Of a stretch of 38,615 nt of DNA, positions 1-38,615 are shown piece by piece (positions within the stretch are counted from its first letter, which is position 1; each line of letters opens with the position of its first letter). Below the pieces are notes generated by a model, which made no database searches, had not been told where the DNA came from, and was given only the letters and a program-made list of their open reading frames with translations. The DNA is from Bacteroidia bacterium (GTDB lineage: Bacteria; Bacteroidota; Bacteroidia; UKL13-3), in the NCBI GenBank assembly GCA_025454875.1, contig JALONP010000008.1:1-38615 (forward strand), in the 5' to 3' direction. The position numbers and the translations under genes were made by a program.

Positions 1-86
1 TGGCTTGGCATCAATACATGGGTTGTAGTTTTCGCAATCAGGATTGCGTGGGTCTTGGCATTCGTCTTTGCAACTGTTTAAGGTTA
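1..86. repeat. 86-bp direct repeat, copy A
   Basis: Positions 1-86 match 1051-1136 base for base. The repeat spans codons from just before the lipid-bearing Cys to the window edge, so the true repeat may continue outside the window. Identity stops abruptly within the signal-peptide coding region. The 1,050-bp spacing suggests a tandem duplication or gene conversion. Confidence 0.95.
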
Positions 87-147
87 GCAAAACAGCGCTA
101 CTGCCTAGTAAAAGTAAGAATAGGTATTTGTGTCTAAGTATTTTCAT
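1..147 (-). CDS. lipoprotein, N-terminal part only (paralogue of 370-1164)
   Basis: The window edge cuts this gene, so only the first 49 codons are visible. It begins with an ATG at 145-147. Residues 1-25 form a lipoprotein signal peptide (charged start, then a Leu-rich core) ending in LTLNSC, with the lipid-bearing Cys at 26. The mature start CKDECQDPRNPDCENYNPC is Cys-rich and identical to that of the downstream-numbered lipoprotein at 370-1164. The DNA of the two genes is identical over 86 bp. The signal peptide here is 11 residues longer than in the other copy. It is the last visible gene of a minus-strand group transcribed from about 1913. Function is unknown; it is probably anchored in the outer or inner membrane facing the periplasm or surface. 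The call as a lipoprotein is firm; the rest of the protein is not seen. Confidence 0.8.
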   Translation of the reverse strand, partial: MKILRHKYLFLLLLGSSAVLLTLNSCKDECQDPRNPDCENYNPCIDAKP

Positions 148-169
148 CTTGAATTTTAATATAATCCAT

Positions 170-367
170 CTAATTGAATCGGTTGCGCGTGGTATACCAT
201 TCCGAATTTTTAGGTTCAAATGGATTGGTTTCTATTTGTGTAGGGCGTTCGCAGGGTTCAGTCCCATTATGAGGTGTGTTTAATGTATCGTTTTCTTCGG
301 TGGTTTGAGATTGTGCAGTTACAGCTACTAAACAATAAAGAGTCAGTAATAATAAATATCTTTTCAT
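170..367 (-). CDS. small secreted protein, unknown
   Basis: This gene encodes 65 residues starting with MKRYLLLLTLYCLVAVTAQS, a clear Sec signal peptide with likely cleavage after AQS or nearby. The mature part is only about 45 residues, polar, rich in Thr, Asn, Glu and Pro, with a single Cys. It lies between the two lipoprotein copies on the same strand, 2 bp after the stop of 370-1164 and 22 bp before the start of the partial copy. This fits an operon. I do not recognise a family. If the whole 1-kb unit is duplicated, a second copy of this gene may exist just outside the window. It could be a secreted partner of the lipoprotein, but that is inference. Confidence 0.65.
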   Translation of the reverse strand: MKRYLLLLTLYCLVAVTAQSQTTEENDTLNTPHNGTEPCERPTQIETNPFEPKNSEWYTTRNRFN

Positions 368-369
368 GG

Positions 370-1164
370 TTAATTGATTTTAATTCCAGTGAATACCCTA
401 TTTTTTCTATTGAAAATTCCATTTACAAATGTTACATATTCTTGTCTAATCGTATACTTGTCACCCTGTTTAAAAATGCCACGAACAATTTTCCCATCAC
501 AGTCTTGTCCTCCTCGTTGAAACCAAATATTATTGAAGTTTACAATTTTAGTTGAAAACCATTCATTAACAGTGTCTTTGCACCCCCTTGGCACCCCGTA
601 CACTTTTAAAATATCTTCTTGATCTGCCGCATCATAACTATGCCCCAATACAATGGTATACATGCTATCGGGTTTGTCGTCATCGCTGCCATAATAAGTG
701 CCTTCCCAACTCAGGGGTTCATTAAACCGTACAAAATAAAATGAGCGAATCACCGTATCAATACCATCATCGGTGGGGAAGCAGCGGGTATTGGGTTTGC
801 GTTTTACAATGAGCCGAATATTAAAATTGGTTCCCCTCAAATTATCCGGAAATACCACATTTACCTGCTTGCCATACCTTGGCTCTGGCTCGGTACCAAT
901 TTGCCAAATAAAACTATCAGCATCTGCTTGTATTGCTTCAAAATAAATGCTACTTCCATAACAGGAATCAGTATTTATTAAAAAATCAGCTAATCGTGGC
1001 TCAATAATATCCAAATACGTAGCCTCTTTAATGGTAAAAGCGGCACTGGTTGGCTTGGCATCAATACATGGGTTGTAGTTTTCGCAATCAGGATTGCGTG
1101 GGTCTTGGCATTCGTCTTTGCAACTGTTTAAGGTTAAGAGCAGAAAAAGGTATTTGTGCAACAT
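370..1164 (-). CDS. Cys-rich lipoprotein with PKD-like region
   Basis: The 264-residue protein starts MLHKYLFLLLTLNSCKDE, a very short lipoprotein signal peptide with the modified Cys at 15. The mature N-terminus has six Cys within about 30 residues (CKDEC, DC, PC and others). A middle segment around residues 85-120 (FIWQIGTEPEPRYGK, then VVFPDNLRG and FNIRLIVKR) looks like a PKD/Ig-like beta sandwich, as in many Bacteroidota surface lipoproteins. The C-terminal third is beta-rich, with no enzymatic motif that I recognise. It starts 5 bp after the stop of the surface protein 1170-1913 and is probably co-transcribed with it. A near-identical N-terminus recurs at 1-147. The role may be adhesion or cell-surface binding, but no function is shown. 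Confidence 0.78.
   Translation of the reverse strand: MLHKYLFLLLTLNSCKDECQDPRNPDCENYNPCIDAKPTSAAFTIKEATYLDIIEPRLADFLINTDSCYGSSIYFEAIQADADSFIWQIGTEPEPRYGKQVNVVFPDNLRGTNFNIRLIVKRKPNTRCFPTDDGIDTVIRSFYFVRFNEPLSWEGTYYGSDDDKPDSMYTIVLGHSYDAADQEDILKVYGVPRGCKDTVNEWFSTKIVNFNNIWFQRGGQDCDGKIVRGIFKQGDKYTIRQEYVTFVNGIFNRKNRVFTGIKIN
1051..1136. repeat. 86-bp direct repeat, copy B
   Basis: This is the second copy of positions 1-86, with no mismatch. It encodes the lipobox and mature N-terminus of the lipoprotein at 370-1164. Beyond 1136 the two copies diverge: this copy lacks about 33 bases of signal-peptide sequence that copy A has. Confidence 0.95.
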
Positions 1165-1169
1165 ACGCG

Positions 1170-1913
1170 TTAAGGTTTAAGTTGTTGTTTTAGCGCATCT
1201 ATTTCGGTTTGTTGTTGTAAAATGTACAAAGTAAGCTCCTCAATTTTTTGCAGCAATTGCAATTGCATTTCGCCAATATCAAGCTGGTTTTGGTTAGCCG
1301 CAAATTCGGCTTCGCTCGCAATGCCAGGCAAGTGTTTGTTGGTTTCAATATAAGCACGCAATTGGTTTAAAGGCATTAGAGAATACTCTTTGGCAAAAAC
1401 ATAATCGGGTATTGCCCCCGCAGTTACGGTTACCTTTCTTGCTTTTACATGTCCATCTACAACAGAAAATACAGGGGTAGCATTCGAGCCAGAAGTTAAT
1501 TGTAAATTACCATTTTGGTCGAGTATCATTCTTTTTTTCCAATCAACGATATCACCTTGAGTCATGGGTTGATCAGGATCATTAAAACTGAATACTAGAG
1601 CTCCAGACCAAGCATGATAACTTACTTGGGCTGTGCTGCCTCCTTGTAAATAATACCGAGCTTGACCATTAACATCTGGATAAGCAGACCACATAATTGG
1701 ATTACTCGCATCCCTTCCTCCAACAAATAGTTTATTATTTGGGACACCGTACTGACCAGCATCATAAAAACGAACCCTGCTCCAGATTGAAGGTCTTATC
1801 GCTCCAACATCGGTTCCATGTGACTGAGCTTGTAATTCAGTAGTTAACAAAAAGAAAAGGCTATAGCTTAACGCAACCTTTTGAATTAATGAAATGATAG
1901 TAGTTGTTTTCAT
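1170..1913 (-). CDS. secreted surface protein with Bacteroidota coiled-coil C-terminus
   Basis: The 247-residue protein has a signal peptide (about residues 1-30, ending LQAQS). Its middle region is Gly/Asn/Trp-rich and beta-rich. The C-terminus carries the run DYVFAKEYSLMPLNQLRAYI, then NKHLPGIASEAEF, then IGEMQLQLLQKIEELTLYIL followed by a short coiled coil. This C-terminal arrangement is very common in secreted Bacteroidota proteins and resembles tail-fibre-type or chaperone-assisted trimer ends. The function of the family is poorly defined. It is probably the first gene of a minus-strand secreted-protein group that continues past position 1. The XRE regulator starts divergently 104 bp away. 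The family-level call is fairly sure; the biological role is unknown. Confidence 0.75.
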   Translation of the reverse strand: MKTTTIISLIQKVALSYSLFFLLTTELQAQSHGTDVGAIRPSIWSRVRFYDAGQYGVPNNKLFVGGRDASNPIMWSAYPDVNGQARYYLQGGSTAQVSYHAWSGALVFSFNDPDQPMTQGDIVDWKKRMILDQNGNLQLTSGSNATPVFSVVDGHVKARKVTVTAGAIPDYVFAKEYSLMPLNQLRAYIETNKHLPGIASEAEFAANQNQLDIGEMQLQLLQKIEELTLYILQQQTEIDALKQQLKP

Positions 1914-1965
1914 GCTCTAGTGTTGATTAATTGATACAATAATTTAGCTATTTATTTTGTTTTTG

Positions 1966-1983
1966 TATAGGCTTAAACCTATA
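1966..1983. promoter_or_regulatory. candidate operator, 6-bp arms
   Basis: TATAGG, six bases, then CCTATA forms an exact inverted repeat in the 104-bp gap between the divergent surface protein and XRE regulator. XRE/Cro-type regulators commonly bind such short dyads and control themselves and a divergent neighbour. No binding is shown by the sequence alone. Confidence 0.4.
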
Positions 1984-2017
1984 TTGTGTCATATTTTATT
2001 TACAAACCCCCAACCTT

Positions 2018-2260
2018 ATGTTGCTTGCAAGACGTATTAAATCCATTCGCCTGTTTTTAGGCATTACCCAAAACCAAATGGCAATCAAATTGGATATTGA
2101 ACAATCAACCTACTGCGGTTACGAACGCGAAGCGGGTGACTTGAAGTTTAAGACCATTGTTAAAATTGCCCAAGCTTTGGGTTGCAGTATTCCTTTTTTA
2201 ACAGATATAAACTCAAGCGAAGTAGATGAAGCTAAATGGAGGGAAAGGTTTAGTAAATAG
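2018..2260 (+). CDS. XRE/Cro-C1 family HTH regulator
   Basis: This is an 80-residue protein that is essentially one helix-turn-helix domain. The HTH_3 pattern is visible at about residues 6-60: RIKSIRLFLGITQNQMA (first helices), then IEQSTYCGYEREAGDLKFKT (recognition helix and turn), then IVKIAQALGCSIPFL. About 20 residues follow with no partner domain. Free-standing XRE proteins of this size act as dimeric DNA-binding repressors. It lies divergent to the surface-protein group at 1-1913 with a short inverted repeat between them, so local control is plausible. A perfect hairpin follows the stop codon. No toxin gene is adjacent, so an antitoxin role is not supported. Confidence 0.85.
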   Translation: MLLARRIKSIRLFLGITQNQMAIKLDIEQSTYCGYEREAGDLKFKTIVKIAQALGCSIPFLTDINSSEVDEAKWRERFSK

Positions 2261-2271
2261 CTTTAAACAAG

Positions 2272-2303
2272 ACCGCCCCAACTGACGAGTCAGTTGGGGC
2301 GGT
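2272..2303. terminator. bidirectional terminator hairpin
   Basis: A perfect 15-bp inverted repeat (ACCGCCCCAACTGAC and its complement) surrounds a 2-base centre, so the real loop would open to four or more bases. A short T-run follows on the plus side and T-rich sequence on the minus side. It sits between the convergent XRE gene and T9SS protein gene and probably ends both transcripts. Confidence 0.85.
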
Positions 2304-2325
2304 GACCTTTTGCTCCACAATTCGA

Positions 2326-3375
2326 TTAATGTTGTACCACCAACTTGGTTATTCCTTGTGTATTTCCATCAAGAACATAAACTTGATACAAGCCATTAAC
2401 CAATGTGCTGGTTTCTAAAACCAACTTGTTTTGTTGAATGGTATAGTTCACTTGGTACTGTCTTCCGGCCATATCAAATACTGCAACCGTAGCTTGTTTT
2501 CCAAAATCTGGTAATTGACTTAACGTTGTAAAGGTATTGCTTGGGTTAGGGCTTGCCTTCATATTTACCGTGTTTTGAACGGTTGGTATACTTGCTAAAA
2601 TACCATTGGTTTGATACGAGAACGATACCACACGTCCACTGTCATTTAATTCGGCACTTGCCAAATGGTATTTAGCACCGTTACCAAACCACCTGTATTG
2701 AACAGTACGTTGGTTTCCAGCATCAAACGGCAAAGGGGTCCACGTTCCGATAAATGGCACCTTGCCTTCTACGGTAATCTCGGCATCTGATGTGTTTTTC
2801 ACCCGTAAAGTTATATATGAATCGGTAGGTGTTGTTAAAGTGCCCCAACCATCAACTACTGATACTGATGTTACGTTCACGGTAATTCGCAAAGAGTCAA
2901 ATGGCAAATCAAGTCCAAATTCTGCGGGAGTGGTTACAATTTTTAATTCAGTAGAATCACGTTCAGTATCACCGTAGCCAAACGGAAACCGCATGAGCGA
3001 TAAGGATACTGGAGGACCATCAATAAATCCATCTGTTGGTTGCAGTGTGCTAATGCCATTGCTATCGATATAATAAAACTCAGGGAAATCGTCTTGCACC
3101 ACAGCTAAGTTAGCCTCTTCGGGTGCCCCAACAACTTCGCTTGGTTGAACAAATACTGCTGAATCGCTGTAATTTGAACCTACAGTTGCAAAATTCCAAG
3201 TAACGTTGGCACCACTTGCACCTACAGTAAAGTTAGTAGGCAAGGTGGTATCCGTAGCGTAATACAATACATCACCAATAGATCCAAAATCAGATTCATC
3301 AAGAGTTATCTGGGCTTTACTTGCCAAACCTAATAGGCAGGCAAATGCAAATGTAATTGTGTGTTTCATTTTCAT
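2326..3375 (-). CDS. T9SS type A sorting-domain secreted protein
   Basis: The 349-residue protein starts with a signal peptide (MKMKHTITFAFACLLGLASK, cleavage near AQ). The body (about 25-265) is beta-rich and Thr/Ser/Asp-rich, with no catalytic motif that I recognise. Residues from about 272 form a type A sorting domain: KASPNPSNTF, then VAVFDMAGRQ, then LVNGLYQVYVLDG and the terminal ITKLVVQH. In Bacteroidota this domain directs export across the outer membrane by the PorSS/type IX system, followed by removal of the domain and surface attachment or release. The gene stands alone between a terminator and the DedA gene. A second Met at codon 3 is an equally possible start. The export route is well supported; the cargo function is unknown. 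Confidence 0.88.
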   Translation of the reverse strand: MKMKHTITFAFACLLGLASKAQITLDESDFGSIGDVLYYATDTTLPTNFTVGASGANVTWNFATVGSNYSDSAVFVQPSEVVGAPEEANLAVVQDDFPEFYYIDSNGISTLQPTDGFIDGPPVSLSLMRFPFGYGDTERDSTELKIVTTPAEFGLDLPFDSLRITVNVTSVSVVDGWGTLTTPTDSYITLRVKNTSDAEITVEGKVPFIGTWTPLPFDAGNQRTVQYRWFGNGAKYHLASAELNDSGRVVSFSYQTNGILASIPTVQNTVNMKASPNPSNTFTTLSQLPDFGKQATVAVFDMAGRQYQVNYTIQQNKLVLETSTLVNGLYQVYVLDGNTQGITKLVVQH

Positions 3376-3405
3376 CTACTTTTGTCAATCAAAGATATTT
3401 ATTTT

Positions 3406-4047
3406 TTAACGTTTACCCAGCTTGGTTTTGACAAACTCAAACACGATAGGCAGTAATGAAATGCCAATAATTCCAAATACAACCAGTTCGAAATTGGCTT
3501 TTACCCAAGGTATATTCCCAAAACCGTATCCTACCAATGTAAGCAAGGTAACCCACAAAATAGCGCCTGCCACGCAATAGGTAATATAGCGTTTGTAAGT
3601 CATGCTGCCTACACCTGCTACAAAAGGAGCAAACGTGCGCACAATAGGCACAAAACGTGCAATAATAATGGTGCGTGGACCATTCTTTTCATAAAAAGCA
3701 TGCGTTTTATCGAGATAGTCTTTACGTATGGTAAAGATGCCAAATAACTTAGCGCCTTCTCCTTTTTTGGCTAAATACCTTCCTATAAAATAATTGGTAT
3801 TGTCGCCAATGAGTGCGGCAACAATTAGCAATACAATGATAAGACCCACATTTAAGTTATTTGCGGGGTTGGCAGCCAAGGCGCCTGCAGCAAATAATAA
3901 AGAGTCGCCCGGTAAAAAAGGGGTAACAACCAATCCTGTTTCACAAAACACAATTAAAAATAGGAGCAGGTATACCAAGGTTCCGTAGTTGGCAATAAAT
4001 GTTTCGAGGTGGCGGTCAATGTGCAGGATAAAATCAATTAATTCCAT
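3406..4047 (-). CDS. DedA family membrane protein
   Basis: The 213-residue inner-membrane protein matches the DedA/SNARE-associated family. Visible motifs are the acidic-residue segment FCETGLVVTPFLPGDSLLFA (about 35-54), GDNTNYFIGRYL (about 80-92) and ARFVPIVRTFAPFVAGVG (about 128-145). Several hydrophobic segments span the membrane. DedA proteins are linked to lipid-carrier (undecaprenyl phosphate) or phospholipid flipping and to membrane-potential homeostasis. Conserved acidic and Arg residues of the family (E37-like, R129/R135-like) are present. It lies 30 bp upstream of the T9SS gene on the same strand and diverges from the small lipoprotein gene at 4089. The exact substrate is not predictable. 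Confidence 0.9.
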   Translation of the reverse strand: MELIDFILHIDRHLETFIANYGTLVYLLLFLIVFCETGLVVTPFLPGDSLLFAAGALAANPANNLNVGLIIVLLIVAALIGDNTNYFIGRYLAKKGEGAKLFGIFTIRKDYLDKTHAFYEKNGPRTIIIARFVPIVRTFAPFVAGVGSMTYKRYITYCVAGAILWVTLLTLVGYGFGNIPWVKANFELVVFGIIGISLLPIVFEFVKTKLGKR

Positions 4048-4075
4048 GGTTGTTTTAAAATGATTGCAATAATCA

Positions 4076-4083
4076 TAACTTTG
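4076..4083 (+). promoter_or_regulatory. -7 box TAACTTTG
   Basis: This is an exact match to the Bacteroidota -7 consensus TAnnTTTG. It ends five bases before the GTG start of the 39-residue lipoprotein, so the transcript would be nearly leaderless. No convincing -33 TTG lies at the ideal spacing. Confidence 0.5.
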
Positions 4084-4088
4084 AACGT

Positions 4089-4208
4089 GTGAAAAAAATA
4101 ATATTCATACTATTTATAAGCACCTTGTTGGCAGGAGTATTCACCACCCAAGGTTGCGCGAGTTCAAAGCCAGGAAAAAAAGGCTGCAATTGCCCCAATG
4201 GATTTTAG
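4089..4208 (+). CDS. very small lipoprotein, 39 residues, GTG start
   Basis: This short reading frame begins with GTG (translated as Met) and ends with TAG at 4206-4208. Residues 1-22 are KKIIFILFISTLLAGVF-like: two Lys, then a strongly hydrophobic core, ending TTQGC with Cys23. After cleavage the mature peptide would be only CASSKPGKKGCNCPNGF, 17 residues with three Cys and three Lys. The lipobox has Thr at -3, where Leu is usual, so processing by signal peptidase II is likely but not certain. Tiny Cys/Lys/Gly-rich lipoproteins of this look recur in Bacteroidota, but I know of no function. An exact -7 box lies just upstream, and DedA is divergent. It is too short for most gene finders. The call rests on the signal peptide, promoter and clean stop. 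Confidence 0.6.
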   Translation: MKKIIFILFISTLLAGVFTTQGCASSKPGKKGCNCPNGF

Positions 4209-4288
4209 TGGCTATTGGTTAATGTGAACAAATTGTAGACTAACCAATGGCGATGGCCATTTACTTTGTGGCTATTAAGTAATTATTC

Positions 4289-4825
4289 ATGATTTTATCC
4301 GACAAACGTATTTTAGAAGAAATTGAGCAAGGCACCATTCTAATTGAGCCTTTTAAAAAAGAATGCCTTGGTACCAACTCCTATGATGTGCATTTAGGGA
4401 GATATTTAGCTACTTACAAAGACCGCGTACTTGATGCGCGTGAGCACAATAAAATTGAAACATTTGAGATACCGAACGATGGGTTTGTATTGCAACCAAA
4501 TACTTTGTATTTAGGTGTTACTGCAGAATACACCGAAACCCATAAACACGTGCCTTTCTTGGAAGGAAAATCGAGTACTGGCCGACTTGGAATTGATATT
4601 CATGCTACAGCGGGTAAAGGTGATGTAGGATTTTGCAATACCTGGACCCTCGAAATATCGTGTGCCCAACCAGTGCGTATTTATGCAGGAATGCCCATTG
4701 GCCAATTAATTTATTTTGCGGTAGAAGGTGATATTGAAACCATGTACAATACCAAGAAAAACGCTAAGTACAACAAACGAGGTGTTAAACCGGTAGAAAG
4801 TATGATGTGGAAGAATAAGTTTTAA
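4289..4825 (+). CDS. dcd: dCTP deaminase
   Basis: Dcd deaminates dCTP to dUTP, feeding dTMP synthesis. The 178-residue product has the family length and start MILSDKRILEEIEQGTI. Residues about 91-100 read EGKSSTGRLG, the conserved phosphate-binding segment with Ser and Arg. The trimeric core follows as HATAGKGDVGFCNTWTLEIS and PVRIYAGMPIGQLIYF. The bifunctional dCTP deaminase/dUTPase form seen in some bacteria and archaea cannot be excluded from sequence alone. A TTACTTTG element at 4262-4269, one mismatch from the -7 consensus, is a likely promoter. A perfect terminator hairpin follows. It is a monocistronic housekeeping gene with nothing unusual. Confidence 0.95.
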   Translation: MILSDKRILEEIEQGTILIEPFKKECLGTNSYDVHLGRYLATYKDRVLDAREHNKIETFEIPNDGFVLQPNTLYLGVTAEYTETHKHVPFLEGKSSTGRLGIDIHATAGKGDVGFCNTWTLEISCAQPVRIYAGMPIGQLIYFAVEGDIETMYNTKKNAKYNKRGVKPVESMMWKNKF

Positions 4826-4838
4826 TAACCGTATTGTG

Positions 4839-4880
4839 TCACAAAAACGCCCGATGGAAAACCATCGGGCGTTTTTGTGA
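4839..4880. terminator. bidirectional terminator hairpin
   Basis: A perfect 19-bp inverted repeat (TCACAAAAACGCCCGATGG and its complement) encloses an AAAA loop. A/T runs on both sides of the GC stem give a T-tract in either direction. It serves the convergent dcd and the barrel gene at 4901. Confidence 0.92.
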
Positions 4881-4900
4881 AGTATAGTCTGAAGTATAGT

Positions 4901-5485
4901 CTAAAATCCAAATGTAAGACCCAAGTTAATTCCAACCGCGGTAAAGGTTTCTTTAAACTCGGGGCGGTTGTCGTAATTGTAAATCACGATATTTTGTTTA
5001 ACCACACCTGAAAACAAAATGGCATCTGATAGTTTATATGCAACGCCTATACCTGGCGATAAAAAAGCGTTTACTTTCATTTCTGTTTCCGGTAAATTAT
5101 CACCTGATGAGCGTACCAATGCACAACCCATGTCCATATCCAAAAACGGTCTTACTTTATCTGTGTTAAAAAACACATCTGCACCAATGGTAATTGGAAT
5201 AAATTGCAATGTAGCATTATCCGAAAAGCCTTCTGCAGGGCGCTCTACACGGTTAATACGCACCGACTCATAAGCTAATTGGTTATATCCTGCACCAACA
5301 GACAATGTAATATAATCGTCTACAATTTTCTTTAATTCAAGGTTGGCTCCGATAAATCCAAGTTTTACTTCACTATTGTATTTATCAGTTGGAATCCAAA
5401 AATTATAATTGGCTTGAAGGGCAAGCTGGGCAAACCCGATTTGAAAGCATCCCAAAAGCAATATCGAAAGTACTACACGTTTCAT
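4901..5485 (-). CDS. outer-membrane beta-barrel protein
   Basis: The 194-residue protein has a signal peptide (MKRVVLSILLLGCFQIGFAQ, cleavage after FAQ). It then has alternating hydrophobic strands typical of a small 8-stranded OmpA/OmpW-like barrel (for example YITLSVGAGYNQLAY and AVGINLGLTFGF). The last residue is Phe, the usual outer-membrane insertion signal. A specific substrate or ligand cannot be read. It has its own terminator, and a TTACTTTG element (one mismatch from the -7 consensus) lies about 25 bases upstream on its strand. It is probably a single-gene unit. The next barrel gene upstream (5657-6358) has similar general architecture, but the two do not look like close paralogues. 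Confidence 0.82.
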   Translation of the reverse strand: MKRVVLSILLLGCFQIGFAQLALQANYNFWIPTDKYNSEVKLGFIGANLELKKIVDDYITLSVGAGYNQLAYESVRINRVERPAEGFSDNATLQFIPITIGADVFFNTDKVRPFLDMDMGCALVRSSGDNLPETEMKVNAFLSPGIGVAYKLSDAILFSGVVKQNIVIYNYDNRPEFKETFTAVGINLGLTFGF

Positions 5486-5603
5486 ATGGTAATTGTAAAT
5501 TTGATTGGCAAAGTAAATATTTCTATTATACTATCAAAATAATTAGCCGTATAGTTGCATCAACCTCCCTTTAAATAGAGTTGGTTGCCTTCAAGTATAA
5601 CAT

Positions 5604-5638
5604 AAAAAAAGCCTGAGGTAAAAGAACCCCAGGCTTTT
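5604..5638 (-). terminator. terminator of the 5657-6358 gene
   Basis: Read on the minus strand, CAAAAGCCTGGGGT and ACCTCAGGCTTTTTTT form a 12-13-bp stem with one mismatch and a 7-base loop, followed by a T-run. It lies just after the stop of the outer-membrane protein gene. Confidence 0.8.
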
Positions 5639-5656
5639 GATAATAAAAAAGAATTC

Positions 5657-6358
5657 TTAGAATTTCCAACCAAGACGAATGCCTGAAGTAGCAATTCCAA
5701 AGCCGCTTGCTTTAGCTTCTGGCGTTACTGTTTTAGCATCTGGTGTGTTTGGTACTTTAACGGTTGTAGTAGATTCTTTATCAGTTGAAGTTGCCCAACC
5801 CCATTGAATCTCAGCACCAAGATAAATAGCATCAGTAAAATAATAGTCTGCACCAAGAACTAAGTTTACTCCAATAGAAGAACCAGCTCTAATTCCACCT
5901 GATGTTGCACCATCAATTGTAGCATTTACTCCTTGTGTGTAGGTAGTACCATTTGCTGAATTTTCCCACTCTTCAGAAGCACCTGCAAAAACCAAAGGAA
6001 TGGTTGCACCTACATATGGAGAGAATTTTTCTGTTCCAGCAAAATGCTTCTCAATACCTGGAGCAAAAGTGAATGAAGATGATTTAGCTACAGCTGAACC
6101 TTTTCCTCCTGTTCCATCAGCATTCTCAGTAAAGTTTGTAGTTGTTTTGTCACTTTCAAATACAAATTCTACACGTGCTGCTAATCCATCAGCAATAAAA
6201 TAACGTGCTCTAAGGTTTGGTGTAAACAAAGAAATTGGAGCAGTTCCTGTTTGAAACAACAAAGATGTTTCAATCGTTTTGTCTCCAGCTGCCGGTTTTT
6301 GTGCAAATGCAGCTACTCCCATAGCTACCATTGCAAGCGATAAAATCGTTTTTTTCAT
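5657..6358 (-). CDS. outer-membrane beta-barrel (porin-like) protein
   Basis: The 233-residue protein begins with signal peptide MKKTILSLAMVAMGVAAFAQ. The mature part has amphipathic strands: RYFIADGLAARVEFVFES, FAPGIEKHF, SPYVGATIPLVFAG, SIGVNLVLGADYYFTDAIYL and a final IRLGWKF ending in Phe. This is the pattern of an outer-membrane barrel of the porin/OmpX-like group. Ala/Thr/Gly/Ser-rich loops contain few charged residues. It has a dedicated terminator and is separated from the ygiD-like gene by 164 bp, in which I see no other gene. The 171 bp between its stop and the barrel gene at 5485 hold only the terminator and AT-rich sequence. The substrate is unknown. Confidence 0.82.
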   Translation of the reverse strand: MKKTILSLAMVAMGVAAFAQKPAAGDKTIETSLLFQTGTAPISLFTPNLRARYFIADGLAARVEFVFESDKTTTNFTENADGTGGKGSAVAKSSSFTFAPGIEKHFAGTEKFSPYVGATIPLVFAGASEEWENSANGTTYTQGVNATIDGATSGGIRAGSSIGVNLVLGADYYFTDAIYLGAEIQWGWATSTDKESTTTVKVPNTPDAKTVTPEAKASGFGIATSGIRLGWKF

Positions 6359-6522
6359 AAGTTGATTGTGTTAATTTACGAATACGAACTTAGCAGGATT
6401 ATTGAAATTTGCAAATACGATAATTGTCGTATTTGGCTTTCCAATCGCCATTTAGCCCATATTTTCATAGCAAACTATACACTTTTGTATTGTTATCAAC
6501 AGACTTAGTAAGCAATTTACCA

Positions 6523-7395
6523 TTAGGTAATTTGAAAACACCGCATGCTTATGGACCCCATTTGCAATTCTTGATAGGTAAATGCCAATTGCGAACGTGT
6601 TGTTTGTGCAGCAGCAGCATACAACATGGGTAGGTAATGCTCGTTCGTAGGCACGGAGAGCAAAGCAGACTTTCCCGCTTGGTTGTATTGAATGAGTTGG
6701 TTGTGGTTTGATTGGGCCAAAGCCTTAGCAATGTAGTCATCAAACTCTATTGCCCAATCAAAACCTGTATTATTGGGTTTGTCCCAGTTAAGCATACCTA
6801 AGTTATGTACAATATTGCCGCTACCAATAATCAGAACCCCCTTATTGCGGAGTGACATTAGTTGTTTTGCCAGATCATAATGGCCTTGAGCACTTAGCGT
6901 ATAGTCCAAACTAAGTTGAAACACTGGTACATCGGCCAGTGGATAAAGGTGATTTAGAATAGACCATGCTCCATGATCGAGCCCCCACTCTGTATCATGG
7001 AATATAGCAGCTCCACCTATTAAAGCACCAATACCCTTTGCTATTTCGGGAGCACCTTTAGCTGGATATTGAACATCAAATAAAGCTTGAGGAAAGCCTC
7101 CGAAATCATGGATGGTTTTAGGATAAGGTGCTACGTGTACAAATGTGCCGCGGGTTTGCCAATGTGCAGAAACCACCATGATGGCTTGTGGCTTTGGCAT
7201 TGATTTGCCCAATTGTTGTAAATGCTGGGTGAAGCCATTTTGTTCAATGGCATTCATGGGTGAACCATGGCCAATAAACAAAACCGGCATTGTTGGGGTA
7301 GATTTACCCAACAACCATTCGTTGCCAAACTGCGAAAGTGTAATTGCTCCCATAGCGGTAATACCTGTTTGTTTAATAAAATCAGATCGTTTCAT
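6523..7395 (-). CDS. ygiD: DODA-type extradiol dioxygenase family (YgiD-like)
   Basis: The protein belongs to the LigB/4,5-DOPA extradiol dioxygenase superfamily, Zn/Fe enzymes that open aromatic rings. I start it at MKRSDFIKQTG (ATG at 7393-7395), giving 290 residues; a longer in-frame extension would overlap the neighbouring reductase gene and reads as nonsense. Family signs are VLFIGHGSPMNA (first metal His), VVSAHWQTRG (second metal His), TEWGLDHGAW (catalytic His) and NEHYLPML near the end. The first 30 residues look like a signal or tail segment (TGITAMGAITLSQFG), unusual for cytosolic YgiD. It starts 5 bp after the stop of the FMN reductase, so the two genes are almost surely co-transcribed. 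The physiological substrate is not known. Confidence 0.85.
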   Translation of the reverse strand: MKRSDFIKQTGITAMGAITLSQFGNEWLLGKSTPTMPVLFIGHGSPMNAIEQNGFTQHLQQLGKSMPKPQAIMVVSAHWQTRGTFVHVAPYPKTIHDFGGFPQALFDVQYPAKGAPEIAKGIGALIGGAAIFHDTEWGLDHGAWSILNHLYPLADVPVFQLSLDYTLSAQGHYDLAKQLMSLRNKGVLIIGSGNIVHNLGMLNWDKPNNTGFDWAIEFDDYIAKALAQSNHNQLIQYNQAGKSALLSVPTNEHYLPMLYAAAAQTTRSQLAFTYQELQMGSISMRCFQIT

Positions 7396-7400
7396 GTGAA

Positions 7401-7964
7401 TTATCCATTCAATTGTTTTTGGCGGTAAATGGCTTCTGCAAACCATTGATAATCTTTACAAAATGCAACCAAGCCCTTCAGCACTTGTTCATCCAATACT
7501 TGGCCGTTCTCATCAATGGCCTTGTCTATGAATGGAACAAGCCATTTTCTTGGCATTGGAAAAGCAAAAACATGAAGGATAAGTGCTTGCAATTGTAATG
7601 AAGCTTGTATGCCTCCAAACTTACCATCCGACACACAAACCAAACCAATTGGCTTTTGGCGGTACTCTTTGTAAAAATGGTCGAACGCATTTTTAAAAGC
7701 GCCTGGCATACTTCCATTATACTCAGGTACAACAAAAATAAGCGCATCAGCAGCATCCAACCTGTTGCTAAATTCAACCAACAATGGATTCGGATTGTTT
7801 AATTTTGATACGCGTTCTTCAAAAACGGGAAACGGAAATGCGGCAATATCTAACAAATCGAGCTCCCAAGTAGTGTGTTCCTTTGCGTATGCAATTAAAG
7901 CATCAGCGGCTTTTACCGATTGACGGCCTCTACGGGTTGTTCCTAAAACAATTGTAACTTTCAT
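7401..7964 (-). CDS. NADPH-dependent FMN reductase family protein
   Basis: The 187-residue flavodoxin-fold protein belongs to the FMN_red family (AzoR/ChrR/YieF-like). It starts MKVTIVLGTTRRGRQSVKAA, where the T-x-R-R-G-R phosphate-binding loop holds FMN. The typical segment VVPEYNGSMPGAFKNAFDH is at about 98-116, and GLVCVSDGKFGGIQASLQL follows as the second flavin-contact loop. Such enzymes reduce quinones, chromate or azo dyes using NAD(P)H. Its partner downstream is the ring-opening dioxygenase. The pair lies behind the MarR-YceI genes on the same strand, but a hairpin at 7983-8020 separates them. A shared role in quinone or aromatic stress is plausible but inferred. Confidence 0.88.
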   Translation of the reverse strand: MKVTIVLGTTRRGRQSVKAADALIAYAKEHTTWELDLLDIAAFPFPVFEERVSKLNNPNPLLVEFSNRLDAADALIFVVPEYNGSMPGAFKNAFDHFYKEYRQKPIGLVCVSDGKFGGIQASLQLQALILHVFAFPMPRKWLVPFIDKAIDENGQVLDEQVLKGLVAFCKDYQWFAEAIYRQKQLNG

Positions 7965-7982
7965 GGGTAATTGGTACTAACA

Positions 7983-8020
7983 AAAACGGGCATCATTGCG
8001 CTACGCAATATGCCCGTTTT
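7983..8020 (-). terminator. two-part terminator hairpin after yceI
   Basis: An 11-bp stem (AAAACGGGCAT with ATGCCCGTTTT) continues, after one bulged C at 7994, into a 6-bp stem (ATTGCG with CGCAAT) and a 3-base loop. T-runs flank it. It follows the YceI stop and precedes the FMN reductase gene, so it ends or attenuates the MarR-YceI transcript. Confidence 0.82.
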
Positions 8021-8036
8021 AAATGGGTAGTGCAAT

Positions 8037-8648
8037 TTAGCGAGCTGCTACAATGCGTACTTTTACATTAAATTCATCATCAATGGCTTTGTCTCCAATT
8101 CCTTCGATAAACGATTTTGATCCATAACGAATATCCCAAAGGGTACGGTTAATCATAAAATCAGCATTCGCAGTTAAGGTATTTCCTTTTACAACAATAA
8201 TTGCTGGGAAACGTACTTCTTTTGTAATGCCTTTGATGGTTAAGTCGGCAACCACTGTAAAGTTCTCTGCGGTTTTACTACCTTTAATAGCTTCAACACG
8301 TTTAATGGTAAGTGATGCTTTGTTGTGGTTAGCTACTGCAAAAAAATCTTCTGATTTTAAATGGCCTTCCAATTTGCCTTTGTACTCACCTTGTAAATCG
8401 GTAACATTAATTGAGGTCATGTCTACTTCAACTGTTCCTCCAACTACCAAGCCTTTTTCAACGTCTACAGTTCCACCAGCAATGTTCATTGTTCCGAAGT
8501 GTTCACCCGTTACTTTTTTTGCATGCCATTTAAAGGTACTTGCTTTACCATCTACTTTAAATGCTTCTGATTGTGGTTTCTTAGGTCCACCTGCTAATGC
8601 TACAGCACTTGTTGCTGCTAATGCTAAAATGAATGTTAGTTTTTTCAT
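8037..8648 (-). CDS. YceI family periplasmic lipid-binding protein
   Basis: YceI-like proteins form a lipocalin-like barrel that binds isoprenoid chains such as quinones. This 203-residue member has a signal peptide (MKKLTFILALAATSAVALAG). Family segments follow: STFKWHAKKVTGEHFGTMNI, VGGTVEVDMTSINVTDL, LKSEDFFAVANHNKASLTI, LTIKGITKEVRFPA and NRTLWDIRYGSKSFIEGIGD. The length is normal. It lies 13 bp after the MarR gene on the same strand and is followed by a terminator, so MarR-YceI forms a two-gene unit. MarR-type regulators next to yceI recur in Bacteroidota. The natural ligand is unknown. Confidence 0.93.
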   Translation of the reverse strand: MKKLTFILALAATSAVALAGGPKKPQSEAFKVDGKASTFKWHAKKVTGEHFGTMNIAGGTVDVEKGLVVGGTVEVDMTSINVTDLQGEYKGKLEGHLKSEDFFAVANHNKASLTIKRVEAIKGSKTAENFTVVADLTIKGITKEVRFPAIIVVKGNTLTANADFMINRTLWDIRYGSKSFIEGIGDKAIDDEFNVKVRIVAAR

Positions 8649-8661
8649 GTTTGTTTTGTGT

Positions 8662-9114
8662 TTAGGTTCTTAATTTATCTAAAAGTGTATTGAGTAATTC
8701 TGATTCAGCTGCATCCAATTGAATGTATTTATCATCAGCAGCCATTATCTGTTCGTCAAGTTCAGCAAGTAAACTGAGTCCTTTGTTTGTAATAAACACT
8801 TCAACTTGCCTACGGTCATTTGCGCAGCTTTTGCGTTCCACGAACTGCTTTTCGATTAATTTATCAACCAAACGTGAGGCATTAGAGTTTTTGTCGAGCA
8901 TGCGCTCTTGAATTCCATTTACCCCTATTGCTTTACCCTTTTGCCCACGTAAAATACGCAACACATTAAACTGTTCAGGCGAGATTCCGTAAGACTTAAA
9001 CAACTGCAATTGTTGTGAACGTAACCAATTAGCTGTAAAAATAATATTGAGTATCGCCTTTTGTTTGTGGCTGCTAAAATGTTGTTGCTGTATTTCGTGT
9101 TCGATTGTACTCAT
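8662..9114 (-). CDS. MarR family transcriptional regulator
   Basis: This gene encodes 150 residues from the ATG at 9112-9114; a TTG one codon earlier is a less likely start. The winged-helix domain is visible: SPEQFNVLRILRGQKGKAIG, then IQERMLDKNSNASRLVDKLI (recognition helix), then FVERKSCANDRRQVEVFITN, with the conserved D-x-R wing (NDRRQV). The flanking helices provide the dimer interface. MarR proteins are usually repressors released by phenolic or oxidative signals, and often autoregulate. A 12-bp perfect palindrome lies directly upstream of its -7 box. The yceI gene follows 13 bp downstream. Control of yceI and of itself is likely; control of the next reductase/dioxygenase pair is possible. 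Confidence 0.92.
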   Translation of the reverse strand: MSTIEHEIQQQHFSSHKQKAILNIIFTANWLRSQQLQLFKSYGISPEQFNVLRILRGQKGKAIGVNGIQERMLDKNSNASRLVDKLIEKQFVERKSCANDRRQVEVFITNKGLSLLAELDEQIMAADDKYIQLDAAESELLNTLLDKLRT

Positions 9115-9125
9115 CAATTCAGGAA

Positions 9126-9133
9126 CAAATATA
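9126..9133 (-). promoter_or_regulatory. -7 box TATATTTG of the MarR gene
   Basis: Exact TAnnTTTG on the minus strand, ending 11 bases before the ATG at 9114. The leader would be only a few bases long. The MarR-type palindrome abuts it on the upstream side. Confidence 0.6.
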
Positions 9134-9134
9134 T

Positions 9135-9146
9135 ATGTATATACAT
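9135..9146. promoter_or_regulatory. candidate MarR operator palindrome
   Basis: ATGTATATACAT is a perfect 12-bp palindrome, two bases from the -7 box of the MarR gene and inside the -33/-7 spacer. A dimeric MarR repressor bound here would block the promoter. AT-rich DNA yields such palindromes by chance fairly often, so the position is the main argument. Confidence 0.45.
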
Positions 9147-9260
9147 TTATTGTGCAAACATTTTATTTCAAGCTATATATAAATTCCTCTAAATCAATGA
9201 TTAAATATTTAAATAAGTAAATGCAGTTATAGGTTTCGAAATAAAACAATAGATTGAAGC

Positions 9261-10355
9261 ATGTTTTTGGTGAGGCTCATTTTAAGCATACTATTGGTGG
9301 TAAACCTCACTATTTGTTGTTTAGCGCAGCAACCCGACAGCACCACTAAAAACTATCTGCGTCTTCGTGGGAATTATGTATACGACCTTTCGCACCGGAT
9401 TAATGTAACTGCACTTGGCGTTGCATCAGGTAATGGGCTTGAATTGCGTTCCACACAAAACATTCGATACAGACCCAATGAAACTGGGAAGATTGGTTTG
9501 CGCATCAGCCATCAATGGTTATCTATTGGGTTCTCAGCTGGTATTACCAATTTGCAATCGTCTAAACGCGGACGGACAGAATTTTTCGATTTGGTAGCCA
9601 ATTCTTATGGACGTAAATGGGGATTTGATTTATATTATTTAACGTTTAAAGGCCATTATATTACCAATAAAGAAATTGTCGATTTACCTCAATTTATTCA
9701 GAACAACAGCTATCCTATTTTGCCCGACTTAAAAACAACGTATGCAGGGATTAACGCTTATTACATTTTTAACCACCTCAAATATTCTTATCGAGCTACA
9801 TTTATCCGAAACGAAATTCAACGAAAATCAGCTGGTTCCTTTTTACTTATGGCCTCCTTTTCCTATTTCAAACTCAATACCGATAGTGGTATTGTACCGT
9901 TTGATCTTCGCTCTACTATTCCAAACCAAGCACAACTCCAAGATGGTGTTTTTAATAGCATCAGTTTAATGCCTGGTTACGCATATACCTTTGTATTTAA
10001 GGAGCGGTACTTTTTGACACTCTCACCTTCAATTGGAATAATGAGCCAGTTGCAATCATACACCACAGCTGACAATACACTAGTAGAATCCAAAAGTGGG
10101 GGAACGGTTTTTTATCCAAGAGGACTCGCCCGTGCTGGAATTGGTTACAATAATCCCAATTGGTATTGCGGTATATCAGCAATTGTTGACAATTACATTA
10201 TTCGCTTGCCTGGTCAAAACCAACTCATCTACAATATAGGCAATGCACATTTATACATAGGTTACCGGTTTAACGTTCCCAAAAAATACCGAAGGTATGA
10301 AGACCTGATTAACCAATATGCGCCCGAAAAAATTGTAGATGATATTATTCGGTAA
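9261..10355 (+). CDS. DUF4421 outer-membrane barrel protein
   Basis: The 364-residue protein has a signal peptide (about 1-22, VNLTICCLAQ). It then shows the DUF4421 pattern known from Bacteroidota: NYLRLRGNYVYDLSHRINV, then YRPNETGKIGLRISHQWLSI, SKRGRTEFFDLVANSYGRKW and FDLYYLTFKGHYI. The C-terminal half has repeated strands and ends IGYRFNVPKKYRR plus a polar tail. It is likely an outer-membrane barrel; the function is not established. Its 3' end overlaps by 11 bp the convergent LpxL-like gene. The 143-bp gap before it also holds the MarR promoter region; I see no exact -7 box for this gene (TAGGTTTC, one mismatch, lies about 30 bases upstream). Confidence 0.82.
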   Translation: MFLVRLILSILLVVNLTICCLAQQPDSTTKNYLRLRGNYVYDLSHRINVTALGVASGNGLELRSTQNIRYRPNETGKIGLRISHQWLSIGFSAGITNLQSSKRGRTEFFDLVANSYGRKWGFDLYYLTFKGHYITNKEIVDLPQFIQNNSYPILPDLKTTYAGINAYYIFNHLKYSYRATFIRNEIQRKSAGSFLLMASFSYFKLNTDSGIVPFDLRSTIPNQAQLQDGVFNSISLMPGYAYTFVFKERYFLTLSPSIGIMSQLQSYTTADNTLVESKSGGTVFYPRGLARAGIGYNNPNWYCGISAIVDNYIIRLPGQNQLIYNIGNAHLYIGYRFNVPKKYRRYEDLINQYAPEKIVDDIIR

Positions 10356-11223
10356 TCCTTCTTTTGTGTTTCCAACGCCTGTGGCTCCAAAGCCAAAGTT
10401 CAGGTTGTTGTTTAATATCTTGCTCTAACATACGTGTATGTTGTTCGGTAATCCAATTAGGCGCTGTTTCGTTTGGCAAATCGGTTATAAGCGAAAAGCG
10501 CACGCGGTAATAACCACGCTTTACTCGATATGTATGGATAAACACAACTGGTCTGTTCAATTTTTTAGCGATTCTTTCAGTGCCCAAAAACACGGGAGTG
10601 TCTTGATTTAAGAATTCCATCCAATGGCATGCATCCAAATTACTTGGCGACTGATCAGCCAAAAAAATCGTACCTGAAAAAAAGGTCGACCTTCTTATCA
10701 TTTCCTTCAATGAGCTTTTCATTGGAATAAGGTGGATGCCATATTTGCTGCGCGTTGATGAAATAAGCCAATCAAAAAACCCGTTGCTTAATGGCTGGTA
10801 TAACGTATCCACTTGAACCTTTTCGCTTAATTGCAAACCCTGTCCCATCCACTCCCAATTACCATAATGGCCCATTACAAATAAAAACGGTTGTTGTTTG
10901 ATGCGCAATGGCTCAATCAAGTCCCAGTTTTCAACCACTACCCTTTTACGAAGGGTGCTTTTCGACATGGCTAGTACTTTAAAAGCTTCAAGGGAAGTAT
11001 CAATCATAAAACCATAGTACTTTTTGGCAACAGCTACGATTTGCTCATGACTGTACTGTGGAAAGGAACGGCTCAAATTTTGAAAAATAACCTTCTTACG
11101 GTAACCAATAAGGTAGTATCCTACATAGTATAAAAACGAACAAAGAAGGTAAAACAGCGGGAAAGGCAGTAATGCCAAAACATAAAAAGGCAATGCAAGT
11201 ATGTAGTATGCAACTTTTTTCAT
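10345..11223 (-). CDS. LpxL/HtrB-type lysophospholipid (lipid A) acyltransferase
   Basis: This family adds acyl chains to lipid A precursors at the inner membrane; in Bacteroidota some members acylate ornithine- or other aminolipids. The start is ATG at 11221-11223 (292 residues); the upstream in-frame extension crosses the promoter. A membrane anchor spans about 3-40. The catalytic HX4E motif is HYGNWEW at 119-125 (His119, Glu124). Later blocks are GTIFLADQSPSN, HWMEFLNQDTPVFLGTERIA and the terminal ELWLWSHRRWKHK, all family hallmarks. An exact -7 box lies 12 bases upstream. Its 3' end overlaps the DUF4421 gene by 11 bp. The PagL-like deacylase at 13486 makes a lipid A role attractive. Confidence 0.9.
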   Translation of the reverse strand: MKKVAYYILALPFYVLALLPFPLFYLLCSFLYYVGYYLIGYRKKVIFQNLSRSFPQYSHEQIVAVAKKYYGFMIDTSLEAFKVLAMSKSTLRKRVVVENWDLIEPLRIKQQPFLFVMGHYGNWEWMGQGLQLSEKVQVDTLYQPLSNGFFDWLISSTRSKYGIHLIPMKSSLKEMIRRSTFFSGTIFLADQSPSNLDACHWMEFLNQDTPVFLGTERIAKKLNRPVVFIHTYRVKRGYYRVRFSLITDLPNETAPNWITEQHTRMLEQDIKQQPELWLWSHRRWKHKRRITE

Positions 11224-11235
11224 TCGGTGGTTATG

Positions 11236-11243
11236 CAAATGTA
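11236..11243 (-). promoter_or_regulatory. -7 box TACATTTG of the acyltransferase gene
   Basis: Exact TAnnTTTG on the minus strand, 12 bases before the ATG at 11223. It lies back to back with the plus-strand box at 11248-11255, only four bases away. Confidence 0.6.
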
Positions 11244-11247
11244 CCCA

Positions 11248-11255
11248 TATCTTTG
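11248..11255 (+). promoter_or_regulatory. -7 box TATCTTTG of the GreA-like gene
   Basis: Exact TAnnTTTG, 10 bases before the ATG at 11266. It shows that the reading frame open from 11227 must start later, at 11266. The -33 region would lie inside the divergent acyltransferase coding start. Confidence 0.6.
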
Positions 11256-11265
11256 CCTTTGCAAA

Positions 11266-11715
11266 ATGGAGATCGACAAAGCAACCATACTTGAAACGTG
11301 CAAGCATAAAACAAGGGAACGTATTCGTGTAGCTCAACAGGCAATGAACGAGGCACAACAAAGTACTTTAGGTGAAGATAAAAGCAGTGCAGGTGATAAA
11401 TACGAAACCACTCGGGCAATGGGCCACTTGGCAAGTGAAATGAATGCCAAACAATTAATAAGTGCCCAGTCAGACTTGCTTATGCTTGAACAAATAACAC
11501 TCACACCCAGTAATCAGGCACGAACTGGCTCATTGCTGCAAACCACTAACGGACTATATTTTATTGCAATAGGAATTGGAATCATTGAAATTGATGGTAC
11601 CAAAGTAGCTGTAGTGTCTCCTGCTTCACCTATTGGTAAGCAGATGCTGAATTTAAAAGCAGGCGATTGTTTTACCATTCAGTCAGCCCAACACCATATT
11701 GTTTGGGTGCGTTAA
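11266..11715 (+). CDS. GreA/GreB-like small protein
   Basis: The start is at MEIDKATILE (149 residues), because the promoter lies inside the longer frame. The N-terminal half is helical and charged (HKTRERIRVAQQAMNEAQQS, then SSAGDKYETTRAMGHLASEM). The C-terminal half holds a beta domain: GLYFIAIGIGIIEIDG, then VAVVSPASPIGKQMLNLKAGD and FTIQ. The segment SPASPIGKQMLNLKAGD resembles the C-terminal domain of GreA/GreB (SP-xG-x-L-x-G-xx-GD), which contacts RNA polymerase. The long GreA coiled coil is missing or much reduced, so cleavage-factor activity is doubtful. It might be a Rnk-like or Gfh-like modulator. The next gene starts within 20 bp, suggesting co-transcription. The fold call is moderate; the function is uncertain. 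Confidence 0.55.
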   Translation: MEIDKATILETCKHKTRERIRVAQQAMNEAQQSTLGEDKSSAGDKYETTRAMGHLASEMNAKQLISAQSDLLMLEQITLTPSNQARTGSLLQTTNGLYFIAIGIGIIEIDGTKVAVVSPASPIGKQMLNLKAGDCFTIQSAQHHIVWVR

Positions 11716-11733
11716 TTGTATAATTTTACGCCC

Positions 11734-12078
11734 ATGATTGTTTACGGCATCAAAAACTGCGATACCATGAAAAAAGCTTTTACATGGTTAGAAGAAAAGG
11801 GAATAAACTATACGTTTCACAACTACCAAACGAGTCAGGTTACTGCTGAAAAATTATCAGAATGGATTAACCATCTTGGATTAGAAACAATCATCAATAA
11901 AAAAGGCACGACCTACAAAAAGCTTGATGCAGAAACACAAGCATCGCTTGATTCGCCTGAAACTGCCATTCCGGTAATCATGAGTAAAACCTCTATGATT
12001 AAACGACCCATTGTTGAATACAAAGGCACTTATCTCGTAGGATTTAATGCAAGCGAATGGACAACCCAAATCAAGTGA
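11734..12078 (+). CDS. ArsC/Spx-like reductase family protein (YffB type)
   Basis: The 114-residue thioredoxin-fold protein starts at ATG 11734 (MIVYGIKNCDTMKKAF). Cys9 in NCDTMKKA is the single conserved Cys of the YffB branch of the ArsC/Spx family. Later hallmarks are NKKGTTYKKLD (about 54-64), MIKRPIVEYKG (Pro after Arg, as in the family) and LVGFNASEW at the end. YffB relatives are thought to be glutathione-linked reductases; true arsenate reduction is not shown, and no ars genes are nearby. The gene is 18 bp after the GreA-like gene and overlaps the following membrane-protein gene by 22 bp, so all three may be one transcript. Family assignment is firm; the substrate is open. Confidence 0.88.
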   Translation: MIVYGIKNCDTMKKAFTWLEEKGINYTFHNYQTSQVTAEKLSEWINHLGLETIINKKGTTYKKLDAETQASLDSPETAIPVIMSKTSMIKRPIVEYKGTYLVGFNASEWTTQIK

Positions 12079-13526
12079 AACGAATTCATGCCATAATCTT
12101 ATGGATGCTTTTGCTCTCTTTAGCTTTCGCAGGACTTATTGGCGAGAAGATTCCCGTTAACAACCAAACAGGTTGGGATGGCAAGTATTATTCATATTTA
12201 ACCATTCATTTCGACTCGCTTTTTACAACCAAACAAATTAACAGCTACCAATTTCAACGAATCTTAACTCCTGCCATTATTCATTATGGCTGCAAGTGGG
12301 TTGGCATCATTTTAACGGAGCACAATGTGGTTAGTGTATACGAATGGTTTAACCTAATTATCCTTTTGATTGGTGCAAGTGTTTTCTTGCGTACCGCAAT
12401 GCTTATCAAACTATCGGTGCAACAACTGATCATAGGTTTCGCGTGTTTGTTTTTTAATTACAGTACACTCAAACTTTCGCCATACAACCCGGTGCTTACA
12501 GATACAACCGTATATGTATTTGGGATTTTATTGGCATGCGCTTATGCAACCTCATCTCAATGGGGCTTATGGTTGGTATCTGCTTTCGGAATCTTTTGTT
12601 TCCCCCTTTTTACCTTGCTATCAATTCCTCTGCTGCTTAACAATAAAGGTAACCAACTCATCAAATGGTTACAACAAAGTGAACTACCTCGATGGTTACC
12701 CTTCCTTGTTTCAATAATTTGGCTCAGCGGAATCTTTTTCATTTTGGTATTCCCACAATATCTAAATCCACGCTATGAACTTAGAAGAATTGCGTGGGTA
12801 GTGCCTGTAAGCATCCTTGCTGGAGTATTGTACGCGTACCGAGCAGTAAAAATTTGGAGCAGCAACCTCAATTTACCACAAACCCCAAATGTCCGATTAA
12901 TGGTTTGGCCTTTGCTAAGCATATTGTGCTTATTTGGTTTGGCCCAAGTTTATATTCACTACAACAGTGTTCCTGAAAATGCATTTACGTTATCTATTTT
13001 TCTTACCAATGTATTGCAACAGTCAATTGATAACCCATTTGTTTTTATAATAGCTCATACTGTTTACCTTGGTCCAGCTATTTTTTTGATGGTTTTATAT
13101 TATGGTAAAATCGTTGAGAAAGCAAAGCATTGGGGGCATAGTGCTACCTTGTATTTACTTGTATTTACATTGTTAAGCTTAGGCTCTGAAACCCGCCAGT
13201 TCATGCACTGCTTTCCTTTTTTGGTATTGTTGCTTATTCAATCCATTAACTTCAACAAACTTTCAGTTAAAAGGGCTTGGGTTTTTGTGTTGTTATGCTT
13301 AATAGCAAGTAAGTTTTGGTTCACCATTAACACACCCGAAATATATGCAGATTACAATTACGAAGACTTCCCGGACCAACGTTATTTTATGCACCAAGGT
13401 CCATTTATGAGCGATTTAAGTTACCTGTATAATTTAGCAACTGTGGCAATTATTGGAGTGGCCACTTGCTTATGGATAAAACCAATTAATGCAAACGGTG
13501 CGCTAAACGAAAATCAAGGAAATTAG
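12057..13526 (+). CDS. polytopic membrane protein, unknown (possibly GT-C-like)
   Basis: The 489-residue protein has about 11-12 hydrophobic segments. After the first one comes a periplasm-facing loop with TGWDGKYYSYLTIHF and INSYQFQRILTPAIIHYG. An early acidic motif (W-D-G) plus an R-I-L-P/T-like segment recalls integral-membrane GT-C glycosyltransferases or O-antigen-type enzymes, but I cannot place it in a named family. A late SETRQFMHCFPFL segment between helices is also conserved-looking. It starts inside the YffB-like gene (22-bp overlap), so translation may be coupled. Its 3' end overlaps the convergent PagL-like gene by 41 bp. It lies next to glycan genes starting at 14654, which makes an envelope-glycan role possible, but that is inference. 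Confidence 0.6.
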   Translation: MDNPNQVKRIHAIILWMLLLSLAFAGLIGEKIPVNNQTGWDGKYYSYLTIHFDSLFTTKQINSYQFQRILTPAIIHYGCKWVGIILTEHNVVSVYEWFNLIILLIGASVFLRTAMLIKLSVQQLIIGFACLFFNYSTLKLSPYNPVLTDTTVYVFGILLACAYATSSQWGLWLVSAFGIFCFPLFTLLSIPLLLNNKGNQLIKWLQQSELPRWLPFLVSIIWLSGIFFILVFPQYLNPRYELRRIAWVVPVSILAGVLYAYRAVKIWSSNLNLPQTPNVRLMVWPLLSILCLFGLAQVYIHYNSVPENAFTLSIFLTNVLQQSIDNPFVFIIAHTVYLGPAIFLMVLYYGKIVEKAKHWGHSATLYLLVFTLLSLGSETRQFMHCFPFLVLLLIQSINFNKLSVKRAWVFVLLCLIASKFWFTINTPEIYADYNYEDFPDQRYFMHQGPFMSDLSYLYNLATVAIIGVATCLWIKPINANGALNENQGN

Positions 13527-14583
13527 CCACATGGCCATGGGCAAGCACATTCACGCCAGCATACCATTGCTGGCTAAAGCGGTATAGCAATCCATACCGT
13601 TGGTAAATGGCAGGAAAAAATCCGCTTGGATTGTAGACGTAAACTCCAATCTGTTGGCTAAAATCGAACCGTCCCATGCGGAATGCATGTCCACCCAAAA
13701 CACCCACCCGCAATGGCAACACATCCAATTCGCCTTGCCTTCTCATTCTTTCCTTTAAAGAATAATCATACCATAACTCAGCACCAACAGTGAGGTCGTT
13801 AATAGAGGCTACTTGCCAACCTCGTTTTGCTTGTACACCCCAAATATGCCATCGGTTTTTTTCGCCAGCTTTTACGGTTCGGCTGCTCCAATACCCTCCA
13901 ATTTCCCAATACCTTTCTGCCTGTTTCTTATCAAAAGTAGTGCGTTTGTAGGTTGGAACTGCTACAGGAGCAAACGTGTAATCAATGCCTAACTGAAGGG
14001 TTGGCCAGTTAATTCCCTTATTCGGATCCTTGATACCACCATTTGATATATGGTTGTAAAAACCATAGGCATTCAATTGAATTGTTGGATTTACCCGGTA
14101 ATGCAATCCAAAACCCAACGCAACGTATCCGCTTACTGGCAAACTGTACGATTGATTGGCCGGATTTTTTTCAGGATGGTATGGATTGGTTAAGTAAGAC
14201 AATCCCGCAATGGCCTTAATGGAAGCACTAAATTTATTACCATATCCCCAATAAGGCTCAATATATGGTGCTATATGAAGGCTGCGACCAAGAATACTGT
14301 TATCATAATCAACATACTGCAACACCCAACCGGTGCGAGGAAAACAACCGCAGATATTCCAAGTTGCCTCATCCAGCCACTGTTTGTTCCAAGCTAATTG
14401 AATGCCTAGTGGATTAGCACCCGAAGTATTTTGAACGTCTTGAGAATGGGCAAAGATGAAGCCTCTTTCAGCAGCAAAACCAAAACTGCGCTCCGATAAT
14501 GCTTGGCCTTTTACGGCTATTGTTGCGATTACAAAAAATAAACAACCAATAACGTACCTCATAAAGTGTAAACCTTGCTTCAT
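13486..14583 (-). CDS. acyloxyacyl hydrolase, PagL-like lipid A deacylase
   Basis: PagL proteins are outer-membrane barrels that remove the 3-O acyl chain from lipid A. This 365-residue member starts at 14583 (a Met at 14562 would give a cleaner signal peptide, MRYVIGCLFFVIATIAVKGQ). The active-site segment is FYNHISNGGIKDPNKGINWP: His178 and Ser180 match the catalytic pair of PagL. The expected Glu, 14 residues after the His in Pseudomonas PagL, is Asn192 here. Strands continue to the end. It is about twice the length of classical PagL, with extra C-terminal barrel sequence. It overlaps the convergent membrane-protein gene by 41 bp and diverges from the glycosyltransferase operon. The family call is good; activity is not certain. 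Confidence 0.75.
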   Translation of the reverse strand: MKQGLHFMRYVIGCLFFVIATIAVKGQALSERSFGFAAERGFIFAHSQDVQNTSGANPLGIQLAWNKQWLDEATWNICGCFPRTGWVLQYVDYDNSILGRSLHIAPYIEPYWGYGNKFSASIKAIAGLSYLTNPYHPEKNPANQSYSLPVSGYVALGFGLHYRVNPTIQLNAYGFYNHISNGGIKDPNKGINWPTLQLGIDYTFAPVAVPTYKRTTFDKKQAERYWEIGGYWSSRTVKAGEKNRWHIWGVQAKRGWQVASINDLTVGAELWYDYSLKERMRRQGELDVLPLRVGVLGGHAFRMGRFDFSQQIGVYVYNPSGFFPAIYQRYGLLYRFSQQWYAGVNVLAHGHVANFLDFRLAHRLH

Positions 14584-14619
14584 GCTAAAAGTTTGAGTAA
14601 TAGTTTGCGTTTTTGGTAT

Positions 14620-14627
14620 TATTTTTG
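14620..14627 (+). promoter_or_regulatory. -7 box TATTTTTG of the glycan operon
   Basis: Exact TAnnTTTG in the 70-bp gap between the divergent PagL-like gene and glycosyltransferase. It lies 26 bases before the TTG start codon at 14654 and is the only promoter candidate seen for the three-gene operon. Confidence 0.5.
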
Positions 14628-14653
14628 GGAATTGCAGGATTCATTTTACCAAA

Positions 14654-15931
14654 TTGAAAAAAGTATTATTAATTACCTACTATTGGCCACCGAGTGGAGG
14701 AGCCGGAGTTCAGCGTTGGCTAAAGTTTGTGAAGTTTCTATCAGCGTTGGGCGTAAAGGTAACAGTTATTACAGTTGATGCAGATCAAGCAACTTATCCT
14801 GCAACCGACTACAGTTTGTTACAAGAAATACCCGAAACGGTACGTATTATTCAAACGCGCACAAGCGAACCATTTGGTGCATACAAAAAAATAGCCCCAG
14901 GAGGGCAAATTCCACAAGCGGGATTTTCGCAACAAAAAAAGAATGATTTTATATTGGGTATTGCAAAATTTATTCGAGGTAATTTTTTTATTCCAGATGC
15001 CCGCAAAGGCTGGAACAAACATGCATACAACCAAGCAACTTCACTTATTAAACAAGAAACATTTGACGCAGTGATTACCACGAGTCCTCCTCACTCAACA
15101 CAACTTATTGGCCTCAAACTCAAACAACAATTTGGGCTTAAATGGATAGCCGATTTGCGAGATCCTTGGACCGATATATACTATTACAAAGAACTCAAAC
15201 ATACTTTTTTAGCCAAAAAAATAGACCATAACTACGAAAAGAAGGTAATAGAACAATCTGATGCAGTACTGGTGGTGAGTGATCATATACGCCAATTGAT
15301 GCAGGATAAATCTGCTGCCATTGACCCACATAAAATTAAAGTGATTCCTAATGGATATGATGAATCCGACCTATTGGCTCCAGCCAAACAAAAGCAACCT
15401 TATTTTACGCTAACTTATGTAGGTACCATTGCCCCAGTTTACCAATTTGGTAGTTTCATCCATGCAATTGAACAGTTAGCATCTGCTTATCAAAAGCCAA
15501 TCAAATTGCAATTGGTTGGAACTGCACCTGAAGAAGTACTATCAACCATTGCCAATAGCAGTATTGCTACCTATTTTGAACACATTCCTTATGTGCCCCA
15601 CCACGATGCAATTGGGTATATGAAAGCTGCTGATGCATTGCTTTTAGCCATTCCGAATGTACCAGACAATGCTGGTATATTAACCGGAAAATTATTTGAG
15701 TACATGGCTTCAGGTGTTCCTATTGCCGCAATTGGCCCGTTGCATGGGAATGCAGCAAGCATTATTAACCAAACCCGTGCGGGTAAAATGTTTGATTATG
15801 CCGAAACCCATAAAATAGCCTTATACTTACAGCAAATTGCCGAGGGTACCTACCCTTATCAACCTGATAAAAGTAAGATAAAAGGTTATGACCGAAAACA
15901 ATTAACCCAACAAGTATTAGAATTAATTTAA
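14654..15931 (+). CDS. glycosyltransferase family 4-like, TTG start
   Basis: This is a GT-B glycosyltransferase of 425 residues. The start codon is TTG at 14654, because MKKVLLITYYWPPSGGAGVQ is the typical N-terminus (glycine-rich loop) and no ATG is near. The N-terminal domain includes ITTSPPHSTQLIGL and WIADLRDPWTD, typical of WbuB/WcaI-like enzymes. The donor-sugar domain has VIPNGYDESDL (about 231-241), LTYVGTIAPVY and the nucleotide-sugar site GKLFEYMASGVPIAAIG (about 346-362), with the E-x7-E-like acidic residue in FEYMAS. It is the first of three co-directional genes with AsnB and a flippase. It probably adds a sugar to a lipid-linked cell-surface glycan. The sugar is not predictable. 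Confidence 0.88.
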   Translation: MKKVLLITYYWPPSGGAGVQRWLKFVKFLSALGVKVTVITVDADQATYPATDYSLLQEIPETVRIIQTRTSEPFGAYKKIAPGGQIPQAGFSQQKKNDFILGIAKFIRGNFFIPDARKGWNKHAYNQATSLIKQETFDAVITTSPPHSTQLIGLKLKQQFGLKWIADLRDPWTDIYYYKELKHTFLAKKIDHNYEKKVIEQSDAVLVVSDHIRQLMQDKSAAIDPHKIKVIPNGYDESDLLAPAKQKQPYFTLTYVGTIAPVYQFGSFIHAIEQLASAYQKPIKLQLVGTAPEEVLSTIANSSIATYFEHIPYVPHHDAIGYMKAADALLLAIPNVPDNAGILTGKLFEYMASGVPIAAIGPLHGNAASIINQTRAGKMFDYAETHKIALYLQQIAEGTYPYQPDKSKIKGYDRKQLTQQVLELI

Positions 15932-15948
15932 AGATTTTGTAATCGATT

Positions 15949-17781
15949 ATGTGTGGAATTGCAGGGTTTATAGATCCAAATTTGTCGACCGAAAATGCAC
16001 AACAAGTGCTTTCATCAATGCTGCAAGCAACACATCACCGCGGCCCTGATTATACAGGAGCATGGCACCATGGAGATGTGCATTTAGGCCATAACCGGCT
16101 AAGTATTATTGACCTGCATGCAAGTGCAAACCAGCCCATGCACTACGATCAGTTATCCATTGTTTTTAATGGTGAAGTATACAATTACCTCGAAATCAAA
16201 AAAGAGCTCGTTAGCTTAGGGTACCATTTTACCACCCAATCAGATACAGAAGTAATCTTGGCTGCGTACAAACATTGGGGAACTTCTTGTCTCCAAAAAT
16301 TTGTTGGTATGTGGGCATTTGCTCTTTGGGACCATCAAACACAAACCTTGTTCTGCGCGCGGGATCGCTTCGGTATTAAACCTTTTTATTATTCGCAAAA
16401 TGGAAACCGATTTTATTTTGGATCTGAATATAAAAACCTAAAGGAGAGTCCACTTTTTTCAAGTGAACTTAATATGAATCAAGTTGCACTTGGATTGCAA
16501 TTGGGTTGGGTGAGTTTTGGTAATGAGACGTACTACAGCAGCATTAAACAATTGCCCCAGGCACATTATTTAACCATACATCAAGGCAAGCTTTCCATTC
16601 ACCGGTATTGGGATATCACGCAGTTTGAAACAAACAATAATTCGCATACCTCAAATCAAGAAGCCTTTTATGAGTTGTTCAAAGAGAGTATTGATTTACA
16701 CATGCGGAGTGACGTGGAAGTTGGAGCTTGTTTAAGTGGGGGTATTGATAGCTCAGCAATTGTTTCCATGATTGGTAAATCTTACCCAACAGCACCTGTT
16801 AAAACATTTACCATTTATTACACAGGTAATCAAAGTGTAGATGAAAGACCTTGGGCGAATAAAGTAATCGAACAATATCCCCAAATCGAAAATCACACCT
16901 ACTCACCTTCGTCAGACGAGTTAAGTGAGGTATACCTCAAAACTTTGTTTTATGCTGATGTTCCCATTGCAGGCAGCTCTCCCCTTTCACAATACCTTGT
17001 AATGAAACTTGCTGCAAAGCACGGCATTAAAGTTGTTCTTGATGGACAAGGTTCTGATGAGTACTTGGCTGGCTATATGCATTCGTTTTATAGGTTAACT
17101 GGAGGCTTGCTAAAAGCAGGTAAGTTAAACCAAGCGTGGAATGCACTAAAACACCACAAACAACAGCAGCAATTTGGCTATGGTAAAATGGCCAACGCGT
17201 TTTCCAAATCTGTTTTAACCGCCTTATTTAACGAGCAACAATTGTACACATTTGAGTACCAGAAGTACTTTCCACATGCGTTAAGCACACCAATCAAAAC
17301 ACCCTTTGATTTACAAGCAACCCCCAATGCATCAAAGCTAAATTCTTTTTTATACCAACTTACATTCGCAAGCAGCCTTCCTTCTTTATTGCATTATGAA
17401 GACCGTAATTCGATGGCGTTTTCAATAGAATCGCGGGTACCATTTTTAGACCACAGGCTCGTTGAATTTGCGTTTGCATTGAAAGATGAAAGCAAAATAG
17501 CTGCCGGCAAAACCAAAACAATTTTGCGCAAAGCTTTGCATGGTATTTTACCAGAAGCTATCGCCAATAGAAGCGACAAAAAAGGATTTGTAACTCCAGG
17601 TGAAGTCAAATGGTTAAGAGGCGAATTAAAATGGTTGCTTCAAGAACCCTTGTTGGTTGATTGGATTCAAAAGCCAGTAATGCAAAAAGAACTCGCTGAA
17701 TTTGCCAATGGAGACAACCGTAATGCCAACTGGATTTGGCGACTTGTAACCTTAAACCAATGGCTCAAAACCAATGCCTAA
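15949..17781 (+). CDS. asnB: asparagine synthase (glutamine-hydrolysing)
   Basis: AsnB transfers ammonia from glutamine to aspartate, using ATP. The 610-residue protein has the catalytic Cys2 (MCGIAGFIDP), then the glutaminase domain with HRGPD (about 30-34), NGEVYNY (about 74-80), and ARDRFGIKP (about 137-145). The synthetase domain has the ATP pyrophosphatase loop SGGIDSS at 263-269 and later DGQGSDEYLAGY and SIESRVPFLDHRLVEF. The length and order match AsnB of glycan loci. In such clusters, AsnB-like enzymes often amidate uronic acids of surface polysaccharides instead of making free asparagine. It begins 17 bp after the glycosyltransferase and 30 bp before the flippase, supporting that reading, though a general asparagine role remains possible. 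Confidence 0.93.
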   Translation: MCGIAGFIDPNLSTENAQQVLSSMLQATHHRGPDYTGAWHHGDVHLGHNRLSIIDLHASANQPMHYDQLSIVFNGEVYNYLEIKKELVSLGYHFTTQSDTEVILAAYKHWGTSCLQKFVGMWAFALWDHQTQTLFCARDRFGIKPFYYSQNGNRFYFGSEYKNLKESPLFSSELNMNQVALGLQLGWVSFGNETYYSSIKQLPQAHYLTIHQGKLSIHRYWDITQFETNNNSHTSNQEAFYELFKESIDLHMRSDVEVGACLSGGIDSSAIVSMIGKSYPTAPVKTFTIYYTGNQSVDERPWANKVIEQYPQIENHTYSPSSDELSEVYLKTLFYADVPIAGSSPLSQYLVMKLAAKHGIKVVLDGQGSDEYLAGYMHSFYRLTGGLLKAGKLNQAWNALKHHKQQQQFGYGKMANAFSKSVLTALFNEQQLYTFEYQKYFPHALSTPIKTPFDLQATPNASKLNSFLYQLTFASSLPSLLHYEDRNSMAFSIESRVPFLDHRLVEFAFALKDESKIAAGKTKTILRKALHGILPEAIANRSDKKGFVTPGEVKWLRGELKWLLQEPLLVDWIQKPVMQKELAEFANGDNRNANWIWRLVTLNQWLKTNA

Positions 17782-17811
17782 ATAAACAACACAAAGATTT
17801 GATTCATTAAT

Positions 17812-19290
17812 ATGGGAGTTATACAACGACAGGGTATTAAAAATGCGATTACATCTTATATTGGTATAGCTCTTGGCTTTTTAAACTTGTTGGTTATTCA
17901 GCCGTACTTTTTATCAGCTGAAGAAATCGGATTAACAAGGCTTTTGTTTTCGGTTGCTTCTTTGCTTGCTATGTTTATGCCATTAGGTATACAAAGCATT
18001 ACAGTTAAATACTTTCCTTATTTTTACAACCCACAAAATCGCCACAATGGTTTTTTAGGATTTGCTTTGCTCTTCCCTATTGTTGGTTTTTTATTCGTAT
18101 CTACTTTGTTATTGGTTGCAAAAGATTTTATCGTATCTCAATATGCAAAAGAGTCGGCTTTGTTTACTCAATTTTATTACTTTTTATTTCCATTTAGTTT
18201 CATCATTGCCCTTGTAACTGTGCTTACCGCATATGCATCTGCACTGCTAAAAACAACGGTTCCTTCTTTCTTAAATGATGTATTTACCCGGATAGGCAGC
18301 ATTGCCATTTTTGCACTGTACTTCTTAAAATGGATTACCTTATGGCAAATGGTAGCTGGGTTTGTAGCTGTATATGGAATGCAACTTGTGCTTTTGCTTT
18401 GTTACCTTTATTGGGAAGAAAAACCAAGCTATCGTTTTTCAAAAAAAATGCTCGAACAACATCCCATTGGCGCAATGTTAGGTTATGGCCTGTTACTCTC
18501 TTTCGCTTCCATTTCTGCACTCGGAATTAAATACATTGATTCAATTGTTCTTGGAAAATACCTTTCTTTAAGTATGGTTGGTATCTATGCAATTGCTTCG
18601 TTCATCCCCAATATTATTGAAACACCCTTAAACGCACTCGATCGGATTACAGGACCCAAGATTGCACAAAGTATTGCAGCCGGAAATACACTCGAAACCA
18701 AAACGATTTATTACCAATCGTCAAAATATTGTTTACTCATTGGAGCTTATTTGTTTATTGGCATCAATACCAATATTGAAAATGTGTTTCATTTTTTACC
18801 CATGCAATACGCGCAAGGCATTGATGTGATTCATATTATCAGTTTAGGAACGGTATTGAGCATGTCGGCTGGCGGTAGTGGTGGCATGTTGTTTTATTCA
18901 AACAATTATAAAATAGGGGCTTTTTTCTTAATTGCATTGGCTCTATGTGCCTTCTTATTTAATATCTTGTTTATTCCAATTTGGGGGCTTAAAGGCGCTG
19001 CATTCGCTACTGCTTTGGCAAGTGTGCTGTACGCAGGAATCCGGCTTCTATTTATCAAAGCTAAATACAATTTATTTCCTTTGAATATAGATACCCTAAA
19101 ATTGATTGGGTTGAGCGTGCTTGTTTATTTGTTTACATGGTTGATACCAAATACCGATAGTCCATTGTTTACCATTATAGTCAAAGGATTTACCACAACC
19201 GTTTGTTATGCATTAGGTATTTATTGGCTGAAGCTTGCTCCTGAATTGTTTGAGCGTTTGTTAGTGTTTCGAAAAAACAATGGTCAATAA
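17812..19290 (+). CDS. polysaccharide flippase (Wzx/MATE-like)
   Basis: The 492-residue integral membrane protein has about 12-14 hydrophobic helices and belongs to the MOP superfamily of lipid-linked glycan flippases (Wzx/RfbX type). The first helix segment GIKNAITSYIGIALGFLNLL and the motif TRLLFSVASLLAMFMPLGI are typical. The middle loop has RYxFSKK-like charged residues and a C-terminal half ending in WIPNTDSP. Such proteins move undecaprenyl-linked oligosaccharides across the inner membrane. It is the last gene of the glycosyltransferase-AsnB-flippase operon; no Wzy polymerase is obvious inside the window except possibly the polytopic protein at 12057. No terminator is seen in the 15 bp before the convergent permease gene. 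Confidence 0.88.
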   Translation: MGVIQRQGIKNAITSYIGIALGFLNLLVIQPYFLSAEEIGLTRLLFSVASLLAMFMPLGIQSITVKYFPYFYNPQNRHNGFLGFALLFPIVGFLFVSTLLLVAKDFIVSQYAKESALFTQFYYFLFPFSFIIALVTVLTAYASALLKTTVPSFLNDVFTRIGSIAIFALYFLKWITLWQMVAGFVAVYGMQLVLLLCYLYWEEKPSYRFSKKMLEQHPIGAMLGYGLLLSFASISALGIKYIDSIVLGKYLSLSMVGIYAIASFIPNIIETPLNALDRITGPKIAQSIAAGNTLETKTIYYQSSKYCLLIGAYLFIGINTNIENVFHFLPMQYAQGIDVIHIISLGTVLSMSAGGSGGMLFYSNNYKIGAFFLIALALCAFLFNILFIPIWGLKGAAFATALASVLYAGIRLLFIKAKYNLFPLNIDTLKLIGLSVLVYLFTWLIPNTDSPLFTIIVKGFTTTVCYALGIYWLKLAPELFERLLVFRKNNGQ

Positions 19291-19305
19291 AAACGCTACC
19301 TATCC

Positions 19306-20673
19306 TTAGCTTTGAGGTTGCTTTTTTTGCAGCAATTTAACCATCCCATACACCGGAATTCCAGCCGCCACAATCAACAAACCTGGCCTTGTAAACTCAG
19401 GCTTAAACCACAACAACTGGTAACAAATAACAGATGCCAGCAAAATATACATTAATGGTAACCAAGGATAGCCCCATACTTTATAAGGCCTTATGGCATC
19501 AGGTCTTTTTACACGCAACACAAAAATGGCAGTGATGGTTAAGATGTAAAAAAACAATACCGCAATCACAACATAATCCAACAAGTTTCCATATGATCCA
19601 GACAATGTTAAAAGTGTACCCCAAACAGCCTGCATGATAAGTGCTATTTGTGGTGATCCATGTGCATTGAGTACAGCAGCCTTTTTAAAAAATAATCCAT
19701 CTTTTGCCATCGCAAAATATACCCTTGCACCCGATAAGGTGAGTCCATTTACACAACCAAAAGTAGAAACCATGATGAGCGCAGCCATGGCATACATTCC
19801 ACCTGTTCCCATGAGTTGTTGCATAAACGCAGTGCCTACACGTTCTTGTGGTGCGTTTTGGATGGCATCAAATGGCAAAACATAAATATACATGAGTACC
19901 ATCAGTATGTACAGTAAACTCACAAATGAAGTTCCAAGCACCAGTGAAAGCGGTATATTGCGTTCAGGCCTTTCAATTTCACCTCCGGTAAATGTGATAT
20001 TGTTCCAAGCATCGGATGAAAAAATAGAACCAACAAGCGCAATACTAAACACACTCCATAGTTTCGGGTCTTGCCAATCTGCTTCTACTGTTAAGTTGAG
20101 TGACAACTCCCTTTGTGAAAACACAAAAAACAAACCGGCTCCAAGCATTAAAACAATGGCTCCTACTTTGGAAAAGGTAAATGCATTTTGCACCATCGCT
20201 CCTGTTTTAACATCCCTAAAATTGGTGAAAGTGAGCAACCAAATAATGCCAATAGCCAATAGTTGTTGTGTGTTAATCGCAATTCCAAAAATGCTGAATA
20301 CGATTGTATCTGGATGAATTTGTTGCCAAAAAACACCCGTGAATTTTGCGAATGCCACTGCAACTGCCGCGATGGTTCCGGTTTGAATAACCATAAACAA
20401 TGTCCACCCATATAAAAAACCCCATAATGGTCCAAACGCTTCTTTTAGGTAAACGTATTGGCCACCTGCCTTAGGCATCATTGCCGCAAGTTCACCATAA
20501 CTTACTGCTGCAATAATGGTAATGAATGCGGTAACCAACCAAGCTAAGAGCAACAAGCCAGGGGAACCCAATTGCATGCTCATGGCAGAAGGCACTATGA
20601 ATATTCCCGATCCAATCATCGACCCTACGATGAGCATTAAGCAATCGGTTAGATTGAGTTTTTTTACTTGCAT
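19306..20673 (-). CDS. APC family amino-acid permease
   Basis: This is a 12-helix amino-acid/polyamine/organocation transporter of 455 residues from the ATG at 20671-20673 (a TTG two codons earlier is the other option). The N-terminus holds the family signature SMIGSGIFIVPSAM, whose Gly-rich unwound helix 1 binds the substrate amino group. GELAAMMPKAGGQYVYLKEA follows as helix 2-3, and SDAWNNITFTGGEIERPERN lies in the helix 6-7 region, as in LAT-type (SLC7-like) members. Substrate specificity is not readable. It convergently meets the flippase gene with a 15-bp gap and diverges from the TIGR02117 gene over 73 bp. TATAATTG, one mismatch from the -7 consensus, lies just upstream of the start. 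Confidence 0.92.
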   Translation of the reverse strand: MQVKKLNLTDCLMLIVGSMIGSGIFIVPSAMSMQLGSPGLLLLAWLVTAFITIIAAVSYGELAAMMPKAGGQYVYLKEAFGPLWGFLYGWTLFMVIQTGTIAAVAVAFAKFTGVFWQQIHPDTIVFSIFGIAINTQQLLAIGIIWLLTFTNFRDVKTGAMVQNAFTFSKVGAIVLMLGAGLFFVFSQRELSLNLTVEADWQDPKLWSVFSIALVGSIFSSDAWNNITFTGGEIERPERNIPLSLVLGTSFVSLLYILMVLMYIYVLPFDAIQNAPQERVGTAFMQQLMGTGGMYAMAALIMVSTFGCVNGLTLSGARVYFAMAKDGLFFKKAAVLNAHGSPQIALIMQAVWGTLLTLSGSYGNLLDYVVIAVLFFYILTITAIFVLRVKRPDAIRPYKVWGYPWLPLMYILLASVICYQLLWFKPEFTRPGLLIVAAGIPVYGMVKLLQKKQPQS

Positions 20674-20746
20674 ACTCAATTATACGGCATCCTGCGAACG
20701 AGTTTGTGTTTTTTATTCCACAATTGTGTAGCTTCACTTAAAAAAT

Positions 20747-21427
20747 ATGCGCAGACTCTTTAAAACCATTTTATACGCATTACTTGGGATCGTTGCCTTT
20801 GTGCTTTGTTACTTTGCCGTAGCCACCGTTTGTTCAAAATGGTCTGTTCAAGCAACAGATATTAGTGAAAAGCCTGTTCTCAAACTTTACATTTTAAGCA
20901 ATGGTGTGCATACCGATTTGGTTATGCCAGTTCATTCAGACTGGCATAACTGGGAAAAAGAATTTTCATACAACCATACTGTAGGTGGTGATACCTCATT
21001 TACCTACATAGGCATAGGTTGGGGCGATAAAGGATTTTACTTAAACACGCCAACTTGGGCCGACTTAACTTTTAAAGTAGCATTTGAAGCAATGTTTGGA
21101 TTGAGCACAACAGCAGTTCATGCAACCTTTCACCATTCGCCTGATTCGGGAGAATATTGCAAACCCATTTATGTAACACAAGCACAATACCAAGCATTGA
21201 CTGCTTATATCCAACAAAGCTTGCAGTACACTCCTGATGGCTATACACGGTTTATTGAAACCAACGCGGTATACGGCAAACAAGATGCTTTTTACGAAGC
21301 AGTAGGCAGTTACCACATGTTTCATACTTGCAATACCTGGACAAACAATGCATTAAAAGTTGCTGGTCAAAAAGCCTGTTTGTGGACACCCTTCCAATCG
21401 GGTATTTTAAACCAATATTCACCTTAA
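20747..21427 (+). CDS. TIGR02117 / DUF2459 family membrane-anchored protein
   Basis: The 226-residue protein has an N-terminal membrane anchor (about 7-30, TILYALLGIVAFVLCYFAVA). A DUF2459 domain follows: LYILSNGVHTDLVMP (about 47-61), YIGIGWGDKGFYLNTP (about 85-100), FHHSPDSGEYCKPIYVT and, near the end, FHTCNTWTNNALKVAG. The Cys in TCNTWTN and the conserved HTDL and HH residues suggest a papain-like or NlpC/P60-related hydrolase fold, but that link is my inference. The family was first noted near urease genes, and its function is not known. Its stop overlaps the xerD stop by 4 bp (convergent). No urease genes are nearby. Confidence 0.88.
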   Translation: MRRLFKTILYALLGIVAFVLCYFAVATVCSKWSVQATDISEKPVLKLYILSNGVHTDLVMPVHSDWHNWEKEFSYNHTVGGDTSFTYIGIGWGDKGFYLNTPTWADLTFKVAFEAMFGLSTTAVHATFHHSPDSGEYCKPIYVTQAQYQALTAYIQQSLQYTPDGYTRFIETNAVYGKQDAFYEAVGSYHMFHTCNTWTNNALKVAGQKACLWTPFQSGILNQYSP

Positions 21428-22323
21428 CTTCGAGGGTGAAATTGCGTAATGATATCTTTTAAATAAGACCGATCAAGATGGGTGTAAATTTCTGTAGTGG
21501 TGATACTCTCATGACCTAGCATTTGCTGAACAGCGCGCAAATCAGCACCCGCTTCAACCAAAGCAGTAGCAAATGAATGCCGAAAGGTATGAGGAGATAT
21601 TTTTTTGCGAATGCCCGCTTTAGCTGCCAATTGCTTCACAATATAAAAGATCATAACCCTAGTAAGTGCTTTGCCTTTGGCATTTAAGAAAACAATATCG
21701 TGGCTGCCGGTTTGCGGTTGAATATGCACACGTACGTGCTCCACGTACATTGAAATCGCCTGAAGTGCCATTGATCCAATTGGTACAAGCCGCTCTTTAT
21801 TTCCTTTACCAATTACCCGTACAAACTTTTCATTCGCTGAAATATTGGATAGCTGCAATGATACCAACTCACTTACCCGGAGTCCACAACTAAACATTGT
21901 TTCAATAATGGCCTTGTTTCTTGTTCCTTCTGGTTTGCTCAAATCAATCACTTCAATTATTTTTTCTATTTCGTGCACATCAAGCGTATCTGGAAGTTTG
22001 CGGATATTTTTAGGCGAATCGAGTAAGTCGGCTGGGCTTTCTTGAATCACATCATCCATTAACAAATAATTGAAAAAAGCTTTGATGCCCGAAATCATGC
22101 GTGCTTGTGAAGCAGGCTTCATTCCCAGTTCAGCTGCCCATCTTACGCATTCGCGCAAATGAATAAGGGTTACTTGATTGGGTGTTACATCGATAGATGC
22201 CAATTCGAAATACTGAAGTAACTTATCAAGATCGTGTAAGTATGCTTCAATTGAGTGCGCGGCCAACGATTTTTCAAGTTGTAGGTATGCCTTAAATCCT
22301 TTTTTGTAAACTTGCCAATTCAA
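21424..22323 (-). CDS. xerD: tyrosine recombinase XerD
   Basis: XerD acts with XerC at the dif site to resolve chromosome dimers. The 299-residue protein has a SAM-like N-terminal domain (MNWQVYKKGFKAYLQLEKSL, about 1-90). The catalytic domain shows Arg149 (CGLRVSEL), Lys173 (GKGNKE), the HTFRHSF block with His245 and Arg248, His271 (LGHESI) and nucleophile Tyr280 (EIYTHLD). All catalytic residues are intact. The start codon appears to be TTG at 22321-22323, because the following residues fit the family N-terminus and no ATG is close. It lies divergent to aroQ across 36 bp and convergent to the DUF2459 gene with a 4-bp overlap. No phage, integron or transposon signs surround it, so the housekeeping role is most likely. 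Confidence 0.93.
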   Translation of the reverse strand: MNWQVYKKGFKAYLQLEKSLAAHSIEAYLHDLDKLLQYFELASIDVTPNQVTLIHLRECVRWAAELGMKPASQARMISGIKAFFNYLLMDDVIQESPADLLDSPKNIRKLPDTLDVHEIEKIIEVIDLSKPEGTRNKAIIETMFSCGLRVSELVSLQLSNISANEKFVRVIGKGNKERLVPIGSMALQAISMYVEHVRVHIQPQTGSHDIVFLNAKGKALTRVMIFYIVKQLAAKAGIRKKISPHTFRHSFATALVEAGADLRAVQQMLGHESITTTEIYTHLDRSYLKDIITQFHPRS

Positions 22324-22359
22324 AACGCTGCGATTAATAAAAGCGAATATCGAAAATTG

Positions 22360-22794
22360 ATGAAGATAATTATTATAAATGGTCCAAACTTAAACTTATT
22401 AGGTATTAGGCAACCCGAAATTTACGGAAGCGAGTCGTTTGTAGATCATCTAACAACCCTTAAACGTGAATTTCCGCAAATAGCTCTTGATTACTACCAA
22501 AACAATATCGAGGGTGAGCTAATTAACAAATTACACGAAGTAGGTTTTTCTTACGATGGGATTGTTTTAAATGCGGGTGGCTACACCCATACATCAGTGG
22601 CCCTTTCCGATGCAGTTGCTGCTATTTCAACTCCCGTAATTGAAGTGCATATCAGCAATATTTTTGCGAGAGAAACGTACCGCCATATTTCTCTGTTATC
22701 ACCAAATTGTGTTGGCATTATCAGCGGACTTGGCATGCAAGGTTACGCACTTGCCCTTGACTACTTCGTTAAAAAAAATAATGCTGGGACTTAA
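22360..22794 (+). CDS. aroQ: type II 3-dehydroquinate dehydratase
   Basis: AroQ converts 3-dehydroquinate to 3-dehydroshikimate in the shikimate pathway. I start it at the second Met of the frame, MKIIIINGPNLNLLG (144 residues), because the upstream 16 codons overlap the xerD promoter region and do not fit the family. Conserved sites are GPNLNLLG (8-15), Tyr22 with nearby R17/E20, Asn71 in LNAGGYTHTSVALSDA and His97/Arg104 in VHISNIFARETYRH. All match type II enzymes, which act as dodecamers. Nothing suggests an unusual role. The following lipoprotein starts 29 bp later but has its own possible -7-like element, so co-transcription is unclear. Confidence 0.95.
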   Translation: MKIIIINGPNLNLLGIRQPEIYGSESFVDHLTTLKREFPQIALDYYQNNIEGELINKLHEVGFSYDGIVLNAGGYTHTSVALSDAVAAISTPVIEVHISNIFARETYRHISLLSPNCVGIISGLGMQGYALALDYFVKKNNAGT

Positions 22795-22823
22795 AATAAC
22801 ACCCAAAAGCTTACATTTACATT

Positions 22824-23717
22824 ATGAAACATCTATACACCGCGTTCGTAATCATCTTATCGGTTATTTACCTTCACTCTTGTAAAGATGAAGTAGAAGG
22901 AACAATTGCTGATGATAGCGCTACACAACAACAACAAGCTTCGGATGAATCATTGATGCTTAATGAATCAGAAGTTTCAATTAATGACGTAAATGCTGTA
23001 ATAGCACAAAGTGGTTTTGGCAAAGCAGGGGTAATCGCTGGGGCTACCATTGATGATTCTACATTTATAAGCTCAAAAAAAATTGTGATTACTTATAACG
23101 GAAACAGTGCCGATAACAAACGAACTCGCACTGGAACCATAAGCCTCCAACTTATCAAAGGCAATAATTGGGGGGAGGCACAAGCAGTGTTGCAAATCGT
23201 ATATACCAACTTTAAAGTAGTTCATATCGCTTCAGGAAAATCAATTGTATTGAATGGCACATATTTGGTTACAAATACAACGGGGGGCCGCAGCTTTATC
23301 AGCCCAAGTGTTACACATTCAGTTAGAGGTTCTATGCAAGTAGCGTTCGACAATGGAAGTAACGCCTCTTGGCAAGTTGCACGAAAAAGAATAAGCACTG
23401 TGAATGGCAGCGTATATGAAGTGCGTGTTTCTGGGGATACCACCATCAATGCCTTGGGTAATATATCAGTTTGGGGCAAAAACCGAAACGATGTAAATTT
23501 TTATACTGAGATTGCTTCGCCAATCGTATACAGCAGCACCTGTTTAAATGGCCCAATAAGTGGTATTAAAATTCACAAAGGCATTGCACGTGAACTTACC
23601 GTTACATTTGGAGTAGATGCTGCAGGTAACCCAGCAAACGGAGCTTGTCCTTTTGGGTTTAAACTTAATTGGAAAAACTTGCGCAACGAAGATAAATCAG
23701 CGGTTCTGTCGTATTAA
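22824..23717 (+). CDS. lipoprotein, unknown
   Basis: The 297-residue protein starts MKHLYTAFVIILSVIYLHSC, a lipoprotein signal peptide with the modified Cys at 20 (LHSC). The next 30 residues are a flexible acidic/Gln-rich linker (DDSATQQQQASDESLML). The body is beta-rich and Ser/Thr/Asn/Gly-rich: FISSKKIVITYNGNS, VLQIVYTNFKVVHI, IVLNGTYLVTNTTGG and ELTVTFGVDAAGNP near the end. I recognise no domain with certainty. Similar lipoproteins with long beta-sandwich bodies are common in Bacteroidota and often surface-exposed. TACATTTA, one mismatch from the -7 consensus, lies a few bases before the ATG. It converges with GT2 across 14 bp. Confidence 0.75.
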   Translation: MKHLYTAFVIILSVIYLHSCKDEVEGTIADDSATQQQQASDESLMLNESEVSINDVNAVIAQSGFGKAGVIAGATIDDSTFISSKKIVITYNGNSADNKRTRTGTISLQLIKGNNWGEAQAVLQIVYTNFKVVHIASGKSIVLNGTYLVTNTTGGRSFISPSVTHSVRGSMQVAFDNGSNASWQVARKRISTVNGSVYEVRVSGDTTINALGNISVWGKNRNDVNFYTEIASPIVYSSTCLNGPISGIKIHKGIARELTVTFGVDAAGNPANGACPFGFKLNWKNLRNEDKSAVLSY

Positions 23718-23731
23718 TAATCTACCAAGTG

Positions 23732-24772
23732 TTACTTTAACTGGGACTGATTTAGTTGGCTAAAAGTACGTTTGCCTTGAGCGAAATAGTTGAGTACAAT
23801 ACTGTTTTGATAAATCCCTTTGAGTTGATTGTTGCTTAACGAAACCCGATTACCTGTTCTCAGTTTCCACCATTTACCTATTTTGAAAAAATAAGCGGCA
23901 TGCGCCTTGTGAACTGCGGCACTGTGTTTAAAATTACCTGTACTGATAAAAAATATTGAACTTAACAAATCCAAAAAAGACCTCACTGGAATAAGCCACA
24001 ATAACGTTGTAAATGGCAAATTTTTAGTAAGCATAATGAGGTTGTTTCTAAAGTTCAAGAAAGTTTTTCGTGCATTCATTTTATCCAATGTACCACCGCC
24101 TAAATGGTATACAGTTGAAGCGGGTTGCACCATGATAGTATAACCCATTAACTGAAAACGCCAGCATAAATCAACCTCTTCCATATGTGCAAAAAAATGT
24201 TCTTCAAATCCACCTGATTGATGAAAAATAGCTGCGCGAACTGCCAAACAAGCACCTGTTGCCCAAAATACGTTTTGCATTAAATCGTATTGACCCTGAT
24301 CTGCTTCTATATGATCAAATAACCTGCCTCTACAAAACACATAACCCAAAAAATCCATGTATCCTCCGCTGGCACCTGCATACTCAAACTGATGCCGGTT
24401 TGTGTAATCCAATAGTTTAGGCTGAACAGCACCACAGGTGGGATGTTGTTCAAAAACATCAACCAATGGCTCAATCCAATTTGGGGTTACTTCAATATCA
24501 TTGTTTAATAAAATATAGTAGTCGGCTTGTACCTTTTTTAACGCTTTGTTGTATCCACCTGCGTAACCGTAATTATCGTCATTTTGCACAATGGTAACTG
24601 AAGGAAAGTGTTTGCGAACAAAGGCAATTGAGTCATCAGTAGATTGGTTATCGGCCAATACAATTTCCAAATTGGGGTACGTTGAATTGCAAACCGATGG
24701 TAAGAATTTTTCGAGCAATGCTCTTCGGTTCCAATGGATAATTACAACTGCAACTTTAGGATGTGTTTTCAT
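23732..24772 (-). CDS. glycosyltransferase family 2
   Basis: This is a GT-A-fold glycosyltransferase of 346 residues. VAVVIIHWNRRALLEKFLPS (about 8-27) starts the nucleotide-binding fold, LADNQSTDDS (about 39-48) is the donor-sugar loop, and LLNNDIEVTPNW (about 88-99) holds the DXD-like NND metal motif. The acceptor side includes ATGACLAVRAAIFHQSGGFE and EEVDLCWRFQLMGY, typical of rhamnosyl-type GT2 enzymes. The C-terminal half has a hydrophobic segment around TLLWLIPVRSFLDLLSSIFF, probably a membrane-associating region. Its start overlaps the stop of the small protein gene upstream by 4 bp (ATGA type), so their translation is coupled. The sugar and acceptor are unknown; a cell-surface glycan is likely. 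Confidence 0.9.
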   Translation of the reverse strand: MKTHPKVAVVIIHWNRRALLEKFLPSVCNSTYPNLEIVLADNQSTDDSIAFVRKHFPSVTIVQNDDNYGYAGGYNKALKKVQADYYILLNNDIEVTPNWIEPLVDVFEQHPTCGAVQPKLLDYTNRHQFEYAGASGGYMDFLGYVFCRGRLFDHIEADQGQYDLMQNVFWATGACLAVRAAIFHQSGGFEEHFFAHMEEVDLCWRFQLMGYTIMVQPASTVYHLGGGTLDKMNARKTFLNFRNNLIMLTKNLPFTTLLWLIPVRSFLDLLSSIFFISTGNFKHSAAVHKAHAAYFFKIGKWWKLRTGNRVSLSNNQLKGIYQNSIVLNYFAQGKRTFSQLNQSQLK

Positions 24773-25131
24773 TTAGCAGTATAAGGTACAAAAACAAAAC
24801 TAGCAACTGATGCTGTAAGTAACATTACACACATAAACTGCGATGGATTTTTGTAGGTTTTAACAAAATCAGGTTGTTTGGCTGGAAGCAAAATTTTACG
24901 TTCAAGCAACTCCTCCATTGTGGTTGCATAAATAGAAAACGTAGCGGCATGGTCTTCTTTATCTAAAATTAACTCCCCTAATTTTACTTCATGCTCTGAT
25001 GCAATAAAAACAGGATACTCGGTAAAGTGTTCCTTACGCATATCTTCAGAAACTTCTTGTATCATTTCCGAATAAATTTTTAAATCAACCTTTAGTTGTT
25101 CAATAATTTGGTTAAACTCTTCTGCTGTCAT
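24769..25131 (-). CDS. conserved-looking small protein, unknown
   Basis: The 120-residue protein starts at ATG 25129-25131; a GTG just before it is the alternative. It is helical at the N-terminus (EEFNQIIEQLKVDLKIYSEM, then IQEVSEDMRKEHFTEYPVF). A strand-rich middle follows (VFIASEHEVKLGELIL, then AATFSIYATTMEELLERKIL), and a hydrophobic C-terminal tail (CVMLLTASVASFVFVPY) may be a membrane helix. I do not recognise a named family, but the composition and layout look like a genuine gene. It overlaps rlmD by 20 bp upstream and GT2 by 4 bp downstream, so the three genes are translationally coupled. The hydrophobic tail could anchor it to the inner membrane. Confidence 0.7.
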   Translation of the reverse strand: MTAEEFNQIIEQLKVDLKIYSEMIQEVSEDMRKEHFTEYPVFIASEHEVKLGELILDKEDHAATFSIYATTMEELLERKILLPAKQPDFVKTYKNPSQFMCVMLLTASVASFVFVPYTAK

Positions 25132-26545
25132 CACTTTGTTTTAAGGTTAGCAAAGCCACATTTTCTACATGGTGTGTATGCGGGAACATATCAACTGGCT
25201 GCACTTTGGTCACATCATATTTTTCAGTTAACAATGCAATATCTCTTGCTTGTGTAGCAGGGTTGCAACTTACATACACCAACTTAAGTGGTGCGTGTTC
25301 CAGTATTTTTTGAATCACTTTTTCATCCATGCCTGCCCGCGGTGGATCAGCAATCACCACATCTGGTTTGCCGTGTTGGCCAATGAGTGTGTCGGTGAAT
25401 ACATCTTTCATATCGCCTGCGTAAAAATGGCAATTGGTTACCTTGTTTAAGTTGGCATTGTGCTTGGCATCTTCAATGGCTTGGGCTACATACTCTATAC
25501 CAATTACTTGTTTGGCTTGTTTGGCAACATACAAAGCAATTGTTCCAACACCAGTGTACAAATCATACACATTTTCAGTACCTGTAAGTTCTGCAAATGA
25601 ACGCGCCACATCGTATAAAACGAGTGTTTGCGCTGAGTTGGTCTGAAAAAAGGAATTCGGCCCGATATGAAAAATACGGTCTTCAAGTTGTTCAACCAAA
25701 TAGGGTTTACCTGCATACAAATGAACAGGCAAATCGTGAATGGTATCATTCATCTTTCCATTGATTACATATAGCAATGAAGTTATTTGAGGAAATTGCT
25801 CTTTTACAAAATCCAACAAAGCAGTAATCTTAGGTTGGTCGTTTTCTTTAAATACAACAACCACCATCCACTCTCCAATAGATGAGTTGCGGATAATGAT
25901 GTTGCGCATAAATCCTTCTTGGCTATGGGCGTTATGAAAAGAATATCCTGCATCAACAGCAAATTTTTTAATGGCCAACCGAATAGCGTTTGAAGGTTCA
26001 GGTTGGTGGTAACAATGTTCAATATCCAATACCTTATCAAATCGTCCAGGAATATGAAAACCCAAACCCAAATGCGCACTAGGTTCCATGGCTTCTTTTC
26101 CATCCAAAGTTGTTAACCATTTTCGGTCGGTAAATGAATACTCCAGTTTGTTGCGGTAACCTTGTGTATTTGCAGAGCCCAATATGGGTAAAAATGGGGG
26201 AAACGAAAATTTACCAATGCGTTCAAAAGCATCAAGCACTTGTTGGTTCTTGTACATCAGTTGGGCTGAGTAGTCCATTTGTTGCCACTTACATCCACCA
26301 CATGTTCCAAAATGCGAACAAAAAGGTGCAACACGTTGTGGTGATGGTGTTACGATGCGTTCAACCCTGCCAAAGTTTACTTTCTTCTTGGTTGATGTAA
26401 CAAGAATATCTGCCCTATCACCTGGAACCGCAAAATCAACCAACACTACTTTTTCTCCTTCACGTGCAACACATTTGCCTTCGCTACCTGCATTGGTAAT
26501 TAAAATATCTGGTATTAAATAAGGCTGGAACTTTCGTTTTCTCAT
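25112..26545 (-). CDS. rlmD: 23S rRNA (uracil-C5)-methyltransferase RlmD-type
   Basis: This SAM-dependent enzyme methylates uridine C5 in 23S rRNA (U1939 in E. coli numbering for RlmD). The 477-residue protein has an N-terminal TRAM domain (about 10-60) for RNA binding. The [4Fe-4S] ligands are visible: Cys76, Cys82, Cys85 (CSHFGTCGGCKW) and Cys178 (DIEHCYHQ). The methyltransferase domain has YDLYTGVGTIALYV (SAM motif I), VVIADPPRAGMD and YVSCNPATQARD with catalytic Cys427. RumA- versus RlmCD-type specificity cannot be told from sequence alone. A TATCTTCG box at 26579-26586 is a likely promoter. The gene is the first of a coupled trio with the small protein and GT2. Confidence 0.92.
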   Translation of the reverse strand: MRKRKFQPYLIPDILITNAGSEGKCVAREGEKVVLVDFAVPGDRADILVTSTKKKVNFGRVERIVTPSPQRVAPFCSHFGTCGGCKWQQMDYSAQLMYKNQQVLDAFERIGKFSFPPFLPILGSANTQGYRNKLEYSFTDRKWLTTLDGKEAMEPSAHLGLGFHIPGRFDKVLDIEHCYHQPEPSNAIRLAIKKFAVDAGYSFHNAHSQEGFMRNIIIRNSSIGEWMVVVVFKENDQPKITALLDFVKEQFPQITSLLYVINGKMNDTIHDLPVHLYAGKPYLVEQLEDRIFHIGPNSFFQTNSAQTLVLYDVARSFAELTGTENVYDLYTGVGTIALYVAKQAKQVIGIEYVAQAIEDAKHNANLNKVTNCHFYAGDMKDVFTDTLIGQHGKPDVVIADPPRAGMDEKVIQKILEHAPLKLVYVSCNPATQARDIALLTEKYDVTKVQPVDMFPHTHHVENVALLTLKQSDDSRRV

Positions 26546-26578
26546 GGTTGCATTCTTGCCGTTAGGTTAAATAAAAGG

Positions 26579-26586
26579 CGAAGATA
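26579..26586 (-). promoter_or_regulatory. candidate -7 box TATCTTCG of rlmD
   Basis: This differs from TAnnTTTG by one base; TTCG variants recur in this window (see 32011-32018). It lies about 33 bases before the rlmD ATG. Confidence 0.4.
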
Positions 26587-26597
26587 TGCATCTTAGA

Positions 26598-27614
26598 TTA
26601 AATCACATTGACCTCAGGTTGAATGTTGATTCCGAATTTTTGCAGCACACTTTCTTGAATCGTTTTGGCTAAACTGATAATTTCATCACCGGTTGCCCCC
26701 CCATAATTAACAAGCACCAATGCTTGGTCTTTGTGCGCTCCTGTATTGCCTACCCGCTTGCCCTTCCAACCGCATTGTTCAATTAACCAGCCTGCCGCAA
26801 CTTTGGTAAATCCGGCAGCCGCTGGATATCCAACGATTTCAGGAAACTGTTGTTTTAACGTCTCGAACTGTGAAGTAGGAATTTCTGGATTTTTAAAAAA
26901 ACTACCTGCGTTGCCCAATACTTTTGGATTAGGTAGTTTTGATGAACGAATGGCAATTACCGCATCACTTACATCTTTAATGGTAGGCCGTGTAATATTT
27001 GAAACAGCAAGTTGTTGCTGTATGGCTCCATAACTGGTATTGAGTTGAGGATGTTTGTTTAATTTAAATACAACTGCCGTAATAATGTATTTACCCTTTG
27101 CCTCTTGTTTAAATATGCTTTCGCGGTAACCAAACCTGCATTGTTCGTTGGTAAATGAATGTACTGTTCCGTCACTAATCGCTACGGCTTCAAGTTCATG
27201 GAAAGTGTTTTTGAGCTCTACACCATAAGCACCAATATTTTGCATTGGAGCAGCACCCACACATCCAGGTATCAATGATAGGTTTTCGAGCCCACCGTAT
27301 CCATGGGCAATTGTCCATAAAACCAAATCGTGCCATACTTCTCCGGCATTGGCCTTTACCCATACATGGTCATTCGTTTCATCCACAATAGAAATGCCTT
27401 TAATGGAAATTTTAATTACCATTCCAGCTACATTGCGGGTGAGTAAAACGTTACTTCCACCTCCTAAAACAAGCAAGTTACGTTCTGCCAAATTAAAATT
27501 GCTGCACAATACCATCAATTCTTCTTTGGTATGTATGTCCACAAATTCACTGGCTATTGCATCGATGCCAAACGTGTTCAGCGTCTTTAATGAAACATGT
27601 TGTTGGATATTCAT
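26598..27614 (-). CDS. murB: UDP-N-acetylenolpyruvoylglucosamine reductase
   Basis: MurB reduces UDP-GlcNAc-enolpyruvate to UDP-MurNAc in peptidoglycan synthesis, using FAD and NADPH. I start it at ATG 27612-27614 (338 residues); an in-frame TTG nine bases earlier is the other option. The FAD-binding domain shows LLVLGGGSNVL (48-58) and IPGCVGAAPMQNIGAYG (115-131). The catalytic Ser is Ser238 in GNAGSFFKNP. The C-terminal domain has AAGFTKVAAGWLIEQCGWKG and GNTGAHKDQALVLVNYG, as in type I MurB. All key residues are present and nothing is odd. It stands between the rlmD promoter and a YjbR-like gene, on the same strand as both. Confidence 0.94.
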   Translation of the reverse strand: MNIQQHVSLKTLNTFGIDAIASEFVDIHTKEELMVLCSNFNLAERNLLVLGGGSNVLLTRNVAGMVIKISIKGISIVDETNDHVWVKANAGEVWHDLVLWTIAHGYGGLENLSLIPGCVGAAPMQNIGAYGVELKNTFHELEAVAISDGTVHSFTNEQCRFGYRESIFKQEAKGKYIITAVVFKLNKHPQLNTSYGAIQQQLAVSNITRPTIKDVSDAVIAIRSSKLPNPKVLGNAGSFFKNPEIPTSQFETLKQQFPEIVGYPAAAGFTKVAAGWLIEQCGWKGKRVGNTGAHKDQALVLVNYGGATGDEIISLAKTIQESVLQKFGINIQPEVNVI

Positions 27615-27620
27615 TGCAGG

Positions 27621-27628
27621 CAAATAAA
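27621..27628 (-). promoter_or_regulatory. candidate -7 box TTTATTTG of murB
   Basis: One mismatch from TAnnTTTG on the minus strand, six bases before the ATG at 27614. The short distance matches other promoters in this window. A 14-bp palindrome (27634-27647) lies just upstream. Confidence 0.35.
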
Positions 27629-27666
27629 CAAAAGCATTTTAAAATGCAATGCATTTAACCTGAAAA

Positions 27667-28014
27667 TCATTTGAGGGTTTCCTTGATTTTTTTGGGTAAA
27701 CTTTCTCTTACCAATTGATATGATATTAAAACCATTTCAATCAATTCAGAGTCAGATACGTCTTGGTTAAACTGCACCGTATTCCAATGTGTTTTGTTCA
27801 TATGGTAGCCGGGAGCTACCGCATGGTATTGCTGGCGCCATTGTTCATTCTGTTCAGGTGTTCCTTTTAAATTAACAGATATAGGCTCTTGCAATGAGGT
27901 TAAGGCAAACATTTTTCCTCCCACCTTAAAAACCAGCGTATCATTATCAAATGGAAACGACTCATCAACGCCAACTTGGGCAAGACAAACTTCACGCAAC
28001 AATTCTATATTCAT
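27667..28014 (-). CDS. MmcQ/YjbR family protein
   Basis: The 115-residue protein starts at ATG 28012-28014 (MNIELLREVCLAQ); the longer frame would cross a terminator and promoter. YjbR-like proteins have a CyaY-like fold with DNA-binding potential; their function is not settled. Hallmarks here are ESFPFDNDTLVFKVGGKMFA, ISVNLKGTPEQNEQWRQQY, AVAPGYHMNKTHWNTVQFN and the helical LIEMVLISYQLVRESLPKK tail. The pattern GYHMNKTHWN is the best family match. An exact -7 box ends four bases before the ATG and overlaps the T-run of the secDF terminator, so this gene is expressed independently. The murB gene follows 52 bp downstream. Confidence 0.85.
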   Translation of the reverse strand: MNIELLREVCLAQVGVDESFPFDNDTLVFKVGGKMFALTSLQEPISVNLKGTPEQNEQWRQQYHAVAPGYHMNKTHWNTVQFNQDVSDSELIEMVLISYQLVRESLPKKIKETLK

Positions 28015-28018
28015 TTTC

Positions 28019-28026
28019 CAAACATA
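28019..28026 (-). promoter_or_regulatory. -7 box TATGTTTG, leaderless-type
   Basis: Exact TAnnTTTG on the minus strand, with only four bases between it and the ATG of the YjbR-like gene. Transcription would begin at or within one or two bases of the start codon. Its upstream edge overlaps the T-run that follows the secDF terminator hairpin. Confidence 0.6.
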
Positions 28027-28028
28027 AA

Positions 28029-28057
28029 AAAACCCCGTGGCAATGCCACGGGGTTTT
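28029..28057 (-). terminator. secDF terminator hairpin
   Basis: A perfect 13-bp stem (AAAACCCCGTGGC with GCCACGGGGTTTT) encloses a three-base loop. On the minus strand it is followed by a T7 run. It starts 9 bp after the secDF stop. Confidence 0.92.
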
Positions 28058-28065
28058 CTCACAGT

Positions 28066-31053
28066 TTATGCAAGCGCCTGTTTGGGTTCAGGCTCTTTAT
28101 TTTTTGAATCAAAGTCGACCACAATTGGCGTTGCAATTGCAATAGAAGAGTATGTACCAAATACGATACCTACTAACAAGGCAAATGTAAATCCTTTAAT
28201 TACCTCGCCACCGAAAATGAATAGAATAAGTGCTACTAAAAACACAGTTAACGAAGTAATGATGGTTCTATTAAGTGTATTGTTCAATGCGTTGTTAATT
28301 ACCATTTTCTTGTTGGTTTCGTGGTGATGGGTTCCCAAGAACTCGCGGATACGGTCGAATACAACCACAGTATCGTTAATCGAAAATCCAATAATGGTTA
28401 ATACAGCTGCAATAAATGCTTGATCCACTTCCATGGTAAATGGCAAAATACCATCAAAAATAGAGTAGAATGACAGCATCATTAGCACATCATGCGCCAA
28501 GGCAATGGTTGCTCCAAGAGCATAAGTCCATTTACGGAAACGAACTAAAATATAAAAACCGATGCCAAGCAAAGCAATAATTGCTGCCCAAAACGATGCG
28601 GTTTTAATATCGTTTGCAATGGTAGGTCCAACCTTTGATGAACTTAATATTTCAGCTTTACCTCCAATTGCGCTTAAGCCTTCGTTCAATTTTGCCTCTA
28701 CCATTTCGCCAGCGTTTTCCGAACGGTCGTCAATTAAGTAAGTTGTGGTAATTTTAAATTTGTTATCGCTACCAAACGTTTTTACCTCTGGTGCTCCAGC
28801 AAATGGAACAGTTAACTTTTCACGAATATCACTTGCTGTTTGTGGGTTGTCAAATTGCACCACATACGTCCATCCACCTTGGAAATCAACACCCAATGTA
28901 AATCCTTTAGTGAACATTGAGAACAGACCTACACCAATAATTAATGAAGAGAAAATATAGAAACGTTTGCGTTTGCCTACCCAATCGTAAGTGATACCTT
29001 GGAATGCCTTTTCGGAGAAACCTCTGGCATATTTAACCAATTGTTGTTTGTCTAAACGCCATTCGGTAATAACACGGGTTAACAATACTGCTGTAAACAT
29101 TGATGAAAGAATACCAATGATTAAAGTGATAGCAAAACCTTGTACAGGCCCTGTTCCAAATACATAAAGTACAAATCCTGCGATTAAGGTTGTTAAGTTT
29201 GCATCAATAATGGATGAGCTTGCTGCTGCATAACCATCAGCCACTGCATTTTTCAAACTGCGCGCACCTGCCAACTCTTCTTTTACACGTTCATTAATCA
29301 ACACGTTCGCATCAACCGCCATACCAATGGTAAGTACGATACCAGCAATACCTGGCAAGGTAAGTGCCGCACCCAATGAGGCAAGCACACCCATAATAAA
29401 AAAGACGTTAATCAATACAGCAATATCAGCTATGTAACCAGAGTTGTTGTAGTATACAACCATAAAAATTAAAATCACAACAGTGGCAATTACCATTGAA
29501 GCTAAACCATTGCTAATCGCTTCTGCTCCCAATGTAGGACCAACTACAGCTTCTTCTACAATGCGTGTTGGAGCAGGTAATTTACCAGCCTTTAAAATAT
29601 TTGCTAAATCGCTTGCTTCTTCTGTAGTAAAACCACCACTAATTGATGAGCGGCCATTGGGAATTTCGTTTTGCACATTTGGTGATGAGTACACTACATC
29701 ATCAAGTACAATTGCAATGCTCTTGCCAATATTTGCTTTGGTTAGTTTACGCCATACCGATGCTCCTTCAGCATTCATGGTCATCGAAACTTCTGTTTGC
29801 CCACTTTGCGAAATATCTCTGCGCGCATCAGTGATTTTATCCCCTTCTAAAGACGCTTTTCCTTCTTTAGAAGTTTTAACAGCATGCAAAATGGCACCTT
29901 CACCATTATCACCAAAACCTTTGTATGCCCATAAAAAACGAATATTTGAAGGCAATGCGGCTTTCACCTCTGGGCGGTTCAAATACGTATTAATTTTGGC
30001 AGTATCTTTAATCAGTGCGGTTCCGCACATCGATCCTTTGGCAACCAGCATGTTTTGCTCGTCAGCATAAGGACGTAACAATACGAATAATGGATTTTCT
30101 TTGGTAAATTCTTCGATGCTCTTTTCTTGGTTAGCAGTAGCTGTATCTACCTTTGTTGTATCTGTTGCAGGCGCAGTGTTGGTGGCGCCAATGCCAGCCA
30201 ATGCGCTGCTGGCAGCAGTTGTGGTATCCGTACTAGCTTGTGCAGTTGTATCAGCTGGTGCGTTGTTTGTTTCGTTGGCAAGCACTTTTTTCAACACATC
30301 ATTTGCAGTTGATAAATGCTTGTATGCTTCTGGGTTATCAAACGTTTCCCAAAACTCAAGCTTAGCCGTTCCTTGCAATAATTTGCGCACACGTGTTGGA
30401 TTGTCTACACCTGGCAATTCAACCAAGATGCGTCCGCTGCCTTCCAACTTTTGGATATTGGGTTGTGTTACACCAAACTTATCAATACGCGCCCTTAAAA
30501 TTTGAAACGATCGATCAATTGCTTGGGAGGCCTCATTTTTAAGGTAGGCAATTACCTCCTCGTTGGTTGAACTTATTTTGATTAAATCTTTATTGGTTTG
30601 GTTGGCAAACAATACAGCTAGCTTTCCATCAGGCGCCACTTCTGCATAACTCTCACCAAAAACAGTTACATAATCTTTGGTGGTGCTTTTAATACGCTCG
30701 TTGGTTAATGCAATTGCTTTGTTAAATGCAGGGTCTGGACTTTCATTCGCTAATGAACGAACCAAATCCCCGATTGAAACCTCGAGTGTTACGTTCATTC
30801 CACCTTGCAAATCGAGTCCAAGGTTTAACTCACGCTCTTTGCATTGCAGGTAAGTGTATTTGGCAATACCCAAATTGTACACTGTTAAGCGCGCTACCGA
30901 ATCTAGATAGGCCCTCTCTTTCACTTGATCGCCTTCGGCATAAGCCTTGGCATCGTTTTCTACTTTGTTGGTTACCCAGGTAAATGATAGCTGAAAAATG
31001 CACACAATGGTGAGTGCGATTGCAAACAGCTTAACTGCTCCTTTACTTTTCAT
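28066..31053 (-). CDS. secDF: fused protein translocase SecDF
   Basis: SecDF uses the proton gradient to pull proteins across the inner membrane during Sec export. The 995-residue fusion is the form typical of Bacteroidota. The SecD half has LGLDLQGGMNVTL (about 78-90), then RSFQILRARIDKFGVTQPNI, a large periplasmic domain and GMAVDANVLINERVKEEL in the membrane region. The SecF half has TLGVDFQGGWTYVV and IGFSINDTVVVFDRIREF. A segment at about 260-310 is Ala/Thr/Asp-rich and of low complexity, with no family counterpart that I recall, and is probably a flexible periplasmic insert. A good promoter (TATATTTG with a TTG 20 bases upstream) lies about 95 bases before the ATG, and a strong terminator follows. 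It is a single-gene unit. Confidence 0.96.
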   Translation of the reverse strand: MKSKGAVKLFAIALTIVCIFQLSFTWVTNKVENDAKAYAEGDQVKERAYLDSVARLTVYNLGIAKYTYLQCKERELNLGLDLQGGMNVTLEVSIGDLVRSLANESPDPAFNKAIALTNERIKSTTKDYVTVFGESYAEVAPDGKLAVLFANQTNKDLIKISSTNEEVIAYLKNEASQAIDRSFQILRARIDKFGVTQPNIQKLEGSGRILVELPGVDNPTRVRKLLQGTAKLEFWETFDNPEAYKHLSTANDVLKKVLANETNNAPADTTAQASTDTTTAASSALAGIGATNTAPATDTTKVDTATANQEKSIEEFTKENPLFVLLRPYADEQNMLVAKGSMCGTALIKDTAKINTYLNRPEVKAALPSNIRFLWAYKGFGDNGEGAILHAVKTSKEGKASLEGDKITDARRDISQSGQTEVSMTMNAEGASVWRKLTKANIGKSIAIVLDDVVYSSPNVQNEIPNGRSSISGGFTTEEASDLANILKAGKLPAPTRIVEEAVVGPTLGAEAISNGLASMVIATVVILIFMVVYYNNSGYIADIAVLINVFFIMGVLASLGAALTLPGIAGIVLTIGMAVDANVLINERVKEELAGARSLKNAVADGYAAASSSIIDANLTTLIAGFVLYVFGTGPVQGFAITLIIGILSSMFTAVLLTRVITEWRLDKQQLVKYARGFSEKAFQGITYDWVGKRKRFYIFSSLIIGVGLFSMFTKGFTLGVDFQGGWTYVVQFDNPQTASDIREKLTVPFAGAPEVKTFGSDNKFKITTTYLIDDRSENAGEMVEAKLNEGLSAIGGKAEILSSSKVGPTIANDIKTASFWAAIIALLGIGFYILVRFRKWTYALGATIALAHDVLMMLSFYSIFDGILPFTMEVDQAFIAAVLTIIGFSINDTVVVFDRIREFLGTHHHETNKKMVINNALNNTLNRTIITSLTVFLVALILFIFGGEVIKGFTFALLVGIVFGTYSSIAIATPIVVDFDSKNKEPEPKQALA

Positions 31054-31147
31054 TGGTCGTTGTGTTATCTATGATTAATTAAATTGTATTCTATAAAACA
31101 AGTGAATGGCAGTGATGCTTGCGCATGATACCTGCACTCAAAGCGGG

Positions 31148-31178
31148 CAAATATAGGTTTTGGTATTCCATTTTACAA
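31148..31178 (-). promoter_or_regulatory. promoter of secDF (-33 TTG and -7 TATATTTG)
   Basis: On the minus strand an exact TATATTTG (31148-31155) is preceded by TTG (31176-31178) with a 20-base spacer, close to the Bacteroidota sigma-factor pattern. The leader would be about 90 bases, unusually long for this window. Confidence 0.6.
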
Positions 31179-31226
31179 CCCCTCATCAATATGGATTTTA
31201 GTAGCTGAAAACGAGTATTATATGAA

Positions 31227-31859
31227 CTAATCAGCCGAATTTAGCATCCACCTGAAATGGTCTTCAATCACTTTTAAACTGTTGTTAAAATGGTCGTTGT
31301 TATTGATAATAATATCGGCCGTGTGGCGATACGGTTCGAGGTAGGTGCGAAACGCTGGCATAACGTGATTTTGCCATTGGTAATGAACAAAATCGGCCGG
31401 AATATTTCGTTCTTCTGTATCGCGCTTTAACCTGCGCTGGAGTTGCAACTCCTCTTTGGCTTCCACAAAAATTTTCAAATCAAAATGCTGCGAAATGTCT
31501 TCTCTGTAAAAGATGAATAATCCTTCAATGATGATGATGGGAGCAGATGCAAAATGCAACCACTCGCCCATTTGGTCTTCATGCTGAAAGCGGTATTCCC
31601 TGCGTTTGACATCCTTACCTGATTTTAACAGCAACATATCATTGTGAAACGCATCCAAATCGAGGCAGCCGGGCAAATCGTAATTGATATGGCCGTTGGC
31701 ATCAAGGGTTTGTTCGGCTGCCGGTTTGTAATAATTGTCTTGCGATAAAATACATACCTGATCAGCGGTAAATAACTGTCCGATTTGTTTTAAAAAACTT
31801 GTTTTGCCGCTGGCACTTCCACCGGTAACGCCTACTATATAAGGGAGTTGATGATCCAT
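31227..31859 (-). CDS. udk: uridine kinase-like P-loop kinase
   Basis: Uridine kinase phosphorylates uridine/cytidine to the monophosphate in pyrimidine salvage. The 210-residue protein shows Walker A GGSASGKT at 13-20, SQDNYYKP (about 39-46, nucleoside site), NYDLPGCLDLDAFHNDM (about 59-75), IIIEGLFIFY (Walker B region), and LQRRLKRDTEERN (lid). This matches the Udk/PRK family. The C-terminal half (EPYRHTADIIINNND) is typical too. Length and order are normal for Udk. It lies divergent from the TetR gene over 187 bp and 173 bp upstream of secDF on the same strand, with no terminator seen between. The gene symbol is a family-level assignment. Confidence 0.88.
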   Translation of the reverse strand: MDHQLPYIVGVTGGSASGKTSFLKQIGQLFTADQVCILSQDNYYKPAAEQTLDANGHINYDLPGCLDLDAFHNDMLLLKSGKDVKRREYRFQHEDQMGEWLHFASAPIIIIEGLFIFYREDISQHFDLKIFVEAKEELQLQRRLKRDTEERNIPADFVHYQWQNHVMPAFRTYLEPYRHTADIIINNNDHFNNSLKVIEDHFRWMLNSAD

Positions 31860-31965
31860 TTTGTTGCTAAAAAACGCCCATGCAAATAGCGATTAATAAC
31901 GCAATTACACAAGCATTATCATTTACCGATGGTTTAAGCAATTTAACCGACACTTTTGAAACATT

Positions 31966-31993
31966 GGAAACTTTTTTAACAAAAATAGTTTCC
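31966..31993. promoter_or_regulatory. candidate TetR operator, 28-bp palindrome
   Basis: GGAAACTTTTTT and AAAAATAGTTTCC form 12-bp arms with one mismatch around a 4-base centre. The site spans the -33 region of the promoter at 32011-32018. TetR/AcrR repressors bind such long dyads as dimers or dimer pairs, so autoregulation of the efflux operon is the likely meaning. The rest of the 187-bp gap (31860-32046) holds only AT-rich sequence. Confidence 0.6.
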
Positions 31994-32010
31994 TATTTCA
32001 AAAACTGCCT

Positions 32011-32018
32011 TACCTTCG
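32011..32018 (+). promoter_or_regulatory. -7 box TACCTTCG of the efflux operon
   Basis: Variant -7 box (TAnnTTCG), 28 bases before the ATG of the TetR gene and 17 bases after the 28-bp palindrome. It probably drives tetR-tolC-hlyD-RND as one transcript. Confidence 0.5.
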
Positions 32019-32046
32019 CCCCCGTTTTTAGCATACAACTCAAAAT

Positions 32047-32655
32047 ATGGATGAAGGAAAACTCAAAATTGTAAAAGGAGCGGAAAGCTTGTTCATGCGT
32101 TATGGCTTTAAGAGCATTACCATGGATGATGTGGCGCGCGAACTTGGCATCTCAAAAAAAACCCTCTACCAATATTTTACGGATAAAAACGATTTGGTAA
32201 ACCAAACGGTAGAAAACCACTTAGAAGCTGAGCGTGAATATTGTTTACGCCTGAAGGAAACAGAAAAAGATCCCATTGCCTTTTTATTGGCCATCAGTGA
32301 TAATTTTGGTGATGAAGCCAAACACATCAATACGGCAGTTTTATTCGATTTACGCAAATACTTTAAAGAAGCGTGGGATAAAATTGAAGCATACAGCAAA
32401 GAATTTATTTACAAACAAGTACTCGAAAACCTTGAAAGCGGGAAAGCAAAAGGACTTTACCGTAAGGAAATGAATGAACGTGTAATTGCCTTATACTATG
32501 TAAACATGATTCAGTTTATGGTTAACCCTGAAAACTACCAAAAAGAGGTTCGTGATTTTCAAACCGTGCACCATGAACTTATCCATTACCACCTTCACGG
32601 TATTTTAACCGAAAAAGGCTTGAAACAATTGCAAAAATTAAAAACCACCCAATAA
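32047..32655 (+). CDS. TetR/AcrR family regulator of the efflux operon
   Basis: The 202-residue protein has the TetR N-terminal HTH at about 8-54: IVKGAESLFMRYGFKSITMD, then DVARELGISKKTLYQYFTDK, the last part (KKTLYQYF) being the recognition helix. The C-terminal helices (about 60-200) form the ligand-binding and dimer domain and are variable, as usual. It is the first gene of a four-gene run with TolC-, HlyD- and RND-type genes (6-bp, 36-bp and 40-bp gaps). A 28-bp palindrome overlaps its promoter. It very likely represses this operon and is released by a pump substrate or membrane stress. The inducer is not predictable. Confidence 0.92.
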   Translation: MDEGKLKIVKGAESLFMRYGFKSITMDDVARELGISKKTLYQYFTDKNDLVNQTVENHLEAEREYCLRLKETEKDPIAFLLAISDNFGDEAKHINTAVLFDLRKYFKEAWDKIEAYSKEFIYKQVLENLESGKAKGLYRKEMNERVIALYYVNMIQFMVNPENYQKEVRDFQTVHHELIHYHLHGILTEKGLKQLQKLKTTQ

Positions 32656-32660
32656 ATCAT

Positions 32661-33989
32661 ATGAAAAAAATAAGCTTACCATTACTTGCCTTATTCTTGA
32701 GTATTTGCGCTGTTGCGCAACAAAAAGAAATTAAAGGCTTTTCACTAAAAGAAGCCATTGATTATGGAAAAAAGTACAACCAAACATTGCAAAATGCACG
32801 ATTGGACCAAGAACTAGCAGTACAGCAAGTAAACGAGATCCGCGCAATTGGCTTACCCCAAGTATCGGCTACAACTCGATTTACCTACACACCACAAATA
32901 CCTGTTATCGGAATCACCAATCCAGGTTTTTTCGGACCAGAACCATTTGTCAAGTTTCCACAAGGTATAGACTACAGCATCAGTGGAACAATTAACGCCT
33001 CACAACTTTTGTTTGATGGTTCATTCTTAATGGGACTTAAAGCTGCGCGCGAATTTTCAATGCTTTCTAAATATGGCACAAAAAAAGCAGAATATGATGT
33101 TGAAAACGATGTAATCAAAGCTTATTGTATGGCACTGGTTGTTGAAGAAAGCATTAAGCTAACAGAAGCCAATATTGCAACCATTGAAAAAACACGAAAT
33201 GACTTAGAGGCTGCAAGCAAAGTAGGTTTGATTGAAAGAACAGACTTCGATCGAATTGATTTGACTTATTCCAATTTACTCATTCTTAGAAAACAATTAA
33301 ATGACGGGAAATTGGTTGCGTACTACTCTTTAAAACTACAAATGGGTATGAACGTAAGAGACTCTATTTACTTAACTGATGACCTCTCAAAACTAAATGA
33401 TGTGGCGAACAATGAACCAGAAATTGCAGCCACACTTGATTACTCAAAACGACCTGAGTATCAAATTTTGGATCAACAAATGAAAATGTATAACCTCGAT
33501 AAAAAAAGGTACCAATACGGTTATGCTCCAAGTTTAGCAGCTTTCGTTCAACACCAACAAAACTCTTTCGATACCAAATTTAACAGCGTTTGGGCTCCAT
33601 TTTACCCAGGTACGTTTGTGGGCCTTAACCTTTCGCTCCCCATTTTTGACGGACTAGATAAGCATTCAAAAATTCAAAAGGCTAAAATCAATATTGAAAA
33701 AACAGAACTTACCCGTAATCAACTTGAAAACGCAATCGAAATTGAAGTTTTTAATGCCAAAACAACCTATTTCCGTACCAAAGAACAACTCAGCTTGTTG
33801 GAAAAAAACATGAAGTTGGCTGATGACATTTACAAACGTACAAACATCAAATACCAAAATGGTTTAAGCTCAAGTTTGGATGTAGTAACCACCGAAAAAG
33901 ACTTGAAAGAAGCACAAAAAAATTACCTCAATGGGATTTATGAATTGCTTGTAGCTAGAGCCAATTTGAAAAAAGCATTAGGTCAATAA
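32661..33989 (+). CDS. TolC family outer-membrane efflux protein
   Basis: The outer-membrane channel of a tripartite pump forms a trimeric barrel plus a long periplasmic alpha-helical tunnel. The 442-residue protein has a signal peptide ending at about 19 (LSICAVAQ). Two OEP repeats follow: KEAIDYGKKYNQTLQNARLD, then PQVSATTRFTYTP and FDGSFLMGLKAAREFSMLSK, then in the second half LNLSLPIFDGLDKHSKIQKA and IEVFNAKTTYFRTKEQLSLL. The end NGLSSSLDVVTTEKDLKEAQ and YLNGIYELLVARANLKKALG is typical of the family. It lies 6 bp after the TetR gene and 36 bp before the adaptor gene. No substrate can be read. Confidence 0.93.
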   Translation: MKKISLPLLALFLSICAVAQQKEIKGFSLKEAIDYGKKYNQTLQNARLDQELAVQQVNEIRAIGLPQVSATTRFTYTPQIPVIGITNPGFFGPEPFVKFPQGIDYSISGTINASQLLFDGSFLMGLKAAREFSMLSKYGTKKAEYDVENDVIKAYCMALVVEESIKLTEANIATIEKTRNDLEAASKVGLIERTDFDRIDLTYSNLLILRKQLNDGKLVAYYSLKLQMGMNVRDSIYLTDDLSKLNDVANNEPEIAATLDYSKRPEYQILDQQMKMYNLDKKRYQYGYAPSLAAFVQHQQNSFDTKFNSVWAPFYPGTFVGLNLSLPIFDGLDKHSKIQKAKINIEKTELTRNQLENAIEIEVFNAKTTYFRTKEQLSLLEKNMKLADDIYKRTNIKYQNGLSSSLDVVTTEKDLKEAQKNYLNGIYELLVARANLKKALGQ

Positions 33990-34025
33990 TATAACATCAC
34001 ACCAACGTAAATCAACATCTATCTT

Positions 34026-35162
34026 ATGAAAAATATATCAAGAATCATTACAATGGCAGTAGTAGCAGGATTTATAGCAGCCTGCGGCCAACAAAATTCT
34101 ATTGAAGCGAAAAAGGCTGAGATCGAAAAACTCAAAGCCCAACAAGCTGAAATCGCTTCGCAAATTGCAACCCTCGAAGGCGAAATCGTTGCAGCGGGTG
34201 ATACCTCTTCAGCTGAAGATTTAAAAGCAAAAGTGGTTGCCATTACCCCCGTGAGCAAACAAAACTTTGTTCATGCAATTGATGTGCAAGGCCGTGTAGA
34301 CGGAGATGAAAACGTAAGTTACAGTGCCAAAGTTCCAGGTACCATTGCCAAAATCAATGTAAAAGTTGGCCAGCGCATTGCAGCCGGGCAAGTGCTTGCC
34401 GAAATTGACAGCAAACCATTGCAATTGCAATTGGCTGCCATGCAAAAACAAGCCGAACTTGTAAATACCTTGTACGAAAAACGCAAACAACTTTGGGATC
34501 AAAAAGTGGGCAGTGAAATCGAATATTTACAAGCCAAAAATCAAAAAGAAAGCTTAGACAAAAACATCGAAAGCATGAAACAACAGTTGGAGATGTATTC
34601 AATTAAATCTGACTACAGCGGAACTGTGGATGAAATTGCACTCAAAGTAGGCCAAAACGTAATCCCTGGTATGCCTTATGTAACTGTTGTTAACCCTGCA
34701 AAACTTAAAATTAAAACAAGCCTTTCAGAATCGTATGCGGGTTTAATTAAAACAGGTGATATGGTGAATATTCGCTTCCCTGATTTAAACAAAACCATGC
34801 GTGCTAACGTAAGTTATGCTTCACGCACCATTAACCAAATGACCAGAACGTTTGAAGTAGAAATCAACTTACCAGCTGATGAATCATTAAACCCAAATAT
34901 GGTAGCTGAATTGAGTATTGTTGACTACGAAAAAGCAGGATCAATTGTGGTACCAATCAATACCGTTCAGCAATTGGATGGTGAAACAGTGGTTTTCTTA
35001 AAATCAACTGAAGGTGGAAAAGCAGTTGCGAAAAAAGTAAAAGTAACTGTAGGCAAACAATATGCTGGTAAAGCCGAAATACTCGCTGGTTTAAATGAAG
35101 GAGATGCATTGATTACAACTGGTTTTCAAGACTTAAATGATGGGCAAAGCCTTAAATTTTAA
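34026..35162 (+). CDS. HlyD/MFP periplasmic adaptor lipoprotein
   Basis: The adaptor bridges the RND pump and the TolC channel. The 378-residue protein starts MKNISRIITMAVVAGFIAAC, a lipoprotein signal with Cys20. An extra helical segment at about 25-55 (IEAKKAEIEKLKAQQAEIAS) is predicted as a coiled coil and precedes the usual domains. Next come the biotinyl-lipoyl segment KVPGTIAKINVKVGQRIAAG and VLAEIDSKP, the hairpin KNQKESLDKNIESMKQQLEM, and SDYSGTVDEIALKVGQNVIP. The beta-barrel and membrane-proximal parts follow (NIRFPDLNKTMRANVSYASR, VVPINTVQQLDGETVVFL). It lies between the TolC and RND genes and is part of one operon. The N-terminal coiled coil is unusual but seen in some Bacteroidota adaptors. 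Confidence 0.93.
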   Translation: MKNISRIITMAVVAGFIAACGQQNSIEAKKAEIEKLKAQQAEIASQIATLEGEIVAAGDTSSAEDLKAKVVAITPVSKQNFVHAIDVQGRVDGDENVSYSAKVPGTIAKINVKVGQRIAAGQVLAEIDSKPLQLQLAAMQKQAELVNTLYEKRKQLWDQKVGSEIEYLQAKNQKESLDKNIESMKQQLEMYSIKSDYSGTVDEIALKVGQNVIPGMPYVTVVNPAKLKIKTSLSESYAGLIKTGDMVNIRFPDLNKTMRANVSYASRTINQMTRTFEVEINLPADESLNPNMVAELSIVDYEKAGSIVVPINTVQQLDGETVVFLKSTEGGKAVAKKVKVTVGKQYAGKAEILAGLNEGDALITTGFQDLNDGQSLKF

Positions 35163-35202
35163 GTTCAATCATTATTTTAAAAACACCTAAACACTCCTTG
35201 TT

Positions 35203-38200
35203 ATGCAAGACACAAACAAAGAATTTAAACCATCAAGTTGGAGCATCGATAATAAAACAAGTATTTACATACTTACCATTATCATTACACTTGCCGGCTT
35301 GGTATCATACAACAGTTTACCCAAAGAACAATTTCCTGAGGTAAAGTTCCCAAGTATCCTCATTACAACTGTATACCCTGGTACTTCACCAAATGATATG
35401 GAGCAACTTGTTACCAAACAATTGGAAAAGCAAGTAAGTACCATCTCAGGTGTTAAAAAAATCAAAAGCAACTCGGTTCAAGATTTTTCGGTTATCAATG
35501 TTGAGTTTAATACCGACCAAGATGTAGACCTTTCTCTTCAACGTGTAAAAGATGCGGTTGATAAAGCAAAAAATGATTTGCCAAACAACCTGCCAGACGA
35601 TCCTCAAGTAACCGATATTGATGCATCTCAATTTCCGATTATGCAGGTAAATATCAGTGGCGATTTGCCATTGGATAAAATGAAAACCTATGCTGATGAT
35701 TTGAAGGATGAAATAGAAGGTTTGAAAGAAATTACCCGTGCTGATATGGCAGGTGCTCTGGAACGCGAAATCCAAATCAATGTTGACATGTACAAAGCTG
35801 AGGTTGCCAATATTACCTTCAATGATATTCAAATGGCGGTAGCTTCTGAAAATGTAACGGTATCTGGTGGTGCCGTGGATATGGATGGACTTAAACGCTC
35901 AATCAATGTGATTGGTCAATACAAAGACCCAAGAAAAATTGGTGATATTGTGATACGCGGACAAACAGGTGCAACGGTTTACTTAAAAGATATTGCAGAA
36001 ATTAAAGATGACTTTAAAGAAAAAGAAAGTTATGCGCGCCTCGAACACAAAAATGTAATCACCTTAAACGTGATTAAAAAAAGTGGCGAAAACTTAATTG
36101 CTGCAGCAGATAAAATCAAAGCTATTTCGGAGAAGTATGAAAATGAAATTTTTCCTCCTGGTTTAAAAATTACCATAACGGGAGACCAGTCGGAAGAGAC
36201 CCGCACAACCCTTCATGACTTAATCAACACAATCATTATTGGATTTATTTTGGTTACGGTAATCCTGATGTTTTTTATGGGAACCACCAATGCCATCTTT
36301 GTGGCCATGTCGGTACCCCTTTCATGTGCAGTTGCCTTCCTTGTATTTCCTGCCATCGGATTCAAACTGAACTTTATTGTATTGTTCTCCTTTCTACTTG
36401 CATTGGGTATTGTGGTTGATGATGCGATTGTGGTGGTCGAAAACACACACCGAATTTTTAACAACGGTAAAATGCCTATTAAGAAGGCCGCAAAACTGGC
36501 AGCAGGCGAAGTATTTTTACCCGTATTTTCAGGTACCATGACCACACTTGCCCCTTTTATTCCATTGGCATTTTGGCAAGGTGTTATTGGTAAATTCATG
36601 TTCTTTTTACCTATTACCTTAATTGTAACCTTGCTAGCTTCGTTGGTGGTTGCATACATCATTAACCCTGTGTTTGCTGTCGACTTTATGAAAACGCATG
36701 AAGAAGAAGACAAAGCGCGTAACAACAAAAAAGGATACCGCATTACCGCTATCGTATTTGGGGTGGTTGCCATTTTAAGTTACATCAGTGGAAGCTTTGG
36801 CTTTGGCAATTTTGTAATTGTGATGTTCGGGCTCTATTCACTCAACCGATTCGTGTTTTGGAAATGGATTAAAAAATTCCAAGAAGAGCGTTGGCCAAAA
36901 GTACAAGATGCCTATAAACGCATGATGGAATGGGTGCTTACCAACAAACGCCCACGTTGGATGCTGGTTTGGACTTTCGTTTTGTTTATCTTCACTTTTG
37001 TGCTTACAGCCATTGTATCTCCAAGTGTTGTATTCTTCCCGAAATCTGATCCAAACTTCATTTATACCTATATCACTTTGCCCACGGGCACATCGGCAGC
37101 GTACACTGATTCGATTACGCAAATTGTAGAAGAACGAGTATACAAAGTTGTAGGTGATAGCAACCCAATTGTTGAGTCTGTAATTTCAAATGTTGCAGTT
37201 GGTGCAAATGACCCTTCGCAATTTGAATACAACTTTAGCCCAACCCCACATTTAGGAAAAGTAACAGTGGCATTTGTTGAATTTGCGAAACGTAACGGAG
37301 CTTCAACACGCGAGTACTTAGATAAAATTAGGGAAGCCACTAAAGGTATTCCAGGTGCTGAAATTATTGTAGACCAAGAGAGCAATGGACCACCGACCGG
37401 AAAACCCATTGCAGTTGATATCAAAGGTGACGATATTGAACAATTGGTTACGGTGGGTAAAGATATCAAACGTTACCTCGACTCGCTTGCTATCCCAGGA
37501 GTAGAAGAACTAAAATCGGATGTGCAAGCCAACAAACCTGAAATTGTAGTAGAAGTAGACCGCGAAAGGGCTAACAGGGAAGGTATATCTACAGGTCAAA
37601 TTGGAATGGAATTGCGAAGTGCGATTTTTGGTAAAGAGGTAAGTAAATTTAAAGATGCAAATGATGAGTACCCCATTCAAATGCGTTACCGCGAAAACCA
37701 ACGCAACAATATTGATGCGCTGATGAACTTAAAAATCACCTACCGCGATATGAATATGGGTGGACAAATTCGCCAAATCCCACTCTCATCAGTTGCAACT
37801 GTAAAATACGGAAATACTTTTGGTGGTATCAAAAGGTATAATGAAAAACCAATCATTACCTTATCATCAAACGTGTTGAGTGGCTACAATGCAAATGAAA
37901 TTGTAGGTAAAATTGACAACGCGCTCAAACGTTATAAATTACCAATGGGTGTTACAGTAAAAATGGGTGGAGAGCAAGAAGAACAGGCAGAAACCGGTGC
38001 ATTCTTAGGAAGTGCACTTATGGTATCATTGGGATTAATCTTTTTGATTTTGGTAACACAGTTTAACTCCATTTCAAAACCAATTATCATTTTAAGTGAA
38101 ATAGTGTTGAGTTTGATTGGTGTGTTTTTAGGATTCTCAATATTCAATATGGAAATCTCCATCATCATGACTGGTGTAGGTATAATTGCCTTAGCAGGTA

Positions 38201-38610
38201 TTGTGGTTCGAAACGGAATTTTGCTTGTTGAGTTTACCGAAATTTTATTGCACCAAGGCATGCCACTACGCGAAGCTATTATTGAGGCAGGAAGAACCAG
38301 GATGACACCTGTATTGTTAACTGCAACAGCTACCATGCTTGGTTTGGTTCCATTGGCAGTAGGGTTAAATATTGACTTTGCTTTGTTGTTCCAAACTGGC
38401 AACCCACATATTTTCTTTGGAGGTGATAGTGTTGCGTTCTGGGGACCACTCTCATGGACCATGATTTTTGGATTGGGCTTTGCAACCTTGCTTACCCTTG
38501 TGCTTGTTCCGGTGATGTTGTACCTGAGCGAAAACTTAAAACTTAAATTGGGTATTAAACCCAAATATGCGGTGGAAACAACCGAAAATGTAACCAAACT
38601 GTCAGAATAA
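35203..38610 (+). CDS. RND family multidrug efflux permease
   Basis: This is an AcrB/MexF-type proton-driven pump of the inner membrane, 1135 residues. The first repeat shows PKEQFPEVKFPSILITTVYP (after TM1), porter subdomains, and the TM4 proton-relay pair Asp406-Asp407 in LGIVVDDAIVVVENTHRIFN. The second repeat has KMGGEQEEQAETGAFLGSAL and GIIALAGIVVRNGILLVEFT in TM10-11. It is about 90 residues longer than AcrB: between TM6 and TM7, residues about 512-554 (YRITAIVFGVVAILSYISGS and FGNFVIVMFGLYSLNRFVFW) look like two extra helices. The C-terminal tail is polar. It ends the efflux operon, 5 bases before the window edge. Drug-type substrates are likely; heavy-metal (CusA) specificity is not supported by visible Met clusters. 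Confidence 0.94.
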   Translation: MQDTNKEFKPSSWSIDNKTSIYILTIIITLAGLVSYNSLPKEQFPEVKFPSILITTVYPGTSPNDMEQLVTKQLEKQVSTISGVKKIKSNSVQDFSVINVEFNTDQDVDLSLQRVKDAVDKAKNDLPNNLPDDPQVTDIDASQFPIMQVNISGDLPLDKMKTYADDLKDEIEGLKEITRADMAGALEREIQINVDMYKAEVANITFNDIQMAVASENVTVSGGAVDMDGLKRSINVIGQYKDPRKIGDIVIRGQTGATVYLKDIAEIKDDFKEKESYARLEHKNVITLNVIKKSGENLIAAADKIKAISEKYENEIFPPGLKITITGDQSEETRTTLHDLINTIIIGFILVTVILMFFMGTTNAIFVAMSVPLSCAVAFLVFPAIGFKLNFIVLFSFLLALGIVVDDAIVVVENTHRIFNNGKMPIKKAAKLAAGEVFLPVFSGTMTTLAPFIPLAFWQGVIGKFMFFLPITLIVTLLASLVVAYIINPVFAVDFMKTHEEEDKARNNKKGYRITAIVFGVVAILSYISGSFGFGNFVIVMFGLYSLNRFVFWKWIKKFQEERWPKVQDAYKRMMEWVLTNKRPRWMLVWTFVLFIFTFVLTAIVSPSVVFFPKSDPNFIYTYITLPTGTSAAYTDSITQIVEERVYKVVGDSNPIVESVISNVAVGANDPSQFEYNFSPTPHLGKVTVAFVEFAKRNGASTREYLDKIREATKGIPGAEIIVDQESNGPPTGKPIAVDIKGDDIEQLVTVGKDIKRYLDSLAIPGVEELKSDVQANKPEIVVEVDRERANREGISTGQIGMELRSAIFGKEVSKFKDANDEYPIQMRYRENQRNNIDALMNLKITYRDMNMGGQIRQIPLSSVATVKYGNTFGGIKRYNEKPIITLSSNVLSGYNANEIVGKIDNALKRYKLPMGVTVKMGGEQEEQAETGAFLGSALMVSLGLIFLILVTQFNSISKPIIILSEIVLSLIGVFLGFSIFNMEISIIMTGVGIIALAGIVVRNGILLVEFTEILLHQGMPLREAIIEAGRTRMTPVLLTATATMLGLVPLAVGLNIDFALLFQTGNPHIFFGGDSVAFWGPLSWTMIFGLGFATLLTLVLVPVMLYLSENLKLKLGIKPKYAVETTENVTKLSE

Positions 38611-38615
38611 AAACG

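Follow-up and report, generated by a model that had tools for sequence, protein, structure and literature searches.

Tandem arrays of paralogous lipoproteins with similar signal peptides are found in Staphylococcus (the lpl genes) and in Borrelia, which belong to different phyla from the organism considered here. For Bacteroidota, excerpts of a study of surface-exposed lipoproteins (PMC5080379) describe a lipoprotein export signal of the form K-(D/E)2 in which position matters: the best motif has K at +3, and K at +2 occurs in 13%. Variable surface proteins of Porphyromonas gingivalis exchange domains and alleles, according to the parts of PMC5266723 used here, between strains of this pathogen.

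The window, by which we mean the whole stretch of 38,615 nucleotides analysed here (C5:1-38615), comes from a genome of 2.98 Mb in 37 contigs (G000). We give a probability of roughly 0.6 to the following reading: a repeat at the edge of the window is part of a patchily distributed surface-protein island of 8.5 kb, in which the front ends of the lipoprotein genes have been homogenised and their bodies kept as binding variants. Front, or export end, denotes here the signal peptide, the lipobox and the Cys-rich linker; the body is the rest of the lipoprotein.

The repeat at the end of the contig

Position 1 of the window is the end of contig C5. The earlier note had described positions 1-86 and 1051-1136 as identical; the identity is exact over these 86 bp and is a truncated view of a longer repeat. 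Another contig begins with 85 bases (C14:1-85) that are identical to the reverse complement of window positions 1-85, and in a comparison across every one of the 74 contig ends the left end of C5 overlapped the left end of C14 alone. Overlaps between other contig ends were mostly of 96-99 bp, which suggests an assembly k near 99. Both 300-base ends (L064, L099) of contig C4 (2846 bases) read alike in both orientations and are most likely masked sequence. Once C5 and C14 are joined, the exact repeat shared by lipoprotein copies A and B measures 100 bp. In copy A it occupies positions 1037-1136 (minus strand) and covers the end of the signal peptide, the lipobox Cys and the Cys-rich linker; in copy B, 86 bp lie within the window (1-86, minus strand) and the remaining 14 bp on C14. 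The assembly was broken here because a repeat of 100 bp just exceeds overlaps of about 99 bases.

The reading frame of copy B is preserved across the join, and when the contig is extended leftward, the homology runs on into C14 over the whole gene. In the congener G001, a single contig carries DedA, a T9SS-type gene of 388 aa and ispE side by side, and 2 bp separate ispE from the T9SS-type gene. In G000, DedA (window 3406-4047) and the flanking 349-aa gene (2326-3375, minus strand), which lies outside the island and whose G001 counterpart is the one ending 2 bp from ispE, are found at the end of C5, and ispE at C14:6315-7163. Since both outer flanks adjoin in this sister species, where the site is empty, the join is confirmed. 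The repeat is real and does not result from a misjoin. The earlier note held that its duplication would fall if homology stopped at position 1 or if the assembly were misjoined there; the continuation on C14, the unique join and the synteny with G001 point the other way on both counts. A chance match was ruled out as the source of the repeat by the exact 86-bp identity and by a column-shuffle test, in which the longest identical A-B run of 100 nt compares with a mean of 24.5 and a maximum of 52 in 2000 shuffles.

The island and its gene pair among relatives

The island lies between the 349-aa gene and ispE, measures about 8.5 kb and contains four intact paralogous lipoprotein genes (A-D), one intact gene for a 902-aa T9SS cargo protein and three broken copies of that gene. 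Read from the window into C14, it begins at its edge with a hairpin (2272-2304), of which two more copies mark other unit borders on C14. There follow a divergent gene for an XRE-type regulator (2018-2260, plus strand), in which HTH_3 scores 32.8 bits against a cut-off of 23, and, upstream of the lipoproteins, a gene for a tail-fibre-like secreted protein (1170-1913, minus strand). No Pfam family, Peptidase_S74 included, matched the latter; the gene in the corresponding position of G015 carries Peptidase_S74 at 54.6 bits. Next come lipoprotein A (370-1164, minus strand; complete, 264 aa), with a signal peptide shortened by an in-frame deletion of 24 nt, an ORF of 65 aa (170-367, minus strand) and lipoprotein B. 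The N-terminal part of B is at 1-147 (minus strand; start codon 145-147), with the signal MKILRHKYLFLLLLGSSAVLLTLNS followed by Cys, and its remainder at C14:86-766. The first unit closes with the intact cargo gene (C14:769-3477) and a hairpin. The second unit comprises an XRE gene (C14:3536-3811), lipoprotein C (C14:3927-4745), a 77-aa stub (C14:4748-4981), lipoprotein D (C14:4968-5804) and a 90-aa ORF (C14:5807-6079) that fuses the first and last codons of the cargo gene and is again followed by a hairpin.

The 65-aa ORF, which the earlier note called a secreted gene, is no gene by itself but the broken N-terminus of the 902-aa cargo gene: it ends at an extra TAG (170-172) where its 77-aa sister stub reads TGG. 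The search that the note proposed for further copies of it yielded the 77-aa stub on C14 and a 72-aa stub on contig C34, and the suspicion that the unit repeats beyond the window is borne out by the second unit on C14. The XRE-plus-promoter stretches of the two units are 95% identical over 372 nt, and the second unit, read by eye, lacks the tail-fibre gene save for its last bases. The basic module consists of the divergent XRE regulator, the tail-fibre-like secreted protein, a lipoprotein and a T9SS cargo of about 900 aa. The sequence shows this module twice in tandem, the second time with no tail-fibre gene and with hardly anything left of the cargo gene, and each unit repeats the lipoprotein and the first 65-77 cargo codons once more. 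The resulting layout is A, stub, B, intact cargo, followed by C, stub, D, broken cargo. None of the ORFs listed for the island was recognized by eye as an integrase or transposase, and base composition is uninformative about a foreign origin (GC 0.375 in the island, 0.391 and 0.401 in its flanks).

The 902-aa partner is a T9SS type A cargo protein, with a C-terminal Por_Secre_tail at 53.5 bits (cut-off 27). The domain exceeds the cut-off in the cargo of six of seven relatives; in that of G001 it scores 24 bits and stays below. Neither the lipoprotein nor the cargo body had a match above chance in Pfam, NCBIfam, PADLOC or PHROGs, nor did the lipoprotein among solved structures. AlphaFold predictions from 4 and 2 sequences were both poor and unusable (mean pLDDT 36 and 29), so that no fold backs a binding role.

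The distribution of both genes was followed in 64 genomes of the family, with profile E-value limits of 1e-5 for the lipoprotein and 1e-8 for the cargo body, the sorting domain being left out. The lipoprotein is present in 24 of the 64 genomes and the cargo in 20, all of which belong to these 24 (Fisher 5e-13, phylogeny ignored); no cargo was detected in the other four. By coordinates, 19 of the 20 genomes have the cargo gene directly downstream of a lipoprotein gene and in the same orientation, the exception being G082, where the two are on different contigs. Lone lipoproteins without adjacent cargo occur on contig C44 of G026 and in G038. A wider sample gave the lipoprotein in 18 of 58 genomes, with two other families of the class among them. 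Over eight pairs, the distances of adjacent lipoproteins and cargo proteins correlate (r 0.87; 139 of 40320 permutations), a correlation that leans mostly on two close pairs. The stub on C34 matches the second-type cargo of G015 (63%), for the island stubs the best match is the first type, and copy F, the lipoprotein on C34 preceding that stub, most resembles the lipoprotein beside the second-type cargo of G015. As the C34 stub and F thus both match the second type, the type of the cargo and that of the lipoprotein correspond. The lipoprotein and the T9SS cargo are an undescribed gene pair.

In G015, G022, G006, G018, G035, G001 and G020, the lipoprotein is preceded by a tail-fibre-like gene, assigned by position in G015 and G001 and in G015 also by its Peptidase_S74 domain. 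We found no literature joining T9SS with the chaperone of endosialidase or with tail fibres. In G022, an independent expansion of four lipoproteins and two cargo genes stands in a single run behind the tail-fibre-like gene (L045:5019-14736), and lipoproteins are also multiplied in G018 and G035, among others. In G006 and G018 the cargo gene is followed by a further gene (L047:9082-9705, L048:4815-5462), about 210 aa in length, whose product by eye resembles a small outer-membrane protein and may be one more component of the module. The module that G001 itself carries lies between RNase Y and a gene of 800 aa, a place where G000 has only a 188-aa gene. In these two species of the same genus, the module is thus found at different sites.

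Lipoprotein copies, front ends and bodies

The duplicated lipoprotein of the earlier note turns out to have six copies in the genome, A-D in the island and E and F on C34. Each of the six is a complete ORF that begins with a start codon of its own; no truncated silent lipoprotein copies, of the kind that would mark antigenic variation by gene conversion from silent cassettes, were found among them. On C34 an older pair is arranged as lipoprotein F, 72-aa stub, lipoprotein E. This diverged locus (L016:8745-10661) matches the island in its fronts and not in its bodies. All six copies read LNS-C, and an alignment of 14 rows shows no variation at the lipobox Cys, as in bacterial lipoproteins. Seven Cys, that of the lipobox included, are invariant in the same alignment, as expected of an exported protein held by disulphides.

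Copy A has 14 residues before the Cys and copy B 25 (start ATG at 147), just as the earlier note had counted. These do not represent two export strategies. Signals start with MLHKYLF in the first copies of a pair and with MKILRHKYLF or MKRQKHKYLF in the second (MKILRHKYLF in the second copies of the island), and copy A has in addition lost eight codons of its hydrophobic stretch through the 24-nt deletion. Signal lengths in 24 family members were taken from the first Cys after residue 8, which is not the lipobox Cys in the C14 fragment of copy B and in four others; in the remaining members the signals measure between 14 and 25 residues. Because G006 also has a signal of 14 residues, the short signal of copy A is within the family range.

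Overall dS among A-D is 0.45-0.74 and dN 0.11-0.15, so the duplication is old and the copies are constrained; dN/dS among the island copies is about 0.16-0.27, and all four lipoproteins are intact. Consequently, the recent duplication proposed in the note does not hold for the genes as wholes, and it is parts of them, above all the front end, that look recently common.

Recombination between copies, which the note had also put forward, is signalled by the 100-nt run and by contrasts between front and body. A weaker test, on runs of silent codons, gave P 0.008 for A-B, 0.010 for C-D (at the 3' end), 0.049 for A-E, 0.057 for B-E and at least 0.098 for the other 11 of the 15 pairs, P thus being at least 0.05 in 12 of the 15. 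The body of E is 44-47% alike to those of A-D, and its front 89-97%. At silent sites, D and E differ at 6 of 25 positions in the front and at 106 of 142 in the rest (P 1e-6), and copies 1 and 2 of G022 at 4 of 24 and 118 of 141 (P 2e-10). This front/rest test covered 22 hand-picked pairs of 210, with P values uncorrected, and gave P > 0.05 in 12 of the 22; in three of the other ten (F with G015_2, G022_3 with G022_4 and G035_2 with G035_3) it was the front that differed more. Silent sites of A and B show no front/body contrast (P 0.62), because the remaining signal codons of copy A differ.

In a comparison of 24 proteins (276 pairs; the automatic front border of F, at residue 30, came too early), similarity is higher in the front than in the body for 24 of the 27 pairs within genomes, 15 of which come from one genome, and also for 209 of the 249 cross-genome pairs. 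The median margin of front over body is 0.21 within genomes and 0.11 across them (P 6e-5, the pairs not being independent). All ten cross-genome pairs with a body identity of at least 50% have a front less alike than the body. Copy 2 of G006 has a body 70-75% alike to A-D and a front closest to the other copy of its own genome (74%). In C8_MAG_00008 (L060:9937-10937), a body of the G000 type lies under a front of its own genome's type, and a further copy, whose front is of that kind too, follows at the contig end. As a pattern, then, the sequences show fronts alike within a genome, divergent bodies and related bodies under other fronts in other genera. The likeness of the fronts could be due to gene conversion, crossover or cassette exchange.

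Explanations and comparison with known systems

In the explanation that we prefer for this tandem module, with the lipoprotein and the cargo start repeated within each unit, the 5' ends of paralogs would be kept alike in one genome by gene conversion or crossover as the bodies diverge. The Cys-rich linker may act as a surface-export signal. The lipoprotein is most likely an outer-membrane partner of the T9SS cargo in several variants, presumably its anchor or receptor, and several bodies would have been retained as binding variants. A bolder proposal, which we regard as tentative and rather unlikely, is a cassette type of surface diversification in which a mobile lipoprotein-cargo pair has a genome-specific export cassette grafted onto interchangeable bodies, each fitting a T9SS cargo, so that recombination at the front end would swap surface specificity.

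Much in the island speaks of decay: three of the four cargo copies and one of the two tail-fibre copies are broken, copy A lacks eight signal codons and the 65-aa ORF carries a nonsense codon. All this is consistent with neutral birth-and-death of a duplicated surface operon, through duplication, decay and occasional crossovers at the most similar stretch, with no selected diversity. The lipoproteins themselves tell against it, since the four of the island and the two on C34 are intact, dN/dS in the island is well below 1 and their multiplication recurs in G022, G018 and G035; we therefore think neutral turnover doubtful, albeit a serious competitor. An effector-immunity array would likewise account for a near-obligate gene pair in which only the small partner is expanded and the export end is conserved over diverse bodies: the lipoproteins would confer immunity to the cargo, itself an antibacterial effector, and orphan immunity genes would build up as effector copies decay. 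Yet Pfam, NCBIfam, PADLOC and PHROGs gave no toxin domain in the cargo, as a polymorphic toxin-immunity system would have, the lipoprotein gene lies upstream of the cargo gene and not behind it, and the cargo retains its T9SS sorting domain, which makes this reading improbable.

We consider an assembly artefact, with the partial copy arising from a misjoin or a longer tandem array collapsed here, very improbable. The window does end within the repeat, the k of about 99 deduced from contig overlaps is close to the 100 bp of the repeat, and the assembly graph would loop from body A through the stub to front B, allowing at least one copy of this unit; but a join that is unique among 74 ends, keeps the frame and has outer flanks adjacent in G001 renders a misjoin unlikely. 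In the living genome, the stretch that runs from body A across the stub into front B may nevertheless occur more than once, and the assembly may understate its true number. Assemblies break at arrays of this kind, as shown by the window, which ends inside one, and by several relatives whose copies sit at contig ends.

Under the preferred reading of a surface-protein island with homogenised fronts and variant bodies, the locus offers a simple, testable case of surface diversification, with a constant front and a changing body, in little-studied Bacteroidota. The lipoprotein and its T9SS cargo are seldom apart and matched no curated family, which suggests that some T9SS cargo proteins have dedicated lipoprotein partners. 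In the lpl and Borrelia arrays the lipoproteins are likewise tandem paralogs, whereas here each lipoprotein pair goes with a T9SS cargo gene. That gene ends in Por_Secre_tail, as do T9SS type A cargo proteins (PF18962 / TIGR04183), but its body, some 800 aa long, had no match in the family libraries searched, and the gene comes linked to a lipoprotein gene. Like the surface-exposed Bacteroidota lipoproteins in the excerpts of PMC5080379, the present ones combine a lipobox with acidic residues after the Cys (CKDE here, NPKEE in G006). CKDE resembles the K-(D/E)2 export signal, and the window copies, candidates for surface exposure, have K one place early, at +2 and not at +3. Finally, in Porphyromonas gingivalis, as far as the parts of PMC5266723 used here go, surface proteins of Bacteroidota are also diversified by recombination, there between strains and here in a tandem lipoprotein array within one genome.
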